Assembly: GCA_016208305.1 (NCBI GenBank)
Contig: JACQYI010000006.1
Span: 372,001-436,000 of the forward strand
Origin: Oscillatoriophycideae cyanobacterium NC_groundwater_1537_Pr4_S-0.65um_50_18
Lineage (GTDB): Bacteria; Cyanobacteriota; Cyanobacteriia; Elainellales; Elainellaceae
Reading direction: 5' to 3'
DNA: 64,000 bases
The notes beneath the pieces are model-generated. The model searched no databases. It worked only from the letters and a program-made list of their open reading frames with translations, and had not been told where the DNA came from. Positions 1 to 64,000 of the stretch are shown here, in pieces. The position numbers were made by a program, and so were the translations under genes. Within the stretch, counting starts at the first letter, position 1, and each line of letters opens with the position of its first letter.

Positions 1-26
1 TACGCCACCCCATGAAAAAGAATGGC

Positions 27-1337
27 TTAAACCGAAACCTGCTGCCATTCCAGGCGATCGAGCGTCCGAGATCTTTCGAGCGCCCGCTCGAAGCTATCTA
101 GCTTGGGTTCAATGGTGAAGGGTTCGCCCACATAGCCTTGAACGGCTTCTTGGGTCTTCAGACCGTTGCCCGTGATGTAGACCACCGTTGTCTCATCAGG
201 GTTGATCTTGCCTGCTTCCACCAGCTTTTTCAGGACGGCGATCGTCGTTCCGCCTGCCGTTTCGGTGAAGATGCCTTCAGTTTCTGCCAGCAGCTTGATG
301 CCGTCAATGATTTCTTGATCATTCACCGATTCAATATTGCCGTTGGTCTTGCGAGCAATCTCCAGGGCATACACGCCATCAGCCGGATTGCCGATCGCAA
401 TCGACTTGGCAATCGTGTTGGGCTTGACGGGGGTAATGAAGTCCCGACCTTCTTCAAATGCCTTGGCGATCGGTGAACAGCCTTCAGCTTGGGCACCGCT
501 AAACCGAACGGGCTTGTCTTCTACCAAGCCAACCTTAACGAACTCTTGGAAGCCCTTGTGGATTTTGGTAAACAGAGAGCCAGAAGCCAACGGAGCCACG
601 ATGTGATCGGGCAACTGCCAGCCAAGCTGCTCAGCCACTTCGTATCCTAAAGTCTTAGAACCCTCGGAATAGTAGGGGCGCAGGTTGATATTGACAAAGC
701 CCCAGCCGTGGGTGTTAGCCACCTCAGAGCAGAGGCGATTAACTTGATCATAGTTGCCGTGAACCGCCATCACCGTAGGACTGTAGATTAACGTCCCCAT
801 GACTTTCCCGGCTTCCAGGTCAGAAGGAATAAAGACGCAGCAGTCCAGTCCAGCATGGGCAGCGATCGCGGCTGTCGAGTTTGCCAAATTGCCAGTGCTG
901 GCACAAGAGACCGTTGAGAAACCTAGCTCACGGGCACGGGTTAAAGCCACAGACACAACCCGATCTTTGAAGCTTAGGGTTGGCATATTAACGGCATCGT
1001 TCTTGATAAACAGCCGCTTGATGCCCAAGCGACGAGCAAGGCGGTTGGCTTGCAGAAGGGGCGTCATACCCGTACCCACATCAATCGGATTTTCGGAGGC
1101 GACGGGTAGAAAAGACCGATAGCGCCAGATGGAGTTAGGGCCAGCCTGGATGCTCTCGCGCGTAACGGTGCGACGGAGCTGAGCATAGTCGTAAGCTACT
1201 TCTAGCGGGCCAAAGCACTCTTCGCAAACATGAATGGCTTTGGCTTCATACTCGGTTCCACATTCCTTACACTTAAGTCCGGTGAAGGTGGCGGCAGCAG
1301 AGCGGGAATGGGTGAGAGTTTCGATCGCCTGGGTCAT
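27..1337 (-). CDS. thrC: Threonine synthase
   Basis: Pyridoxal-phosphate enzyme that converts O-phosphohomoserine and water to threonine and phosphate, the last step of threonine synthesis, in the cytosol. The 436-residue protein has an N-terminal zinc-ribbon-like segment (C23/C26 and C38/C41), the PLP lysine in LSFKDR (K124) and the STGN phosphate-binding stretch near residue 147. Length and the GTGMTPL motif fit the bacterial type with the N-terminal Cys pairs. It is transcribed alone, 420 nt downstream of the DUF1611 gene on the same strand, with a hairpin-containing gap between. Assignment is firm; a cystathionine-type PLP enzyme is less likely given the full motif set. Confidence 0.95.
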   Translation of the reverse strand: MTQAIETLTHSRSAAATFTGLKCKECGTEYEAKAIHVCEECFGPLEVAYDYAQLRRTVTRESIQAGPNSIWRYRSFLPVASENPIDVGTGMTPLLQANRLARRLGIKRLFIKNDAVNMPTLSFKDRVVSVALTRARELGFSTVSCASTGNLANSTAAIAAHAGLDCCVFIPSDLEAGKVMGTLIYSPTVMAVHGNYDQVNRLCSEVANTHGWGFVNINLRPYYSEGSKTLGYEVAEQLGWQLPDHIVAPLASGSLFTKIHKGFQEFVKVGLVEDKPVRFSGAQAEGCSPIAKAFEEGRDFITPVKPNTIAKSIAIGNPADGVYALEIARKTNGNIESVNDQEIIDGIKLLAETEGIFTETAGGTTIAVLKKLVEAGKINPDETTVVYITGNGLKTQEAVQGYVGEPFTIEPKLDSFERALERSRTLDRLEWQQVSV

Positions 1338-1571
1338 GTGAACTTAATCCTTTGTTAACGGCACGCTTGACAGAGTGAGCAGCGAGGCATCTATTCAGCG
1401 GCTGAGTGATCCAAGCCGATCGAATGCTGATTTATGCCTGATGTTGAAGGATAGTAGCACGAGTCACAAAACAGAGCAATCATACCCGACTTTTTTAGTC
1501 GGGATTAGATTTCAAAGCCGTAACCCTTGATTTTCGGTAGATCGCAACCGAGGGATTAAACTTCCCAGTAG

Positions 1572-1605
1572 TTTATTTCAAAGCCTAAAGATCCTTTGAA
1601 ATAAA
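1572..1605 (-). terminator. Hairpin, probable end of the DUF1611 operon
   Basis: Perfect 12-bp inverted repeat TTTATTTCAAAG / CTTTGAAATAAA with a 10-nt loop, about 150 nt downstream of the DUF1611 stop codon on the minus strand. The stem is AT-rich and no long T-run follows on that strand, so the terminator role is inferred from position. Confidence 0.4.
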
Positions 1606-1668
1606 TTTTATTAGAAAATAATTGAATATTAAGTGCTGAGGTGGATGGGTGAATGGGAAAATCTCAAC

Positions 1669-1722
1669 CACCCCCTACTCAATCACCCCCTCACTCATCA
1701 TCCCTCTACTCATCATCCCGCC
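1669..1722. repeat. Tandem duplications, 15-bp period
   Basis: CACCCCCTACTCAAT is followed directly by CACCCCCTCACTCAT, and this runs into ACTCATCATCCCTCT plus ACTCATCATCCCGCC. Both pairs have a 15-bp period. Part of a window-wide pattern of microduplications. Confidence 0.75.
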
Positions 1723-1757
1723 AACTATTCCTTAACTGACCACAAGGCGCGATCGCC

Positions 1758-2810
1758 CTACATCCAAATGGCCTCTAAAATCGGCTCTGCTCCAAAGCGA
1801 ATCACATCTGTGCAAGGCAGTCCAGTTTGCTGATGCGTCTGTGCGATCGCCTCTCTAGCCGCCTCTTCTGACAAATGAAACGTATTCAGAGCAATGCCTA
1901 CAACCTTAGCTGGGGCAAAAGCGCCGCCTGCGGTTGCTACAGATTCATACATCTCGATTACTTTGGGCAAGGGCGGAATGGTCACATAGTCAAAGTTGTG
2001 GATATGGGTCTGTCCGGCTCGATGCACCAATACCAGATGGGTAGGCTGACTACCGCGCATCAGCGGTAATGTGGCCGTAGAAGCAGGGTTAATAAAAGAA
2101 CCTTGACCTTCAATAAATAAGACATCGGCATTATCGCCACCCTGGCCTCCATGCTGCAAAACAATCTGCTCAACGGCTCCGGCGGCAAAGTCGATGCGCA
2201 CAGCATCTAGCGCGACACCATCATGCCCCAGCATCAAGCCCGTTTGCCCCGTTGCCAGAAACCGCGATCGCCATCCCCTTGCCAGCGCTGCCTGATGTAG
2301 CTCTAGGCTTGTAGACATTTTGCCGACGCTCATATCGGTGCCGATCGTTAGCACCCGCCGACAGGAGAGCAAGCGGGCTTGCCCAGAGCCGACTTTTAAT
2401 CCAGGTGGCTCTTGCCGCACATCCCAAATCCAGCGATCGGGCTTCAGGAGAGCCGTCAGCTCAGGATCGGTAGCCATTGGCGTGTGCAACCCGTTGATCA
2501 CAGACAATCCCGCAGCAATGCCTTGGGCAACTTCCTGCCGCCAGACCTCCGGCAACGCTCCCCCTGAAGGAGCAATGCCAATGGCCAAAACATCGGGCTG
2601 ATAGGGCAGAGCCTCCAGCACCGAGGCGACAATCGGCGCTGCTCGGTCAACGCCCGTTAAAGTCGCGAGAGACTGTCCAACCGATTGTTGATCAATCACC
2701 GCCACAATGGAGTGATCGCTATAGCGCAGGAGCGAAATTCCCGTTTTGCCCTTGCTGCCCTGAGTGCCTTCATGCATGAGAAGAGCAAGGCGATCGCTAG
2801 GCTTGAGCAT
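1758..2810 (-). CDS. DUF1611 / DgcN-like P-loop protein
   Basis: The 350-residue protein has a Rossmann-like N-terminal half and a P-loop-like motif TIGTDMSVGKMST (residues 155-167), the hallmark of the DUF1611 family. A member called DgcN has been reported to N-acetylate D-glutamate, with the epimerase-like DgcA then racemising N-acetyl-D-glutamate. Here the gene starts 14 nt inside the 3' end of a dipeptide-epimerase-like gene on the same strand, so the two are very likely translationally coupled and act in one pathway. Substrate is inferred from that parallel, not visible in sequence. Older annotations call these NAD-dependent epimerase or EBNA-1-like proteins without support. Confidence 0.8.
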   Translation of the reverse strand: MLKPSDRLALLMHEGTQGSKGKTGISLLRYSDHSIVAVIDQQSVGQSLATLTGVDRAAPIVASVLEALPYQPDVLAIGIAPSGGALPEVWRQEVAQGIAAGLSVINGLHTPMATDPELTALLKPDRWIWDVRQEPPGLKVGSGQARLLSCRRVLTIGTDMSVGKMSTSLELHQAALARGWRSRFLATGQTGLMLGHDGVALDAVRIDFAAGAVEQIVLQHGGQGGDNADVLFIEGQGSFINPASTATLPLMRGSQPTHLVLVHRAGQTHIHNFDYVTIPPLPKVIEMYESVATAGGAFAPAKVVGIALNTFHLSEEAAREAIAQTHQQTGLPCTDVIRFGAEPILEAIWM

Positions 2811-3846
2811 ACTGCACCCCTAATCCAGATAAATCATTCGGTATCAAACAACCGTCTTGGAGGGCTGCACCCACAAACGGATCGTCGCGCAAATTCAGGT
2901 GGCTATCTAGATCCAGATGATCGGCTAAGGGGGCTAGCTGTGCGGCGGCGGTGTTGGCTAGGGCACTGTCAGAATAGCAGCCATACATGATTTGCATTCC
3001 ATAGCCCTGAGCCATGTGAATCATCCGCATTGCCTCGGTCAAGCCACCCGACTTCATCAGCTTGATGTTGATCCCATGCACGCGATCGCTCAAGGCGGGA
3101 ATGTCGCGGCTATGGAAACAGCTTTCATCTACGAAAATGGGCAGAGGCGACTGCTGGTAGAGCTGCGGCAAATCCTCTTCTTGGCCTTCGGGTAAGGGTT
3201 GTTCGATATAAGTTATGCCTTGATCCGCCAGCCAGTGACTCATGGCGATCGCCTCTTCCACAGTCCAGCCGCCATTAGCATCAACACTAAACTTGGCATT
3301 TGCGGGTGCCACCGCCTGCACTGCCTTCAGCATGGCGCGATCGGCCTCTACCCCTGCCGGACTGCCCAGCTTCACCTTCACGGCTTTCACGCTGACGAGA
3401 TCTAGCCAGCTCAGCATCCGCTGTTTTGCTGCTTCTGGCGTACCAATGCCGATGGTGACAGAGGTAGGCACGATGCGATCGCGATCGAGTCCCCAGAGCT
3501 TCCAGAGCGGTAGACCTACCCGCTTGCCTATCCAGTCATGCAGCGCCAAATCAAGAGCCGTCCAGACTGAAGAGGGCAGGTGTAAATCCTGAAGCAGAAA
3601 GTCGATTTTTTGGCGATCGTAGGGTGTAACGTTCTTCAGCAGAAGGGCGATCGCCTGGAACTTTGCCAAAATTACCTCTGTCGTTTGGCGAGAGCCACCT
3701 ACCGAAAAAGGAGAAGCTTCACCCCAGCCCTCAATGCCATCCTGTGCGACCCGCAGCCAAACATTCGTGGTTTGAGCTGTCGTGCCTCGGCTAATCGTCA
3801 GCGGAACGCGCTTGTGAACTGTAAAGGTTTCAACCTGAATTTGCAT
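2797..3846 (-). CDS. Dipeptide epimerase (enolase superfamily, DgcA-like)
   Basis: Muconate-lactonizing subgroup of the enolase superfamily, 349 residues. The N-terminal capping domain covers about residues 1-120. The barrel carries the KxK catalytic pair (K157, K159), metal ligands D189, E215 and D240 (SVDANGG, IEQPL, FVDES) and the opposite-face lysine in NIKLMKSGG (262/265). These are the residues expected of L-Ala-D/L-Glu epimerases, which recycle peptidoglycan dipeptides. The overlap with the DUF1611 gene instead suggests a role on N-acetyl-D-glutamate or a related D-amino-acid derivative. First gene of a two-gene minus-strand operon, divergent from the methyltransferase-glycosyltransferase gene. 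Family assignment is firm, substrate open. Confidence 0.88.
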   Translation of the reverse strand: MQIQVETFTVHKRVPLTISRGTTAQTTNVWLRVAQDGIEGWGEASPFSVGGSRQTTEVILAKFQAIALLLKNVTPYDRQKIDFLLQDLHLPSSVWTALDLALHDWIGKRVGLPLWKLWGLDRDRIVPTSVTIGIGTPEAAKQRMLSWLDLVSVKAVKVKLGSPAGVEADRAMLKAVQAVAPANAKFSVDANGGWTVEEAIAMSHWLADQGITYIEQPLPEGQEEDLPQLYQQSPLPIFVDESCFHSRDIPALSDRVHGINIKLMKSGGLTEAMRMIHMAQGYGMQIMYGCYSDSALANTAAAQLAPLADHLDLDSHLNLRDDPFVGAALQDGCLIPNDLSGLGVQYAQA

Positions 3847-3949
3847 GAGCTGGGTCTATTGCATTTGCGCGTTACAGACATGATATTATTCCTTTCTGCA
3901 CTTCATGAACTGTAATTCTAGGGGTCTCTAGCCTGAGCATCCTAGCGCT

Positions 3950-5389
3950 ATGCCTTTTACAAGTCAGATCTCTACTCCCCAACCTAAGCGCATGTTTGTC
4001 CAGACGAGCCAACTAGAAAAGTGGAGAAATCGAAATCTTTACTACTACCGAGATTTAGAAAAGCTCTGCCAATTCTTAATTCAACCTGGCTCCAAAGTTC
4101 TAGAGTTGGGTTCGGGATTGGGTTATCTGCTAGAGGCTGTGCATCCCGCTTACGGCTTAGGCGTTGATATTAGCGAATTTGCCGTTGAGAAATCGCGAGA
4201 AAGGTTTCCCAACTTGGAATTTTTGATCGAAGATGCAGAGGAAATCCGCCTCGATCAGATATTTGACTACATTATTTTGGCAAACACGATCAGCTATATT
4301 CAGAACGTTCAAAGAGCGCTTCAGAATATGCAGAAGTGCTGTCACCCTTCTACACAAGTCATTCTGACCTATCACAACCCGGCTTGGGAACCCATTCTCA
4401 ACCTAGCTACGAGTATTGGGCAACGAATGCCGCTGCCCGACCTCAACTGGCTAAGTTTTGAAGATGTAGAGAACTTGCTCAATCTGTCAGGGTTTGAAGT
4501 GGTCTACCACGGCAAGCGGCTGCTGTTTCCCAAAAGGTTGCCGATCGCTTCCTGGTTTTTCAATCGAGTGCTTGCACCGTTGCCGCTATTGAATCGGCTC
4601 TGCCTCAATGAGTATGTTATTGCTCGGCCTCAGCCTGGTAACGCCAGTTTTCAAGCTCAGGTGCAAACCCTAACCTGCTCAGTCATTGTCCCGGCTCGCA
4701 ATGAGGCGGGTAATATCGAGAATGCCATTCTGCGGATGCCGCGATTGGGTCGCCACACCGAGATTATTTTTATCGAAGGCCATTCTAAAGATGGCACCTG
4801 GGACGAAATTCAGCGGGTGCAGGCAAAATATGCCGATCGGTGGGATATCAAAATTGCGCAGCAGACGGGCAAAGGCAAAGGCAATGCTGTCCGTCAAGGG
4901 TTCGAGATGGCAACGGGTGATGTGTTCATCATTCTAGACTCCGATCTAACCGTGCGCCCTGAAGATTTAACCTATTTCTTTGAAGCGATCGCTTCTGGCT
5001 ACTGCGAGATGGCAAATGGCTGTCGGCTAATTTATCCCGTCAGCAAGATTGAGATGCCGCTGCTCAACCGTATGGCCAATCGATTCTTTGCTTGGCTTTT
5101 ATCCTATCTGCTCAACACTCGCATCAAAGACTCTTTGTGTGGCACCAAGGCTATTTCAAGACAAAACTATGCCAGATTAGCAGCCAATCGATCGTATTTT
5201 GGCGATTTTGATCCCTTTGGCGATTTTGATTTACTGCTAGGAGCCTCTAAACTGGGTCTAAAAATCAAAGATATTCCTGTGCGCTATGTTCCCAGAGAAT
5301 ATGGCAGCTCAAATATCCAGCATTTCAAAGAAGGTCTAAATCTGCTAAAGATGTGCCTCCATGCTGCCCGGAAGATCAAATTTAGCTAA
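3950..5389 (+). CDS. Methyltransferase - family 2 glycosyltransferase fusion
   Basis: Two enzymes in one 479-residue chain. Residues about 30-200 form a class I SAM-dependent methyltransferase with the glycine-rich motif LELGSGLGYLL (51-61) and an acidic residue in GVDIS (71-75). Residues about 243-479 form a GT2 glycosyltransferase of the dolichol-phosphate-mannose-synthase type: SVIVPARNEAGNIENA (244-259), nucleotide-sugar/metal motif DSDLTV (330-335) and a C-terminal RYVPREYG segment. It most likely modifies a polyprenyl- or lipid-linked sugar at the membrane, though no obvious membrane span is present. A long palindrome 38 nt after the stop ends the unit. The stop codon lies inside a 14-bp-period tandem duplication. 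Acceptor unknown. Confidence 0.85.
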   Translation: MPFTSQISTPQPKRMFVQTSQLEKWRNRNLYYYRDLEKLCQFLIQPGSKVLELGSGLGYLLEAVHPAYGLGVDISEFAVEKSRERFPNLEFLIEDAEEIRLDQIFDYIILANTISYIQNVQRALQNMQKCCHPSTQVILTYHNPAWEPILNLATSIGQRMPLPDLNWLSFEDVENLLNLSGFEVVYHGKRLLFPKRLPIASWFFNRVLAPLPLLNRLCLNEYVIARPQPGNASFQAQVQTLTCSVIVPARNEAGNIENAILRMPRLGRHTEIIFIEGHSKDGTWDEIQRVQAKYADRWDIKIAQQTGKGKGNAVRQGFEMATGDVFIILDSDLTVRPEDLTYFFEAIASGYCEMANGCRLIYPVSKIEMPLLNRMANRFFAWLLSYLLNTRIKDSLCGTKAISRQNYARLAANRSYFGDFDPFGDFDLLLGASKLGLKIKDIPVRYVPREYGSSNIQHFKEGLNLLKMCLHAARKIKFS

Positions 5390-5404
5390 GCGTTTTTAGC
5401 TAAG
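5381..5404. repeat. Tandem duplication across a stop codon, 14-bp period
   Basis: TTTAGCTAAG occurs at 5381-5390 and again at 5395-5404. The first copy contains the TAA stop of the methyltransferase-glycosyltransferase gene (5387-5389). Confidence 0.8.
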
Positions 5405-5426
5405 GATCTCAAATTTATTAACCTGC

Positions 5427-5477
5427 AATAGTTTTTTGAAAGTGCCGCGCTCCGCGCGGCACTTTCAAAAAACTATT
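5427..5477. terminator. 24-bp perfect palindrome with TCC loop, bidirectional terminator candidate
   Basis: Arms 5427-5450 and 5454-5477 are perfectly complementary over 24 bp around a 3-nt TCC loop, with core GCGC-TCC-GCGC and A/T-rich outer arms ending in runs of T or A on either strand. It lies between two convergent genes (stops at 5389 on plus, 5680 on minus). The same core with different arms recurs at 33730-33815. Confidence 0.7.
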
Positions 5478-5570
5478 GGGTTTTATTTAATGCGTGATCC
5501 TAAGCGTTAACTCTGAGCGTTGAAGCGCTTGCTGTGCGCCTGCAAAATCATCTCTGAGCAAAATATAGTG

Positions 5571-5644
5571 AGTCGATCGCAAATTAGGGTTTTGTGATGC
5601 GCACCACAAAACCCGTAAAAGCTAGAAGGACGAAGCGATCGACT
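5571..5644. repeat. Nested inverted repeats
   Basis: Outer 10-bp arms AGTCGATCGC (5571-5580) and GCGATCGACT (5635-5644) enclose a second inverted repeat GGGTTTTGTG (5587-5596) / CACAAAACCC (5605-5614). The 22-nt segment 5575-5596 reappears exactly, on the opposite strand, at 33805-33826, so this is a dispersed element rather than chance pairing. Confidence 0.65.
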
Positions 5645-5679
5645 GAGGCTGGCTCTTCTCAGCTCAAGCGGCTTATCGA

Positions 5680-6549
5680 CTAGATGGAAACGGTTGCCGC
5701 AGAACGTTGGACGCTAAAGCTGTACTTTTCTCCGCTGCCTTCAGCACTTGTAAATCGAAGATAGTAAGTACCAGAACGCAGTGTTGGAGCCAAGATTGAA
5801 CCTGTGTCTCCGTCTTCTACATTGACAAATAGGCTGGCGCCGTTGCTTTTTTTGACCGGATTACCATCGCTATCAAGCACAGTCAGGGCAATGGGTTGAT
5901 CAAAGCTGTTGTTCGTGACCCGCGTGACCACTCGGCTAGTGCCACCAATATTAAACTTGAAGAAATCAGTATCGTTAGACCCCACACTGCCCGATGAAGA
6001 CCGGGTCTGTCCCAGGCTCAAACTACCCAGGTTTTGAGCATTGTCGATCGACCCGCTGCCTGAGCCACCTTCAGATGATCTGCCTGTAGACAGACTCAGC
6101 TCATAGTCTTCATCTTTGCTACGCTCCTGAGCGCTTTGAAGCCGCAGAAAATAGGTTCCAGCAGCCAGTCTAGGCTCTTTGAGCGTAAAGGTTTTCAGAG
6201 CTTTGACGTTAGCAAACAGAAATTTGCCATTGCTGCCTTTCACGACGCTGCCACTTGTATTGAGAATAGAGATAGCGATCGGCTGATTACCGTCACTTTC
6301 ATTCTTGAGCTTCGCTGAAAAGCGTTCCCGTCTGCCCAGCTTGAATTTGAAGAAATCGAGATCTTCGCCGCCCACATCTCCTGAGAAGTTATAGCTTCTG
6401 CCAGACTTGAGCGTGCCTAGATCTTCAGCATCATCTCGGTCATCGCCAAACTCGCTTCTAGACACTAGGCTTCTAGAACCAAAGTTCAATGAACTGTTGC
6501 GAGTCAGCGTACCGCTAGATGAAGCGCGAAAAAGTTTATTAGATGCCAT
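5680..6549 (-). CDS. Protein with two PPC (pre-peptidase C-terminal) domains
   Basis: The 289-residue protein consists of two homologous beta-sandwich repeats, about residues 40-150 and 168-286. Each has the pattern DLGTL...G...DFFKF...QPIA...L...G..V..SNG..LF.NV...GTYFLRL, typical of the PPC family, which is usually appended to secreted proteases in cyanobacteria. Here no protease or other catalytic domain is present and no classical signal peptide is visible: the start MASNKLFRASSSG is polar. It may be an extracellular adhesin-like or calcium-binding surface protein exported by a non-Sec route, as often proposed for such cyanobacterial proteins. The function is inference. Three 14-bp tandem repeats sit directly upstream of the ATG. 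Confidence 0.8.
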   Translation of the reverse strand: MASNKLFRASSSGTLTRNSSLNFGSRSLVSRSEFGDDRDDAEDLGTLKSGRSYNFSGDVGGEDLDFFKFKLGRRERFSAKLKNESDGNQPIAISILNTSGSVVKGSNGKFLFANVKALKTFTLKEPRLAAGTYFLRLQSAQERSKDEDYELSLSTGRSSEGGSGSGSIDNAQNLGSLSLGQTRSSSGSVGSNDTDFFKFNIGGTSRVVTRVTNNSFDQPIALTVLDSDGNPVKKSNGASLFVNVEDGDTGSILAPTLRSGTYYLRFTSAEGSGEKYSFSVQRSAATVSI

Positions 6550-7122
6550 ATGTCTTGTCTACTGTGATTTGTCTGCTGTGACTTGTCTGCTGAGAAAACG
6601 ATTTGCAATTGCACTCGGCTATAAGCTCAAATCTGCACTGTTTTTTGTGCAATAGCGCTCTGCCACTCTGAATGGGTAGGGTAGCCTACAAACAAAAAAC
6701 GGCCTGATCGAGCATTCGCTAGGTTGTGATTTCGACCCTGAGCGCTCCAGCAATTAGAGCCGAATTGCTGATAGCTTCTACTTTTTGTCTCATATCTTTT
6801 TGCCTCAGAAGTGGGGAGGATTCAAGAAGGTCTGTGACACTTGCTAAAACACAGGAATGCTATTGCTCAACCGTTGATCCTCTCCTAGACGAAGCGATCG
6901 CATCAATAGTTCCTGACTGAGTAGATGGGGGGATGTTCTATCGGTCAGAATTTTTAATTTGCGCCAGACCTGCACTAGACCAGCACTAGGCGAATGAGCC
7001 AGTGGCGAACAAACAACAAGGTTTCAGCAATTTCTCAATTTGCCTAAAAAGCCAATTTTTAGAGGCTTATCTGGCACGATACGCGGCACCAAACCTCAGG
7101 TTAGGACTGCTGAATATACTCT
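6550..7122. other. Intergenic region, PPC gene to yjbQ
   Basis: No convincing gene in about 570 nt. It holds the three-copy 14-bp repeat next to the PPC start, HIP1-like sites and a short CACTAG direct repeat near 6972. Promoters for both divergent genes should lie here. Open frames present on the plus strand lack a ribosome binding site and recognisable sequence. Confidence 0.5.
6555..6596. repeat. Three tandem copies, 14-bp unit
   Basis: TTGTCTACTGTGAT, TTGTCTGCTGTGAC and TTGTCTGCTGAGAA follow one another without gaps just upstream of the PPC-protein start codon (6549, minus strand). They could affect the leader of that mRNA. Confidence 0.85.
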
Positions 7123-7578
7123 ATGCTAGAGGTCTTGTCGATCGCAGAAGCTCAAGCGCTCATGGCTCACTATCAGCAATCCATTCAGGTGCAAACTCAG
7201 GGTAAAACACTACACAGAATCACTCAAAAAGTGGCGTCTATTGTGACTGCGTCTGGTATTCAAACTGGACTTTGCACTCTGTTTTTGCGGCATACTTCTG
7301 CCAGCCTGATCATTCAAGAAAATGCTGATCCAGATGTGTTGCTCGATCTGGCAAATTTTTTGTCAAAGTTGGTGCCTGAAAGCGATCGCTACATTCACAG
7401 CACTGAAGGAGCAGATGATATGCCTGCTCATATCCGTACCGTACTGACCCACACCTCAGAGCAGATTCCGATCGCCCGTGGTCGTATGGTCTTAGGCACC
7501 TGGCAAGGGATCTATATTTGGGAGCATCGCAGCCAAGGCAGTCCGCGTGAACTTGTAGTGCACATCACGGGGGACTAA
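7123..7578 (+). CDS. yjbQ: YjbQ family protein (UPF0047)
   Basis: Single-domain protein of the YjbQ family (151 residues from this ATG, 138 from the internal ATG at 7162, which is nearer the usual length). Family signatures are LFLRHTSASL, the EGADDMPAHI stretch and GTWQGIYIWEHR. Members have been described as having weak thiamine-phosphate synthase activity that can rescue mutants when overproduced; the physiological role is unsettled. The gene stands alone on the plus strand. An imperfect 16-bp tandem duplication follows its stop. Neither possible start has a clear ribosome binding site, so the start is uncertain. Confidence 0.88.
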   Translation: MLEVLSIAEAQALMAHYQQSIQVQTQGKTLHRITQKVASIVTASGIQTGLCTLFLRHTSASLIIQENADPDVLLDLANFLSKLVPESDRYIHSTEGADDMPAHIRTVLTHTSEQIPIARGRMVLGTWQGIYIWEHRSQGSPRELVVHITGD

Positions 7579-7595
7579 GATTCATACATTTGGCA

Positions 7596-7627
7596 CAAAT
7601 CAAACTTGGCTCAAATCAGGCTTGGCT
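7596..7627. repeat. Tandem duplication, 16-bp period
   Basis: CAAATCAAACTTGGCT (7596-7611) and CAAATCAGGCTTGGCT (7612-7627) match at 14 of 16 positions, directly between the 3' ends of yjbQ and the 72-aa minus-strand gene. Confidence 0.75.
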
Positions 7628-7845
7628 CAAGCCAGAGTAGAAAGCTCATTGACTATTTTGATCCGTCCCTTGCGCACTGCGTAAAGCATGCGATCGATCG
7701 CGAATCGTTCTTCATCACCGAGACGTTCTTTTAGCAACGCCGCCTGTAACCCATAGCGATCGGCAAGGGTAATCTGGCCGGAGACACTGGCTTGAGCAAA
7801 TAACTCAGCGAAGGCAAACTCGAGCAGAGAGGGTGACAGAGGCAT
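7627..7845 (-). CDS. Small conserved-looking protein, function unknown
   Basis: A 72-residue soluble, helix-rich protein with no cysteine and no membrane segment. The middle (ERLGDEERFAIDRMLYAVRKG) looks like an amphipathic helical pair, as in small regulators. Codon use and HIP1 content match neighbouring genes, and it ends just past the yjbQ 3' flank, convergent with it. I do not recognise a named family; small proteins of this type are common in cyanobacteria. The ribosome binding site is weak. Probably a real gene, function unknown. Confidence 0.6.
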   Translation of the reverse strand: MPLSPSLLEFAFAELFAQASVSGQITLADRYGLQAALLKERLGDEERFAIDRMLYAVRKGRIKIVNELSTLA

Positions 7846-8128
7846 CGGAACATCAAATGAACTCGATACAACCTAGAATGGCGCATTTCTCTCCAAAAAA
7901 CAGTGATATTGCAAAGGTGCGCCCAGTGATGTGTGTCACATCCTAGCAAACAAATTCGTCCTGGACAAAATTGAGTTTTTGACACCTCATACAGCAACCT
8001 CAATCCTGCTAGTTTTTACGGAACGTAACAGGATTGCCAGTGAGGGTGAGACTCCGTTTTAGACTGGATCACAAGTAAGCCGATCGCAACAGTTCAAATT
8101 TCATCCTTTAGCAATTTCTGTAAATCTC

Positions 8129-9112
8129 ATGTTCCCAATCCAGCGTCCTCGCCGTTTGCGTAGCCATCCTCAACTGCGCCGAATGGTTCAAGAAAACCTG
8201 CTGACCACAAACGATTTGATCTATCCCCTATTTGCTGTGCCGGGTGAAGGATTTGCTAAAGAAGTCAAATCAATGCCTGGCGTCTATCAGCTCTCCATAG
8301 ACAAAATTGTTGAGGAAGCCAAAGAGGTTTACGATCTGGGCATTCCCGCCATTATCTTGTTTGGCATCCCAGCCGATAAAGATATAGATGCAACGGGCGC
8401 ATGGCACGATCATGGCATTGTTCAGCTGGCAGCCACGGCAGTCAAAGAAGCGGTTCCTGATCTCATCGTTATGGTCGATACCTGCCTCTGTGAATACACT
8501 TCTCATGGGCACTGCGGCTATTTGCAGGTCGGTGACCTATCTGGGCGAGTGCTCAACGACCCGACATTAGAACTGCTAAAGAAGACGGCTGTCTCTCAAG
8601 CAAAAGCCGGAGCTGATATCATTGCGCCTTCTGGCATGATGGATGGCTTTGTGCAGGCAGTTCGAGCTGGTCTAGATGAGGCAGGTTTTCAGGATATTCC
8701 CATCATGTCCTATGCCGCCAAATATGCCTCGGCCTACTACGGGCCTTTCCGAGATGCTGCTGATTCAGCGCCGCAGTTTGGCGATCGCCGCACCTATCAA
8801 ATGGACCCCGCCAACGGACGGGAAGCCCTCAAAGAAATTGAGCTAGACATGGCTGAAGGGGCAGACATGCTGATGGTAAAACCCGCGCTGGCCTACATGG
8901 ACATTATCTGGCGAGTCAAGCAGGCCACCCAGCTTCCGGTCGCAGCCTACAATGTGTCGGGTGAGTACTCTATGGTCAAAGCGGCTGTACTCAATGGTTG
9001 GGTTGATGAGCAGCGTGTGGTGATGGAAACGCTGTTAGGCTTCAAGCGGGCGGGTGCAGATTTAATTCTCACGTACCATGCAAAAGATGCTGCGCGCTGG
9101 CTGAATGCCTAA
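8129..9112 (+). CDS. hemB: Delta-aminolevulinic acid dehydratase (porphobilinogen synthase)
   Basis: Condenses two 5-aminolevulinate molecules to porphobilinogen, an early step for heme, chlorophyll and bilins. The 327-residue protein has the cysteine metal-site motif [14 protein letters not shown], with all three Cys of the zinc-type enzyme. It also has the two active-site lysines, in SYAAKYAS and [10 protein letters not shown], and the family arginine/aspartate segments. Length is normal. Transcribed alone and ending convergently with sigF; a 16-bp hairpin lies between them. Assignment is firm. Confidence 0.97.
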
Positions 9113-9170
9113 GTTCCACTAGGGGCTGTGCTACGTAAAACTCGCTATATAACGGCTCTAAACTTTGAAT

Positions 9171-9204
9171 CCCCTAAATCTTGCAATGTTGCGAGATTTA
9201 GGGG
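9171..9204. terminator. Hairpin between convergent hemB and sigF
   Basis: CCCCTAAATCT (9171-9181) pairs with AGATTTAGGGG (9194-9204); the stem can extend inward through GCAA/TTGC. It lies about 60 nt after the hemB stop and 56 nt after the sigF stop, so it can serve both, although T-runs are short. Confidence 0.55.
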
Positions 9205-9259
9205 ACAAGTGCATCAGTCATAAGCTAGCTCATGGAATAGGGATGCAGGGCAGATGCGA

Positions 9260-10045
9260 CTAGGGATCGGTTTGTAGGGTTTGAGGCTGCAAAAATGACA
9301 CCATTTGATCCAGTCCACGCTGAATTCGGCGGGTAACGGTCATGGGACTGACTCCAATTCTTTCGGCAACTTCCTTGCGGGACAAGTCGCTAAAAAACAC
9401 GAATTCGATCGCGGCTCTGGTTTTATCCTCAAGCTGACCCAGGGCGCGCTGAAGCTGTTGCCGATCTTCCTCTAACCGCTGCATCACCAGGTAGTTGGCA
9501 TCAGGCAGCGTTTCTCCTAAGGTAATGGGCGAATCAATCTGATGGCAGACCGTTGCATCCAGGCTCAAAGGCAGACGGTTTTTGACAGCAAGACGAATTT
9601 CTTGCCATTCATGCAGAGAAATACCCAATTCTTCGGCAATTTCCCCATCATGGGGTTGGCGGCCTAAGGTTTTAGCTAGCTCTAAGCGAATCTTTTGCCC
9701 TTCTTTTTGTAAATCTTGCCAGCGGCGGGGTACTTTGATAGAACTGCTGCGATCGCGCAGGAAGTGCAGCATTTCGCCGCGAATGTAGGGAACTGCAAAA
9801 GAGCTAAAGGCACAGCCCTGTGTAGGGTTAAATCGCTCGATCGCTCGGATCAAGCCCAAGTAGCCAATCTGCTCCAAATCCTCGTAAGGTTCGGCACATT
9901 GATGACTTACTCGGTGTGCAATCTTACGGACTAAGCCTGCATTGAGTCGGACGAGCTTATTGCGGAGAGAAACCGTAGGATTCTGCTGATAAGCCATCAG
10001 CAATTCCATGCTATTAACGCGGATAGAGGATTGAGTCGCCATCAT
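9260..10045 (-). CDS. sigF: RNA polymerase sigma factor SigF (group 3)
   Basis: Group 3 sigma factor of the SigF type, which in cyanobacteria controls motility/pilus genes and responses to stress. I place the start at the ATG at 10045 (MMATQSSIRVNSMELL), giving about 261 residues, rather than at the upstream in-frame ATG at 10102, because the extra N-terminus (MEWVLFRQCAYNL) is unlike the family. Region 2 is clear: DLEQIGYLGLIRAIERFNP and the FSSFAVPYIRGEMLHFLRD stretch. Region 3 follows, and region 4 ends with a helix-turn-helix (SRKEVAERIGVSPMTVTRRI). No anti-sigma gene is adjacent. Family firm, start fairly sure. Confidence 0.92.
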   Translation of the reverse strand: MMATQSSIRVNSMELLMAYQQNPTVSLRNKLVRLNAGLVRKIAHRVSHQCAEPYEDLEQIGYLGLIRAIERFNPTQGCAFSSFAVPYIRGEMLHFLRDRSSSIKVPRRWQDLQKEGQKIRLELAKTLGRQPHDGEIAEELGISLHEWQEIRLAVKNRLPLSLDATVCHQIDSPITLGETLPDANYLVMQRLEEDRQQLQRALGQLEDKTRAAIEFVFFSDLSRKEVAERIGVSPMTVTRRIQRGLDQMVSFLQPQTLQTDP

Positions 10046-10313
10046 CTGAGAGCCACCATTCGTCAGGTTGTAGGCACATTGTCTAAAGAGAACCCATTCC
10101 AAACCATCGTTAATTCACGGTAATGAAAAAGCGCTACCCCGGACATGTCAGCAAAAACACTGAATGACTGCTCTGTGTAGAATAGCTGAGTGAATAGGAA
10201 TAGAGCGGAGGCGATCGCGCAAACTCAAGGCTTTTTCAGATCAGATCGCCTAGAATCAGTGCAGAAGGCTCCATTGACCTAGACCCGATCTAGAGGATGG
10301 GGGGTCTTAAAAT

Positions 10314-10330
10314 ACTCGTTAAGTACGAGT
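10314..10330. promoter_or_regulatory. Short palindrome upstream of the BI-1 gene
   Basis: ACTCG-TTAAGTA-CGAGT, a 5-bp inverted repeat with a 7-nt spacer, ends about 30 nt before the ATG at 10361 and directly follows a TAAAAT that could be a -10 box. Could be an operator; no factor is assigned. Confidence 0.25.
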
Positions 10331-10360
10331 TAACAAATATCTTTTCGTGAGCAAAGTCTT

Positions 10361-11086
10361 ATGAGTAATACTGGCAATTTTCGAGCCGCTATCCGCCAAG
10401 CAAAAACGCAGGCGCTCGTTGGCCCTAACGTTATCCGCAATGCGCTTCCGTTTTTGGGCGCAGGTCTGATGCTAACGGCATTGGGAACCTACGGCGGCGT
10501 TCGTTTGATTGGCTCTCGGCCAGAGCTATTCATGCCCACATTTATTGGGGCTATAGTACTCGAACTGATTCTCTTCTTTGTGGCTCGGAGTGTAGCCGAG
10601 AAGGGAAACAATGCCGTTGCTCTACCACTTTTGGCAACCTATAGTCTGCTCTCAGGATATACCCTGAGCGGATTGGTCTTTGTCGCTTTGGGAATGAGCG
10701 GTGTTGGTATTGCTGGGGTTGGCATTGCTGCCTTGGGCTGCGGTGTAACCTTTATCGTTGCTCGGCAAATTGGCTCTAACCTTTCTGACCAAGATGGTCT
10801 TGCATTAGGTCAAACGGTTCAGATCGGCATGATAGCCCTGCTGGTTGTGCTTTTGGGTCAGTTTGCTCTATCTTTCTTCGGTATTTATGCCCCTCAGCCG
10901 CTAGAAATTGCTATTTCTGGAATTGCCACGCTCTTGTTTGCCGGATGTGCCGTCGTAGATTTCTATGTATTGCCTCGCGCCTATCGAGATGATCAATATC
11001 TTTCGGCAGCTCTATCAATGTATTTGACATACATTAACTTGTTTGTTTTCATCCTCAGACTTTTGATCGCAATTAATCGCGATTAA
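10361..11086 (+). CDS. Bax inhibitor-1 family membrane protein
   Basis: Polytopic membrane protein of 241 residues with seven predicted hydrophobic segments (about 28-50, 60-75, 86-104, 108-130, 150-172, 178-200, 215-236), the layout of the BI-1/YccA family. The short charged ends and DFYVLPRAYRDD before the last helix fit the family's conserved acidic loop. Bacterial members are proposed to conduct protons or calcium; in cyanobacteria the role is unknown. The gene is monocistronic, with its own strong terminator at 11155. The stop codon lies in a 10-bp tandem duplication. Confidence 0.85.
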   Translation: MSNTGNFRAAIRQAKTQALVGPNVIRNALPFLGAGLMLTALGTYGGVRLIGSRPELFMPTFIGAIVLELILFFVARSVAEKGNNAVALPLLATYSLLSGYTLSGLVFVALGMSGVGIAGVGIAALGCGVTFIVARQIGSNLSDQDGLALGQTVQIGMIALLVVLLGQFALSFFGIYAPQPLEIAISGIATLLFAGCAVVDFYVLPRAYRDDQYLSAALSMYLTYINLFVFILRLLIAINRD

Positions 11087-11091
11087 TCGCG
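11072..11091. repeat. Tandem duplication across a stop codon, 10-bp unit
   Basis: ATTAATCGCG twice in a row; the TAA stop of the BI-1 gene (11084-11086) lies in the second copy. Confidence 0.8.
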
Positions 11092-11154
11092 CGATTGTAT
11101 CAACTGTGCCTGTCAGACAACTGCAAGTTTCTAAGATGAATTTCTAGATGCGTT

Positions 11155-11198
11155 AAGCCCCCGAAGCTCTCAAAAAAAAGCTTGGGGGGCTTTATTTT
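11155..11198 (+). terminator. Rho-independent terminator after the BI-1 gene
   Basis: Stem AAGCCCCCGAAGCT (11155-11168) with AGCTTGGGGGGCTT (11179-11192), one mismatch, A-rich loop, followed by TTTATTTT. About 70 nt downstream of the BI-1 stop. Confidence 0.85.
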
Positions 11199-11338
11199 GA
11201 GGATTTTGGGCGCTGTGAAGACAAACTTTTCGCTCTAAAATTCACCCTAAAAATTGCTGAATTTTAAGAGCGATCGCCCCTCTTCAAAAAAGTTTGGTAC
11301 TCTGAAATTTAAAGGCTGTTTCAGAGCGCCGTTTCGCT

Positions 11339-14300
11339 ATGAAAATTCTTCACGGTAGTTGGATTCCGCAATCAGAACCAGGGTTTGTTCAAAATGGGGC
11401 ATTTTACCTTTGGGTAGAAACAACTGAACGCAAACGATTTCGCAAGCCAACTCAGCAGCACCCTAGCCAGCTATTCTCAGCCGACCTAGCAGTATTACTG
11501 GCAAAGGAGCTAGGGATTCAGCCTCCTGGCTACCGTAAGCTAGGAGACTTTATTTCACCGCAATACTTTTTGCTGCCTACTGTCGAGCAGCAGCCTTTGC
11601 CCTCTTTAGAACTCTCTCGCTATTTTGAAGAAGAGTTGCCTGAATCATTTGAGCTGGCGTACTGGCAGATTGATTGCTACAAAACGATCGCCTCTGCCAA
11701 AACAGGTGGCACCGTCAACAATGTCATCAGTTTGCTCAACGACCTGCATTTTTTGGCGTTGCATAACCTGACAGAGATTCAGCTCGGTGCCGATCTGCTG
11801 TTTTGGTTTCATTACACCCAGGCGCTAAAGCGAATCATCCTCAAAGATCAGTACATTCCTGCTCTGAAATACCGAGAGATAGCGCCCTCCAAGACCGCTA
11901 AATCCGCTTCGCCAGCGGCTCAGGCAAAAGCCAAGACAGCCACCAAGACCCCTGCAAAAACCGCCGCCAAGACTCCCGCCAAAGCCACGGCTACCGCTAA
12001 ATCTGCAACGAGAAGCAGGCGATCGCCCCGATCGGCAAACCTGGCAAAACCCCGCGCCATCACCAAAACCATTGATGTCACGGCTCAAGATGTTTCTCAA
12101 AATGCCTCTGCCCAGAAATCTGTCAAATCCTCGACAAGTTCCTTTGAGATCTACTCCGGCTGGGAACTGATCGGGGAAGAGTACGATTCACTCATTCAAC
12201 AGTACGTCGAATATATGCCTTTGGCCTGTGTTGCAGGTTTTGCTGCACCGCGAGAAACGCTAGAATTCTACGATCGCGCCACCCTGCTTCGCCATTTTTC
12301 CGAATGTCTGCTGACAGATATCGTTACCCATACGCCGACCACGCAAGCCTATGAAAAGACGATCGCGGATTCGCTGCTTTATGACTGTTTGCACCGTAGC
12401 GCTCAGCCCTGGACTCCGGGTACACACCTAGAGTTGTATCAACAGTGGCAAGTATGGCGCGATCGCATCGTCCGTACTCAGTCTGATCTACCGTTTTACC
12501 TCTGCTTCCACTTGCAAGATCCGCTGAAACCCAACGATCCTTGGGAGGTGCAATTTCAGGTTGCGCCTAAAAGCGATCCCTCACTGCGTGTCTCACTGCA
12601 AGAATACTGGCGTATGCGTTCCCCGCAGCAAAAGCAGATTCAGAAGCAAATGGGGCAAGATTTTGAGCGACAGTTGCTGATGAATTTGGGCTATGCAGCA
12701 CGAATTTACCCTGATCTCTGGCGCGGTTTAGAAACCGATCAGCCCGTTGGCATTACCCTCCCCCTAGAGACAGCCTTTGCCTTTTTGAAAGAGTCAGCCT
12801 GGGTGCTGGAAAATGCTGGATACAAAGTCATCGTTCCGGCCTGGTGGACACCCCAAGGACGGCAGCGGGCTAAGGTGCGGCTCAAGGTCAAAGGCAAATC
12901 GTTATCCGGGGGCGAAGACAAAGCCAAGTCTTACTTCTCGTTTGACAACTTGGTGGAGTATGAGTATGAATTGGCGATCGGTGGAGAACCCGTCAATGAA
13001 CAGGAATGGAATCAACTCGTCAGCGCCAAAACGCCCCTGGTGAAATTTCGCGGGCAGTGGATGGAGCTAGATCAGGACAAAATGCGGCAGATGCTGGAGT
13101 TTTGGAAGACCCAGCAGCAGGAAAACCCGGAGCTGAGTTTGCTCGATTTTCTCAAGCTCACGGCAGGAGAAGATGATGATCTGGAGTTGCAGATCGATCG
13201 CCACAGCAGTCTTTCCGAGATGCTGGCAAAACTGGGAGATAAGAGCCAGCTCCAGCCCGTCGAAAATCCCAAACATCTTCAGGGTAAGCTGCGAGAATAC
13301 CAAAAGCGAGGTGTGTCTTGGGTGCAATACCTAGAAGACCTGGGGCTAAACGGCTGTTTGGCAGACGACATGGGCTTGGGTAAAACCATTCAGGTCATCG
13401 CCCGACTGCTGCAAGAACGAGAGATGACTGGGAAAAAGCGGGGGAAAACTCTGCCACCGACCCTGCTGATTGCACCTACCTCAGTCGTGGGCAACTGGTA
13501 CCACGAGATTCAAAAATTTGCGCCGCAGCTACAGGCCGTAGTGCATTACGGTACGGATCGCGCCAAAGACAGTCAAGACTTTAAGCAAGCCTGCCGAGAA
13601 AACGATCTGGTGATTACCTCTTTTGCTCTAGCGCGGAAAGACATCAAGCTATTGAGCGACATCAAGTGGCACCGCATTGTCTTAGACGAAGCGCAGAATA
13701 TCAAGAACCCCAAAGCCGACTTGACCAAAGCCGTTCTAAAGCTGTCTGCCCCGCATCGGCTTGCGCTCACCGGAACCCCGATCGAAAACCGTCTCCTCGA
13801 TCTCTGGTCAATCTTTAACTTTCTCAATCCTGGCTATCTTGGCAACCAAACCCAATTTCGCCGCAGTTTTGAGCTGCCCATTCAAAAGAACAATGATCCA
13901 CAACAGTCTACCGTCCTCAAAAAGCTGGTAGAACCTTTCATTTTGCGACGGCTGAAAACCGATCAGTCCATTATCAAAGATTTGCCAGACAAAGTAGAGC
14001 AAAAGCTGTACTGTAACCTGACCAAAGAGCAAGCGTCGCTCTATGCGGCAGTGGTCAAAGATGTAGAAAGCCAGCTCCAATCCGTAGAGGGGATTCAGCG
14101 CAAAGGGCTGATTCTGGCAACCTTGACCAAGCTAAAGCAAATCTGCAACCATCCCATGCAGTTTTTGCAGGACGGCAGCGAGTTCACGCCAGAGCGATCG
14201 CACAAGCTGACCCGCCTCAGTGAAATGATAGAAGAGGCGATCGAAGAAGGAGAAAGCCTGCTGGTCTTCACCCAATTCAACGAACTGGGTCAGGCTTTGG

Positions 14301-14740
14301 AAAAGTATTTGCGGCATACCTACCACTACAACACCTACTATCTCTCTGGCAGTACCCCGCGCAGCAAGCGTGAGCAAATGATTAAGCAATTTCAAGATCC
14401 CGAAACAGAACCTTCGGTCTTCATTTTGTCACTCAAGGCAGGTGGCGTAGGAATCACCTTAACCAAGGCCAATCATGTATTTCATTTCGATCGCTGGTGG
14501 AATCCGGCTGTCGAAGATCAGGCTACCGATCGCGCCTTTCGCATTGGTCAGAAAAAGAATGTTTTTGTCCACAAATTTGTCGCCACGGGCACCCTGGAGG
14601 AGCGCATCGACGAAATGATTGAAGACAAGAAAAAGCTAGCCGGATCGATCGTCGGAGCCGATGAGTCTTGGCTGTCCGAGCTAGATAATGATGCGTTTAG
14701 GAAGCTGATTGCTCTCAATAAGAGCGCCATTTTGGAATAG
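11339..14740 (+). CDS. SNF2-family DEAD/DEAH-type helicase
   Basis: Large (1133-residue) Swi2/Snf2 ATPase, a double-stranded-DNA translocase. The N-terminal ~640 residues are the SNF2-associated bacterial region. They include a low-complexity Lys/Ala/Thr/Pro linker (about 185-240) that should be disordered and basic. The RecA-like core starts at about 655: motif I DDMGLGKTIQ (about 676-685), motif II LDEAQNIKN (about 782), motif III LTGTPIENRL, then helicase C with FHFDRWWNPAVEDQATDRA and the arginine finger region FRIGQ (about 1060). It is followed 22-37 nt later by a SWIM zinc-finger gene, a pairing found repeatedly in bacteria. Role probably in DNA repair or transcription recycling. Its stop lies within degenerate 16-bp repeats. 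Confidence 0.93.
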   Translation: MKILHGSWIPQSEPGFVQNGAFYLWVETTERKRFRKPTQQHPSQLFSADLAVLLAKELGIQPPGYRKLGDFISPQYFLLPTVEQQPLPSLELSRYFEEELPESFELAYWQIDCYKTIASAKTGGTVNNVISLLNDLHFLALHNLTEIQLGADLLFWFHYTQALKRIILKDQYIPALKYREIAPSKTAKSASPAAQAKAKTATKTPAKTAAKTPAKATATAKSATRSRRSPRSANLAKPRAITKTIDVTAQDVSQNASAQKSVKSSTSSFEIYSGWELIGEEYDSLIQQYVEYMPLACVAGFAAPRETLEFYDRATLLRHFSECLLTDIVTHTPTTQAYEKTIADSLLYDCLHRSAQPWTPGTHLELYQQWQVWRDRIVRTQSDLPFYLCFHLQDPLKPNDPWEVQFQVAPKSDPSLRVSLQEYWRMRSPQQKQIQKQMGQDFERQLLMNLGYAARIYPDLWRGLETDQPVGITLPLETAFAFLKESAWVLENAGYKVIVPAWWTPQGRQRAKVRLKVKGKSLSGGEDKAKSYFSFDNLVEYEYELAIGGEPVNEQEWNQLVSAKTPLVKFRGQWMELDQDKMRQMLEFWKTQQQENPELSLLDFLKLTAGEDDDLELQIDRHSSLSEMLAKLGDKSQLQPVENPKHLQGKLREYQKRGVSWVQYLEDLGLNGCLADDMGLGKTIQVIARLLQEREMTGKKRGKTLPPTLLIAPTSVVGNWYHEIQKFAPQLQAVVHYGTDRAKDSQDFKQACRENDLVITSFALARKDIKLLSDIKWHRIVLDEAQNIKNPKADLTKAVLKLSAPHRLALTGTPIENRLLDLWSIFNFLNPGYLGNQTQFRRSFELPIQKNNDPQQSTVLKKLVEPFILRRLKTDQSIIKDLPDKVEQKLYCNLTKEQASLYAAVVKDVESQLQSVEGIQRKGLILATLTKLKQICNHPMQFLQDGSEFTPERSHKLTRLSEMIEEAIEEGESLLVFTQFNELGQALEKYLRHTYHYNTYYLSGSTPRSKREQMIKQFQDPETEPSVFILSLKAGGVGITLTKANHVFHFDRWWNPAVEDQATDRAFRIGQKKNVFVHKFVATGTLEERIDEMIEDKKKLAGSIVGADESWLSELDNDAFRKLIALNKSAILE

Positions 14741-14775
14741 CCGTCTTGGGAAATAGCCCGTTTGGGAGAAACAGC
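14731..14775. repeat. Degenerate tandem repeat across the SNF2 stop, ~15-16-bp period
   Basis: Three imperfect copies of TTGG(G)AA(A)TAGCC(C)GT run from the last codons of the SNF2 gene through its TAG stop (14738-14740) to just before the ATG of the SWIM gene (14777). The whole SNF2-SWIM spacer is made of this repeat. Confidence 0.65.
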
Positions 14776-14776
14776 C

Positions 14777-15610
14777 ATGAGCCAATTTAGCCGCACCTGG
14801 TGGGGACAAAAATTCATTGAAGCCCTAGAAGAAATCTCTGATGACGGACGATTGAGCCGGGGGCGTTCTTACGCCAAAAACGGCAAAGTTACCCAATTTA
14901 CTATTCACGATGGCCTGATCACGGCCAAAGTCAGAGGCTCTGTTAATCCCTACTTTGGGGTATATAAAGAACCGCTCTACACCACTACGATCGAGTTTCA
15001 GCCCATCAGTGCAGCTAAGTGGGCAGCCGCGATCGCCCTCATTGCCTCTCGGTCAAGCCTGATCTCACGGCTGCTGCTGAACGAAATCCCTGACAACATC
15101 GAAGACTCCTTTGCTCAGCTTCATCTGCATCTGCTGCCCCACAACAACAAAGACTTTAAGGCCAATTGCTCCTGTCCCGACTGGGGCAACCCCTGCAAAC
15201 ACATTGCCGGAGTTTACTATCTCATCGCAGCCGAACTCGATCGCGATCCTTTCTTGCTGTTTGAGCTGCGCGGGCTGTCGCGGCAAGATCTGCTGAAAGA
15301 GTTAGCCAAATCGCCCTTAGGTCAAGCCCTTTCTGCCGAGCTGCAACTGGCACAGCGATCGCCCCAGCCTGTCTCGTCTTATTACACGCAACCCCAAACC
15401 ACCGCTGCCGTTGCCCCTACCGAACTGCGCGATTTTTGGCAGGGTGCCAAGCGGCTTCCCCAGGCGATCGAACCCTTGCCCCAAACTCTCGTTGCAGGCA
15501 TCCCAGTGAAAAAGCAGGGAGACTTTCCCGCCTTTTGGCAGCGCGATAACTCCTTCCTTGCAGCCGCAGAAGCGCTCTATGAGCAGGTGAGAGCCAAAGG
15601 GCCGCTCTAG
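14777..15610 (+). CDS. SWIM zinc-finger protein, SNF2 partner
   Basis: A 277-residue protein with a central SWIM motif CSCPDWGNPCKHIAGV (CxC-x6-CxH, about residues 130-145), which binds zinc and is linked to DNA or protein contacts. The N-terminus (SRTWWGQKFIEAL) is typical of SWIM proteins encoded beside SNF2 helicases. I choose the ATG at 14777 rather than 14762 because the family begins near the TWWG motif. The two genes are 36 nt apart and almost surely co-transcribed, so the product probably acts with the helicase. The C-terminal third is Pro/Gln-rich and variable. Molecular role unknown. Confidence 0.88.
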   Translation: MSQFSRTWWGQKFIEALEEISDDGRLSRGRSYAKNGKVTQFTIHDGLITAKVRGSVNPYFGVYKEPLYTTTIEFQPISAAKWAAAIALIASRSSLISRLLLNEIPDNIEDSFAQLHLHLLPHNNKDFKANCSCPDWGNPCKHIAGVYYLIAAELDRDPFLLFELRGLSRQDLLKELAKSPLGQALSAELQLAQRSPQPVSSYYTQPQTTAAVAPTELRDFWQGAKRLPQAIEPLPQTLVAGIPVKKQGDFPAFWQRDNSFLAAAEALYEQVRAKGPL

Positions 15611-15999
15611 AAAATAGGCTTGCAATAGGTGGATGCTCGTCCTCAGTTCATTCGCTTGCCCTCTAGGGCTTTCTTTCCCCGATCGAGCCGTCCATTGGGA
15701 ACTGCTCTCTGGGTTATTCTGAGGGTCATTCTCGGAGTCATCCTCAGAAATTTGCCTGGGCTTTCGACACTTCCGAGCACGAATTTACTACAACTAAAGG
15801 TTTTTTTGAAGCGTCAGCCTAGTCCTCTTTTTCAAAAAAAATCTTTATAAGTTAATTGATCCATGATCCCCAGAGAGTGTTGTAGCGTTAAGAATTCGAT
15901 TAAAATTGCCCCAGTCTACCTAACAATCTGACTAGCAAATCCTGTTTCAAGTCGTGTAACCGCTCTGCCAAACCTCGCCCCATTCTCTATCGTGAAACT
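15611..15999. other. Intergenic region, SWIM gene to DUF3038
   Basis: About 390 nt without a supported gene. It contains a three-copy 12-bp degenerate tandem repeat (15713-15748) and an AT-rich stretch near 15830-15910 where a promoter for the DUF3038 gene could lie. A hydrophobic reading across the repeat is a by-product of it. Confidence 0.5.
15713..15748. repeat. Three tandem copies, 12-bp unit
   Basis: GTTATTCTGAGG, GTCATTCTCGGA and GTCATCCTCAGA in direct succession. Confidence 0.75.
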
Positions 16000-16596
16000 A
16001 TGCCCTCTGTTAAGCCGTCTACGCCAAAACCCGCTGGGGACGAGTTAATCCTGACCCGTCAGCCTAACCCTGCCCAACTCGACAACATCAAAGCACAGCT
16101 TGACCTCGTGCTGTTGGCATTGGAAGCATTAGCGGGCATTGGTTCTGAAGCCATGCTTCAGGCGGCAGCAGACTTGAACCTAACAGAAGTCGTGGCCGAT
16201 CGCGTCTCTCTCTGGCGGTTGCGGCAGTCTAGTCCGCTGCGGCGGGGGCAGGGTCGCAAGCGACTAGATGTCGAAGAAGCGCGATCGCTGGTCTTAATCA
16301 CCTGTCACCTGGCCAAGCAGCATCAGGAGTTAATTCGTCGTGCCGTAGCTCTCCTAGAGCAGGTGACTGAACAAAACCGCCAACCTCATCAGGCCGCTCT
16401 GTTAGGGGACTATCTAGATAACTTTAGCAACACCTACCAAGAGCGTATGGAAGACGGCGAAACCGTTGCTTCAGGAGAACTCACCCATCTCGCCCTTAAG
16501 CTGCTCATTGATCTGCTGTTTTATAGTGCTGCCAGCGGTGCGCGACGGCTGTGGATGGCGCTACTCGATCGCTCCACTGGCGAATTAGGGGCATAA
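16000..16596 (+). CDS. DUF3038 domain protein
   Basis: A 198-residue, largely helical soluble protein of a family found in cyanobacteria. Recognisable segments are LDLVLLALEALAGIGSEAML, LWRLRQSSPLRRGQGRKRL and the C-terminal KLLIDLLFYSAASGARRLW. No catalytic motif is visible. It is directly followed by the DUF4335 gene (50 nt gap), a pairing that to my knowledge recurs in cyanobacteria, so the two probably function together. Ordinary HIP1-rich composition. Function unknown. Confidence 0.8.
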   Translation: MPSVKPSTPKPAGDELILTRQPNPAQLDNIKAQLDLVLLALEALAGIGSEAMLQAAADLNLTEVVADRVSLWRLRQSSPLRRGQGRKRLDVEEARSLVLITCHLAKQHQELIRRAVALLEQVTEQNRQPHQAALLGDYLDNFSNTYQERMEDGETVASGELTHLALKLLIDLLFYSAASGARRLWMALLDRSTGELGA

Positions 16597-16646
16597 GTGC
16601 CCAAACGACTATCTCCCTCTTCGTTCTTCATCCCACTTTGCTTACC

Positions 16647-18077
16647 ATGACCTCTGTTCTACGACGATACACTCCTCCTACCTGCACGCTAGAAATTGCG
16701 GCAAAGGGTTCTGCCTTGTCGAAATGGACAGATCGGGCAGTGCTCAAAAATCTGCGGTTTCAGCTCAGTTTTGACGATCCAACGGTGCCCGAAGACAAGC
16801 AGGTCGAAATTCGGGGCGATCGCACTCAGCTAGAGGCACTCTGGGAGGCCGTTAGCGTCTATGTGCAAAAGATATTGAGTCAGTCAGACAACCTAGCCTT
16901 TCCTTTGATCCAAACATCAGATCAGCCGGGTGATCAGGCGAGTTCGATGGCGAATGGCAGTAGTGAGCCAGCTTTAATTGAGCCAGCTCCGCTAACGCTG
17001 GTTCCGCCTCTAGAGTCCTCCAACTCTGCAATGAGCCACCCTGCGACAGGCATTCACCTTCAGCCCAAGGGATGGCTACGCCACGAATTGCACTTGGGCA
17101 CAATCGCCACCGATCGATCGGCTGGAGTTGTCTCTCTCAGCGCCCTTCAGCTGTTTGATTTGGCAAATGCGCTCGATGAATACCATGCCGAATCTTTGAC
17201 GCTACCTACTCTAAACCGTCCTGCTTGGGCCAAATCTCCGGGGGGTTGGGCCAGTATAGCGGCAGTCTTGTTGTTGGCGATCGGCAGTACGGCTGCCCTG
17301 ACTAAATTTGTCTCCGATGTTTCCGGCCCCAGCCCCCAGGTGGCTACGGCTACTTCCCCTGAGGCTGGAGGCGCTACGGCTGGCGCACAGTCCAAATCTG
17401 CTGAGCGGTTGCCTGTCCCGCCTGGGATAGAGCCGCTACCCTCATCGTTGGCATTGCAGCCTTTGCCTCCCATTCCGCCCGCAGGCGCAACTAAAAGTGC
17501 TGCCCCGCCAGAGAGAACGATCGTTCCTCAAACGCCGATTCCCGCTCCGATCGCTCCGGGAGATTTTTCCAGTGGACAGGTGGCGGTTATTCCTCAAGAG
17601 GCGCTGCCCGCCCCCAACCTTTCCTTTGAGAGTCCGGATAGTGCTGCCATCGCCTCAGCCGAATCGGCGCGATCGGCTCCGAGTGCCGCTTTGCCGGAGA
17701 GTGCCGCCCTGCGACCCGAAGCCATGCAATCCGATGCACTCCCCTCCGATAGCGTACAATCAGGTGCTGAAGCCGCCAATGGCACCGCTTTTGACGCTAT
17801 TCCTCAAGTTGCAGAAGTGCGCAATTACTTTCAAAGCAGCTGGCAGGCTCCTGAAGGACTGACCCAAACGTTGGAATATCGTCTGGTGCTCAATTCTGAT
17901 GGCTCTCTGCAACGGATCATTCCCCTGGGCCAAGCAGCCGCTACGTTTCTCGATCGCACCAATATGCCCCTGCTCAACGAACCCTTTGTGTCTCCGGTAG
18001 AGAACGGCACCCCTCAGATTCGTCTGGTTTTGGGGCAAGACGGCAAGGTGCAGACGTTTTTAGAGGGAGTCAGGTAG
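16647..18077 (+). CDS. DUF4335 domain protein, single-span membrane protein
   Basis: I take the ATG at 16647 (MTSVLRRYTPPTCTLEI) as start, the conserved family N-terminus; an upstream in-frame ATG at 16551 would overlap DUF3038. The 476-residue protein has a cytosolic DUF4335 domain (about 1-190) and one membrane helix (about 205-227, SIAAVLLLAIGSTAALTKFV). A long Pro/Ala/Ser-rich, probably disordered stretch (230-385) follows. The C-terminal ~90 residues (VRNYFQSSWQAPEGL..., QTLEYRLVLNSDGSL) resemble a small TonB-like or secretin-associated fold. This layout suggests an envelope-spanning connector, which is inference. Pairs with DUF3038. Confidence 0.78.
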   Translation: MTSVLRRYTPPTCTLEIAAKGSALSKWTDRAVLKNLRFQLSFDDPTVPEDKQVEIRGDRTQLEALWEAVSVYVQKILSQSDNLAFPLIQTSDQPGDQASSMANGSSEPALIEPAPLTLVPPLESSNSAMSHPATGIHLQPKGWLRHELHLGTIATDRSAGVVSLSALQLFDLANALDEYHAESLTLPTLNRPAWAKSPGGWASIAAVLLLAIGSTAALTKFVSDVSGPSPQVATATSPEAGGATAGAQSKSAERLPVPPGIEPLPSSLALQPLPPIPPAGATKSAAPPERTIVPQTPIPAPIAPGDFSSGQVAVIPQEALPAPNLSFESPDSAAIASAESARSAPSAALPESAALRPEAMQSDALPSDSVQSGAEAANGTAFDAIPQVAEVRNYFQSSWQAPEGLTQTLEYRLVLNSDGSLQRIIPLGQAAATFLDRTNMPLLNEPFVSPVENGTPQIRLVLGQDGKVQTFLEGVR

Positions 18078-18096
18078 GAGTAACAGGCTCAACGCC

Positions 18097-19101
18097 TTAC
18101 TCCTCTTTCCTCAAACGAATCCACTCATGCTCGACCTGGGCGATCGCCCCTCCCGGAAACGGATCAGTTTGGCTGCGATGGGGCGCATGAATGAGGGCGA
18201 CCAGTTTCTCAATCTGATCAAAACTGGGGGCAGTGGGCAAATGTTGCAGCAAAAACCGCCGCATGACCCGTCGCTGGAGAGCCAGTGGCGCAGAGCGGAG
18301 AACCTGACGGTTAAGGGTAGCGATCGCGCTAGGAAAAGGGAGAATAACGGCTTTTTGCCACCAGTCTTCAGTAGCGGTTTCGAGATAATCGACTTCGGCA
18401 CGCAGCAATTCGGCGGTTTGGCTCAGCGCCAGCTCAACTTGCGGATTAAAGTGGGTTTGCAGGTAGGGCAGCAAGTCTTGGCGGATGCGGTTTCGGGCAT
18501 AGCGCCAATCTTGATTGGTTGTATCTTGCCAAACTTGGAGCTGAGCATTCTGGCAAAATTGCCCGGTTTCAGCGCGAGTCATGTCCAGCAAGGGACGAAC
18601 TAACGTGAGGGTTGCCCCTTGATCGGGGTTGAGGTTTCGCTGCCAGGTTAGCGCCTGCAAGCCATCGGCACCACTACCGCGCATTAGGTTATACAGCAGC
18701 GTTTCGGCGCGATCGCTGGCCGTATGCCCGGTCACAACATGCGAACAGCCTTGAGTATGGGCAGTATCTGCCAAGACCTGATAGCGCCAGGTGCGAGCAG
18801 CAGCTTCACTGGTCAGGGCTTGATCGGCTGTTGTCTCCCAGTAAGGAATTTGCCAGCTTTGGGCGAGTTGCCGCATGTAAGTAGCATTGGCATCGGCATC
18901 GGCTCGCCAGCGATGGTTGCAGTGAGCGATCGCAATTTTCCAGCCCCACTTAGGCTGTAGATCAAGCAGAAGGCGAATGAGGCAAAGAGAATCTTGCCCC
19001 CCCGAAACAGCAACTAAGAGCGATCGCCCTTGAGGCAGCAGGCAGCGCTCTCGCAACGTGCGATGCAGCCCAGCATGAAGCGGTGTCCACTCATTGCCCA
19101 C
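18097..19101 (-). CDS. tilS: tRNA(Ile)-lysidine synthase
   Basis: Modifies C34 of the CAU-anticodon tRNA-Ile to lysidine so that it reads AUA; essential in nearly all bacteria. N-type ATP-pyrophosphatase with the PP-loop VSGGQDS (residues 32-38), IAHCNHRWRADADAN, the HTASDRAET segment and RPLL, followed by a short C-terminal part typical of cyanobacterial TilS (334 residues). Encoded on the minus strand and convergent with DUF4335, 19 nt apart. Assignment firm. Confidence 0.95.
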   Translation of the reverse strand: MGNEWTPLHAGLHRTLRERCLLPQGRSLLVAVSGGQDSLCLIRLLLDLQPKWGWKIAIAHCNHRWRADADANATYMRQLAQSWQIPYWETTADQALTSEAAARTWRYQVLADTAHTQGCSHVVTGHTASDRAETLLYNLMRGSGADGLQALTWQRNLNPDQGATLTLVRPLLDMTRAETGQFCQNAQLQVWQDTTNQDWRYARNRIRQDLLPYLQTHFNPQVELALSQTAELLRAEVDYLETATEDWWQKAVILPFPSAIATLNRQVLRSAPLALQRRVMRRFLLQHLPTAPSFDQIEKLVALIHAPHRSQTDPFPGGAIAQVEHEWIRLRKEE

Positions 19102-19163
19102 GGGTCAATCTCTCAAAACTGTATCTTAAAACCTATTTTTTATAGAGTTTGTACAAAACAAAT

Positions 19164-19218
19164 ATCTCCATTTGGGGAGGATGTCCTTCTGCACGGCACA
19201 TCCTCCCCAAATAGAGAT
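19164..19218. repeat. 21-bp inverted repeat between the KGK gene and tilS
   Basis: Arms 19164-19184 and 19198-19218 pair over 21 bp with one mismatch; core GGGGAGGATGT/ACATCCTCCCC, 13-nt loop. It lies in the 200-nt gap between two minus-strand genes, where a transcript from the KGK gene would form it before reaching tilS. A T-rich stretch follows on the minus strand, so termination or attenuation is possible. Confidence 0.65.
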
Positions 19219-19283
19219 AGGTGAATGATTTCTATCCATTCACTTGGCAGGTCGGCGTAGTCCCCACCCGCTAAGAAATCAAC

Positions 19284-19302
19284 TCTATGTTTGGAACATA
19301 GA
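19284..19302 (-). terminator. Hairpin at the KGK gene stop
   Basis: TCTATGTT-TGG-AACATAGA begins right at the KGK stop codon on the minus strand and is followed there by GTTGATTTCTT. Weak terminator-like stem of 8 bp. Confidence 0.4.
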
Positions 19303-19758
19303 TTAATAGTCATCCGGCAAGATTTCTGGATAAATTTCCTCACGGCTGCGGCGCGGATCATACGGATCACGCGGAGCATTGGAGTACCCTTCGCGACGGT
19401 AGACATCTTCGCGGGTCTGCCGCCGATACTGATCTTCTCGCTGCCCTGCATTTTCTCGGCGGGGTAAGCTCTCTTGCAGCAGCTTGGGTCGCTCTTCGAG
19501 GGGGCAAAACTCCAGACGTAGCCGTACTCTGCCACGTTGCCAGCCCTGCGTACTAAACCGCAGCACCTCACAGCGCTGGCCGCGATCGTTAAACCAGCCT
19601 TCCTGCTCCTCTGACCATTCTTCTTCTTGCTCCAGCACCACCTGCGCTAGGGCATCCAAAAACTCGCTGACCTTAAAGGTAGCGTTTGGCATGAGCACCC
19701 GACCCGATCGCACAAAGAGTACTTCGTCGTCGTTGAGCAAATCAAAATCTTTTGGCAT
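19303..19758 (-). CDS. KGK domain family protein
   Basis: A 151-residue acidic-then-basic protein. Residues about 5-95 match the cyanobacterial KGK family layout: DDEVLFVRSGRVLM, a WFNDRGQRCEVLR segment, and GWQRGRVRLRLEFCP, where the family's KGK is replaced by RGR. The C-terminal 55 residues are Arg/Glu/Tyr-rich and probably disordered. Function of the family is unknown. Monocistronic, between ccsB and tilS on the same strand. The conservative K-to-R change in the name-giving motif is worth noting but keeps the charge. Confidence 0.75.
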   Translation of the reverse strand: MPKDFDLLNDDEVLFVRSGRVLMPNATFKVSEFLDALAQVVLEQEEEWSEEQEGWFNDRGQRCEVLRFSTQGWQRGRVRLRLEFCPLEERPKLLQESLPRRENAGQREDQYRRQTREDVYRREGYSNAPRDPYDPRRSREEIYPEILPDDY

Positions 19759-19836
19759 GAGCTTTTACTCTGAGACTCTCATCTGGGTTTTTTAAATTCT
19801 AGCCTTCTCCCGCCAGACTCCTGCGCGAAGAGCACC

Positions 19837-20886
19837 TCAAAAGAACCAGCCATAGCTGTGCAGCCCTTTGCCCAACAAATTCACGCCTAAATAGCAGACC
19901 CAGACCACCAGAAATCCCGATGCGGCCAGAATAGCCGGACGGCGACCCTGCCAACCTTTGGTGATGCGGGCATGCAGGTAAGCCGCAAAGACAAGCCAGA
20001 CAATTAATGCCCAAGTTTCTTTAGGATCCCAGCTCCAGTAAGAACCCCAGGCTTCGTTGGCCCAGACTGCTCCGGCAATAATGCCGATCGTCAGCAGCGG
20101 AAAGCCCAAACCAATCATCCGATAGCTAATGTTGTCTAGGGTGTCAGCTAAGCTGAGGCGCTGCGGCGAGAGGGGCAGTGCTGCGGCAGCCGATAAAGTG
20201 GAGGAAGCGGGAGAAGCTAAGACGGCTGTGTTGCCCAGACCTTCCATCGCGCCCTCATTTGAGGCAACTTCGACAGAGGCTCTGGCTGATTCTGCCGTCA
20301 TCACCGTCTCGCCATATTTTTGTAGCCGATAGGGCACATGCCGATAGGCACCTGTGCCAACCGAGCTACCCTTTAGCTCAATGTTTTGACCCCGTGTGAC
20401 GAATAGAAATGCGATCGCCAGCAATGAACCCACCATCAGTGCCGCATAGCTAATCAACATAACGCTGACATGCATCATCAGCCAGTTTGACTTGAGGGCA
20501 GGCACCAGCGGCTCAGCCGACTGCATTTGCGCGGGTAGCGTCAGGGTAGCAAAGGCGGTAATCATCATTGCGATCGGGGCTGTTACCACGCCTACCAAAG
20601 GGCTACGGCTCATATTCTCAGCCACAAAATGCATGGCCGTGACGCCCCAAGCAATGAAAAACAGCGACTCGTAAAGATTGCTCAGGGGAAAATAACCCGC
20701 CTCGATCCAACGTGCCCCTAGCAGGGCAGCCATACAGAGATTGGCGATCGCCATTCCCGTAGTACCCAAAATTTGCAGGTAGGGAATTTTTGGGAAAGCC
20801 GCACCTGCCCAGTACAGCAGCATGGTCAGAAACAGAACGGCAAAGGAGGCGTTATCTAGCCAGCCCTGAAGTGAAACCAAGTCCAT
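19837..20886 (-). CDS. ccsB: c-type cytochrome biogenesis protein CcsB (CcsA/Ycf5-like)
   Basis: Heme-handling membrane subunit of the System II cytochrome c assembly pathway, which loads heme onto cytochromes f and c6 at the thylakoid. The 349-residue protein has about eight membrane helices. It carries the WWD-type signature [18 protein letters not shown] (residues 275-292) and conserved histidines near membrane edges, e.g. MHFVAEN near residue 80, LMMHVSV near 139 and the terminal [10 protein letters not shown] hydrophilic insert (about 170-240) precedes the conserved core, as in other cyanobacterial copies. The Ccs1 partner is not in the window. Naming differs: the same protein is called CcsA in chloroplasts and CcsB in many bacteria. 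Confidence 0.93.
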
Positions 20887-21020
20887 GCGCGGTCTCCAGC
20901 AGTTTTTGGTGCGAGATTAGTTTGATTGAAGAGGGACATAGGCTCTACTAGCCTCAAGTATTTGATCCCTAAGAGGCTTTAGCTGCCTCCAGCCTTTATG
21001 ATATCGAGTCTGGGGACAAT

Positions 21021-21128
21021 ATGGCGTGTCTCATCGCAAGTCGTCTAAACAAGTCGTCAGCTGCTAAAGCTCTCCCAGATGACTTATTTGTAGGCTTAGC
21101 TATCTTCTTGCTGTGGCTCAAGCTGTAA
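21021..21128 (+). CDS. Possible 35-aa peptide with hydrophobic C-terminus
   Basis: ATG preceded by GGGGA at 5 nt. The peptide starts MACLIASRLNKSS and ends in the hydrophobic run LFVGLAIFLLWLKL. A terminator lies 185 nt downstream on the same strand. I know no homologue; this may be chance. Listed because the flanking region has terminators but no other gene. Confidence 0.25.
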   Translation: MACLIASRLNKSSAAKALPDDLFVGLAIFLLWLKL

Positions 21129-21312
21129 CCAATGCGGCTATGTCAGCGCATCAACTTCTCCGATCACGGTTTTCGCCTGCGCTCATAAAGATTGAATTGA
21201 CTCAATGGGCAGATTTCTGGAACGCGATTTTCATGACAAACTTGAGATTTAAAAAATTCCGGATGCCTGTCTTAATCTAACGAACATTAGAGAGGTAGAT
21301 GCACCCTGACTT

Positions 21313-21354
21313 AATCCCTCTGGCTCATTTCGGTGAGTCTAGGGATTTTTTATT
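21313..21354 (+). terminator. Rho-independent terminator, gene unknown
   Basis: Stem AATCCCT ... AGGGATT with inner CTCA/TGAG pairing, followed by a run TTTTTTATT. Good terminator on the plus strand with no protein gene assigned in front of it. Confidence 0.7.
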
Positions 21355-21490
21355 AGGCAAAACTTAGAAGATGCCTGCAAAAGAAATTACAAGCGTCTTG
21401 CGGATATCGTGCCCCCTATTTTGGCCAAGCCTCTGCGACATAAATTTCATGTTTGAGGCTTGACACGCTGCGAGTGCAATGCTGAAACAT

Positions 21491-21536
21491 AAAGCCCGAA
21501 AAGCTTTCCCACGAGCACTTTCGGGCTTTATTTTAT
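21491..21536 (+). terminator. Rho-independent terminator, gene unknown
   Basis: Perfect 11-bp stem AAAGCCCGAAA (21491-21501) / TTTCGGGCTTT (21519-21529) followed by ATTTTAT. It stands 137 nt after the previous terminator, leaving room for a short untranslated RNA between them. Confidence 0.75.
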
Positions 21537-21658
21537 AGCGGTAATCATCAGGCTGATGCCATTTTAGAGGGCAAGCTCCGCGCAAGCTCAAATGTCCTTG
21601 TCCTAACCGCTGTAAATGCAGCTATGACTCTGAGAGCTGATGGACTTAAACTATTCTT

Positions 21659-21688
21659 TTGTGAACAATTTTAATTTGCTGATACAAT
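21659..21688 (+). promoter_or_regulatory. Candidate psb34 promoter
   Basis: TTGTGA (21659-21664), an 18-nt spacer and TACAAT (21683-21688), about 35 nt before the psb34 ATG; a further TATATAAC lies just after. Good sigma-70-type match, start site not known. Confidence 0.5.
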
Positions 21689-21723
21689 TCTATATAACAA
21701 TTTTTAACTTAAGGAATTCAAAT

Positions 21724-21894
21724 ATGCCATACACCACCGAGGAAGGCGGTCTTCTTAACAACTTTGCCGCAGAGCCGAAGGTTTATCAGGCAGAACCCCC
21801 CAGCTCAAAGCAAAGGATTCAGTATATCGCCCTCGGCGTGGGCGCTCTGGTTTTGGTAGGTAGCTTGATCGCAGTTGCGGTCGCTATCTCCTAA
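21724..21894 (+). CDS. psb34: Photosystem II assembly protein Psb34
   Basis: A 56-residue protein with a conserved hydrophilic N-terminus (MPYTTEEGGLLNNFAAEPK, then YQAEPPSS) and one membrane helix (about 33-54). This matches Psb34, which binds photosystem II assembly intermediates at CP47 around the time high-light-inducible proteins are exchanged. I choose the ATG at 21724, preceded by AAGGAA at 8-9 nt, over an upstream in-frame ATG at 21640, because MxYTTEEGG is the conserved start. It has its own promoter-like boxes and a terminator at 21985. Assignment is from recognition of the N-terminal motif and is strong. Confidence 0.9.
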   Translation: MPYTTEEGGLLNNFAAEPKVYQAEPPSSKQRIQYIALGVGALVLVGSLIAVAVAIS

Positions 21895-21984
21895 GCGATC
21901 GAGTGCATGGCAATTGAGTGTATGGAGTTCAACCTTCAGCGCTGATTTAGATCTCATTAAACTTTAAAAGCAATTTCAAGGAAG

Positions 21985-22018
21985 AAGCCAGGTGTTTTCA
22001 GAGCACCTGGTTTCTTTA
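21985..22018 (+). terminator. psb34 terminator
   Basis: CCAGGTG (21988-21994) pairs with CACCTGG (22004-22010), flanked by AAG and TTT, followed by TTTCTTTATT. Confidence 0.8.
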
Positions 22019-22027
22019 TTGCAAAGA

Positions 22028-22055
22028 TTATTTTTTGCAAGAGTTATTTTTTGCA
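22028..22055. repeat. Tandem duplication, 16-bp period
   Basis: TTATTTTTTGCA at 22028-22039 and 22044-22055. Confidence 0.7.
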
Positions 22056-22160
22056 TTCCTCTAGCCTCTCGCATCCATACTGTTGCAAAGGCAGCCACGA
22101 GGTGACAGTCAAGGTATTTTTGAGGCGTTTTGTAAAGGCATCGGCCACGAAAAGTCAGCC

Positions 22161-22190
22161 CTGTCAGCTCGTTTTCCTGTCAGCTCGTTT
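22161..22190. repeat. Tandem duplication, 16-bp period
   Basis: CTGTCAGCTCGTTT at 22161-22174 and again at 22177-22190, exact. Confidence 0.8.
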
Positions 22191-22403
22191 CAAGGCAGGG
22201 CTTAATTTTTATGTTTCATTGGAAGGAACTACGAGTTTATGATCTTGTCCTGACTTAAATAGAAATAGACAGAAAAAGATTGTAAGAGCTGTTCTTGGCA
22301 TGTTTGCAATGCGCGCTCTCATCAGAGGTTGCAGAACACAAGTTCCAGAAAAAGACCGCGCTACAAACAAGGTTCATCTTCCATTCACTTTGGCTATATC
22401 CCC

Positions 22404-24620
22404 GTGACAGACATTTCCTTCCGGAAAATTTTAGGGTTAAACCAGCAGTCGTATCAGCGGCTCAAGATTGCCTTGAGCCTAAATTTGCGTCGCCAGATTT
22501 TTATTGCAGTTTGTGATGACCTACTCCTGCGCGATCGCCTCTCTGCGCAACTTCAAGCAGAACTCGCTAAGGTGCCTCTGCCCCAGTTTGAGCAGGCCAG
22601 TGTCGTAGAAACACAAAATTTTCCTCGATTGGTGAGTCTGCACCTGGATCTAGATGACCCCAATCCGATCGTTCAAATTGCGCAGTGGATGGCACAGTCT
22701 CCTGCACCCCGAAGTGGCTGGCAGCCCGGAACAATGCCTGCCTTTCAATTTTTAGGCACAGAAAAGCTGACTCGGCAACCTGCCGCGATGCAGCGACTGT
22801 TTTTTACCCATCTTCAGAGTATTGAATACAATTTGCCGCTGCTAGAGTCAAGCGTGGTGCTATGGCTGACACAGCCTTGGTTTCGGGCTTTGCCGCAGTC
22901 GGCTCCAGAGTTTTGGCGCTGCCGCACAGGCGTGTTTGAGTTTATTGGTGACCCAACTCCGGTCATGGTAATCCTGCCGGAGCGGATTGATGTATTGCCT
23001 GCTGCTCAACCGATCGCCTCCACACCCATCTCCTCGACGCCAACCGCTTCAACTACTCCAAGCACCACGCCGCTTCTTGCAGATTCTCCAGCAACAGATT
23101 CTCCAGCAACAGATTCTCCGGCAACAGGCACAGAGGATACTACTTTTCAGGCTCCTGCCTCTGTTGAAAATCTCGCCCCTGAGAATCCTTGGGAACAGTT
23201 TGCCGACGATCTAGATTCAGCGTATTTGTTTGAGCCTTCGGCTGAGCCGCTGGAAAGTGATGCAGTAGAAAGTGAGCTACCGGAAAGCGAAGCAGCTCTA
23301 GAGGAAGCACCCGGTGAGATAGGTACAGAGTCTTTGGGTATTGCAAATCTTGCAGACCCTGGAGAACTGCAACTTGAAGACGGACAAAATCTATCGCTGA
23401 TTCAACAGATTGAGCAACTGCATCAACAGCAGGCTCCGGCAGAAACTTTGGCAGAGGCATATTGTGCGCTCGGCAACCTTTACCGCGATCGCGTTGAGCA
23501 AGGCGAAGGCACCTCAGAAGACATGGCGATCGCTATTCAGGCTTACGAGCAGGGATTGCAGTATTTACCAGAGCAAGAGCCGCTTTGGGTTGACATTCTC
23601 AACGATATTGGCAACCTGTACTGGATGCTGTCTCGCACCATGTCTTCTACCGAGGAAGCTCTGCCCTATTTGCAACGAGGGCTGCAAGCCTATCAATTTG
23701 CCCTGACAAAAATTGATCCCCAGCATCAGTTTCAAACCTATCCGATGGTGCAAAACAACCTGGGAGCCGCCTATGCTGACTTGGCAAGGCATCAAAATCC
23801 AGCCGATAGCCTGAGGCGATCGGTTGAAGCTTATTTGCAAGCCCTGCGCTATCGCACGCCTACGACCGATCCCATCCGCTATGCCTCTACCCAAAACAAC
23901 CTGGGCACAACCTACTGGAATTTGGCTCAGCACCAGCAGCCTGACGAAAACCTGAAGCAGGCGATCGTGGCCTACTCTGAAGCCCTACGCTTCTATGACC
24001 CAGCCCAAGAGCCGCTGAACTACGCCATGATTCAAAACAACTTGGGCACAGCCTATTGGAATCTAGCGCAGTATGAGCGTTCTAAAGACTGGCTATCGCT
24101 GTCGCTGGCTGCCTACCGCACAGCTCTAAAATATCGGACTCTAGAAGCAGTGCCCGCTGCCTTTGCCGCCAGCCAAAACAACCTAGGAACTGCCCTCTGG
24201 CATATGGCAAACCATGCGGATAATGTAGAAACGCGGCTGAGTTATTTGCAGGAGGCGATCGCTGCCTATGAATCTGCCCTCAAAGCCGTTGATGTCGCAG
24301 TTCGTCGCCCTAATACTCAGCTCAACTTTGACCAGGTTGCCACTCAAAACAACTTAGGATTAGCGCATTACCAAATTGCTACCGATACTCAGGCGCGCCT
24401 CAGCTCTGAGCAACAGTCTCTGCATTTGAGCGCTGCCCTTAGACATCATCTGCTGGCGCTGCAATCTTGGGCACAACAGCCGGAGCTACGGCAAACGGCT
24501 CTCAACCGTGTGGTCGAGACCCTACGGGCTTTCTACAATCAGTTGGGTCTAAAGGGTCAAAACCACGCGCTATCAATGGTGCCCGGTCAGCTCTTGCCAG
24601 AGATTTTGCCAAAGCTGTAG
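22404..24620 (+). CDS. Tetratricopeptide-repeat protein
   Basis: About 738 residues from the GTG at 22404 (VTDISFRKILGLNQQSY), which I prefer over an upstream TTG (22329) because the polar extension before it looks non-coding. The N-terminal ~190 residues (LRRQIFIAVCDDLLLRDRL...) look like a degenerate nucleotide-binding fold. A Ser/Thr/Pro-rich and acidic linker follows, including three exact or near-exact copies of the pentapeptide TDSPA. The C-terminal 420 residues carry TPR-type repeats of about 42 residues with the signature QNNLGTAYWNLAQ. Probably a cytosolic scaffold; partners unknown. The 3' end overlaps the convergent 138-aa gene by 119 nt. Confidence 0.8.
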   Translation: MTDISFRKILGLNQQSYQRLKIALSLNLRRQIFIAVCDDLLLRDRLSAQLQAELAKVPLPQFEQASVVETQNFPRLVSLHLDLDDPNPIVQIAQWMAQSPAPRSGWQPGTMPAFQFLGTEKLTRQPAAMQRLFFTHLQSIEYNLPLLESSVVLWLTQPWFRALPQSAPEFWRCRTGVFEFIGDPTPVMVILPERIDVLPAAQPIASTPISSTPTASTTPSTTPLLADSPATDSPATDSPATGTEDTTFQAPASVENLAPENPWEQFADDLDSAYLFEPSAEPLESDAVESELPESEAALEEAPGEIGTESLGIANLADPGELQLEDGQNLSLIQQIEQLHQQQAPAETLAEAYCALGNLYRDRVEQGEGTSEDMAIAIQAYEQGLQYLPEQEPLWVDILNDIGNLYWMLSRTMSSTEEALPYLQRGLQAYQFALTKIDPQHQFQTYPMVQNNLGAAYADLARHQNPADSLRRSVEAYLQALRYRTPTTDPIRYASTQNNLGTTYWNLAQHQQPDENLKQAIVAYSEALRFYDPAQEPLNYAMIQNNLGTAYWNLAQYERSKDWLSLSLAAYRTALKYRTLEAVPAAFAASQNNLGTALWHMANHADNVETRLSYLQEAIAAYESALKAVDVAVRRPNTQLNFDQVATQNNLGLAHYQIATDTQARLSSEQQSLHLSAALRHHLLALQSWAQQPELRQTALNRVVETLRAFYNQLGLKGQNHALSMVPGQLLPEILPKL
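23081..23125 (+). repeat. In-frame tandem repeat, three 15-bp units
   Basis: AGATTCTCCAGCAAC three times (one substitution in the third), encoding a TDSPA repeat in the linker of the TPR protein. Confidence 0.9.
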
Positions 24621-24918
24621 CCGCGCATTTAGAACCCGTCAAACCTGGACATCGCGTTTTGGGCTGATAATCCAAACACTCGATCGCGTCTTCAGTAAAA
24701 GCTTTGGTAGGATGTACCGCACATTTAAGACACTGCTCACCCGTAAAGTAAGCACAGCGATCGCAAGGAATTTGGTGTAGCCGTTTTAAATTGCGCCAGC
24801 CTTGCCGTAATGCGATCCACACCGTCCATAGCAAGCTACCCAAAATAGTCCAAATACACAGAGCAAAGACTGAACCAGCGATCGATGGATTCACCTGAAG
24901 TTGACCAAGGGTGAACAT
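24502..24918 (-). CDS. Cys-rich membrane-anchored protein, unknown function
   Basis: A 138-residue protein with one N-terminal membrane helix (about 12-36). A cysteine cluster CDRCAYFTGEQCLKCAVHP (about 52-70) and AIECLDYQP (about 78-86) follow, and the spacing suggests a bound metal or iron-sulfur site on the cytosolic face. The C-terminal 50 residues are low in conserved-looking features and overlap the 3' end of the convergent TPR gene by 119 nt. A shorter functional protein ending before the overlap is possible. I recognise the Cys pattern as one seen in cyanobacterial hypothetical proteins but know no function. Confidence 0.7.
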   Translation of the reverse strand: MFTLGQLQVNPSIAGSVFALCIWTILGSLLWTVWIALRQGWRNLKRLHQIPCDRCAYFTGEQCLKCAVHPTKAFTEDAIECLDYQPKTRCPGLTGSKCAATALAKSLARADRAPLIARGFDPLDPTDCRKPVGSRPHG

Positions 24919-24974
24919 AAAATATGGCTTAAAAGAGAAAAACTTTGGAAATCATCTAGACCCCAGCCAGCAAA

Positions 24975-25727
24975 CTACGGGTTGAGGCTTACCGCTGCTG
25001 TGAGAGGTACCTGAGGCAAATCTGCTACCAGACCTGCCCAAAAGCTGAGGATTCGTCTGCCGACAAGTTTGGGATGGCTGTAGTGAAAGAAATGCCGTCC
25101 GTCTGGACATTGCCAAAGCACATCCCGATCGCCCAGCCAATTTTGCCATTCTTGAAATTCGTGGGGCGAGATCACGCTGTCATCTTCGCTGCCGCAGACC
25201 AGCATTGGCGCTTTGCATCCGCCAGCTGCCACAGTGGCCTGATGAATCAACGTATGGGGCGACGGAGAACATCTCAGATCCGCTTCGAGAAGGCCAACAA
25301 TAGACTGAATTATGGCGCTAGATTGAAGCCCAAACAGGCTATGTGCCATTTGCCTGAGCACCATCGTGCGGCTACAGGGTAAGAAATTGAGATGGGCATG
25401 ATAAAAGGCTTGCCAATCGGCAGCAGGTTGGGCACCCACAGCCAGTAAGGTCAGAGAGGCCACCCGCTCTGGATAGCGACGCGCATAGAGCAATCCGACT
25501 AAACCACTGGTGCCGTGACCGATAAGGTGAACAGGATAGGGATGCGTTTTTATGTAATCATGCAGCAGAACGATCGCCATATCGAGCGAACTGGCTTCAT
25601 CTTGGGTTTGGCAATATTCCCAACGGGCGATCGAAGTTTGGCGAGATAAATAGCGCAGTAGAGGTTGGTCAAAGACTTTAAAGCTAGGGCTAACATTTAA
25701 CCAAAGTGCTTTGGGAAAATTAGACAT
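24975..25727 (-). CDS. isiC: IsiC-like alpha/beta-hydrolase fold protein
   Basis: Alpha/beta-hydrolase fold, about 250 residues from the ATG at 25727 (MSNFPKALWLNVSPSF); an upstream ATG at 25757 adds ten residues. The nucleophile elbow reads LIGHGTSGLVGLLYARRYPERV in two overlapping parts: the position that is Ser in GHSxGG is Gly here (G72), and a Ser comes two residues later. The acid (GSEDDSVISP) and a terminal His (DGRHFFHYSHP) are present. Position after isiA and isiB on the same strand matches isiC of the known isiABC operon. Either the chemistry is unusual or the protein is non-catalytic. Exact role of IsiC is not established. Confidence 0.8.
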   Translation of the reverse strand: MSNFPKALWLNVSPSFKVFDQPLLRYLSRQTSIARWEYCQTQDEASSLDMAIVLLHDYIKTHPYPVHLIGHGTSGLVGLLYARRYPERVASLTLLAVGAQPAADWQAFYHAHLNFLPCSRTMVLRQMAHSLFGLQSSAIIQSIVGLLEADLRCSPSPHTLIHQATVAAGGCKAPMLVCGSEDDSVISPHEFQEWQNWLGDRDVLWQCPDGRHFFHYSHPKLVGRRILSFWAGLVADLPQVPLTAAVSLNP

Positions 25728-25868
25728 GTAGGTGTTCCGATCGTTGAGCGGTGTCATCTTTTTGATTTGAATCTTTGACGGGCTATCAGCCCTGTTGCAG
25801 GAATGGGGCTATGAGAATGAATTTTTGGGCAGACGTCATACACCCAAAAAATTCATCGCCCTGCGAGA

Positions 25869-26381
25869 CTACAGCCTAAATTCAGTTTTGAGCTGCGTCG
25901 CCCAAAGCTTGACCCGCTCATCGGTGAGTTCAGCCTGGTTATCTTCATCGATCGCCAATCCCACAAACTTGCTGCCGCGCACCGCTTTAGACTCGCTAAA
26001 GTCATAGCCTTCAATAGGCCAATAGCCCACTGTCTGGCCTCCTAAAATCGAAATTTTTTCCTCCAAGATGCCCATCGCATCCTGAAAGTTATCGGCGTAG
26101 CCCATCTGATCGCCCGTACCAAAATAGGCGACTTTCTTGCCCTTGAAGTTGATCTGATCTAACTCTTCAAAGAAACCCTCCCAATCGCTTTGCAGTTCTC
26201 CAATGTTCCAAGTCGGACAGCCCACAATCAGGTAATCAAACTCTTCAAAGTCACTCGGTTGAACATCAGCGACATCAAACAGTTCCACAATATTGGAACC
26301 GCCGAGTTCTTTTTGAATCATTTCTGCGATCGTTTGAGTATTTCCCGTTTGCGTTCCAAAAAACAAACCAATCTTAGCCAT
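25869..26381 (-). CDS. isiB: Flavodoxin (iron-stress)
   Basis: Long-chain flavodoxin of 170 residues that replaces ferredoxin as electron acceptor of photosystem I under iron limitation. The FMN phosphate loop TQTGNT is at residues 10-15, the W-containing loop at PTWNIGELQSDWEG and the Y-loop at FGTGDQMGYADNF. The long-chain insertion (ILGGQTVGYWPIEGYDF) is present. AGAGGT lies 6 nt before the ATG as ribosome binding site. Third cistron of the isi transcription unit, 72 nt after the small zinc-ribbon gene and 112-142 nt before isiC. Confidence 0.97.
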   Translation of the reverse strand: MAKIGLFFGTQTGNTQTIAEMIQKELGGSNIVELFDVADVQPSDFEEFDYLIVGCPTWNIGELQSDWEGFFEELDQINFKGKKVAYFGTGDQMGYADNFQDAMGILEEKISILGGQTVGYWPIEGYDFSESKAVRGSKFVGLAIDEDNQAELTDERVKLWATQLKTEFRL

Positions 26382-26453
26382 AATGACCTCTTAGACCTCA
26401 AGATACAGGACAAGTTTTGAACACCGTTCGCTAAGGCTTAGCGAAATAAATAG

Positions 26454-26594
26454 CTAGATCTGAGAGGGGCGATCGAATTTAGGTTCACCCTCAGCCATTG
26501 GCATCTCTTGCCGACAGTAGAGGCAAAATCCATATATTCCACCCTTGCGAATGTGGCGCAGCAAGGGTTCAGAGCAGCATAGACATTGGCTCAT
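26454..26594 (-). CDS. 46-aa zinc-ribbon protein inside the isi operon
   Basis: Small ORF in the isiA-isiB gap. It translates to a protein beginning MSQCLCCSEPLLRHIRKGG and continuing IYGFCLYCRQEMPMAEG. The cysteines form C4-x2-C7-x16-C24-x2-C27, a compact zinc ribbon, followed by a short polar tail. The gap after the isiA stop is 88 nt and before isiB 72 nt, both on the same strand, so it should be co-transcribed and induced by iron starvation. Short ribbons of the LRHxRxxxxYxFCxxCxQEMP type occur in other cyanobacteria as far as I recall, without known function. No strong ribosome binding site. Too short for usual gene calling. Confidence 0.7.
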   Translation of the reverse strand: MSQCLCCSEPLLRHIRKGGIYGFCLYCRQEMPMAEGEPKFDRPSQI

Positions 26595-26682
26595 ATTGTG
26601 TTTCGAGCGGAAATTAAATCACCTCTTGGCAGCTCTCCGCTTTTCATGGGGCGCAATATTCGATCGCACCCCAGCTCAAACT

Positions 26683-27717
26683 TTAAGCCTCGTCACCCAC
26701 CGCATTTAAGGCTTTCTCAACGCGCTTAAAGTCAAATCCCATAGCGCGGAGGGCATGCCAGAGATGCCCCTGCAAGAAAAAGAAGGCCAGGAAAAAGTGA
26801 GCATTTGCTAACCAGGCACGCGCCGTATGACCACCCCCCGGCAGATCGACCGTATCGGCAAAATAAGGGGCAATTCCCAACTTGACCTCTAGCGGCGCAC
26901 CATAAAATTCAACAGGATAGGCCAGGGTATTGACTGCGCAAAAATAGGCTGCGACAAATCCTGCCAAGGCAATGCCACCCAACGAGTAGGATAGGATCGC
27001 TTCACCTGAGAAAATCAAAACTTTCTTCGCCCAATTCAGCGGCGGCACCAGAATATGCCAAACCCCGCCTGCAATCAGCATAACGCCAACATAAATATGA
27101 CCGCCCACCAAGTCTTCTAGGTTATCAACGCTGGCAAAGTGAGTTTGATACCCATAGATGATGGCTGGGTTGAGCGTGGGTTCAGCTACGACTCGGACGG
27201 TTTGAGAGACTGCATCATATAAACCACCCCAAATCATGGCTTTCGCCACGAGCAAGAGTGCGCCTGCCCCCAAAAAGAGCAAATGATGACCCAAAATTAA
27301 GCCGAGCTTTTTAGGATCATTCCATTCAAAGTGAAACTTTTTAGCGGCACCTGTAGCCGTTCGCAGATCTTCAGGAGCTTTGACCGTGTGAAATAGAGCA
27401 CCTGCCCCTAACACAGCCGATGAGACGAGGTGAACCACACCCACCACAAAAAAGGGATAGGTATCAACAACCTGGCTGCCCTGACCCATTCCCAACCCCA
27501 ATGTTGCCAAATGAGGCAGCAAGATTAGCCCTTGCTCACCCATTGGCAGATCTGGAGAATAGCGGGAAAGCCCAAAAAGCGGGAAAGCACCTGCCCAAAA
27601 GGTGATCAAGGCTGCTTGGGCAACATGCGCTGCAATAAATAAACCAGAGAGTTGAGCAAACCGGGCATTGCCCGCCCACCAGTCATATTTGACCTGCGGA
27701 TTATCGTAAGTCTGCAT
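26683..27717 (-). CDS. isiA: Iron-stress-induced chlorophyll-binding protein IsiA (CP43')
   Basis: Six-helix chlorophyll antenna protein that forms rings around photosystem I under iron limitation and quenches excess energy. I start at the ATG at 27717 ([19 protein letters not shown]), preceded by GGAG at 9 nt; an upstream in-frame frame to 27792 adds non-family sequence. This gives 344 residues, the normal IsiA length, without the large lumenal loop of CP43 and without a fused PsaL domain. Conserved histidines for chlorophyll appear in each helix (e.g. [45 protein letters not shown]). First gene of the isi unit; a Fur-like palindrome lies 125 nt upstream. Confidence 0.96.
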
Positions 27718-27841
27718 GGAAATGATTCTCCAAGTAGTGAGAAATGGTCTGTATTTTGGATCTTTATGAAAGTCCAGAAGATTGCCCAGCACGATTTTGC
27801 CGCTTGTTGAATGGTTTTTGGCAGTTGAATAAATCGCTTAG

Positions 27842-27864
27842 TTATTGAGAATTATCTTCAATAA
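27842..27864 (-). promoter_or_regulatory. Fur-like operator of the isi operon
   Basis: TTATTGA-GAATTATCT-TCAATAA, a perfect 7-bp inverted repeat. The inner TGAGAATTATCTTCA (27846-27860) matches the 7-1-7 Fur pattern TGATAAT-N-ATTATCA at 11 of 14 positions. Its place 125 nt before the isiA ATG fits known Fur/FurA control of isiA. Confidence 0.65.
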
Positions 27865-27902
27865 GATCAAACACGATCGCAATGGATTCTTGCAAGCTTT
27901 TA

Positions 27903-27932
27903 TTGATTAAGTTTTGTGTACAATCTTATAAT
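27903..27932 (+). promoter_or_regulatory. Promoter-like sequence pointing away from isiA
   Basis: TTGATT, an 18-nt spacer and a consensus TATAAT (27927-27932) on the plus strand. Transcription would run into the region antisense to the methyltransferase gene's 3' flank. No ORF follows, so this may drive a small RNA or be chance in AT-rich DNA. Confidence 0.3.
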
Positions 27933-28111
27933 TCTTGCCTAAAATTAGCTTGACAAAGGAATTTCAGCCACTTCTCTTAGAATTATTCACTAGAGAGAGC
28001 TTGCTAAATACGCAGTTCTATCCATTTCTTAGTGCAACTTATTTGAAATAGCTAACCCAACTTGTGATCTATCTACGCCTCAGATCCTGACCTTTTTGGG
28101 ACTGCCAACCC

Positions 28112-28157
28112 AAATAAAGCCCCAGTTTTCACGCACTATAGGTGAAAACTGGGGCTT
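28112..28157 (-). terminator. Terminator of the CFA-synthase-like gene
   Basis: Perfect 16-bp stem AAGCCCCAGTTTTCAC (28117-28132) / GTGAAAACTGGGGCTT (28142-28157); on the minus strand it is followed by TATTTGGG. About 180 nt after the stop at 28337. Confidence 0.8.
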
Positions 28158-28336
28158 GAGAAGATAGGCGTCAGATGTTGGGCTTTGCGATCGCTCAAAC
28201 CAGATTTATAGCCTGCTAAGAACAGAATGAGACTGATCGAGCGATCGCTTCAGCCACCCAAAAATCTGATGGCTAAGCACAAGGTTAGAGATGAAATCAC
28301 AACCAAGACTGTGAACAACCGAGAGCTAAGCGCAAA

Positions 28337-29470
28337 CTAAGCGTGAACCATGAGATACTGAGCATTGCCATTAATCTCACCATCGCAGCTGGCAAAATTG
28401 GCCACAAACCAGATTAGATAAAAGCGCCAAATCCGCCGAAATTTTTCATAATCCATGCCGTAATCTAAACCCTTGACGAGCAACTGATTATCATCAAAAT
28501 TTTTCAGCCAGTTAGCAAAGGTTTTAGAGTAATTGATGCCGTTGAGATACCATCGCTCGATCGTTTTAAGATCTTGGTTAAAGCTCGGAACGGCATCAAA
28601 GTTCCAAAAGCGCCCGTGAGGAAAAATGTATTTGTGCGTATAGGCACTAGAAATGTGGTTGGGCGTGCGCACAGTAATAATGTGAATGAAAACTTTTCCC
28701 CCTGGCTTCAGAGCTGTGGCCAGTTTTTTGAAGGCTTGGGTTAAATTTCCTAGATGGCAAAAAACGCCGACTGAAAGAATTTTGTCAAATTTCTCTGTGA
28801 ACTGAACCTCGTTTAAATCCCCTTCAATCAGCGTGAATCGATCGGAACTGAGATAGCTTTCCGGGTTCTGCATTTTCTGGCGCATGTATGCACATTGTCC
28901 CTGACTCAGATTTAACCCCGTAAATCTCACATTCGGGAACTTAGACATGATGTAGTTGGCCACGCAACCCCAGCCACAGCCAAAATCTAGGATGCGATCG
29001 CCATCTTCAATCTCTAGCTTCTCAATCATGTCGTCAATCATATGCATTTGCGACTGCTCTAAGGTAGCCGCTCCCTTCTGCCACAATCCCATACTGTATT
29101 TGGGATAGATCACAGGCCAGTCTCCTAGCATGCGATTCAGCATGCCCTGTGGCAGATCATATTGAAGCTTCATCAGCTCTTTCGAGCCTTCAGCCAGATG
29201 ATCTGTTTCGGTCAAGACCCACTCGTAGGGTGCCAGCAGCGCCGGAAAGTGCTGGAAAAAAAGCGGCATACAGCTATCAAAGAGCGATCGCAAGATCGGA
29301 TCGGGTACTTCTGCCCCGTTAATGTAAGCCTCTGCCGCTAACATTTGCATTGTGTTGACGACCTCAGTGGCTCCCCTTGTGAGGGCATAGGCCAAGGGGC
29401 TTTTGTCGTTAATGTTGCCAATGATAGGAAAGTGCCGCTGAATCTCTAGCTCGATGGATGTGGAAGTCAT
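28337..29470 (-). CDS. Cyclopropane-fatty-acid-synthase-like SAM methyltransferase
   Basis: A 377-residue class I methyltransferase of the CFA synthase / coclaurine-N-methyltransferase-like group. The N-terminal helical region (1-105) is followed by YPKYSMGLW, the SAM motif LDFGCGWG (161-168) and GLNLSQGQ. Next come an EGDLNEV acidic loop, SVGVFCHLG (where CFA synthases have SVGMFEHVG), and a helical C-terminus. The E-to-C change in that loop removes a residue of the bicarbonate site of true CFA synthases. So the substrate is probably a small amine or lipid rather than an unsaturated phospholipid. ATG at 29470 has GGAG at 9 nt; a TTG 15 nt upstream is less likely. Monocistronic with its own terminator. 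Confidence 0.85.
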   Translation of the reverse strand: MTSTSIELEIQRHFPIIGNINDKSPLAYALTRGATEVVNTMQMLAAEAYINGAEVPDPILRSLFDSCMPLFFQHFPALLAPYEWVLTETDHLAEGSKELMKLQYDLPQGMLNRMLGDWPVIYPKYSMGLWQKGAATLEQSQMHMIDDMIEKLEIEDGDRILDFGCGWGCVANYIMSKFPNVRFTGLNLSQGQCAYMRQKMQNPESYLSSDRFTLIEGDLNEVQFTEKFDKILSVGVFCHLGNLTQAFKKLATALKPGGKVFIHIITVRTPNHISSAYTHKYIFPHGRFWNFDAVPSFNQDLKTIERWYLNGINYSKTFANWLKNFDDNQLLVKGLDYGMDYEKFRRIWRFYLIWFVANFASCDGEINGNAQYLMVHA

Positions 29471-29610
29471 AATCTGAGGCTCCAATAATCCGCTGAGAAT
29501 TTTGGTACGTTATCACGTAAAAAATATTGCTCAAGCTTCCTTAAGGTTGCTCAAAGCTTGTCTCAACAATCCTTAAAGAAAATCATTCGATCGCAATAGA
29601 CAATGACAAT

Positions 29611-29642
29611 AAAAAAGTTGACTGTGCATCACAGCCAACTTT
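29611..29642 (-). terminator. Terminator of the TM2 gene
   Basis: AAAGTTGACTGTG (29614-29626) pairs with CACAGCCAACTTT (29630-29642), one mismatch, 3-nt loop; on the minus strand the stem is followed by TTTATTG. Confidence 0.8.
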
Positions 29643-29742
29643 CTAAACCTGTAGACATTGCCTCATCAGAAGAATAATTTTGGTGGAGGAACGCTCTACG
29701 CTCCTTCCCCAAAAACTATCCGAAAAGTTAGCTAGAAACCCT

Positions 29743-30198
29743 TCATAGCCCAGGAAAAGCGTAAACCACAACCCCAGAGTGGGAATCATTTTGAATATCG
29801 ACATGGCCTTTTTTGGCCAACCCGATGAGAGCCGTTTCCACCTCAGGGAAGTCGGCACCCGTATCTAGAACGCCCTGCGTCACAGAAATTTTGCCGCCGC
29901 GAACTTGAGCCGCTTTGATCAACTGCAACTGAAGCTGTTTATCAGTCAGTTTAACGGGCGCAGGCTGCGAAATCACAGGCCGTCCAGGTACATAGATTGA
30001 GCCATCGCGCCGCCGATTGTGAGCATCCACCATATCCGGAATCAGTAGCAGGTCAATCAACTGGCCTACGCCAAAGAGGCCGCCTGTCATCAGCCAGAGC
30101 AAGCCCGTCAGCATCTTGCCGTTATAAAACCGATGTAATCCGCCCAGTCCCAAAAAAATTGAGAGCCAGAGTAAATAAGAGGTGCCTTTGCTATTCAT
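29743..30198 (-). CDS. TM2 domain protein
   Basis: A 151-residue protein. The TM2 domain (about 5-60) has two membrane helices separated by the typical GLHRFYNGK motif and ends in GVGQLIDLLLIPDMVDAHN. The C-terminal part (about 80-150) is a soluble helical/winged segment, LTDKQLQLQLIKAAQ...GVLDTGADFPEVETALIGLAKKGHV, which resembles a small winged-helix domain. Such TM2-plus-tail proteins are frequent in cyanobacteria; function unknown, possibly sensing. Monocistronic, ending in a terminator at 29611. Confidence 0.85.
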   Translation of the reverse strand: MNSKGTSYLLWLSIFLGLGGLHRFYNGKMLTGLLWLMTGGLFGVGQLIDLLLIPDMVDAHNRRRDGSIYVPGRPVISQPAPVKLTDKQLQLQLIKAAQVRGGKISVTQGVLDTGADFPEVETALIGLAKKGHVDIQNDSHSGVVVYAFPGL

Positions 30199-30853
30199 TC
30201 CTTGATCCTCAAAGCGCTTTAGGTTTTGCTCTAGTGAATATGAAGTATGGATACTGTGAAGTATGAATACAATCTGCTTTCCCAGGTTTTAGAACAGCCC
30301 TGAGTTAGGAAATCCGAACCGCTAGAGGGGGATATTACCTGTTGTGTACTGTTTGCAAGGATGCGCCTTGCCGCTGCATGACTCTATTTTTTACTCGGAT
30401 TCTTGGCTCAAGAAGCTTCGTGAACGCCTCAGCCAACCGTTGGCGTTTTGCAGGGAAGATGTTCACGAGATAGTCCTCACACGCTTCTTTCTATCTTACT
30501 CAGATCTAATAGGAGTCGGGTGGGCAATATCCGCCCAACAAAAAAGGGCTGCGGAGAATTAAATTTGCCATCCAAAGACATTTCCTGAGGCTGTAACTTT
30601 TTGAGCAGGAATGCAGTCTATAAAAACAGCTTCCCCCAACGCAGTGATTTCATGGCGTATTGGCTGAGCCTCAGCATTTTGGCTGGGTAAGTTCAGCATT
30701 TTTCTAAAAATTTAGATAAGGGAAGCTAAAAACTCCCGGAGACTGCTCAAATGAACGAACTATTTAAAGTAGAGTTCTGAAAAAAGGTTTGTCTCCAGGA
30801 ATATATTCAACCATAACGATTTTCAAGAACTAGCTTAGGGGAGCGCTGTTCCA
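30199..30853. other. Intergenic region, TM2 gene to CHAT gene
   Basis: About 650 nt, divergent promoters expected. It holds a 16-bp-period duplication (30241-30270) and scattered CAGCATTTT copies near 30675-30703. The longest plus-strand frame lacks a ribosome binding site and family features; I do not call it. Confidence 0.5.
30241..30270. repeat. Tandem duplication, 16-bp period
   Basis: TGAAGTATGGATACTG followed by TGAAGTATGAATAC. Confidence 0.75.
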
Positions 30854-33697
30854 GTGACTCAGGAGTTTCATATTTCCGTAACCCCCGTGGGGAATGACGA
30901 ATATTTAGTGCGTACAGAGCAACGAGAGCCAGGAGTGCCGCTAGCCGAGGAACAGTTGACTTGGCAAGTGGAAGAATGGCTGGCTCAGGCACGTCAGTTG
31001 ATGAGCGATCCGCTATTGGGTCTGCTGCAAGGCGGCTTGCCTCAGGGCGGGCAGAGCGATCGCCCCCTTTCAGGCTTAGATTTACCCCTAAGCTCCGATC
31101 AGGCAACCCGTAACTTGCAGACCTCCTTGAGTTTGGTCAATCTAGGGCAGCAGCTCTACAGCGCTCTGTTTCAAGGCACCTTGCGCGACAGTTGGGTGAC
31201 GGCTCAAGGCATTGCCCAAAACCGCCGCGAAGCCCTGCGATTGCGATTGGGGCTAAAGGGAACTCGGCTGCCTCGGCTGCCTTGGGAAGTGATGTATGGC
31301 AATGATCTGCCTGCCGAGAAATTGCACCAAAGCCTTAGTATGGCAGCGCGTCCTCTAGCCGCCGGAACGCATGTGATTTTCTCACGCTATCAGCCTAGCC
31401 AGCGTCTGTCAGACGATCGCCTACCGTTTGATGTTGCCACCGATCAGCCTTTGCGGATTCTCATGGTAATCGCGGCTCCAGATGATCAAGAGCGGCTTCA
31501 GCTCCATCAGGAGGCACGACAGCTCCAGCAAGAGCTACTGCACCCAGAGAGCGATCGGAGCGATAGCGACAACGCGCCTGACATCCAGCTTACGGTGCTC
31601 GATCAGCCTGGACGCGAACAACTCACCCAGGCATTGGAGCAGGGGCGCTACCAAGTGCTGCACTATGCCGGGCATAGCGACCTCAGCAGCGCTGGCGGCA
31701 GTCTCTATCTGGTAAACAATCGCACAGGACTAACCGAAATTCTCAGCGGCGATGATTTGGCAGGTCTGTTGGTCAACAACGGCATCCGTCTAGCTGTGTT
31801 TAACTCTTGTCGAGGCTCTTACACAGCCGCCGATCCCGTCAACGAGCGAGAGCGTAACTTAGCAGAAGCCTTAGTCAGCCGAGGGATTCCTGCCGTATTG
31901 GCTATGGCAGAGCAAATTCCCGACAACGTGGCGTTAACCTTGACCTGGTTGTTTTATCGCAACTTGCGCCAGGGCTACCCCATTGACCTGAGCCTGAGTC
32001 GGGCACGCCAAGGGCTAATCTCGGCCTATGGCTCTCATCAGCTTTACTGGGCTTTGCCGATTCTCTATCTGCACCCCGGATTTGATGGCTACCTCACGCC
32101 GGGCGATCGCACCTTTGACAATCTTGCCGATCGCTTAGTTTTAGTGCCTCAAGGGTTTGGCAACTTCCCAGTCTTGACCATTAACGAAAATGTGCCGCTG
32201 CCTGCCAGCTTCTCGATTGACGACTCTCAGCCGCCCACGGATGAAGAAATGGTCGCCAGCGCTGTTTTGGCAGAAGATGATTTGGCCGGAGATGATCTGG
32301 GCGACTGGATTGAAGATCTAACGGTATTTGATGATGGCAGTGGTGACGAAGAAGAAACCTTAGATTGGATTCGTCAGCTCACGCAGTCTTCAGAAAATAT
32401 CACAGCTTCAGAGGGCATTTCCTTAGTCGAAGACGAAACCCAGCCAGCAGAAAATTCTTTCATAGAGGACCAGTCTGAGGAAAACGCCTTCGTAGAAAAC
32501 CAATTTGTAGAAAACCCCTTCATTGAGAACCAGCCTGAGGAAAATCCCTTTGCAGAGAACCCATTTGCAGCATCCGTAGAAAATCAGCCCCCAGAAAATC
32601 AGACTGTAGAAAATCAGCCCCCAGAAAATCAATCCGCAGAATATCGGCTTTTGACGTTATTCAACATCGTGCCTCTAGAGCCACGGCCCCCTTCTTCCTC
32701 ACCGATCATCGGCTCTGCGCTTGCTCTGACACATGATCGCGAGAGGACGGTTGCCCCACCCGTCCGCCCAGAAATCGTGCAAGTGCTACCGATTGAAGAG
32801 CAGATTAGCTCCAGTGGAGAGGCTACAGGCACGCTAGACAGTCAAGTTTCAATTCAGCGATCGTCCGGCTTTTCTCTGCGACGAGGGCTGTTGCCTGTGT
32901 TAGGTGCTGTAGGTGCGGCAGCGATCGCTGTTTTGGGCTACTCTGCTTTGCGTTCTTTGCCGTCTGACCCTGTTCCTCCGGTGGAAACACCCAGTAGCAC
33001 CGGGGAAAGTGCCCCTGTGATGCAAAAGCTAGAAGCCAGCTCTACAGAACAAGTTAAAACGATCGCGCTTAGCAGTTTAGGCAAAAACCAGTTGGCTCAA
33101 GGCCAGCAGGCGATCGCAGTGCTGCTCAACCGCAATGCCATCCCTGAGGCTGCTGCGGTGCTGGCGGCAGTGCCCCCAGAGTATCAGTCGGAGCCGGATA
33201 TCCAATTTTTGCAGGGCAGATTGGTGTGGCAAGCCGTCAAGCAAGGCAACCCAGCCTATAAGCTGGCAGATGCCCGCCTAGCTTGGGAGAAAGCCGCTCA
33301 AGATCAGCCTGACTCGGCGCAATATCAACAGGCGCTAGGCTTTGCCTACTATGCAGAAGGCGATTCATTTAAAGCAAAGCAGTCCTGGGAACAGGCGATC
33401 GCCCTCCAGCAAAGTTCATCCAGTACGTCTAGTCCGGCGGCACCCAGCGCAGCCCAAGCTGAAGCAGATTTGCAGATGCAGATGGCCTATGCGGGAGTGG
33501 CTTTGGCTATGCGGCAGATTTCTGTCCAGGAAACGCCCGATCGCCAGGTCAGAATTTCTGCTAAAGCGGCTAAGGTTTATCGATCGGTGGTGACCAGTGA
33601 TCCTGCTAACTTTACGGTTCAAGCCCTACGGCAAAACTGGCTGTGGAATGAGGCCGCCATTCAAGACTGGCAAAAGCTGTCACAGATTGAGTCTTAG
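30854..33697 (+). CDS. CHAT-domain protease-like membrane protein with TPR-like C-terminus
   Basis: A 947-residue protein starting at GTG. Residues about 95-420 form a CHAT domain of the caspase-like clan, with catalytic His in HYAGHSD (H274) and Cys in FNSCRGS (C319), both intact. An acidic stretch (about 450-525) leads to an Asn/Glu/Pro-rich repeat region built on the unit ENPF(A/I)EN and VENQPPENQ (about 530-600). One membrane helix follows (about 675-700). The C-terminal ~220 residues are helical TPR-like repeats with GFAYYAEGDSFKAKQSWEQA. The order suggests a cytosolic protease tethered to the membrane with a repeat domain on the far side. Cyanobacteria hold many CHAT proteins of unknown role; a stress or cell-death link is inference. 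Confidence 0.85.
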   Translation: MTQEFHISVTPVGNDEYLVRTEQREPGVPLAEEQLTWQVEEWLAQARQLMSDPLLGLLQGGLPQGGQSDRPLSGLDLPLSSDQATRNLQTSLSLVNLGQQLYSALFQGTLRDSWVTAQGIAQNRREALRLRLGLKGTRLPRLPWEVMYGNDLPAEKLHQSLSMAARPLAAGTHVIFSRYQPSQRLSDDRLPFDVATDQPLRILMVIAAPDDQERLQLHQEARQLQQELLHPESDRSDSDNAPDIQLTVLDQPGREQLTQALEQGRYQVLHYAGHSDLSSAGGSLYLVNNRTGLTEILSGDDLAGLLVNNGIRLAVFNSCRGSYTAADPVNERERNLAEALVSRGIPAVLAMAEQIPDNVALTLTWLFYRNLRQGYPIDLSLSRARQGLISAYGSHQLYWALPILYLHPGFDGYLTPGDRTFDNLADRLVLVPQGFGNFPVLTINENVPLPASFSIDDSQPPTDEEMVASAVLAEDDLAGDDLGDWIEDLTVFDDGSGDEEETLDWIRQLTQSSENITASEGISLVEDETQPAENSFIEDQSEENAFVENQFVENPFIENQPEENPFAENPFAASVENQPPENQTVENQPPENQSAEYRLLTLFNIVPLEPRPPSSSPIIGSALALTHDRERTVAPPVRPEIVQVLPIEEQISSSGEATGTLDSQVSIQRSSGFSLRRGLLPVLGAVGAAAIAVLGYSALRSLPSDPVPPVETPSSTGESAPVMQKLEASSTEQVKTIALSSLGKNQLAQGQQAIAVLLNRNAIPEAAAVLAAVPPEYQSEPDIQFLQGRLVWQAVKQGNPAYKLADARLAWEKAAQDQPDSAQYQQALGFAYYAEGDSFKAKQSWEQAIALQQSSSSTSSPAAPSAAQAEADLQMQMAYAGVALAMRQISVQETPDRQVRISAKAAKVYRSVVTSDPANFTVQALRQNWLWNEAAIQDWQKLSQIES

Positions 33698-33729
33698 CCT
33701 CAGAAGATCGCAAAGTCCTCCTATTTTTT

Positions 33730-33780
33730 CTAAAAGCTGGAGTTCAAAGGCGCTCCGCGCCTTTGAAATCCAGCTTTTAG
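33730..33780. terminator. 24-bp palindrome with TCC loop after the CHAT gene
   Basis: Arms 33730-33753 and 33757-33780 pair over 24 bp with one mismatch (core GCGC-TCC-GCGC). Directly abuts a second palindrome. About 33 nt downstream of the CHAT stop. Confidence 0.7.
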
Positions 33781-33826
33781 GGTTTTGTGGCGCGCTCCGC
33801 GCGCCACAAAACCCTAATTTGCGATC
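33779..33826. repeat. 17-bp palindrome with TCC loop, related to the element at 5575
   Basis: Arms 33779-33795 and 33799-33815, perfect, core GCGCGC-TCC-GCGCGC. The segment 33805-33826 is the exact reverse complement of 5575-5596 (22 nt). Confidence 0.75.
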
Positions 33827-33924
33827 TCCTGTGCCTTCAGATGCAACTTTTCTAGATTCGATCGCTAGCGTGAATGCTGTTTTGAAGGTGAGAATTCTGG
33901 CTGTTTAGGCTACGGCAATCCCGT

Positions 33925-33948
33925 TACTGTCCAACCTACTGTCCAACC
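33925..33948. repeat. Tandem duplication across a stop codon, 12-bp unit
   Basis: TACTGTCCAACC twice without gap; the minus-strand stop codon of the 279-aa gene (33936-33938) is at the junction. Confidence 0.8.
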
Positions 33949-34775
33949 GTCTCAGGAACATAAACTCCCCGGCGATAGGCCCAGGCAATTCCTTCTGGGT
34001 CTAGCCTGCGAGTCCATTCGCTAAACATATCTCGGCGTTTCATTTCCCGAACGACGCGACGGCTTGTGTTGAGTCTACGGGCCAGTTCACCATTTGAAAG
34101 GCGCGTTGCCTGAAGCCGGGGAGCGTCGTGGCTCTCAACTTGCTCTAGCAAAGCCAAATAGGTATCCCAAAACAGAATCAAGCTGAAGCAGATCAGAACA
34201 ATCACGGCCTCCGGACGCTTTAGCAATTCTGGGATGTCAGCCGAGCTATCTACCTGGATCTTGACTGGAGTTTCTGCTGGAGTTTCTGCTGGAGTTTCTA
34301 CTGGAGCTTCTGCCAGGCTTGCGGCTAAGAGATCCGTAGCGGGCGCAATGGGGTAGGCTGGCCGATCGCTCGAAAAGCTATCTCTGTGAAGAGTCGCGCT
34401 TGACTCATGGGCAGCTATTGCCATGCCCTCAGCTTCAGCAGAAGGGGGCAACGGTTGCAGCAACAGCGTGTGCTGCCAAATGGGCAAGCGATCGCCCTTC
34501 TGTCGGCTGTAGACCGTTACAGCTTGAATGGGCGCAATTGCCAGCCGAGCGAACCCCTGGCGAATAAAGCCAATTGTGGGCAGAGGCTTGGGGGGGAAAT
34601 CTGCCTCTAGCAAGACATGTAAGCGATCGCCTCGACGCTGCACCCTTGACTTAACGCCATATTTTTGTAACGAACAGTTGAGCAAAACGGCGATCGCGGC
34701 TGGGTCGCCCTGTTTGACCAATGGCAAGAGTGAGGCAGACATAGGTTCGCTCTCTATCAGACTTTCGGACGGCAA
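33936..34775 (-). CDS. Single-span membrane protein with HTH-like C-terminus, unknown function
   Basis: A 279-residue protein. The N-terminal domain (about 12-110) has the pattern LVKQGDPAAIAVLLN..L.KYGVKSRVQRRGDRLHVLLE, which I recognise as common in cyanobacterial hypothetical proteins. It is followed by a linker with a PVETPAETPAETPV repeat (four 12-bp units in the DNA) and a membrane helix (about 190-210, EAVIVLICFSLILFWDTYLALL). A C-terminal helix-turn-helix-like segment ends it: LSNGELARRLNTSRRVVREMKRRD. A membrane-bound regulator is one reading; no proof. Monocistronic, convergent with the CHAT gene. Confidence 0.72.
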   Translation of the reverse strand: MPSESLIESEPMSASLLPLVKQGDPAAIAVLLNCSLQKYGVKSRVQRRGDRLHVLLEADFPPKPLPTIGFIRQGFARLAIAPIQAVTVYSRQKGDRLPIWQHTLLLQPLPPSAEAEGMAIAAHESSATLHRDSFSSDRPAYPIAPATDLLAASLAEAPVETPAETPAETPVKIQVDSSADIPELLKRPEAVIVLICFSLILFWDTYLALLEQVESHDAPRLQATRLSNGELARRLNTSRRVVREMKRRDMFSEWTRRLDPEGIAWAYRRGVYVPETVGQ

Positions 34776-34961
34776 AGCTGAGTCATATCTTATACTCTCA
34801 CCATCCTACTCTTTCTGTAGCAGTCTCAAGTAATATTACACAGTATCAAATCACACAAAGTACCCCTATGCAGCCGTAGTCATTACTCTAGAGAGATTTT
34901 TGAGAGCGGCCCTATGAGATGCACCTATGCAAGGCGCTTAGAAATATCAATCCAGCAGATT

Positions 34962-36758
34962 TCAAGATTTACCTAAGATACAGCTTGCCGACAGCACGAC
35001 CAGATCTTCGGCTTGGGCAACCGTACATCTGCGAATAAATCGCTCGATCACAAACCGTTTGCCCTGCTTCATGCGCTCCTCTACCAGAGTGATTTCCGGC
35101 TTAAACTGCCTCAGCCAGTCGCCAATGGGAACTTGACCATACCCATCGACCTCGATCGCTGAGAGATAGCGGCGATCGATCATCCAGAAGTCGATCTTAT
35201 ACCGACGGACAAACTTGCGGATATCAGAGGGATCGAGGCTATATTGGGCACGAATCAAATCTTTAATTCGCTGACGCATGGGACGGTAATAAACCTGCTG
35301 ATAGGGCAAAGCGTATTCTCTGCCAACTAAAATCGATCGCTGCGAAAAAGAAGGAATGTTATCCACCTCTTTGGCCAGAGAAGCCACCAGAATATCTTTG
35401 GGCTGCTGAGCAAAAAACTCGTATAGCTCTGGCACTGTGCCCCTAACATACGAAACCTTAGGAAATACGTAAAGCTTGGGTGAGAGCACGACCACCCCAG
35501 CCCAAAACAAAACAAACGCGATCGCCAACCCTCTACTCAAAACACCTTTTGGGGTTGCGGTCTGTCGCTCTGCCCAGCCCAAAGCTGCGTCAATCAGCAA
35601 AGTGACAACGATCGCCCCTGCAAAAGCAGAGAAAATCTGCACAGTGTACTGAGTGTAGCGGCTAGGCAAATAGAGCCGAAACAGCAGCAGATGCGCCGCA
35701 AAGAATACACAGAGAGACGCAATACCCACCTGCACAAAGATGCCCAAGTGACGAAGCTGTGCCGCCAAAGGAAATCGCGATCGCCAGACCAGCACCACTG
35801 GAAGCAGAACAATCCCCACAATCGACAGCGGCATCATCCAAAAGAACACACCGCTACGTTTGCCAAAAATCCAAAACATCCAAAAGTCATCGACAAAGAA
35901 CGCCGAGCGCGCCTTTCGAGCAAACTCTGGCATGGTTCGAGCTTCCGCAGCAGAAATCACCGAGCCATAGGGAGAATGATCTATGACATAGGGAAGCAAC
36001 ACAACAAAGGCTACAGCCAAGCCTGCGGCACAAAAAATATAGGCTTGGCGATCGCGCGTTAGCCAACGCCGCCAATTAAAGCCCTCTGAACCCGCAAGCC
36101 GCAAGCCCTGAAGCCGCAAGCCCTGAATACTAAAGAGCCGCATCACCAGCGTTCCGGCCATAATCAGCACAAACTGGGGATAAAACAGCCCTTGCAGCAG
36201 GATAGCCGCCAAGCAGGGCAACAGCGAACCGCGCAGCAAATAGTAGATAAACGCCAAAAAACAGGGATAGAGAAACGATCGCGCTGTTCCCGAAATTAGG
36301 TCATCCTGCACCCAAAGATTTTGATTGAGCACCAGAGAGCCGATAAACCCCATCAGCGGCACAGGCAAAAGCTCAAGGCTGATACCAAAGGCGTAAACGG
36401 TTGCAATCAGCCCCAAGCCCATAGGCAAGAATTTGTTAAACAGCAAAGGATTGATCCCCAATGCTGCCGGAATGCGGTAAAAGAAGGCATACCCTGGTGG
36501 GGCGATCGACTGAAAGTAGTCTGCTATCGGGTCATTGGGAAACAGGGTCGGATCAAGATAGCGCTGCATCCAAAACACATGCTGTCGTGCGTCATCCTGT
36601 ACCACATAGTCGGCTCTAAACCCTTGCTGAAGACCCGACAGGCCAAACACTACGGCAAACGTTAGGCTGAGAAAGAGCCAGAAGATCACCTGCGATCGAG
36701 GTACTTTGGCGAGGGGGGCAGTCAAAAAATGATGCAATGACAACATGCGGCAGCTCAA
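34962..36758 (-). CDS. Polytopic membrane protein, possible GT-C glycosyltransferase
   Basis: A 598-residue protein with about eleven membrane helices and an extramembrane C-terminal domain of some 180 residues. The first loop has an acidic-basic motif VVQDDARQHVFWMQRY (about 51-66), in the place where GT-C glycosyltransferases have their catalytic Asp. The C-terminal part (ILVASLAKEVDNIPSFSQRSILVGRE...) resembles soluble tails of such enzymes. A sugar transfer to a lipid or protein at the membrane is likely but not shown. Two exact 15-bp tandem units (36098-36127) encode a duplicated GLRLQ pentapeptide in a loop. Start may also be the ATG 12 nt downstream. Confidence 0.72.
   Translation of the reverse strand: MSCRMLSLHHFLTAPLAKVPRSQVIFWLFLSLTFAVVFGLSGLQQGFRADYVVQDDARQHVFWMQRYLDPTLFPNDPIADYFQSIAPPGYAFFYRIPAALGINPLLFNKFLPMGLGLIATVYAFGISLELLPVPLMGFIGSLVLNQNLWVQDDLISGTARSFLYPCFLAFIYYLLRGSLLPCLAAILLQGLFYPQFVLIMAGTLVMRLFSIQGLRLQGLRLAGSEGFNWRRWLTRDRQAYIFCAAGLAVAFVVLLPYVIDHSPYGSVISAAEARTMPEFARKARSAFFVDDFWMFWIFGKRSGVFFWMMPLSIVGIVLLPVVLVWRSRFPLAAQLRHLGIFVQVGIASLCVFFAAHLLLFRLYLPSRYTQYTVQIFSAFAGAIVVTLLIDAALGWAERQTATPKGVLSRGLAIAFVLFWAGVVVLSPKLYVFPKVSYVRGTVPELYEFFAQQPKDILVASLAKEVDNIPSFSQRSILVGREYALPYQQVYYRPMRQRIKDLIRAQYSLDPSDIRKFVRRYKIDFWMIDRRYLSAIEVDGYGQVPIGDWLRQFKPEITLVEERMKQGKRFVIERFIRRCTVAQAEDLVVLSASCILGKS
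36098..36127 (-). repeat. In-frame tandem duplication, 15-bp unit
   Basis: GCCGCAAGCCCTGAA twice in a row inside the 598-aa membrane-protein gene, in frame. Confidence 0.85.
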
Positions 36759-36993
36759 TAAACAAAGATGAGAGGGCTGAGAATCGCTATGCAGGCAGGG
36801 CTGAAAATTGCCCGGTGCCTTAATGTCTCAGAAGCTTGCGTCGCTGAATCTCCGAGAGAAGTTCCCTAATCGGATCAACGCAATGTCTAAGCAGAATACT
36901 ACAAAGCCGTAAATTATGGGCAAACAGCCCTTTGCCTTATGTCTTTAGGAATACTTCTCAAGGGCACAAATTTTTGAGACTATCTACATACCT

Positions 36994-37023
36994 ATCTGTG
37001 CCGAACCCTAATCTGTGCCGAAC
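36994..37023. repeat. Tandem duplication at the ppk1 start, 17-bp period
   Basis: ATCTGTGCCGAAC at 36994-37006 and 37011-37023. The second copy contains a GTG (37015) in frame with ppk1, creating an alternative start just before the ATG. Confidence 0.8.
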
Positions 37024-37026
37024 ACC

Positions 37027-39171
37027 ATGCCTAAAGTTAAGTCGAATCCTTCAGAAATTCATCTAAGCGATCCGCAGTACTACATCAGTCGTGAGCTAGG
37101 CTGGCTAGAATTTAACCGTCGCGTACTGCATGAGGCGCTAGATCCACGCACCCCTCTGCTGGAACGCCTCAAATTCACCGCTATTTTTAGCTCCAACTTA
37201 GATGAATTTTTCATGGTGCGGGTGGCAGTACTCAAGGAACAGGTAGAGGCAGAAGTGAGCGTCACCTCACCCGATGGGCGATCGCCCCAAGAGCAGCTAG
37301 ATGCCATTAGTCAGGTGCTGCGCCCGATGGTGGCAGAACAGCATCAAAACTTTGAAACCGTATTGCGCGCTCAGCTTGCGTCTCATGGCGTGCATTTGGT
37401 GGATTATACCGACCTCAATGAGGAGCAGCAGAACTTTCTGCATCGCTACTTCGAAGAGCAAATCTTCCCCGTTTTGACGCCACTGGCTTACGACCCTAGC
37501 CACCCTTTCCCGCTGATGTCTAACCTCAGCCTGAACTTAATGGTGCTGGTCAAGCATCCCGAAACTAATGTGGAGCGCTATGCCCGTGTCAAAGTACCCA
37601 GTATCCTACCGCGCTTCATCAATTTCCCGCCTGACCTGCGGCAGTATAAAGGGCAGGAAAGCCTGTGGCTAGGCGTGCCTCTAGAGCAGGTGATTGCTCA
37701 TAACCTAGAAGCCCTCTTCCCAGGCATGACGATCCTGGAATATTCTCCTTTCCGCGTTACCCGCGATGCTGACCTAGAAGTAGAAGAAGACGAAGCCTAT
37801 GATCTGCTCATCGCCATTCAGCAAGAGTTGCGTAAGCGGCAGTTTGGCGGCTCGGTCGTGCGTCTAGAAATCCAATCTTCCACCACAGCCGCAATGCGAG
37901 AGATGCTGATGGAAAAAACAGAAATCAGCGAAAGTGACGTTTACGAAGTCTCAGGGCTGCTGAACCTCAAGGACTTAATGGCTTTTTTGTCGCTTCCCTT
38001 GCCAGATGACAAAGATGAACCCTGGTCGGCCACCGTCCCCCCCCGTCTGCGCTCCATTCAAGAATCTCCAGAGAAATCAACGGAGAGCATTTTTTCGCTG
38101 ATTCGACAGGGAGATATTTTAGTCCATCACCCCTATGAGTCGTTCAGCGCATCGGTTGAACAATTTATTACTGCTGCTGCGCTTGATCCCAAGGTACTGG
38201 CTATCAAGATGACCCTCTACCGCACTTCTGGAGACTCACCGATCGTCAAGGCATTGATTACAGCAGCCGAAAATGCCAAGCAGGTGGCGGCCTTGGTTGA
38301 GCTAAAAGCCCGGTTTGATGAAGAAAACAACATCAACTGGGCACGCAAGCTGGAGAAAGCAGGCGTACATGTCGTCTATGGCTTCATTGAGCTAAAAACC
38401 CACACCAAAGTGGTGCTGGTGGTGCGGCAAGAGGGCGATCGCATTCGGCGCTATGTTCATATCGGCACAGGCAACTACAACCCCAAAACCGCCAAGCTCT
38501 ACACCGATTTGGGGCTGCTAAGCTGCCGAGAAGATCTGGGTGCAGATTTGACCGACCTGTTTAACTACCTGACAGGCTTCTCGCGGCAGCGATCGTACCG
38601 CAAGATTTTGGTGGCTCCTGTCAATCTCCGCGACCAAATGGTGGCACTCATTCGCCGCGAGGTCGAGCATTGCCAAAACGGTAAATCTGGCCGGATTATT
38701 GCCAAAATGAACTCTCTGGTCGATCCAGACATTATCAAAACGCTGTACGAAGCCTCTCAGTCGGGAGTACAGATCGATGTAATTGTGCGCGGTATCTGCT
38801 GCCTGCGTCCGGGTGTTCCGGGCGTGAGCGAAAACATTCGCGTTATGAGCATCATTGGCCGCTATCTAGAGCATTCGCGGATTTTCTACTTTGGCAACGA
38901 TGGCAAAGAGGAAATCTATATTGGCAGCGCCGATTGGATGACCCGCAACCTCGATCGCCGCGTAGAAGCCGTTACGCCAATTGAAGATCCTCACCTTTTA
39001 GCCGAGCTAAAGAGCATTCTGGATTTAATGATGTCCGATAATCGTCAGGCTTGGGATTTGCAATCCGATGGCTCTTACACCCAGCGCCGCCCTGCCAAAG
39101 GAGAAGTCGAACGCAGCTCTCAGAAGTTGCTGATGGAAAAGGCTCTACAGGCCAATAGCCCTAATATGTAG
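37027..39171 (+). CDS. ppk1: Polyphosphate kinase 1
   Basis: Reversibly makes inorganic polyphosphate from ATP. About 714 residues from the ATG at 37027; the in-frame GTG at 37015 lies in a tandem duplication and is less likely. N-terminal domain with YYISRELGWLEFNRRVLHEA and SNLDEFFMVRVA, head domain, then two phospholipase-D-like C-terminal domains. The autophosphorylated histidine is in ELKTHTKVVLV, nucleotide-binding segments are RHVHIGTGNYNP-like (RYVHIGTGNYN), and the second conserved His is in RYLEHSRIFYF. Length normal. Monocistronic; convergent with the HAD-ATPase gene, 27 nt apart. Confidence 0.96.
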   Translation: MPKVKSNPSEIHLSDPQYYISRELGWLEFNRRVLHEALDPRTPLLERLKFTAIFSSNLDEFFMVRVAVLKEQVEAEVSVTSPDGRSPQEQLDAISQVLRPMVAEQHQNFETVLRAQLASHGVHLVDYTDLNEEQQNFLHRYFEEQIFPVLTPLAYDPSHPFPLMSNLSLNLMVLVKHPETNVERYARVKVPSILPRFINFPPDLRQYKGQESLWLGVPLEQVIAHNLEALFPGMTILEYSPFRVTRDADLEVEEDEAYDLLIAIQQELRKRQFGGSVVRLEIQSSTTAAMREMLMEKTEISESDVYEVSGLLNLKDLMAFLSLPLPDDKDEPWSATVPPRLRSIQESPEKSTESIFSLIRQGDILVHHPYESFSASVEQFITAAALDPKVLAIKMTLYRTSGDSPIVKALITAAENAKQVAALVELKARFDEENNINWARKLEKAGVHVVYGFIELKTHTKVVLVVRQEGDRIRRYVHIGTGNYNPKTAKLYTDLGLLSCREDLGADLTDLFNYLTGFSRQRSYRKILVAPVNLRDQMVALIRREVEHCQNGKSGRIIAKMNSLVDPDIIKTLYEASQSGVQIDVIVRGICCLRPGVPGVSENIRVMSIIGRYLEHSRIFYFGNDGKEEIYIGSADWMTRNLDRRVEAVTPIEDPHLLAELKSILDLMMSDNRQAWDLQSDGSYTQRRPAKGEVERSSQKLLMEKALQANSPNM

Positions 39172-39198
39172 CGATCATGGATAAGACTTGCGGCTGCA

Positions 39199-40914
39199 TC
39201 AAGCCGGTAACGTGTAGCGACTTGTGATAGCGGCCTTAATGCGATCGCGACTTTCGGTGGCAGATAGTTGAGAACTCTCGACCTCAGCCGCTTCATCCGC
39301 TAACGTGTCATCTTTGATAGCCTCTCGAAACCAGCAAGAATAATCTTGCTGCTGCAAATGGTGCAGCCAAGTTTCTTCATCGACGCCTTCTGCCAGTTCC
39401 ATGAACATCATCAAATTTTGGGCTTTTAGGTTCAGCTTAGCTTCTGCCCCTCGAAAGTAAAAGCACTTATCTGCACCCAGCTCACCCTCAGCGTAGTTTC
39501 GCATGTGGCGACGACGTTCCACCCGGGGCGGGGTAATGTGAAAGCGAAATGGCTCATTGTCCTCGTCCGCTTGGCGATCCCAAGCCAGCACTTCGCCTGA
39601 ATCTAGACGATCGGGCAACGGCTCCGGTAGGTCACATCCAACCGTGTTGCAAAAGCTGGCGATCGTCTCATGGGGCGCTTTACCGACCGCAATGACCATA
39701 TTAATAAGTGACAAAGCTGGAATGGCGACGTGATCGGGATGGACTGTAATCAGCAATAGATTGCTTAAGGCTTGGGGAAGGGTGAGAGAAGCAGGGTGCC
39801 AGGAGGCAGGCAGCATATGGTGCGCCTCATCGACTACGATCCAATGCGGTCGTCCTGTACGCGCTCTCAATTCCATCAGCGAAGGTAGCAGCCCAGCGAA
39901 GAAGGCAGGTCGTTCGTCTAGCTTGACGCTGAGCAGATTGACAATCACGCTTTGTTCAGGTCTGTTGAGCAGATCTAGAACTTCACTAATATTGGGAGGC
40001 TGCTGACTATCGCCCAAAACTACAGCGCCTTCAAAGCCTTCATAATCTCCTTCTGGATCAATGATGCAAAACTGATAAGCCTGCTCTGCTAGCCGCTCCA
40101 GAATGCCCATTGCTAGAGTAGATTTGCCGCCTCCAGAAGTTCCTGCCAGCAGCAAACTCGTTCCATAGGGCTGTAACTTCACTTCTGTGCCCTCTTTGTC
40201 TGTACCCAGCAAAATTTGATGGCGATCGAGCGATTCCGCAAACTCTTCCAGATCGGACGCTGTAATCTTGTCAATCAATTCGGTAACGCCTGCTCCTCGG
40301 CTGTGCTGAGTCACCCAATCCGCCCGGTCTTTCAGCATCGGTAACGCGTTGGCAACCGCCACCGAAAACTCGCAGACTTCTAAAAACGCGTGATCATTTT
40401 CAGCATCGCCAACAGCAACCACATTGTGGGGAGACAAACCCATATGAGCTAGAGCAGCTTTCAGTCCTGACGCTTTGTTAATGCCGGACGGCAAGACCAT
40501 AACGGCTCCCTTGTTAAAGATGACTTGCAGCTCCAGCCCTAGATCGCGAATGGTTTCTAAAACAACAGTTTCGTGAGGATGCCAAGTTGCAACAATAACC
40601 TGCCCTACCCCCAGTGGCTCAACGTTGCGCGCTTGCAAAGCTTGAACAAAGGCTTCAGGCGGGCGATCGCCCAAGGGCTTTTTCTCATGGGTGGCTGGGA
40701 AGTATAGCAACGCTCCATTTTCCGCCACAACACAGTCAAACAGATCCACTTGCGCAAACGTTTGGCACAGGTCATCTAACTGTCGTCCAGTCACAAGAAT
40801 CAATTTACGCCCAGATTCTTTTAGACGTTTGAGCGCATCTAATGTCTCCGGAGAAACCTGGCTGTCAGTGGCTAGAGTACCGTCATAATCGGTTGCAAGA
40901 GTAAGGTAGCGCAT
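39199..40914 (-). CDS. HAD-IIB phosphatase fused to a HerA/DUF87-type ATPase
   Basis: A 571-residue two-domain protein. Residues 1-215 are a Cof-type HAD hydrolase: nucleophile DYDGT (D9/D11), VTGR, and GDAENDHAF (169-177), with all catalytic aspartates present. Residues about 235-480 are a P-loop ATPase with Walker A AGTSGGGKST (257-266) and Walker B VVDEAHH (360-366), plus IIDPEGDYEGF typical of DUF87/HerA-like proteins. A C-terminal ~80-residue helical tail follows with HMRNYAEGELGADKCFYFRG. The HAD part should hydrolyse a small phosphoester, perhaps a sugar phosphate. How the ATPase serves that is unknown. Monocistronic. Confidence 0.85.
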   Translation of the reverse strand: MRYLTLATDYDGTLATDSQVSPETLDALKRLKESGRKLILVTGRQLDDLCQTFAQVDLFDCVVAENGALLYFPATHEKKPLGDRPPEAFVQALQARNVEPLGVGQVIVATWHPHETVVLETIRDLGLELQVIFNKGAVMVLPSGINKASGLKAALAHMGLSPHNVVAVGDAENDHAFLEVCEFSVAVANALPMLKDRADWVTQHSRGAGVTELIDKITASDLEEFAESLDRHQILLGTDKEGTEVKLQPYGTSLLLAGTSGGGKSTLAMGILERLAEQAYQFCIIDPEGDYEGFEGAVVLGDSQQPPNISEVLDLLNRPEQSVIVNLLSVKLDERPAFFAGLLPSLMELRARTGRPHWIVVDEAHHMLPASWHPASLTLPQALSNLLLITVHPDHVAIPALSLINMVIAVGKAPHETIASFCNTVGCDLPEPLPDRLDSGEVLAWDRQADEDNEPFRFHITPPRVERRRHMRNYAEGELGADKCFYFRGAEAKLNLKAQNLMMFMELAEGVDEETWLHHLQQQDYSCWFREAIKDDTLADEAAEVESSQLSATESRDRIKAAITSRYTLPA

Positions 40915-41241
40915 AGAGATGGCTTAAGATTTGCCTACAGAATGGAGGTCGGAGTTATTTCTACAATGGACTTCCAGCTTGGGGACGTCTACCCAAGTTA
41001 GCCCTGTATTCCTTAACTATGTATGCCCCTGAAAGATCTTTCGCGAAAGCATTTCACTCTTTCAAAGAATGGCTTGATCGAATCTGCGATCGGGCGCATC
41101 TAGCAGTTGGGGGAACCTCTAAATGTTACGAGAGCGGGAGGGTGGGATGATGCGATCGTCGTTATTTACTCTCCCATCATCCCACTCTCTCATCACTAAA
41201 AACATCCGCTCCCCTAGCGACGAGATGTACCCTCTGCAATC
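40915..41241. other. Intergenic region, HAD-ATPase gene to the stress-protein gene
   Basis: About 330 nt. It contains a loose inverted similarity between a GGGAGGGTGGGATGATG and CATCATCCCACTCTC (about 41138-41197). No gene supported. Confidence 0.5.
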
Positions 41242-41757
41242 TTACGAACGGGTTAACTCTGCATACCCTTGAATGTTTTCGGGTTCAAATTGGCGCAGGA
41301 TGCCCGTGGCTTGCCGCACAAGCTCCTCAGTACCCTTGACAATAATCAGATACTTTCCGGCATTAAGACGATTGCGATAGGGTAGCGCATCGCCACTGCC
41401 GCTCACTAAACCAACGCCACCACCCACAAAATACGCGCCCAAGGCACCGGATGCTGCACCCAGTAAGCCACCCAAAATGTGATTACCAAAACTCCCGATC
41501 GGCAAAGTTTCGATACCTGATAGAAGATTAAAGGCGTATCCTGAAGCGAAGCCAAAAGGAACTAGCCAATACACCAGTCGTTTTGCCCCTTTGCTAGCTT
41601 GCTGAGCCGGATCGATTAATCCATACTCATCTGCACTTTTATAACCACGGCCTAAAATATCAAACTGATTATTGGATAACCCTTCTTGCTCAAGCGCGGA
41701 GTAAGCGGCTTCAGCTTGATTACGATCTGATAAAACTGCAACGAGATAATTCATCAT
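41242..41757 (-). CDS. General-stress-like membrane protein (DUF1269/YflT type)
   Basis: A 171-residue protein: N-terminal ferredoxin-like alpha/beta part (MMNYLVAVLSDRNQAEAAYSALEQ), a central Gly/Ala-rich hydrophobic stretch with two probable membrane passes (about 62-80 and 90-118), and a C-terminal beta-alpha segment (KYLIIVKGTEELVRQATGIL). This fits the general-stress-protein group with a glycine-zipper-like middle. GAGGTT just before the ATG is a good ribosome binding site. It is followed upstream on the same strand by a 34-aa membrane peptide gene and sits in a cluster of membrane and stress genes. Function inferred only from the family. Confidence 0.72.
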   Translation of the reverse strand: MMNYLVAVLSDRNQAEAAYSALEQEGLSNNQFDILGRGYKSADEYGLIDPAQQASKGAKRLVYWLVPFGFASGYAFNLLSGIETLPIGSFGNHILGGLLGAASGALGAYFVGGGVGLVSGSGDALPYRNRLNAGKYLIIVKGTEELVRQATGILRQFEPENIQGYAELTRS

Positions 41758-41797
41758 AACCTCAGTCTTGAATGCCTCAGAATTGAATGAACGAGTG

Positions 41798-41902
41798 TTA
41801 AATCGAGGGATGAGAATCGATGAGTGGCTGAAGAAGGAGGGCGATCGCTCCCACAGCTACAAACGATAAAGTGACCCAAAGTAAAGTTAAGTTCAGCTGC
41901 AT
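41798..41902 (-). CDS. 34-aa single-span membrane peptide
   Basis: Small ORF whose product starts MQLNLTLLWVTLSFVAVGAI and ends LLLQPLIDSHPSI: one membrane helix of about 20 residues with a short acidic/His tail. Its ribosome binding site GAGGAG lies 7 nt before the ATG, the strongest in this region. It precedes the general-stress-like gene by 40 nt on the same strand and lies divergent from psaL. Size and shape recall small photosystem or NDH subunits, but I cannot match it to a named one. Below the usual length cut-off. Confidence 0.6.
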   Translation of the reverse strand: MQLNLTLLWVTLSFVAVGAIALLLQPLIDSHPSI

Positions 41903-42368
41903 AGAAATCTCCTCGTAGTTTCTTCCCGGTAGTTTCTTCCTGAGTACTGCCTTAATATTTTGTCTAGAATTTTTATATTCCGTCTTCTGTTACTCATTCC
42001 TTGTGAAAAGGATAACGGTATTAAGCTATTAAAGTTAACTTATTAAAGCTTGCCAGCACATTCCATCCATCTAAAGCATGAATGCCTTCTTCTGTAGGTA
42101 TTTGAGGATGTTTTTGTAGAGAATTGTCTCTCTTAAGAAGTATCTAAATTGCAAATCCAGCTTGAATTTATCTTGCCCCTAGCTAATAGTTTCTATATCT
42201 TGACAAGAGTATAAAATAGATAGCCCTGTAAGCATCTGGAACTTATCAAGATAAATATTAGATTTCTAACGGTCTATGGCTTAAGCATGATGCTTTTCTA
42301 CAAAAATATTTTTAGGCTATCTGCATTACTTCTACGGATTGCTGTTGGCTATTAGGAGCTTATAGAGA
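41903..42368. other. psaL upstream region
   Basis: About 470 AT-rich nt between divergent genes, with a 14-bp-period duplication (41915-41940) in the leader of the 34-aa gene, a TATAAAAT box at 42210 and a small AAGCATGATGCTT palindrome near 42283. A psaI gene, often linked to psaL, was looked for and not found. Confidence 0.5.
41915..41940. repeat. Tandem duplication, 14-bp period
   Basis: GTAGTTTCTTCC at 41915-41926 and 41929-41940, exact, just upstream of the 34-aa membrane peptide's ribosome binding site. Confidence 0.8.
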
Positions 42369-42908
42369 ATGACTCAGCTTATTGAAAAAATTGAGCGATC
42401 GAACAATCGCCCTAGCGATCCTAGAAATCAAGAAGCCATTTATCCTGTTGCAGATCCGCAATACGCAGATCTCGCAACGCCCATCAATTCTTCACCGCTT
42501 GTACGGGCGTTTGTCAGCAATCTCTCTGCCTACCGACATGGCCTATCGCCTTTGCGGCGAGGACTAGAGGCAGGTTTGGCTCACGGGTATATTTTGGTAG
42601 GCCCTTTTGCAAAATTCAATCCCTTACGCTACACCGAGAGCGGCACGCTAATTGCATTACTCTCTGCTTTAGCACTGGTTTTGATTTCAAGTCTTGCTAT
42701 TGTGTTCTATGCCGCTAGCAACCCTCCAGGCCCGCTTTCGGCAGTGGCTGCCCCCACTCCTCCTGATGCGTTCAAGTCACAAAAAGGTTGGAATGAGTAT
42801 GCAAAAGGGTTTACCTTAGGCGGTTCGATAGGCGCGATCGCAGCCTATTTTATACTCGCGAACTTTGATGTGTATGGAAATTTCTTGACCTTAATTGGAG
42901 CAAAGTAA
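42369..42908 (+). CDS. psaL: Photosystem I subunit XI (PsaL)
   Basis: PsaL joins photosystem I monomers into trimers or tetramers. The 179-residue protein has the conserved ATPINSSPLVRAFVSNLSAYR (in two overlapping parts) and GLSPLRRGLEAGLAHGYILVGPF segments, three hydrophobic helices (about 66-80, 95-115, 147-165), and a C-terminal ANFDVYGNFLTL. The loop before the last helix is long and proline-rich, NPPGPLSAVAAPTPP (118-132). A proline-rich motif here has been reported to mark PsaL of cyanobacteria with tetrameric rather than trimeric photosystem I. No psaI is adjacent. An AGGAG lies about 10 nt before the ATG. Terminator at 42921. Confidence 0.95.
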   Translation: MTQLIEKIERSNNRPSDPRNQEAIYPVADPQYADLATPINSSPLVRAFVSNLSAYRHGLSPLRRGLEAGLAHGYILVGPFAKFNPLRYTESGTLIALLSALALVLISSLAIVFYAASNPPGPLSAVAAPTPPDAFKSQKGWNEYAKGFTLGGSIGAIAAYFILANFDVYGNFLTLIGAK

Positions 42909-42920
42909 TTGCAGAGAAAT

Positions 42921-42962
42921 AGAGTGCTCAGGAATCCCTTATTTCTTGAGCACTCTGTTTTT
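42921..42962 (+). terminator. psaL terminator
   Basis: AGAGTGCTCA (42921-42930) / TGAGCACTCT (42947-42956), perfect 10-bp stem, followed by GTTTTT, 12 nt after the psaL stop. Confidence 0.85.
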
Positions 42963-42982
42963 AATCAAGATTCGCCTCACAG

Positions 42983-43032
42983 GATTAGTCACAGATTAGT
43001 CACGAAAAAGTCAGCCACAAAGAAGTCAGCCA
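42983..43032. repeat. Two adjacent tandem duplications, 11- and 15-bp periods
   Basis: GATTAGTCACA/GATTAGTCACG (42983-43004), then AAGTCAGCCA at 43008 and 43023. Together they fill most of the SDR leader. Confidence 0.75.
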
Positions 43033-43059
43033 GGAAAATTTTTCTCAACAGGAATTAAG

Positions 43060-44082
43060 ATGCAGTTAAAGCCAATTGCTCAACAGGTTGTAGTTGTAGT
43101 AGGCGCGTCAAGCGGTATTGGGCGAGAAACGGCTTTACTGTTTGCTCAGCAGGGTGCAAAAGTCGTGATTTCAGCGCGGAGTGAGCCAGGACTCTCTTCT
43201 CTAGCCGATGAAATTCGGCAAGCAGGAGGTGAAGTCACGATCGTGACTGCTGATGTCTCTATCGTTGAGCAGGTAAAAGCGATCGCCGATAAAGCCATTG
43301 CCATTTATGGGCGAATCGATACCTGGGTTCATGCTTCTGCAACTTCCGTTTTTTCTACTTTCGATCGCCTAACGCCAGAAGAATTTAAGCGCGTAATTGA
43401 TGTCAATTTAATGGGGCAAGTTTATGGAGCAATGGTTGCTTTACCCTATTTGAAGCAAGAGGGAGGTGGCGCACTCATCCATATTTCTTCAATGGAAGGT
43501 CGGCGAGCGTTGCCTTTTCAGAGTGCCTATTCTTCTGCAAAACATGGCATCGAAGGTTTTCTCGAATCTCTGCGGGTTGAGTTGGCTCATGAGGGAGTTC
43601 CGATTAGTGTTACCAGTGTCAAACCTTCAGTTATCAACACGCCTTTCTATAACAATGGCAAAACAAAGTTAGGCGTTAAGCCCACTGGAATTCCGCCTTA
43701 CTATCAGCCCAGTCTTGTCGCAAAGGCGATTCTACAGGCAGCTGAGCATCCAACCCGAGATGTCATCGTCGGAGATGTGGGTAAAGTTCTAGACGTATTG
43801 CAGCGGCTCTCTCCTGCCTTAGTCGATTCCTTACTGCTACTCATCGGGTTTAAGGGGCAAAAAACGGATGAGTTAAAAGCTGAAACCGCTTCTCATAATC
43901 TTTATGAGCCTGTGCCTGAGAATGACACCGTTGAAGGAGATTTTGGTCATCTCGTCGTGCCTAGTCTCACCGATTGGTTCGATCGCCATCCACCGATTAA
44001 ATGGGGAGCAACAGCATTAATTGGTCTGGCAGGAATCGCTTTAGTCACTTCAAAGATGCTTAGCAACAAACAACAAGTCTAA
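43060..44082 (+). CDS. Membrane-anchored short-chain dehydrogenase/reductase
   Basis: Classical SDR of 340 residues: cofactor motif GASSGIG (15-21), TADVS, active-site S143/S144, Y157 and K161 in YSSAK. The start VVVVGASSGIG with an Arg in SARSEP (about 40) suggests NADP(H). After the ~250-residue catalytic part there is a tail ending in a membrane helix (about 318-335, WGATALIGLAGIALVTSKM). Such tail-anchored SDRs occur in cyanobacteria beside SRPBCC and DUF2231 genes, as here. AGGAATTAAG precedes the ATG. Likely an operon with the SRPBCC gene 45 nt downstream. Substrate unknown. Confidence 0.87.
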   Translation: MQLKPIAQQVVVVVGASSGIGRETALLFAQQGAKVVISARSEPGLSSLADEIRQAGGEVTIVTADVSIVEQVKAIADKAIAIYGRIDTWVHASATSVFSTFDRLTPEEFKRVIDVNLMGQVYGAMVALPYLKQEGGGALIHISSMEGRRALPFQSAYSSAKHGIEGFLESLRVELAHEGVPISVTSVKPSVINTPFYNNGKTKLGVKPTGIPPYYQPSLVAKAILQAAEHPTRDVIVGDVGKVLDVLQRLSPALVDSLLLLIGFKGQKTDELKAETASHNLYEPVPENDTVEGDFGHLVVPSLTDWFDRHPPIKWGATALIGLAGIALVTSKMLSNKQQV

Positions 44083-44127
44083 GTTTCATCACTATTGTTC
44101 TACATTTATCAACTGAAGAGGTAACTC

Positions 44128-44865
44128 ATGGAAGAGATCACAAATCAATCCAACCAAGCTAGCCTATCTAGCAATTCCGACAGCAGCGTCAGTGAAACCG
44201 AGCGCTGGGCCTCTTTAATTGGAGGAGGCACCCTAGTCTTAGCGGGGCTGAGGCAAGGTTCTCTAAGAGGTGTTTTGACAGCATTAGCAGGGGGTACTCT
44301 TGTGCATCATGGTGTGACCAGCAAAAAAAGCATCAAAGAAACCGTTGGTGATGCAGTAGGTGCTAACCAAAGCATCAAGGTCGAAAAGTCAGTGACGATT
44401 CAGAATAAGTCGCCCGAAGAGCTGTATCATTTTTGGCGCAATTTTGCGAATCTGCCTGCATTTATGAAGCATCTCAAATCAGTCCAGGTGATTGACCTAC
44501 AGCGATCGCATTGGGTGGCTAATGCTCCCGGTGGCGCAACCATCGAGTGGGATGCTGAAATTGTAAATGATCAGGAAAATAAGCTGATCTCTTGGGCTTC
44601 CATTGAAGGTTCAGAAGTTGATAACGCTGGCTTTGTTCGCTTTCAATCTGCTCCTGCCGGACGCGGAACTGAAGTCAAAGTTGTATTGGAGTACAGCCCA
44701 ATTGGAGGTATTTTGGGAAGTGCGATCGCAAAGCTTTTTGGTGAAGAACCGGAGCAGCAGATTGGAGATGATTTGCGACGGTTCAAACAATTGATGGAAG
44801 CAGGTGAAATTGCCACTACTGAAAATCAGTCTACGGGGCGGGGTCGTGACGGTACTAGCACTTGA
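44128..44865 (+). CDS. SRPBCC (cyclase/dehydrase-type) membrane-associated protein
   Basis: A 245-residue protein. The N-terminal part (about 28-72) has a Gly-rich hydrophobic hairpin, SLIGGGTLVLAGL...GVLTALAGGTLVHHG, as in DUF2892-type anchors. Residues 85-230 form the SRPBCC/START-like fold: SVTIQNKSPEELYHFWRNF, LKSVQVID, then WDAEIVNDQENKLISW and VRFQSAPAGRGTEV. This fold binds hydrophobic ligands. A ribosome binding site GAGG lies before the ATG. With the SDR upstream it may act on a membrane lipid or pigment, which is inference. An imperfect 16-bp duplication and a 13-bp hairpin follow the stop. Confidence 0.85.
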   Translation: MEEITNQSNQASLSSNSDSSVSETERWASLIGGGTLVLAGLRQGSLRGVLTALAGGTLVHHGVTSKKSIKETVGDAVGANQSIKVEKSVTIQNKSPEELYHFWRNFANLPAFMKHLKSVQVIDLQRSHWVANAPGGATIEWDAEIVNDQENKLISWASIEGSEVDNAGFVRFQSAPAGRGTEVKVVLEYSPIGGILGSAIAKLFGEEPEQQIGDDLRRFKQLMEAGEIATTENQSTGRGRDGTST

Positions 44866-44871
44866 GGCGAC

Positions 44872-44903
44872 ATAGACATCATTTGGCATAAACATCATTT
44901 AGG
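44872..44903. repeat. Tandem duplication, 16-bp period
   Basis: ATAGACATCATTTGGC then ATAAACATCATTTAGG, 13 of 16 positions equal, 7 nt after the SRPBCC stop. Confidence 0.6.
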
Positions 44904-44928
44904 AGGGGCGTAAAACGCCCCTCCTAAA
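44898..44928. terminator. Hairpin between convergent SRPBCC and DUF2231 genes
   Basis: Perfect 13-bp stem TTTAGGAGGGGCG / CGCCCCTCCTAAA with loop TAAAA, 33 nt after one stop and 30 nt before the other. Confidence 0.65.
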
Positions 44929-44957
44929 CAAGTTAGCTATAAAGCTACAAGATTAAA

Positions 44958-45479
44958 TTAAGGTTCGTGAGGACTGCTGTAACCAATGACTGCTACTTTA
45001 TGGCGATAGACTAGTTCTGCGCCATACCAACCTGTAATGCCTAATAGCGATGCCACAATCAAGGAAACGACCAATCCGATAGGAACGATCGCCTCAGTAG
45101 GACTATCCCAACGGAGCAACCAATTCACTAACGTCAACATGAGGGCGGCAATATTGCCTACCATGTGTGCCCAACCGGCACGACGCTTACGAACGCGATC
45201 GATCTTCAAGAAATCGAGCATTCCGGTTAAAGCTGCTAAAAGGCCGCTAACAAACCCAGCTCCAATTAACCAAATTGATGCTCTTGCCCAAAAAGCATCT
45301 GCAGTCAACCAATACCCCAGATCAGTGCCAAAGGCTCCCACCAAAAATGCGATCGGGAAAGTAACAATGAGAGGATGAAAGGGGTGACCTGCCACGGCTA
45401 CAGTGCTAGGAATACCGCTATCTCGATACTCTTCCTCATTGCTTTCAATCAGCGGTGGAATATTGGGAGTTTTCGTCAT
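44958..45479 (-). CDS. DUF2231 membrane protein
   Basis: A 173-residue protein with four membrane helices. The family start GHPFHPLIVTFPIAFLVGAF is present, followed by GLLAALTGMLDFLKI, RAGWAHMVGNIAALML and SLLGITGWYGAELVYRHKVAV. The conserved histidines in GHPFHP, WAHM and the last helix could bind heme, as proposed for related families. Function unknown. Convergent with the SRPBCC gene; the same families often cluster. Confidence 0.85.
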   Translation of the reverse strand: MTKTPNIPPLIESNEEEYRDSGIPSTVAVAGHPFHPLIVTFPIAFLVGAFGTDLGYWLTADAFWARASIWLIGAGFVSGLLAALTGMLDFLKIDRVRKRRAGWAHMVGNIAALMLTLVNWLLRWDSPTEAIVPIGLVVSLIVASLLGITGWYGAELVYRHKVAVIGYSSPHEP

Positions 45480-45600
45480 TGCTTTGCCTTGATATCAGTT
45501 GACTAAATTCTCCGAAAACACAGAGGATTTGTACATCTCTCTCAAGGGATATCCCCACAGCTGGGACAAGCGATACCGAAAATAACTTTAACCAGCGAAC

Positions 45601-46341
45601 CTAAAGGGATGGAAATTGATCAATCACTGATGTTGCTTGAATCAACAATCTACTTTCTTCAACATGCAGTTCTTGAAGCCAAAACGTCACGCCTTTAATA
45701 TCAAAATTGCGAAACTCTAGCAGCTCCGTAATTTTTTCAAGGAGTGCTGCTAAAAAAGTCAAAGAGAGTCCTTGTCCTTCGGCAGAAAGGATCTCTAAGG
45801 CAATACGCTGACCATTTTGCTGAAGAAAAGGTTTAGCAATGGCTGAAAAGCTGATGGATTCACCTGTATCTTGAACAAACAGATCAGCTTTAATAGTCAT
45901 CTGATTGTCGCCCAATAGATTGACCTTGGCCTGATGAATATCGATCGCCTGTTGATTTCCTTCTACCTGCACCTTTATATTTTGCATTCGCTGACGCAAA
46001 TAGTCTGATGCCAAAGCGCGATTTAGATCCGCCTCTGTAAGGATAATTTGAGCTTGAGCATCTGTAGGTTGGGTGAACTCAATTTTGCCAAATGCTGCAC
46101 TGATTGGATTGACATCAACACTGTTAGTGCTTAGCTCAATCGAGTCCACGCGCAGGTCTTGTTTCATCACCAAGCCTTTACCCGAAATCCCCACAGAATC
46201 AACCTTACCCTGAACCAACTTAACAGGGTCAGTTCGAATATCAACGTCTATTTTTTCAACTTCGTCGAGCTGGCTATTAATACCGAGTTCCACTACCTTG
46301 CTCAGTGCTTTTTCTCCCAGATCGGGCTTATTTTCTGTCAC
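45601..46341 (-). CDS. DUF2993 (LmeA-like) lipid-binding protein
   Basis: A 246-residue protein of the DUF2993 family, beta-rich with a tubular lipid-binding fold. Recognisable are the N-terminal LGEKALSKVVELGINSQLDEVEKIDVDI (in two overlapping parts), VDSVGISGKGLVMKQDLRVDSIEL, and ILTEADLNRALASDYLRQRM. It starts at a GTG preceded by GAGGA. No signal peptide is visible, unlike mycobacterial LmeA, so in cyanobacteria it may work inside the cell, perhaps on thylakoid lipids (inference). Confidence 0.82.
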   Translation of the reverse strand: MTENKPDLGEKALSKVVELGINSQLDEVEKIDVDIRTDPVKLVQGKVDSVGISGKGLVMKQDLRVDSIELSTNSVDVNPISAAFGKIEFTQPTDAQAQIILTEADLNRALASDYLRQRMQNIKVQVEGNQQAIDIHQAKVNLLGDNQMTIKADLFVQDTGESISFSAIAKPFLQQNGQRIALEILSAEGQGLSLTFLAALLEKITELLEFRNFDIKGVTFWLQELHVEESRLLIQATSVIDQFPSL

Positions 46342-46577
46342 CTAAAAGTTTCCTCAATTAGAGCAAATGAGTGTGATTTACGAAATTCTTGTTCTATGTG
46401 AATTTCATTTCTCATCCAGCTTTATCTAGAATAGCGATCGCACAGATGCTATCCCTCTAGCTAAAGCTAGAACCAAGAGGGTTAAAAGCAGAAAATTTTC
46501 TAGGAACACAAGACTTGTGTCTTAAAAATCAGGCAACAGTTAGATTGGCACAATTTGAGTTAAATGCAATCAGGCCG

Positions 46578-46952
46578 TTACCGATTTTTGACCTGCTCGC
46601 AAAGGGTTTTCAGTGCCGACAAGAGTTGGTCAGAGTCTATAGGCTTTCTAAAAAAGGCATCTGCGCCTGTGTTCATGGCCTCATCTTGGTTCAAGACCGA
46701 TGAAGCTGTCATCAAGATGATGCCAATTTTGGAGACAGCAGGGTTGCGGCGAATTCGCTCAGCCACTGAGTAACCCACCATGTCAGGCATCAGCACATCC
46801 AGCAAGACGATATCGGGTTTTAAAGCTTCAACTTCCTCAAGTGCCTCCCAACCACCGCTGGCCGTGTTGATCCGATACCCCTCAGACTCTAGAAGCGTTT
46901 GCAGCCAGAAAGTATTGTCTTGAATATCGTCAACAATGAGGATGTGACACAC
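46578..46952 (-). CDS. Single-domain response regulator
   Basis: Receiver domain only, about 124 residues from the GTG at 46952 (VCHILIVDDIQDN); the reading frame extends 20 residues further upstream but that part is not receiver-like. Acid pocket D8/D9, phosphoacceptor D52 in LLDVLMPD, T82 and K103 in FRKPID are all present. No output domain: it probably relays phosphate or binds a partner. No kinase gene is adjacent. An AAGG lies just before the GTG. Confidence 0.88.
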   Translation of the reverse strand: MCHILIVDDIQDNTFWLQTLLESEGYRINTASGGWEALEEVEALKPDIVLLDVLMPDMVGYSVAERIRRNPAVSKIGIILMTASSVLNQDEAMNTGADAFFRKPIDSDQLLSALKTLCEQVKNR

Positions 46953-47195
46953 AGGCCTTACTCTAGACAACGAGAATATTCTACACCCATAGCTGTGTGA
47001 GGAAAAGCACAAGCCGAGGTAGAGGATTAGAACAAATGTATAGGTATCTTTATGCTCTAGGAGAGCTGATTGGGAGGACTAAGGCGACACCTTGAGCAGA
47101 CAGTGGTCATCCCAAGCAATAGCGGAAAAGGAGTCAAAAACGACACCCATCTGCAAATTGCAACATCTATTATGCAAGCGTACAACTATGGCATA

Positions 47196-47267
47196 AGCCC
47201 GTGATGAGGATTGAACTCATGACCTCACCCTTACCAAGGGTGTGCTCTACCACTGAGCCACACGGGC
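47196..47267 (-). tRNA. trnT-GGU: tRNA-Thr (GGU)
   Basis: 72-nt cloverleaf on the minus strand: acceptor GCCCGTG/CACGGGC, D arm with TGGTAGAGC, anticodon loop TTGGTAA giving GGU, T loop TTCAATC. CCA is not encoded. It follows tRNA-Tyr by 92 nt on the same strand. Confidence 0.95.
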
Positions 47268-47359
47268 AAGAAACAGCTTTGAGTTTTCAACTAGCAGTCT
47301 TAGAGATCAGTTTACCCTACTCAAAACCTAAAGTTCAAAACTCGCAGCCTGTATGTGGA

Positions 47360-47441
47360 TGGGCCGAGCTGGATTTGAACCAGCGTAGGCGTAGCCAGCG
47401 GATTTACAGTCCGCCCCCATTAACCACTCGGGCATCGACCC
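47360..47441 (-). tRNA. trnY-GUA: tRNA-Tyr (GUA)
   Basis: 82-nt class II tRNA with a long variable arm: acceptor GGGTCGA/TCGGCCC with one G-U pair, anticodon loop CTGTAAA giving GUA, T loop TTCAAAT. CCA is not encoded. Probably co-transcribed with tRNA-Thr. Confidence 0.95.
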
Positions 47442-47576
47442 AGTCGTTCCACAGTTGCTAATCGTAGCATAGAAAAACAGCAGAAGCCAAGAGTAAAATC
47501 AAAAATCTCAGTTGCGAAGCATCAAGAATTTTTCAGCCCTGCTGAGAGCCAGAGAAACGATGTCTTAAGTTCAGCG

Positions 47577-49096
<1,520 letters not shown>

Positions 49097-50761
49097 TTGT
49101 TTAAGGTCGATCGCATCCCTTGGCTTTTCATTTTGCTGCTCATAGGAGGGACAGGACTGCGGTTGGCGTTTCTAGAGGCCAAACCTCCCTGGAACGACGA
49201 ACTGGCAACTCTGGTCTTTAGCCTGGGAAACAGTCTGCGGTCTGTGCCAATTGATCAGCCGATGGCGCTAGACACGCTCTTGGCTCCACTACGACCCAAC
49301 CCGGCAAATACCCTGACTGATGTGGTGACTCGCCTATTCACCGAAAGCACCCATCCTCCCGTTTACTTTGTCTTAACGCATCTGTGGCTCCAGCTATTTC
49401 CTCCCGATCACGGTCTCGTTTCAGTTTGGGCAGCGCGATCGCTCTCGGCCTTGCTGGGGGTGGCGGCCATTCCTGCCTTGTTGGGGTTGGGCTGGCTGAC
49501 TTGGCGCTCTAAGCAAGCTGGGCAGATGGCAGCAGCGCTCATGGCGGTTTCACCCTATGGAATCTACTTGGCGCAGGAGGCGCGGCACTACACGCTGGCC
49601 GTATTGTGGATCATCGCTTCTCTCAGTTGTCTGATTGGCGGCATTCGATCGATCGCTCAGACTCCCCTACCGCTGTGGCGCTGCCTCTTGTGGATAGGGG
49701 TCAACAGCTTAGGAACGGCTACCCACTATTTTTTTACGCTAGTGCTGGCGGCTGAGGCGATCGCCTTGGCTCCTCTCTGGGTCTTTAGCGCTGAAAAGTG
49801 GGGGGTGGCGTGGCGCAGAATAGGCGGCGTGGCGATCGCCACCTGCATTGGCCTGCTGGCTTGGCTGCCGATGTGGGGAAGTATTTCTGGTAACGAGCTA
49901 ACGCAATGGATCTATGACAAAGATTTTTTGAGCAACTGGATTGCGCCCTTGGGTCGTTTAGTGGCCTGGATGCTAACGATGGTGATGCTGCTACCTGTAG
50001 AGGGGGTGCCGCTGGGCGTAGCGATCGCCGCTGGCGTCATTTTAGGAATTAGCCTGTTTTGGCTGCTGCCCCCTCTCAGCCGGGGCATGGCTTACCGATT
50101 GAGCGCTGCCCCCACACGCAAAGAAGCCCAAGCCCTTCTGAGGGTTTGGCTAGGGGCGATCGCCCTCATGCTTTGCCTCACCTATGGCTTCCAGGCAGAC
50201 TTGACGATCGCTGCCCGCTACCAGTTCATCTATTTCCCGGCGTTCATAGTTCTGGTGGCCGGGGCGGTTGTTCCTGGGCCGTCTTCCGGGCGGTCTTTAG
50301 GGCAACCGGCAAAAGTCCTGTTGCTCTTGGGCTTAATGGGCAGTCTCACAGTAATTAGCAATTATGGATACCAAAAGCCCGATCGCCCTGATCAGTTGGT
50401 ACCCATCATTCGATCCGTTTCTGCTGTCCCTGTGTTGATTGCAACGGCTCACCAAACCCATGAGCAAACCCGTGAGTTAATGGGTTTGGCGCTAGAGTAT
50501 CACCGCCAATTTCCTGCTCGGACAGGCGAACTAGCCCCTCAGTTTCTGCTGGCGCATCTAGCGCCCGACTCGAATAGTGCCGTCGAAGTGCTACAAAAGA
50601 CAGTCGAGCAAGTGCCTCGCCCATTTGATTTGTGGACAGTCAACTTTTTGCCCACCGTCCAGCCTGAGCTGAAGACTTGCCTATTGGATACAGCCGATCG
50701 CCCTTTGATGCATGGCTACGACTATCGGCTGTATCACTGCTCAGGGTCGCCTAGCGGATGA
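49097..50761 (+). CDS. GT39/PMT-like membrane glycosyltransferase
   Basis: A 554-residue integral membrane protein with about ten helices. The first loop carries WNDELATL (about 33-40), where the catalytic Asp/Glu of GT-C enzymes sits, and THPPVYFVLTHLWLQLFPP follows (about 84-102), typical of the ArnT/PMT group. QEARHYTLAVLWI is another conserved block. It should transfer a sugar from a polyprenyl-phosphate donor on the outer face of the membrane; acceptor unknown. The TTG start with GAGG directly before it is uncertain. C-terminal ~130 residues are soluble. Confidence 0.8.
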   Translation: MFKVDRIPWLFILLLIGGTGLRLAFLEAKPPWNDELATLVFSLGNSLRSVPIDQPMALDTLLAPLRPNPANTLTDVVTRLFTESTHPPVYFVLTHLWLQLFPPDHGLVSVWAARSLSALLGVAAIPALLGLGWLTWRSKQAGQMAAALMAVSPYGIYLAQEARHYTLAVLWIIASLSCLIGGIRSIAQTPLPLWRCLLWIGVNSLGTATHYFFTLVLAAEAIALAPLWVFSAEKWGVAWRRIGGVAIATCIGLLAWLPMWGSISGNELTQWIYDKDFLSNWIAPLGRLVAWMLTMVMLLPVEGVPLGVAIAAGVILGISLFWLLPPLSRGMAYRLSAAPTRKEAQALLRVWLGAIALMLCLTYGFQADLTIAARYQFIYFPAFIVLVAGAVVPGPSSGRSLGQPAKVLLLLGLMGSLTVISNYGYQKPDRPDQLVPIIRSVSAVPVLIATAHQTHEQTRELMGLALEYHRQFPARTGELAPQFLLAHLAPDSNSAVEVLQKTVEQVPRPFDLWTVNFLPTVQPELKTCLLDTADRPLMHGYDYRLYHCSGSPSG

Positions 50762-50767
50762 GAAACG

Positions 50768-50905
50768 TTAGAAGGCGTAGGCCGCCCGTAGCGCCCAGCT
50801 AATCAAAAAAGCGATCGCCCCAATGACTATAATTCCAGAGAGCAGGACGGCGATCGGGCTATCGGCACCCTTAAATTTCATGATTCCTCGATTAAAATCC
50901 GGCAT
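50768..50905 (-). CDS. 45-aa single-span membrane peptide
   Basis: Small ORF: N-terminus MPDFNRGIMKFKGADSP, then one helix (about 18-38, AVLLSGIIVIGAIAFLISWA) and a short LRAAYAF end. CAGGAG stands 8-9 nt before the ATG, a strong ribosome binding site. The polar N-terminus with GIMKFKGADSP looks like a conserved cyanobacterial signature, and the size recalls small photosynthetic membrane subunits, but I cannot name it. Encoded opposite to, and between, the GT39-like and SGNH genes. Not detectable with a 60-aa cut-off. Confidence 0.7.
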   Translation of the reverse strand: MPDFNRGIMKFKGADSPIAVLLSGIIVIGAIAFLISWALRAAYAF

Positions 50906-51061
50906 GGTATGTTCTCCTGCGAATGAGTTTTGAATCTTGAGGGAGATCTAAGACAAAAGCTGATCTGCCGCCTCAATCTTATCCAGGCAAAGGGACTCTC
51001 CTTGGTACAGTGGCAGACTTTTGTAGACTTTTAAAGATTTTTTTAGAAGTAGGATGCGTCG

Positions 51062-52039
51062 ATGGCTGGATCTTGGATGGCTGGAATAGGCGGAATAGTT
51101 GGGGCGATCGCTCTCCTCGCGCTGCTAGAGGTGGGGCTGCGATTGCTCTTTGGGTTTGGTAAGCCGTTAATCTATGTGGCTGATCCTCAAATTGGCTACT
51201 TGCTCAGCCCTAATCAAAACACGCGTCGTTTTGGCAACCAGATCACCATTAATCAATATGCGATGCGGAGTCCAGAGATTTCTCAGGCGCGACCTGACAA
51301 AACGCTGCGGATTTTGCTAATCGGAGACTCGATCGCCAATGGCGGATGGTGGACAGACCAAAACCAGACGATCTCAGCGCTGCTAGAGCAGCAGTTGCAG
51401 AGCCGGAGCATGAAGCTTGGGCAGGGTTTTGAGCAGGTTGAGGTGCTCAACGCCTCTGCAAACTCTTGGTCGCCGCGCAACCAGCTCGCCTATCTTCAGC
51501 GCTTTGGCACCTTTGAGGCGCAGGCGATTGTCCAGCTCATCAACACCGATGATTTGTTTGGGATTGCGCCTTACTCGCTGGTGGTAGGCCGCGATCGCAA
51601 CTATCCCGATCGGCAACCGCCCCTTGCCCTCGTCGAAGCCTTGAGTCGCTACCTGGTTCCCGCAGCCGATATTCCAGAACTCGACCAACTCTGGCAGCAA
51701 GGGGGCGATCGTGTGGAGGAAAACTTGGCAGCCATCGCCCAAATCAAGGCGATCGCCACCCAGCAAAACGCCCGTTTTTTGTTGGCAATGACGCCGCTAT
51801 TGCGCGAGATTGGCAGCGATGGAAAACCTCGCTCTCGTGACTATGAGCAAAAAGCAAGACAGCGCCTTACCGACTTTGCCGCCCAACAGCAGATCCCGCT
51901 GATTGATTTTTTGCCGCTATTTGCAGCCAGTACCGATCCCGCCTCTCTCTACCGGGACTCTATTCATCTTAACCAGGCCGGAAATTTGCAGGTTGTGGAG
52001 CAGATTAGGCAAAAGCTTGAGGCAGAAGTCAGCCCATGA
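51062..52039 (+). CDS. SGNH/GDSL hydrolase, membrane-anchored
   Basis: A 325-residue protein with an N-terminal membrane anchor (about 8-30) and an SGNH fold outside. Block I is IGDSIANGG (S90 nucleophile), Asn is in NASANSWSP, and the Asp-His pair is in RDSIHLNQAGN (about 304-314). Such enzymes deacylate or acylate surface glycans, and the membrane anchor fits that. Its stop overlaps the start of the sugar kinase gene by 4 nt (ATGA), so the two are translationally coupled, though a shared pathway is not obvious. Confidence 0.85.
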   Translation: MAGSWMAGIGGIVGAIALLALLEVGLRLLFGFGKPLIYVADPQIGYLLSPNQNTRRFGNQITINQYAMRSPEISQARPDKTLRILLIGDSIANGGWWTDQNQTISALLEQQLQSRSMKLGQGFEQVEVLNASANSWSPRNQLAYLQRFGTFEAQAIVQLINTDDLFGIAPYSLVVGRDRNYPDRQPPLALVEALSRYLVPAADIPELDQLWQQGGDRVEENLAAIAQIKAIATQQNARFLLAMTPLLREIGSDGKPRSRDYEQKARQRLTDFAAQQQIPLIDFLPLFAASTDPASLYRDSIHLNQAGNLQVVEQIRQKLEAEVSP

Positions 52040-53322
52040 GCGCGTCAGGAATTTTTTTGGGGATTGATTTCGGCACATCTGGGGCACGGGCGATCGCCAT
52101 CTCTACCGATCGCCAAGTTCAAGCAACCGCCAGCCTCAAGTTTGATTCAGACTCCAAGGCCGATTGGGCAGCCATCTGGCGACAGTCGCTCTTTGCCCTC
52201 ATCGCACAAATTCCCCTGGCCGATCGTCAGGACATCAAGGCGATCGCAATTAACGGCACCTCATCAACCGTGATGATTTGCGATGCTCAAGGCCATCTAC
52301 TCGATGCACCCATCCTATATAACGATGCGCGGGGGGCAACTGTTGTGGAAGCAGTGCGGGCGATCGCGCCGATGCATCACACCGTAGTCAGCGCCACCTC
52401 TAGCCTTGCCAAACTGCTGTGGTGGAAAGCGCAAATTGCCAGCGGCACCCTCTCGACTCCTGCCACTCCCTATTTCCTGCATCAGGCCGACTGGCTAGCT
52501 TTCTGGCTGCATGGCAAGTTGGGCATCAGCGACTACCACAATGCCCTCAAGCTAGGGTATGACGTAGCGGCATTGACCTACCCAGACTGGCTAACCAGCC
52601 AAAATCTGCCCTTCAGATTGCCGGATGTCGTGGCTCCAGGTAAGGCGATCGCCCCCATCACACCCTCGGTTGCGACCCACTTAGCACTGCCGTCTAGCTG
52701 CCTGGTATGCGCAGGCACAACCGATAGCATTGCCGCCTTTTTGGCTAGCGGTGCCCAGTCTCCGGGCGAAGCAGTGACTTCTCTGGGATCGACGCTAGTG
52801 CTAAAACTGCTCAGCGAAGGTCGGGTCGATGATGCTCGATACGGCATTTACAGCCATCGCCTGGAAAATCTATGGCTGGTAGGGGGCGCATCCAATACCG
52901 GAGGCGCAGTGTTGAGGCAGTTCTTCAGCGAATCAGAGCTAGAACAGTTGAGTCAGCAGATTGATCCCGCCCAAGACAGCAAGCTGGACTATTATCCGCT
53001 TACTCAACCCGGAGAGCGGTTTCCCATTAACGACCCCCATCTATTGCCGCGATTAAGCCCTCGCCCAGGCAATCCGGCTGAATTTTTGCAGGGCTTGCTC
53101 AGCGGTATAGCGCGGATTGAGGCAAGCGGCTATGCATTGCTACAAGCTCTAGGAGCCACTCCCTTGAAGCAAGTTTATACGGCGGGCGGCGGTGCAAAAA
53201 ATCGCGTCTGGCAATCGATGCGATCGCGCTATCTGCAAGTTCCAGTCACTCCCTCGGCTCAATCGGAAGCGGCCTACGGAACGGCACTCTTGGCGCTGCA
53301 AGGCTATATCAACTCGCAATAG
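52036..53322 (+). CDS. FGGY-family sugar kinase (D-ribulose-kinase type)
   Basis: A 428-residue kinase of the FGGY family. Phosphate-1 motif GIDFGTSGARAIAIS at residues 9-23, NGTSSTVMICD, YNDARG, then CAGTTDSIAAFLASGA, GEAVTSLGSTLVLK and the C-terminal adenosine site TAGGGAKNRVWQSM. These segments match the small subgroup of cyanobacterial/plant kinases shown to phosphorylate D-ribulose, once annotated as xylulokinase. Shorter than true xylulokinases (about 480-500). Overlaps the SGNH gene by 4 nt. Substrate by analogy. Confidence 0.87.
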   Translation: MSASGIFLGIDFGTSGARAIAISTDRQVQATASLKFDSDSKADWAAIWRQSLFALIAQIPLADRQDIKAIAINGTSSTVMICDAQGHLLDAPILYNDARGATVVEAVRAIAPMHHTVVSATSSLAKLLWWKAQIASGTLSTPATPYFLHQADWLAFWLHGKLGISDYHNALKLGYDVAALTYPDWLTSQNLPFRLPDVVAPGKAIAPITPSVATHLALPSSCLVCAGTTDSIAAFLASGAQSPGEAVTSLGSTLVLKLLSEGRVDDARYGIYSHRLENLWLVGGASNTGGAVLRQFFSESELEQLSQQIDPAQDSKLDYYPLTQPGERFPINDPHLLPRLSPRPGNPAEFLQGLLSGIARIEASGYALLQALGATPLKQVYTAGGGAKNRVWQSMRSRYLQVPVTPSAQSEAAYGTALLALQGYINSQ

Positions 53323-53420
53323 CTAAGGGTTGTAGAATGGTGGCTGTGGTTTCAGGTCGCCAGTCTCAGGCTGCGCTATCGATTTTGACTCAAACTGTAA
53401 CTCAAACGCATCAGGCTTCC

Positions 53421-53684
53421 ATGACTTATCGAGCTGAAATTTACGTAACGCTGCGCCCTTCGGTACTCGATCCGGCTGGGACGGCTGTGCGATCGGGGCT
53501 GACCCACATGGGCTACGACAATGTTGAGCAGGTGAGAATCGGCAAGTATGTAGAGCTAACCCTCACGGCTGCTGATCAGGCCAGCGCTCAACAACAGCTC
53601 GATCGCATCTGCGATCAGCTTCTAGCCAATCCAGTGATTGAAAACTATCGGTTTGAGCTAAAAGAAGTAGCACCCGTGGGCTAG
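53421..53684 (+). CDS. purS: Phosphoribosylformylglycinamidine synthase subunit PurS
   Basis: Small subunit of FGAM synthase (PurLQS), fourth step of purine synthesis. I start at the ATG at 53421 (MTYRAEIYVTLRPSVLDPAG), giving 87 residues, the family length; an upstream ATG at 53337 adds a non-conserved extension. Family blocks HMGYDNVEQVRIGKYVEL and CDQLLANPVIENYRFEL are present. purQ lies 233 nt downstream; purL is not in the window. Confidence 0.95.
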   Translation: MTYRAEIYVTLRPSVLDPAGTAVRSGLTHMGYDNVEQVRIGKYVELTLTAADQASAQQQLDRICDQLLANPVIENYRFELKEVAPVG

Positions 53685-53917
53685 TTTACCCAAGCGATGC
53701 TTTGAGGGATACGTAATATGCAGCTTCCATCCTCCAACGCCAGACCGATCTGACAGAGGGGTTGGGGTGAGGGCAGTCCTGAACAGTTGCACATCGTGTT
53801 ATTTAGGGCTTGACTAGCTTTGCTAAACCGCCATTTTTTCAATCACGATTCGAGCGCCTAACGCTTTGAGAATTTGCTGAGAATTTGCGCTTTATTTGAA
53901 AAACATGAGAGGAACGT

Positions 53918-54619
53918 ATGAAGTTTGGGGTGATTGTGTTTCCAGGTTCCAACTGCGATCGCGATATTGCAATGGCAGTACGCGACTTGCTGCACCAGCC
54001 CACTCGCATGGTTTGGCACGAAGAAAGCGATTTGTCTGACCTAGATGTGGTCATCATTCCAGGTGGGTTTAGCTACGGAGACTATCTGCGCTGTGGGGCG
54101 ATCGCCCGCTTTTCTCCGGCCTTGCAAGCTACGGTCAAGCATGCAGAACAGGGTAAGTTTGTTTTGGGAGTCTGCAATGGCTTTCAAGTCTTAACTGAAG
54201 CCGGATTGCTGCCCGGAGCTTTGGTTCGCAACCGTGACCTACATTTTATTTGCGATCGCGTATCCCTGCGGGTAGAGCGAACCGACTTGCCCTGGACGCA
54301 GAATTATCGCAAGCAGCAGATCATTACCTTGCCGATCGCCCACGGAGAGGGCTGCTACTATGCCGATGCTCAAACCCTGGCAGAGTTAGAGTCCAATCAG
54401 CAAGTGCTGTTTCGCTATTGCACGCCAACAGGAGAATCGATCGAGGCAGGCAATCCTAATGGGTCACTGCACAACATTGCAGGCATCTGCAACCGCCAGG
54501 GCAACGTACTAGGAATGATGCCCCATCCCGAACGAGCCGCCGATCCAATGCTTGGCAGTACAGACGGCATTCACTTATTCACAGGGCTGTTGGCACTGAC
54601 AGAAGCGATCGTCGCTTAG
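53918..54619 (+). CDS. purQ: Phosphoribosylformylglycinamidine synthase subunit PurQ
   Basis: Class I glutamine amidotransferase that supplies ammonia to PurL. 233 residues: KFGVIVFPGSNCDRD at the N-terminus, GGFSYGDYLRCGAIARFSP, nucleophile C86 in LGVCNGFQ, and the His-Glu pair in MMPHPERAADP. Length normal. GAGAGGAACGT before the ATG serves as ribosome binding site. Follows purS, as in other cyanobacteria. Confidence 0.97.
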   Translation: MKFGVIVFPGSNCDRDIAMAVRDLLHQPTRMVWHEESDLSDLDVVIIPGGFSYGDYLRCGAIARFSPALQATVKHAEQGKFVLGVCNGFQVLTEAGLLPGALVRNRDLHFICDRVSLRVERTDLPWTQNYRKQQIITLPIAHGEGCYYADAQTLAELESNQQVLFRYCTPTGESIEAGNPNGSLHNIAGICNRQGNVLGMMPHPERAADPMLGSTDGIHLFTGLLALTEAIVA

Positions 54620-54626
54620 AGAAGGC

Positions 54627-54657
54627 AAACTCACCTCTGGGTAAACTCACCTCTGGG
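54627..54657. repeat. Tandem duplication, 16-bp period
   Basis: AAACTCACCTCTGGG at 54627-54641 and 54643-54657, exact, beginning 8 nt after the purQ stop. Confidence 0.85.
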
Positions 54658-54709
54658 CAAAAGATCGCATATGTAGATAGATGGGGAACACTATTTTTAG
54701 CAAAGAGGC

Positions 54710-54781
54710 CAGTCTAGATGATTGAGCAGGCTGAATTGGAAAATACCTCTCTGGCGTTCTCAAGATCTAACCTCTAGACTG
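54710..54781. repeat. Spaced inverted repeat
   Basis: CAGTCTAGA (54710-54718) and TCTAGACTG (54773-54781), exact 9-bp arms 54 nt apart, upstream of the TPR gene. May form a long-range stem in the purQ read-through RNA or be an operator pair. Confidence 0.45.
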
Positions 54782-54906
54782 AGAGGATAGAGACAAATCT
54801 CTGAAAAACCGATCGCAAAGCGCCGTAGACCCTAGGTAAATTCTCACCCTATTCTGTTAAAGCAACTTAAACAGCCAAAACAGCCTATTCTTCTAAGTCT
54901 GCCACA

Positions 54907-55758
54907 ATGGCTTATCCCCACCAAACTGCTCCAGGCTCAGCAATCTCTATGAGTCAAGACTTGCAAACCTGGTATGACCAGGGCAATGCTTTATATAAAT
55001 TAGGGCGCTACGAAGGAGCCGTTTCTCGGTTCGACAAATTTTTAGGGCTTCAGCCTGCGCATCATCAAGCCTGGACGCAGCGGGGCTATGCCCTTTGTGA
55101 GCTGAAGTTCTATGAAGAAGCGATCGCCAGCTTTGAAAAAGCAATTCGCATTAAGTCGAAACATGCGCTGGCATGGCATGGCAAAGGCATTGCTCTGGCT
55201 AAGCTAGGTCGCTATGAGGAAGCCATTTTTAGCTTGGGCAAAGCGCTAAAATTTGAGCCTGAAGACGCAAAAGCCTGGTACAACCAGGGTCAAACTTACC
55301 TGCACCTCTATCGCTACAAAGAGGCGAGCGCAAGTTTCGATAAAACCATTGAACTCAAACCAGATAATTACCAAGCTTGGTATAGCCGTGCCGTGGCGCT
55401 GGCGGCACTGCGGCGCTATGAGGATGCACTCACCAGTCTAGATACTGCGCTTACCCTCAAGCGCACCTGCTTTTACGCCTGGAACTATCGCGGACTCGTG
55501 CTGACGAAACTAAGCCGCTGCGGGGAAGCGATCGCCAGCTTTGACAAGTCTCTTCAGTATCGCTCTGACAACCCAAACGCCTGGTATGGCAAAGCCTGTA
55601 CCTATGCCGTCCAGGAAAACACAGAAGCAGCACTCAATAATCTCTATCGGGCGATCGTTCTCAGCCCCAACCTCTATCGGGTTATGGCGCAAACAGATAC
55701 CTGCTTTGACTTTTTGCGCGACAGCGAGCAGTTTCAAGATCTACTCAAAAAGCGGTAG
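54907..55758 (+). CDS. Tetratricopeptide-repeat protein
   Basis: A 283-residue protein made almost wholly of 34-residue TPRs. I see seven, each with W-x-x-x-G-x-A/L-x-x-x-x-Y/R-x-x-A-x-x-x-x-x-x-A, e.g. YDQGNALYKLGRYEGAVSRF, AWHGKGIALAKLGRYEEAIF and AWYNQGQTYLHLYRYKEASA. The start may instead be the ATG at 54949 (MSQDLQTWYDQGN), which begins right before the first repeat. No signal peptide or membrane helix. A protein-protein scaffold with unknown partner. Confidence 0.87.
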   Translation: MAYPHQTAPGSAISMSQDLQTWYDQGNALYKLGRYEGAVSRFDKFLGLQPAHHQAWTQRGYALCELKFYEEAIASFEKAIRIKSKHALAWHGKGIALAKLGRYEEAIFSLGKALKFEPEDAKAWYNQGQTYLHLYRYKEASASFDKTIELKPDNYQAWYSRAVALAALRRYEDALTSLDTALTLKRTCFYAWNYRGLVLTKLSRCGEAIASFDKSLQYRSDNPNAWYGKACTYAVQENTEAALNNLYRAIVLSPNLYRVMAQTDTCFDFLRDSEQFQDLLKKR

Positions 55759-55959
55759 ATGGCGATCGCAATTGAATCAAACCCAAGATTTCCGTGAAAA
55801 AGCAAGCCTAGCCTTCTTTTCCGCAAAAATCCTTTTAGAATTACTGCTAGCTCAATCGGTTCTTACACCTAAATTGGATCGGAGATCCTAACTAGAGTGA
55901 TATATCGCAGCGGGAGCGAACTTGCGACAATTAAATAGCAAACAGAGAGGACAACCCCC

Positions 55960-56280
55960 ATGAAATTTTACGACTGGTTCCGTCAAGCCATCCGCAACCC
56001 CAAGTATCGCTGGTGGATTCTAGGCGGTGCAGCAGTGTACCTGCTCAGCCCTATTGACATTGCCCCCGACTTCATTCCCTTCATCGGTCAAATCGATGAT
56101 GTGTTGCTGATGACTCTGGTGGTATCAGAAGTCTCGCAAATGTTGGTCGAGCGCGTTAAAACCAGCAAAGAGAAAAAAGTGGGCGATACCGTTGCTTCGA
56201 CAGGCACCTCACCCTCAGCGACAGGCGTCGGCTCAGTTGAAGCCAACCCAGTTGATGTGCAAGCTGTCTCGGTAGAGTAA
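55960..56280 (+). CDS. YkvA-family (DUF1232) membrane protein
   Basis: A 106-residue protein whose core RWWILGGAAVYLLSPIDIAPDFIPFIGQIDD (in two overlapping parts) is the DUF1232 signature, with one or two short membrane segments. The last ~40 residues are Ser/Thr/Val-rich and variable. GAGAGGA precedes the ATG. Function unknown. Its stop codon lies in a 15-bp tandem repeat. Confidence 0.9.
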   Translation: MKFYDWFRQAIRNPKYRWWILGGAAVYLLSPIDIAPDFIPFIGQIDDVLLMTLVVSEVSQMLVERVKTSKEKKVGDTVASTGTSPSATGVGSVEANPVDVQAVSVE

Positions 56281-56310
56281 GGCTAGGTAGAGTAAGGCTA
56301 GGTAGAGTGG
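56271..56310. repeat. Tandem repeat across a stop codon, 15-bp unit, 2.5 copies
   Basis: GGTAGAGTAAGGCTA at 56271-56285 and 56286-56300, then GGTAGAGT. The TAA of the DUF1232 gene (56278-56280) lies in the first copy. Confidence 0.85.
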
Positions 56311-56466
56311 AGTACAGGTAGATCCTGCTCCTTTAAGTTAGGGTTATCCCGGTTGGCATGAGGAAATAGGCAAACAAGCTTGCTGGTAATAGACGCAGCT
56401 TCAGTGAGCTTGTTTTGACCTGAAGCGTGCCCATACCCTGCCTGCCAAAATTCTGCAAAACTTCCT

Positions 56467-56796
56467 CTATTCGCCCTCTTTAGGCTGAATATCGCAAACC
56501 ACTTCATAGAATGCGGTTTCAGGCGCTCTAGCAAACAGCGGCATCATTTTCTTGAGGATTTCTTCATGTGCCTCTGTCCGATTGGATTCCATGTCAGCTG
56601 CACTCTCCCAAAAAATGATAGAAATGCCGCGATCGGTTCCAGGTTCTTGTAGCAAATAAGTGCCCTTAAAGCCTTGCTGATAGGAAGAAATAGCCTCTTC
56701 ATAAAGCTGCTTGGCTTCATCAAATTTGCCTGACTTAAATTCGCCAATTGCTACATAGGCGAACTTTCGCCGTAAAAAGTCTTGAAACTCTGACAT
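56467..56796 (-). CDS. Antibiotic-biosynthesis-monooxygenase-like (ABM fold) protein
   Basis: A 109-residue dimeric alpha/beta-barrel type protein: YVAIGEFKSGKFDEAKQLYEEAI, GFKGTYLLQEPGTDRGISIIFWESAADM (two overlapping parts) and EEILKKMMPLFARAPETAFYEVV. These are the beta-alpha-beta blocks of the ABM superfamily, without the Asn/His set of known oxygenases. Role unknown. Monocistronic on the minus strand. Confidence 0.72.
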   Translation of the reverse strand: MSEFQDFLRRKFAYVAIGEFKSGKFDEAKQLYEEAISSYQQGFKGTYLLQEPGTDRGISIIFWESAADMESNRTEAHEEILKKMMPLFARAPETAFYEVVCDIQPKEGE

Positions 56797-57016
56797 GGTA
56801 CTTGCCCTCTAACCAGGAGCCATCTGAGATCTGGCAGTCAGCCTCAGTCTACCGCGAGAACCTGCCTTGGTAATCCTCAAAAAATAAGGATTTTTGTTGC
56901 GTCAGCAAAGCCCAAGTCACAAAACCGCTGAGCCTCTACCCACTTCAATAGAGTAGAGAGTCTGTAGAGCGCATAAAGCAGGGCTGCTGGATAGACCTAT
57001 ATTAAGGCAACGTCAT

Positions 57017-57796
57017 CTAATGCAACGTTAACTGCGCATTGGCATTGAAAAATTGCCGATCGATCCCTCGAATCACCAAAATGGTTGTGATCAGGGTGGC
57101 GATCGCCAAAATAAACATAATCAGGATCTGATAGAGCGCTGCGTTAAGCGGACTAATGCCGCCCAAAACTTGCCCTGTAAATGCGCCGGGTAGCGTCACA
57201 ATTCCCACAACGGTCATGGTGTTGAGGGTGGGGATCAGTCCCGACTTGATGGCCTCTTTACGATAAAGCTCAGTCGCCTGCTGAGGAGTGGCCCCCAAGC
57301 TGAGCTGCGTTTCCAGTTCAAGTTGGCTGGCATTGAGCGTACTGACAAACCGATCGCCTGCAATTGCTGCCGCATTCATGGCGTTGCCCAACAAAATTCC
57401 GGCTAGGGGAATTAAGTAGCGCGGCGCATACCAAGGGCTGGGCTGCAACACCAGCAGCGTCACATAGGCTAAGGTAAATGCCGTACTGAACAGCACCGAG
57501 CCGCCCACGATCGGCAGCAGATTCGGAATTTTTTTGCTGATGCGGTTGCGCGTCACGATAGTCGCGATCGCCAGCATTGCAACTATAATCCCCAGCACTG
57601 CCCAAGGGTTATTGAGGGCAAAGACGATCTCTAGAATGTAGCCTACAACCACGAGTTGAAGCACCGTGCGCCCCGTCGCGATCGCCAAGCTTTTCTCTAG
57701 ACCCAGCTTTTGCCATGCCGAGAGCGCGATCGCAATCACCATTAGCCCCAAAGCCAGACCAATCCTCACCAGATCTAGCTCAATGAGTTCGTTCAT
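57017..57796 (-). CDS. fetB: FetB-type ABC permease (UPF0014)
   Basis: A 259-residue membrane protein with seven helices of the FetB/YbbM family, reported in E. coli to export iron together with the ATPase FetA. Family blocks are SAWQKLGLEKSLAIATGRTVLQL, MLAIATIVTRNRISKKIP, PLAGILLGNAMNAAAIAGDR and LSLGATPQQATELYRKEAIKSGLIPT, quoted in parts under the length limit, and TVVGIVTLPGAFTGQVLGG. No fetA gene is adjacent in the window. It lies 90 nt downstream of lepA on the same strand, with a 15-bp palindrome between. Confidence 0.88.
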   Translation of the reverse strand: MNELIELDLVRIGLALGLMVIAIALSAWQKLGLEKSLAIATGRTVLQLVVVGYILEIVFALNNPWAVLGIIVAMLAIATIVTRNRISKKIPNLLPIVGGSVLFSTAFTLAYVTLLVLQPSPWYAPRYLIPLAGILLGNAMNAAAIAGDRFVSTLNASQLELETQLSLGATPQQATELYRKEAIKSGLIPTLNTMTVVGIVTLPGAFTGQVLGGISPLNAALYQILIMFILAIATLITTILVIRGIDRQFFNANAQLTLH

Positions 57797-57833
57797 AGAA
57801 TCCCTGCACTCTTAGATGTTGCGGGTCATAGCC

Positions 57834-57866
57834 AAGAGGAAGGAACGCTGCGCGTTCCTTCCTCTT
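57834..57866. terminator. 15-bp perfect palindrome between lepA and fetB
   Basis: AAGAGGAAGGAACGC (57834-57848) / GCGTTCCTTCCTCTT (57852-57866) with a 3-nt loop, 20 nt after the lepA stop. No T-run, so it may slow or process the transcript rather than end it. Same arm-plus-3-nt-loop style as the palindromes at 5427 and 33730. Confidence 0.5.
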
Positions 57867-57886
57867 CAGAGCCAGACTGTTCACTC

Positions 57887-59689
57887 CTAAAGCTTTAGCA
57901 CCGCCATAAAAGCCTCTTGCGGCACATCGACTGTACCGATCGCCTTTAGGCGCTTCTTCCCTTTAGCCTGCTTCTGCAACAGCTTTTTCTTTCGGGAAAT
58001 ATCGCCGCCGTAGCACTTCGCCAACACATCTTTTCGCAATGCTGGGATATGTTCACTGGCGATGATCCGGCTACCGATCGTTGCCTGTAACGGAATCTTG
58101 AACTGGTGACGAGGAATCAGCTCTTTCAGCTTCTCCACCAAGGCTTTGCCAACATGATAGGCTTTGTCCCGATGAACGATCGTAGCCAGAGGATCGACCG
58201 GATCGCCATTGATCATCACATCTAGCTTCACCAAAGGATTTTCTCGATAGCCAATCAGGTGATACTCCATGCTGGCGTAGCCTCGCGATCGCGACTTCAT
58301 CTGGTCAAAAAAGTCTGTTACGACTTCTGCCAGAGGAATCTCGTAGGTCAGCGTGGTGCGCCCCTGAGTCAGATACTTCATATCGGTGAAGATGCCACGC
58401 CGATTTTGGCTCAGCTCCATCAACGCCCCTACATATTCTTCAGGGGTAATCATGTCTACCTTGACGTAGGGTTCCTCAATCTTCTCGCGATGCTGCGGGT
58501 CGGGCAGCAGACTGGGATTGTCAATAAATACTTCCTCACCGTTGATTTTGGTGACTTTGTAGATGACAGAGGGCGCAGTCGTGATCAGATCTAGGTTGTA
58601 TTCACGCTCTAGCCGCTCTTGGACAATCTCCATATGCAACAGCCCCAAGAAGCCGCAGCGGAAGCCAAACCCCATCGCGCTTGAGGTTTCTGGCTCATAC
58701 TGCAAAGCTGCGTCGTTGAGACGAAGTTTTTCTAACGCCTCCCGCAGGTCTTCAAACTGGTCAGCATCAGTCGGGAACAGGCCACAAAATACCATGGGCT
58801 TGGCTTCGGTATAGCCGGGTAGGGGTTCTTTGGCCGGAGCCGCCGAGAGCGTAATGGTATCGCCAACCCGCGCATCTTCCACTGATTTGATGGCTGCCGC
58901 TAAGTAGCCCACCTCTCCAGCATGAAGGGCATCAACCTGAATCTGGTTAGGCGAGAGCACGCCCAGTTCATCGATCTGATATTCCTTATGGGAAACCATA
59001 AACCGGACGCGATCGCCCTTTTTCACTGTGCCGTCCATAACGCGGAAATAGACAATTACCCCCCGATAGGCATCATAGTAGCTGTCAAAAATCAGCGCTC
59101 GTAGGGGCTGATCGACGGTATCTTGGGGCGGCGGCACCTTTTCGACGATCGCCTCTAAGATATCGACAATGCCAATGCCTTCTTTAGCTGAGGCATGAAT
59201 TGCATCACTGCAATCTAATCCAATAATTTCCTCAATTTCGCCTGCCACTCGATCTGGCTCTGCCCCAGGCAAATCGATTTTGTTAAGGACAGGAATGATT
59301 TCAAGATTGTTTTCTAGCGCCAGGTAGACATTGGCTAAAGTTTGCGCCTCTACCCCTTGGGAAGCATCCACCACCAGCAATGCTCCCTCACAGGCGGCTA
59401 ATGAGCGAGACACCTCATAGGAAAAATCGACATGCCCCGGTGTGTCAATCAAGTTCAGAACGTAGTCCTGGCCATCCTTTGCCTTGTAGTTCATCCGGGC
59501 AGCCTGGAGCTTAATCGTGATTCCCCGCTCTCGCTCCAGGTCCATATTGTCGAGCAACTGCTCTTTCATTTCACGGGCGCTAACCGTCCCGGTAGTTTGA
59601 AGTAAGCGATCGGCTAGGGTTGATTTGCCGTGGTCAATATGGGCAATAATTGAAAAATTGCGAATTCGAGAGACAGGTGCGTCAGTCAT
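57887..59689 (-). CDS. lepA: Elongation factor 4 (LepA)
   Basis: Translational GTPase that acts on stalled or misassembled ribosomes. 600 residues: P-loop AHIDHGKST (16-24), [15 protein letters not shown] (82-90), NKIDLP (136-141), then EF-Tu-like domain II, EF-G domains III and V and the LepA-specific C-terminal domain with [24 protein letters not shown], quoted in part. Length normal. Assignment firm. Confidence 0.98.
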
Positions 59690-59869
59690 ATAGCGGCTTG
59701 AAATAGGCGGCTGAAAGGTGTGTAAAGCAGAACGATCTGAATCAATGGGTAACCGCAGAGGCAGGTCAGCAGAGGCAAGTAAGAAAACACAGACTTGGCT
59801 TACAGGTAAGGCTGCTTAAGGTATTGTAATCCTTCCCTACCTCTCCCGTCTGTCTATAGACCCAGCATT

Positions 59870-59920
59870 GCGCAGCACAGACTTTTTGCGCAACACAGAC
59901 TTCTAGGCGCAACACAGACT
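59870..59920. repeat. Three spaced copies of a 14-bp unit, 18-19-bp period
   Basis: GCGCAGCACAGACT (59870), GCGCAACACAGACT (59888) and GCGCAACACAGACT (59907). Confidence 0.8.
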
Positions 59921-59947
59921 CACAGAGGTCTTGCTCAAGTCTTTTGC

Positions 59948-59973
59948 CAAGAAAGAACTTTATCAAGAAAGAA
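59948..59973. repeat. Tandem duplication, 16-bp period
   Basis: CAAGAAAGAA at 59948-59957 and 59964-59973. Confidence 0.65.
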
Positions 59974-60209
59974 TAATGTGCCGAGTGATTACCCAAAGCT
60001 CAGAAGTGATCCTACAGCCATTCCCCCTCACCTATTCACTCACCCACCCCTGCCCCTGAACGCTGCAAGGGGTATATCTTGCCCACCTTATAATCAAAGT
60101 TCAATAGGGTAAGGTTTAATGGATGAGAGGGATATTTGAACTCAATGAGTATAAAAACTCAATTAGTAGATTCCTTTTATCCTCTATATCAATCACTGAG
60201 GAATTTATC

Positions 60210-60449
60210 ATGACCGATCCCGTCGTTGAGTCCAAGTCTTCTCCTGAATTGGCTTCTGATAAAGTTAGTGTCTCTATTGAAATGGATGCTGAATTATTCG
60301 AGCAAATCAACCATCTGACGAATAATCCCAGTAAAGTGATTGAAGTTGCAGTACGGCAATGGCTGGGTGGTGGAAGGCGAGATGATGACTTAACGCGGAC
60401 TCTTCGCCGAAACCCTCCTGTTCCGCCCAAAGGAGAATGGAATGATTAA
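60210..60449 (+). CDS. Ribbon-helix-helix-like protein, solitary antitoxin or regulator
   Basis: 79 residues from the ATG at 60210 (MTDPVVESKSSPEL), preceded by GAGGAA; the frame reaches back to 60123 but that part does not look coding. The centre VSVSIEMDAELFEQINHL and SKVIEVAVRQWLGG has the beta-helix-helix pattern of MetJ/Arc or CcdA-like proteins. The C-terminal RRDDDLTRTLRRNPPVPPKG is basic and Pro-rich. Antitoxins of this sort usually precede a toxin gene, but none follows within 300 nt. It may be an orphan antitoxin or a small transcription factor. Confidence 0.68.
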   Translation: MTDPVVESKSSPELASDKVSVSIEMDAELFEQINHLTNNPSKVIEVAVRQWLGGGRRDDDLTRTLRRNPPVPPKGEWND

Positions 60450-60758
60450 TTACGTGAAGTTTCTGTGAGGCAATCTGGGTAGCCAGGTTAACTTAGCTTT
60501 ATTTTCCTTGGAATAATTTTCCTTTAGATGGGTGGTCTCTCGCTGAATTTGTGGTTTCTTAACGGGGTTTCTCTATGCCGCTCAACATGCAGTTAATCTG
60601 TATAGAGAGAGGCAACACTCAATCGGGAAGTCTAAGCTCGATAGCTGGATTTTAGCTCAAGTAAAATTCAGCATTTGAGCACCCACAGGCTGCATCTGCT
60701 CCGGTAAACCTGGGAAAGTGCTTCAACTCTTCACCTTGTAGTTTGCAGTTCTACGCTG
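60450..60758. other. Intergenic region, RHH gene to the histidine kinase
   Basis: About 310 nt; longest ATG frame is 22 codons. No toxin gene, repeat or clear promoter seen. Confidence 0.5.
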
Positions 60759-62564
60759 ATGACTTTGCCTAGCGATCGTCCATTTCCCATTACTCAGTCA
60801 GTGGTTCCAGTGGCACCTCAAAACTTTGGTGAGTTTCTATCGGTGCCCGGAGCTGATTTGGTCTTTACCCAAGACGGGGCAGGACAGTACTTATCGTTCT
60901 ATTGGCGAGAAGCAGAACGGTATGCACTAGACCCCACAGATGTGGTCTGCCGACCGATAGAAGAAACTTTCGCGCCAATGGCGATCGTTCCCTATCTCAA
61001 ATGGGTACATCAGGTTTTAAACTATCTAATTCCGATTCGGTTTGAGTGTCCGTTTGAGTATGCTGGCGAGTATCTGATCTTTGACCTAACGATCAGCCCC
61101 ATTTTAATGCCGCATGGCACGGCAACCACGACCGTCGTCATGGGACAGTTTTTGGGAAGTGCCAGCCGCGAAAGAGCTTTAGAAATTGTGAATACGCTGG
61201 TGCATTCCAGCATTTTTCCACGCTCCGATCGCTACCAAAAGCACCTCACCCAGGTGGTTTGGAACATCCGCCGCAGCCTTGATCTCGATACTATCTGGCA
61301 GCAAACGGTGGTAGGGTTAGGAGAAGCTTTGGGCGTGAGCCGCTGTCTCATCTTCCCCTATAAGGCTTCGAGCACGACACTCAAGGCTGTTGCTGAATAC
61401 TGTCAGCCCCCTCTAGAGCCACTTCATCTAGAACTGCCTGTTGCCGAAGATACCTATGTGGGTCAGGCACTTTCTACGCTGAAGCCCATTACGGTTGCCA
61501 GTCGGGCGGGCTGTGAGTCTGGGTTAGAACCCGCAGCCGCAGAGGAAATGCCATCGGTTTTGGCGATCGCCACTTGCTATCAAGATCAGCCCAATGGGCT
61601 AATAATTCTGCACCAAATTGACCCGGTGCGGATCTGGAGTGATGTAGAAATAGACTTGCTGCGAGAAATCGCCGAACAGGTGGGTACGGGCATCGCCCAT
61701 GCCATGCTGCTAGAAGAAAGCCGCAGTCTGGCGAGCGAATTGCAGCGGGTTAACGATAGCCTGATGCAGCAGCATCAAGAATTAGAAGAAGCCCGTCGTC
61801 AGGCTGAAGCGGCCTCCCGCCTCAAGAGTGATTTTCTGGCCAATACCTCTCATGAGCTGCGTACCCCCCTCAATGGCATGATTGGCTTCCTAAAGCTGAT
61901 CATTGACGGCATGGTAGATGACCCAGAAGAGCAGAGCCAGTTCATTGCAGAGGCTCACGGCTCGGCTATTATCTTGCTACAAATCATTAACGACATCTTA
62001 GACATCGCTAAGATCGAGGCGGGCAAGATGCAGCTTGAACTCAACCCCGTCAAGCTAGATGATCTGATGACTGCCGTAGAAAACTTTACGCGACCCCAGG
62101 CACAGCAAAAGCATCTCAGTTTTGAAATTCGCACGCCCGAAACCCACGATGAGGTGATTCTGTACGGCAACTACCAGCGGTTGCTGCAAGTCATGTTTAA
62201 TTTGGTCGGAAATGCCATCAAGTTTACGCACCAAGGTGAGATTACTATTACGGCAGAAGTAATTCCGGGCAAAATAGTGGTACAAAATGAGGAGAAACCG
62301 GGTAGAGTCAAAATTAGCGTTGCAGATACGGGCATTGGCGTGTCTTTAGAGAAGCAGGACAAGCTGTTTCAATCCTTTAGTCAGGTCGATGGTTCTCGCA
62401 CCCGGCAATATGGTGGCACTGGCCTGGGACTAGCCATCTCTCAAAAGCTAGTCGAGGCTATGGGCGGAGTTGTTAACTTCATTAGCTTGGGCGAAGGGTT
62501 AGGTTCAACCGTAACCTTCACTGTGCCGCTCTACCAGACTCCCCTCATGATCAGTACGCCTTAG
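60759..62564 (+). CDS. GAF-domain sensor histidine kinase
   Basis: A 601-residue cytosolic kinase without membrane helices. A PAS-like N-terminal domain (about 20-135: LVFTQDGAGQYLSFYW) is followed by a GAF domain (about 165-320). A short coiled coil (about 325-355) leads to HisKA with H365 in NTSHELRTPLNG, and HATPase_c has N box NAIKFT, G1 DTGIGV and G2 GGTGLGLAI. The GAF domain lacks a visible Cys-His chromophore motif (SRCLIFPYKA), so it is probably not a bilin photoreceptor. No receiver domain and no regulator gene next to it. Confidence 0.92.
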   Translation: MTLPSDRPFPITQSVVPVAPQNFGEFLSVPGADLVFTQDGAGQYLSFYWREAERYALDPTDVVCRPIEETFAPMAIVPYLKWVHQVLNYLIPIRFECPFEYAGEYLIFDLTISPILMPHGTATTTVVMGQFLGSASRERALEIVNTLVHSSIFPRSDRYQKHLTQVVWNIRRSLDLDTIWQQTVVGLGEALGVSRCLIFPYKASSTTLKAVAEYCQPPLEPLHLELPVAEDTYVGQALSTLKPITVASRAGCESGLEPAAAEEMPSVLAIATCYQDQPNGLIILHQIDPVRIWSDVEIDLLREIAEQVGTGIAHAMLLEESRSLASELQRVNDSLMQQHQELEEARRQAEAASRLKSDFLANTSHELRTPLNGMIGFLKLIIDGMVDDPEEQSQFIAEAHGSAIILLQIINDILDIAKIEAGKMQLELNPVKLDDLMTAVENFTRPQAQQKHLSFEIRTPETHDEVILYGNYQRLLQVMFNLVGNAIKFTHQGEITITAEVIPGKIVVQNEEKPGRVKISVADTGIGVSLEKQDKLFQSFSQVDGSRTRQYGGTGLGLAISQKLVEAMGGVVNFISLGEGLGSTVTFTVPLYQTPLMISTP

Positions 62565-62706
62565 ATACGATTCTGTTTGTGGGGTTAAGGAATTTTGTCG
62601 GATCTTTAAACCTGCGAGATGACCTAAAATCAAAGGCTTTGAAGGGAACACTAGAAAAAGTGAACACCAGATTTGAATCAGTCGCTTAACAGCAATTCTC
62701 AATGGG

Positions 62707-63309
62707 GTGGTCGAAGTGATCGAGGTCTTAGCCGTTCTTTCTCTATCTGCGGCCGCAGGGATGAGGATTGCGCTGCCTCTGCTGCTGATTGGCTTGCTGC
62801 AAAGCGATCGCCTCTGGTCTAATGTGCCCCTGCTCTCGGCTTTGCCGCCGCCTCTGGTACTAGGCGTATTGGTCAGTTGGTCATTGATTGAGCTGCTGTT
62901 TTCTAAAGAGCGGCTAGGGCAGCGCTGGCTGCAAGGTGTCCAGCTTTTATTTAGCCCCTTTGTCGGTGCGATCGTGGGAGTGACCGTTGCCCGAACGACA
63001 GCGCTTGAGGGCTGGCTGGTGGTTATTTTGGCCATCGTGGGTGGACTGGTGGCACTCGTGATCTATCTGGTGCAGTTGGGCTGGTTTTATCGGCTCAAGT
63101 CTGTGCCACTCTGGGTGATCTTTGCCCAAGATTTTTTGTGTGTGGCTTTAGTGCTGCTTGCCTTCGATGCGCCAAAGCAAGGAGGGCTGATTGTATTGCT
63201 GTTGCTGTGGCTCACCATTCGCAGTTCTACCGAGTGGCGACGCTGGTATCGCCAGCAGGGAGCCAAAGGCCAGAAAAATCCACGCCTGCACAAGCAAAAT
63301 CCAGATTAA
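62707..63309 (+). CDS. DUF4126 membrane protein
   Basis: A 200-residue protein with four to five membrane helices and the family start EVLAVLSLSAAAGMRIALPLLLIGLL, quoted in two overlapping parts as EVLAVLSLSAAAGMR and MRIALPLLLIGLL, plus FVGAIVGVTVARTTALEGW. It starts at GTG (62707) or GTG at 62716. The C-terminus is basic. Function unknown. Followed after 130 nt by another small membrane family gene on the same strand. Confidence 0.83.
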   Translation: MVEVIEVLAVLSLSAAAGMRIALPLLLIGLLQSDRLWSNVPLLSALPPPLVLGVLVSWSLIELLFSKERLGQRWLQGVQLLFSPFVGAIVGVTVARTTALEGWLVVILAIVGGLVALVIYLVQLGWFYRLKSVPLWVIFAQDFLCVALVLLAFDAPKQGGLIVLLLLWLTIRSSTEWRRWYRQQGAKGQKNPRLHKQNPD

Positions 63310-63439
63310 GCAATGCTATGAAGCCGACGGGTGCAAAAATCGTCTTAAGCCAATAAAGCAGAGTCTCATGTGATAATTTTGATGTCTCACTCAGTTTTTT
63401 GAGCGCTCAGCCGCAATCTTTACGCAAATTTTTACGCAG

Positions 63440-63961
63440 ATGCCTAGCCTACCCCCACCTTCTCAACCTTCTGCACCTGCTCCGACCCAGACCCATGCCC
63501 GTATGCGGCGGTTGCGGCAGTTGGGTCGGGTGTTAGACAGCGCGATCGGCATTCCTGGCACCAAGTTTCGGGTTGGGCTAGACCCCATTATTGGCCTGAT
63601 TCCAGGCGGCGGCGACACCGTAGGGATGATTCTTTCATCGTTTATTGTCCTAGAAGGGGCACGCCTAGGAGCCTCGAAATCAACGCTGAGCACGATGGCG
63701 TTTAATATTTTGGTGGAAACGATCGCCGGAACAGTGCCTGTAGTGGGCGATATTTTTGATGTCACCTGGAAATCAAACCTCCGCAATATTGATTTGCTAG
63801 AAGAACACTTAAAAATCCCTAAAGCTGAACAAAAGTCTAATCATGGGTTTGCTATTCTGCTGGTTGCGGGGCTAGCCCTTGCTTTTGTTGCCTGCATTGT
63901 GCTGTCTTTCTATCTATTGCGCTGGCTGTTTTATCTGTTTCAAGGTGCTGTTGCGGCCTAA
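63440..63961 (+). CDS. DUF4112 membrane protein
   Basis: A 173-residue protein with a Pro/Gln-rich N-terminus. The DUF4112 core has RLRQLGRVLDSAIGIPGTKF, GLDPIIGLIPGGGDTVGMIL and ETIAGTVPVVGDIFDVTWKS; a final membrane helix spans about 133-155. The two GxxPxxGD motifs are typical. Function unknown. A 16-bp tandem duplication covers its stop codon at the end of the window. Confidence 0.9.
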   Translation: MPSLPPPSQPSAPAPTQTHARMRRLRQLGRVLDSAIGIPGTKFRVGLDPIIGLIPGGGDTVGMILSSFIVLEGARLGASKSTLSTMAFNILVETIAGTVPVVGDIFDVTWKSNLRNIDLLEEHLKIPKAEQKSNHGFAILLVAGLALAFVACIVLSFYLLRWLFYLFQGAVAA

Positions 63962-63984
63962 CAGATGCTGCGGCCTAACAGATG
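63952..63984. repeat. Tandem duplication across a stop codon, 17-bp period
   Basis: TGCGGCCTAACAGATG at 63952-63967 and 63969-63984, exact. The first copy contains the TAA of the DUF4112 gene (63959-63961). Confidence 0.9.
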
Positions 63985-64000
63985 TGAGACAGCACCCGAT

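Follow-up and report, generated by a model that had tools for sequence, protein, structure and literature searches.

The isi operon is described as isiA, isiB, isiC and isiD in the accessible text of PMC8635728. For iron-starved Synechocystis 6803, PMC3516471 gives isiA, isiB, sll0249 and ssl0461. Among small proteins, a close described case is NblD (NsiR6), which is 66 aa long, is induced by starvation and carries two pairs of Cys (available sections of PMC5126843 and PMC7760959). Small cyanobacterial starvation proteins such as NblD act on partners, according to the sections of PMC7760959 at hand.

The window, by which we mean the whole 64,000-nt stretch of contig JACQYI010000006.1 that was analysed, shares with the isiAB(CD) operon the order isiA, isiB and an isiC-like gene on one strand, the antisense RNA IsrR, and a small gene after isiC (Table 1). 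It differs in having a zinc-ribbon gene, here called ORF46, between isiA and isiB, whereas PMC8635728, in its accessible text, names none there. The sequence-only reading had noted that the isi operon is usually described as isiA-isiB-isiC, without a zinc ribbon, and this agrees with what we found: in the accessible literature, which includes PMC11221513, PMC12090762, PMC8670252, PMC3610870 and PMC12589917 and leaves most subscription papers out of reach, neither a zinc ribbon nor a small ORF between isiA and isiB is mentioned.

Table 1. Features of the isi locus in the window.
Feature	Position	Strand	Evidence
ORF46, 46-aa zinc-ribbon gene	26454..26594	(-)	Translation; family members in own genome and relatives; syntenic copies; predicted fold
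First knuckle of ORF46, C4-L-C-C7	26574..26585	(-)	Sequence
Second knuckle of ORF46, C24-L-Y-C27, then R-Q-E-M-P	26514..26525	(-)	Sequence
isiA	26683..27717	(-)	TIGR03041, 492.6 bits (cut-off 335)
isiB, long-chain FldA flavodoxin	25869..26381	(-)	NF006736, 256.1 bits (cut-off 202); TIGR01752, 235.2 bits
isiC-like alpha/beta hydrolase	24975..25757	(-)	Pfam Abhydrolase_6 and Abhydrolase_1, slightly above cut-off
IsrR antisense RNA within isiA	27147..27324	(+)	Rfam RF01419, 108.3 bits, E 5.9e-22 (gathering score 52)
Stem-loop in isiA-ORF46 spacer, 10 bp, no T run	26648..26672	(-)	Folding of 26590-26690 compared with 200 shuffles (z -3.2)
Palindrome 5' of isiA, Fur-box-like by eye only	27842..27864		
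Small Cys protein with likely membrane segment, 3' of isiC	24502..24918	(-)	Cys motif IPCDRCAYFTGEQCLKCAVHP

The gap between isiA and isiB had been read as coding for a 46-aa protein with a C-x2-C-x16-C-x2-C motif, in the same orientation as its neighbors, and both coordinates and translation agree with this. ORF46 starts with an ATG at 26594, its stop ends at 26454, and its product is MSQCLCCSEPLLRHIRKGGIYGFCLYCRQEMPMAEGEPKFDRPSQI. The motif is made up of C4-C7 and C24-C27, with an extra Cys at C6. On the minus strand the genes follow in the order isiA, ORF46, isiB and isiC-like hydrolase; the spacer between isiA and ORF46 (26595-26682) is 88 nt and the one between ORF46 and isiB (26382-26453) is 72 nt, as had been noted. 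The start of isiA at ATG 27717 is our choice, the mechanical ORF beginning at GTG 27792.

We regard the locus as a regular isi locus because IsrR was found inside isiA. With isiA, isiB, the isiC-like gene and IsrR, all the expected members are there, in order, and a relative of the isiC-like gene lies 3' of isiB in many loci. The small Cys protein after isiC possibly fills the isiD/ssl0461 slot. Of the 135 fetched loci with isiC, 48 have a same-strand relative of it no more than 500 nt past that gene; the loci of this count partly overlap, and the first match per locus was considered.

From the 88- and 72-nt spacers we expect co-expression; a simple scan of the isiA-isiB interval called no terminator, and no promoter on the minus strand. 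ORF46 would be co-transcribed from the isiA promoter and hence would be made under iron shortage. Against this, the strong stem-loop in the upstream spacer could separate ORF46 from isiA; it may be where the isi mRNA is processed, or a partial termination element.

ORF46 is not a chance open frame, since relatives in other genomes match it at E values down to 4.2e-13 (E per genome). Nor is it unique to the isi locus, as paralogues occur both in relatives and in its own genome. The latter holds six further matches to ORF46 at E≤10, four of them at E≤0.001, and 34 of 40 relatives carry a family member at E≤0.001. Using a profile of 21 isi-linked proteins, we found a member at E≤1e-6 in at least 210 of the 388 genomes of the class, a lower bound, since scoring covered no more than 17 candidates in each genome. 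The small zinc-ribbon family is thus widespread in cyanobacteria, multi-copy and not isi-specific. Homologues with conserved Cys, for which a search had been proposed, therefore exist elsewhere, but a specificity to iron starvation finds no support: the family is present in multiple copies in many other places, and the copy linked to isi is an optional one that has in some cases decayed. The roles suggested in the sequence-only reading, namely translation control, assembly with IsiA rings and metal buffering, are conjectural.

Most members share C-x2-C, LLRH, W-[FY]-C-x2-C and QEMP, and the signature of this unnamed family can be written C-x2-C ... YW[FY]C-x2-C-[RWH]-Q-E-M-P. ORF46 has both C-x2-C knuckles, 16 residues apart, the LLRH motif and C-x2-C-[RWH]-Q-E-M-P. 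It departs from the family in reading Y-G-F-C where nearly all aligned rows have W, the G being shared only by the isiB-linked copy L032/L085, and in lying inside an isi locus, while most members found lie outside. At E≤1, ORF46 matched no family in Pfam, NCBIfam or PHROG, and three other members gave only below-cut-off matches to curated models, the kinase part of a fusion aside. The family is without a curated model and without an assigned function. A profile scan of viral contigs, made through one peptide pattern, gave 30 matching stretches, among which no relative was confirmed. On contig C78 of the genome that carries ORF46, one of the further own-genome matches, a family zinc ribbon, stands N-terminal to a HisKA/HATPase histidine kinase (L005:1480-3096).

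We searched for isiA and isiB in the 388 class genomes and found isiB at E≤1e-50 in 171 of them. Among the matches listed, 140 isiB loci and then nine more were examined outside the window, using an HMM built from 30 seeds from loci L001-L036, the window's ORF46 included, at E<0.05. A member was present in 23 of the 140 loci, always at the isi position, and in none of the nine, so that among the matches listed the proposed synteny, a member beside isiB and/or isiA, holds in 23 of 149 other isiB loci, or in 21 of 149 with the decayed copies L039 and L114 set aside. No member lay away from the isi position in the 748,158 bases of the 140 loci. The 23 holder loci among the matches listed come from 23 genomes in 12 families; in 21 the gene is directly upstream of isiB, and in two (L067 and L068) it comes after isiA in an isiB-isiA order. 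ORF46 itself lies after isiA and upstream of isiB. Its isi location is not chance, and we hold it as practically certain that it is a real gene in synteny with isi.

Possession of the gene is nevertheless optional. Of the canonical isiA-to-isiB loci among the matches listed, 13 of 57 have a member, two of them decayed, and 44 have none; of the other isiB loci among the matches listed, most without a close isiA beside isiB, 10 of 83 have one. Three-frame translation of those canonical gaps between isiA and isiB that are 170-620 nt long and had no match gave no clear remnant by eye. In a separate scan of 80 named isiA loci, a member follows isiA at a distance of up to about 0.7 kb in seven (four Microcystis, Spirulina subsalsa FACHB-351, Phormidium sp. 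OSCR and Argonema antarcticum) and one more at 1.1-1.3 kb, although at least three of the 80 (L184, L191 and L196) end no more than 130 nt after isiA and are unable to show such a gene. Where the fetched stretch holds isiA without isiB, a ribbon was found in 1 of 19 regions (L339), some of these stretches being short. In two loci, L312 and L339, isiA, a ribbon and isiC are consecutive, and isiB lies at another place of the genome. Genome G193 carries isiA twice, and a ribbon follows both copies (the second copy is L313).

The same patchiness is seen among close relatives. In Microcystis, 6 of 12 species have an isi-linked copy, counted regardless of whether isiA and isiB are present in the remaining six. 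In a Synechocystis-like genus the copy is found in three of five genomes; in a fourth, isiA and isiB stand 98 nt apart, with no copy. A Microcystis copy measures 52 aa, and one from a Synechocystis relative 59 aa. The label reflects an exact match of a published NblD primer in two genomes of this genus, which we therefore assign to Synechocystis or near kin; none of the five is regarded as PCC 6803, as a second published primer of that strain has no exact match in them (one mismatch in G223, two in G262). In G002 and G003, the two of three other genomes of ORF46's genus that were read here, 130 nt separate isiA from isiB and no such gene is present. Decay is visible too: L039 (E 0.006, a weak match) has lost its first half and kept its second, L114 has lost two Cys, and L085 and L082 one each. 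Since many genomes lack the copy or carry a decayed one, we regard ORF46 as an accessory and not a core part. In Oscillatoria sp. S11.Bin022, a ribbon-like frame after isiC (L185:4280-4639) has its knuckles split by an in-frame insert of about 35-40 residues.

In the 21 isi-linked proteins, a set that excludes the decayed L039 and L114 and the near-copies L096 and L122, every member has C24 and C27, and at least 90% keep C4 and C7. The non-Cys positions L12, W22, R28 and P32 are likewise kept in at least 90%, and their conservation suggests a binding surface. Across nine pairs of isi-linked copies from two lineages, whole-gene pN/pS was 0.07-0.38 (Fisher p 0.001-0.023, uncorrected, with pairs that are not independent), well below one in both lineages. 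In the ribbon core it was 0-0.16 in the eight of nine pairs where it was computable, and in the tail 0.23-0.60 in eight pairs. The isi-linked copies of these two lineages are under purifying selection, in answer to the sequence-only reading, which had singled out the ratio of synonymous to non-synonymous change. The Microcystis copies show six non-synonymous and no synonymous changes, five of the six in the tail, too few to judge. A C-terminal W-I-x-I-[PL] motif, absent from ORF46, is common to three copies (L042, L056 and L059) and the remnant L039 and looks as if it were a second binding element.

For the descent of these copies we built a tree from 89 members, 30 isi-linked and 59 not, of which 81 were aligned; after five more were dropped as near-duplicates, a kinase fusion or a degenerate copy, 76 rows and 42 columns remained. 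The isi label changes 7 times on this tree, compared with 22.5 times in shuffles (0 of 500 as low, a result helped by near-copies), so isi-linked copies cluster. Of the 73 inner branches 44 are unresolved, and ORF46, on a long and unresolved branch, has non-isi paralogues as its closest neighbors. It may stem from the same insertion as other isi-linked copies or from a separate recruitment. With the isi-linked profile, too, many non-isi members come out among the top matches, and an isi-specific function is for this reason not readable from the ribbon sequence.

These data bear on whether ORF46 has any isi-specific function at all. It could instead be a passenger, in which case a multi-copy family would drift in and out of the isi locus and be kept there awhile by a strong promoter. 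The patchy presence, the decayed copies and the absence from two same-genus relatives are consistent with this, as are the several paralogues per genome and the paralogues nearest to ORF46 on the tree. However, among the matches listed all 23 members in 748 kb stand at the isi position, across 12 families; isi-linked copies cluster and are under purifying selection; and the ribbon is retained between isiA and isiC where isiB has moved elsewhere. On balance we consider a mere passenger unlikely.

The AlphaFold2 model of ORF46, based on nine sequences, has a mean pLDDT of 77 and a pTM of 0.48, with block means of 84-91 over residues 1-30. Predicted strands at 12-16, 19-24 and 29-32 give a three-stranded zinc ribbon with a loose tail, and this prediction agrees with the zinc ribbon read from the motif. 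The protein would fold around one zinc via C4, C7, C24 and C27, at no iron cost. Foldseek with this model gave nothing at E≤0.001. In a VIA-align comparison with the PDB, the N-terminal ribbons of RNA polymerase II subunit 9 were nearest, with Z up to 4.7 (for 5flm_I, Z 4.5 and rmsd 2.2 over 37 residues), and ZifS of Thermus (8yoz) reached Z 3.6. The predicted model is thus similar to RPB9-type ribbons and ZifS, but no sequence relation to them was found; a search of solved structures by sequence also gave no relation, its best hits being short matches to Cys motifs. The resemblance may come from a common small fold only.

The nearness to polymerase ribbons raises the idea that ORF46 binds nucleic acid, RNA polymerase or the ribosome and adjusts expression, possible targets being the isi mRNA and other iron-starvation genes. 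The surroundings of the non-isi paralogues speak to this as well. We chose neighbors by ORF length (at least 80 aa), giving 47 upstream and 51 downstream, of which 40 and 43 were scanned after dropping repeated Microcystis neighbors, seven on the upstream side and six of these on the downstream side, along with the short ones of L292 and L008. Upstream, 8 of 40 were GNAT acetyltransferases, 5 response regulators and 4 MgtC; downstream, 5 of 43 were cNMP-binding and 4 were Crp-type regulators. The response regulators, the Crp-type regulators and one histidine-kinase fusion would suit a regulatory ribbon. Yet taken together the paralogues adjoin unrelated genes, so that no shared partner is visible. 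The structural matches stay under Z 5, with none from Foldseek at the threshold used, and so possibly reflect just a common small ribbon, and the basic R16-K17 of ORF46 is missing from most isi-linked copies. A nucleic-acid role is a secondary option that we doubt.

Two further alternatives concern the metal. ORF46 could be a zinc buffer or donor that limits mis-metallation under iron scarcity, in keeping with its four conserved Cys and the strong expression that would be expected from the isi promoter. Each protein offers one site, however, and several non-Cys residues are nearly as conserved as the Cys, which a plain buffer would not need; we think a buffer improbable. Alternatively, it could be an electron carrier of the rubredoxin type, with iron as its metal. 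Many family members have a second knuckle of the form W-x-C-P-x-C, which we take to resemble that of rubredoxin, but no Pfam family, rubredoxin included, matches ORF46 at E≤1 (HMMER filters can drop weak matches), and an extra iron protein would be odd within an iron-sparing operon. An iron site is highly improbable.

We think a protein-binding adaptor is the likeliest of the mechanisms considered, followed, in roughly this order, by nucleic-acid binding, the passenger, the zinc buffer and the iron site. Our main reading, to which we give a probability of roughly 0.4, is that ORF46 is a genuine small-protein gene of a widespread zinc-ribbon family, an optional third product of the isi locus that acts as such an adaptor. 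We favor it because non-Cys residues are kept and because small proteins like NblD act on partners. The adaptor would fine-tune the iron-starvation remodelling of the photosynthetic machinery, acting on the IsiA/photosystem I antenna or on flavodoxin. NblD, likewise a small cyanobacterial protein with two Cys pairs, is a starvation-response protein according to the accessible sections of the papers on it, and we take it as a model of how such an adaptor might work. ORF46 is not itself an NblD: the spacing in NblD, C9-x2-C12 ... C40-x7-C48, is unlike that of ORF46, and NblD scores 2.4 bits against the family HMM and belongs to a different family.

It is tempting to speculate, although we find it rather doubtful, that many cyanobacteria have in their isi operon an overlooked gene for a dedicated zinc protein. 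By binding IsiA, photosystem I or flavodoxin, this protein would regulate how photosynthesis is switched to its iron-sparing form, by analogy with NblD in phycobilisome breakdown. If so, its optional presence would mark two modes of the iron-starvation response, with and without this factor. A selected small protein in the isi operon of bloom-forming Microcystis and of Synechocystis relatives is a directly testable lead, and ORF46 draws attention to a large family of zinc ribbons, as yet unnamed, of which genomes carry several copies.
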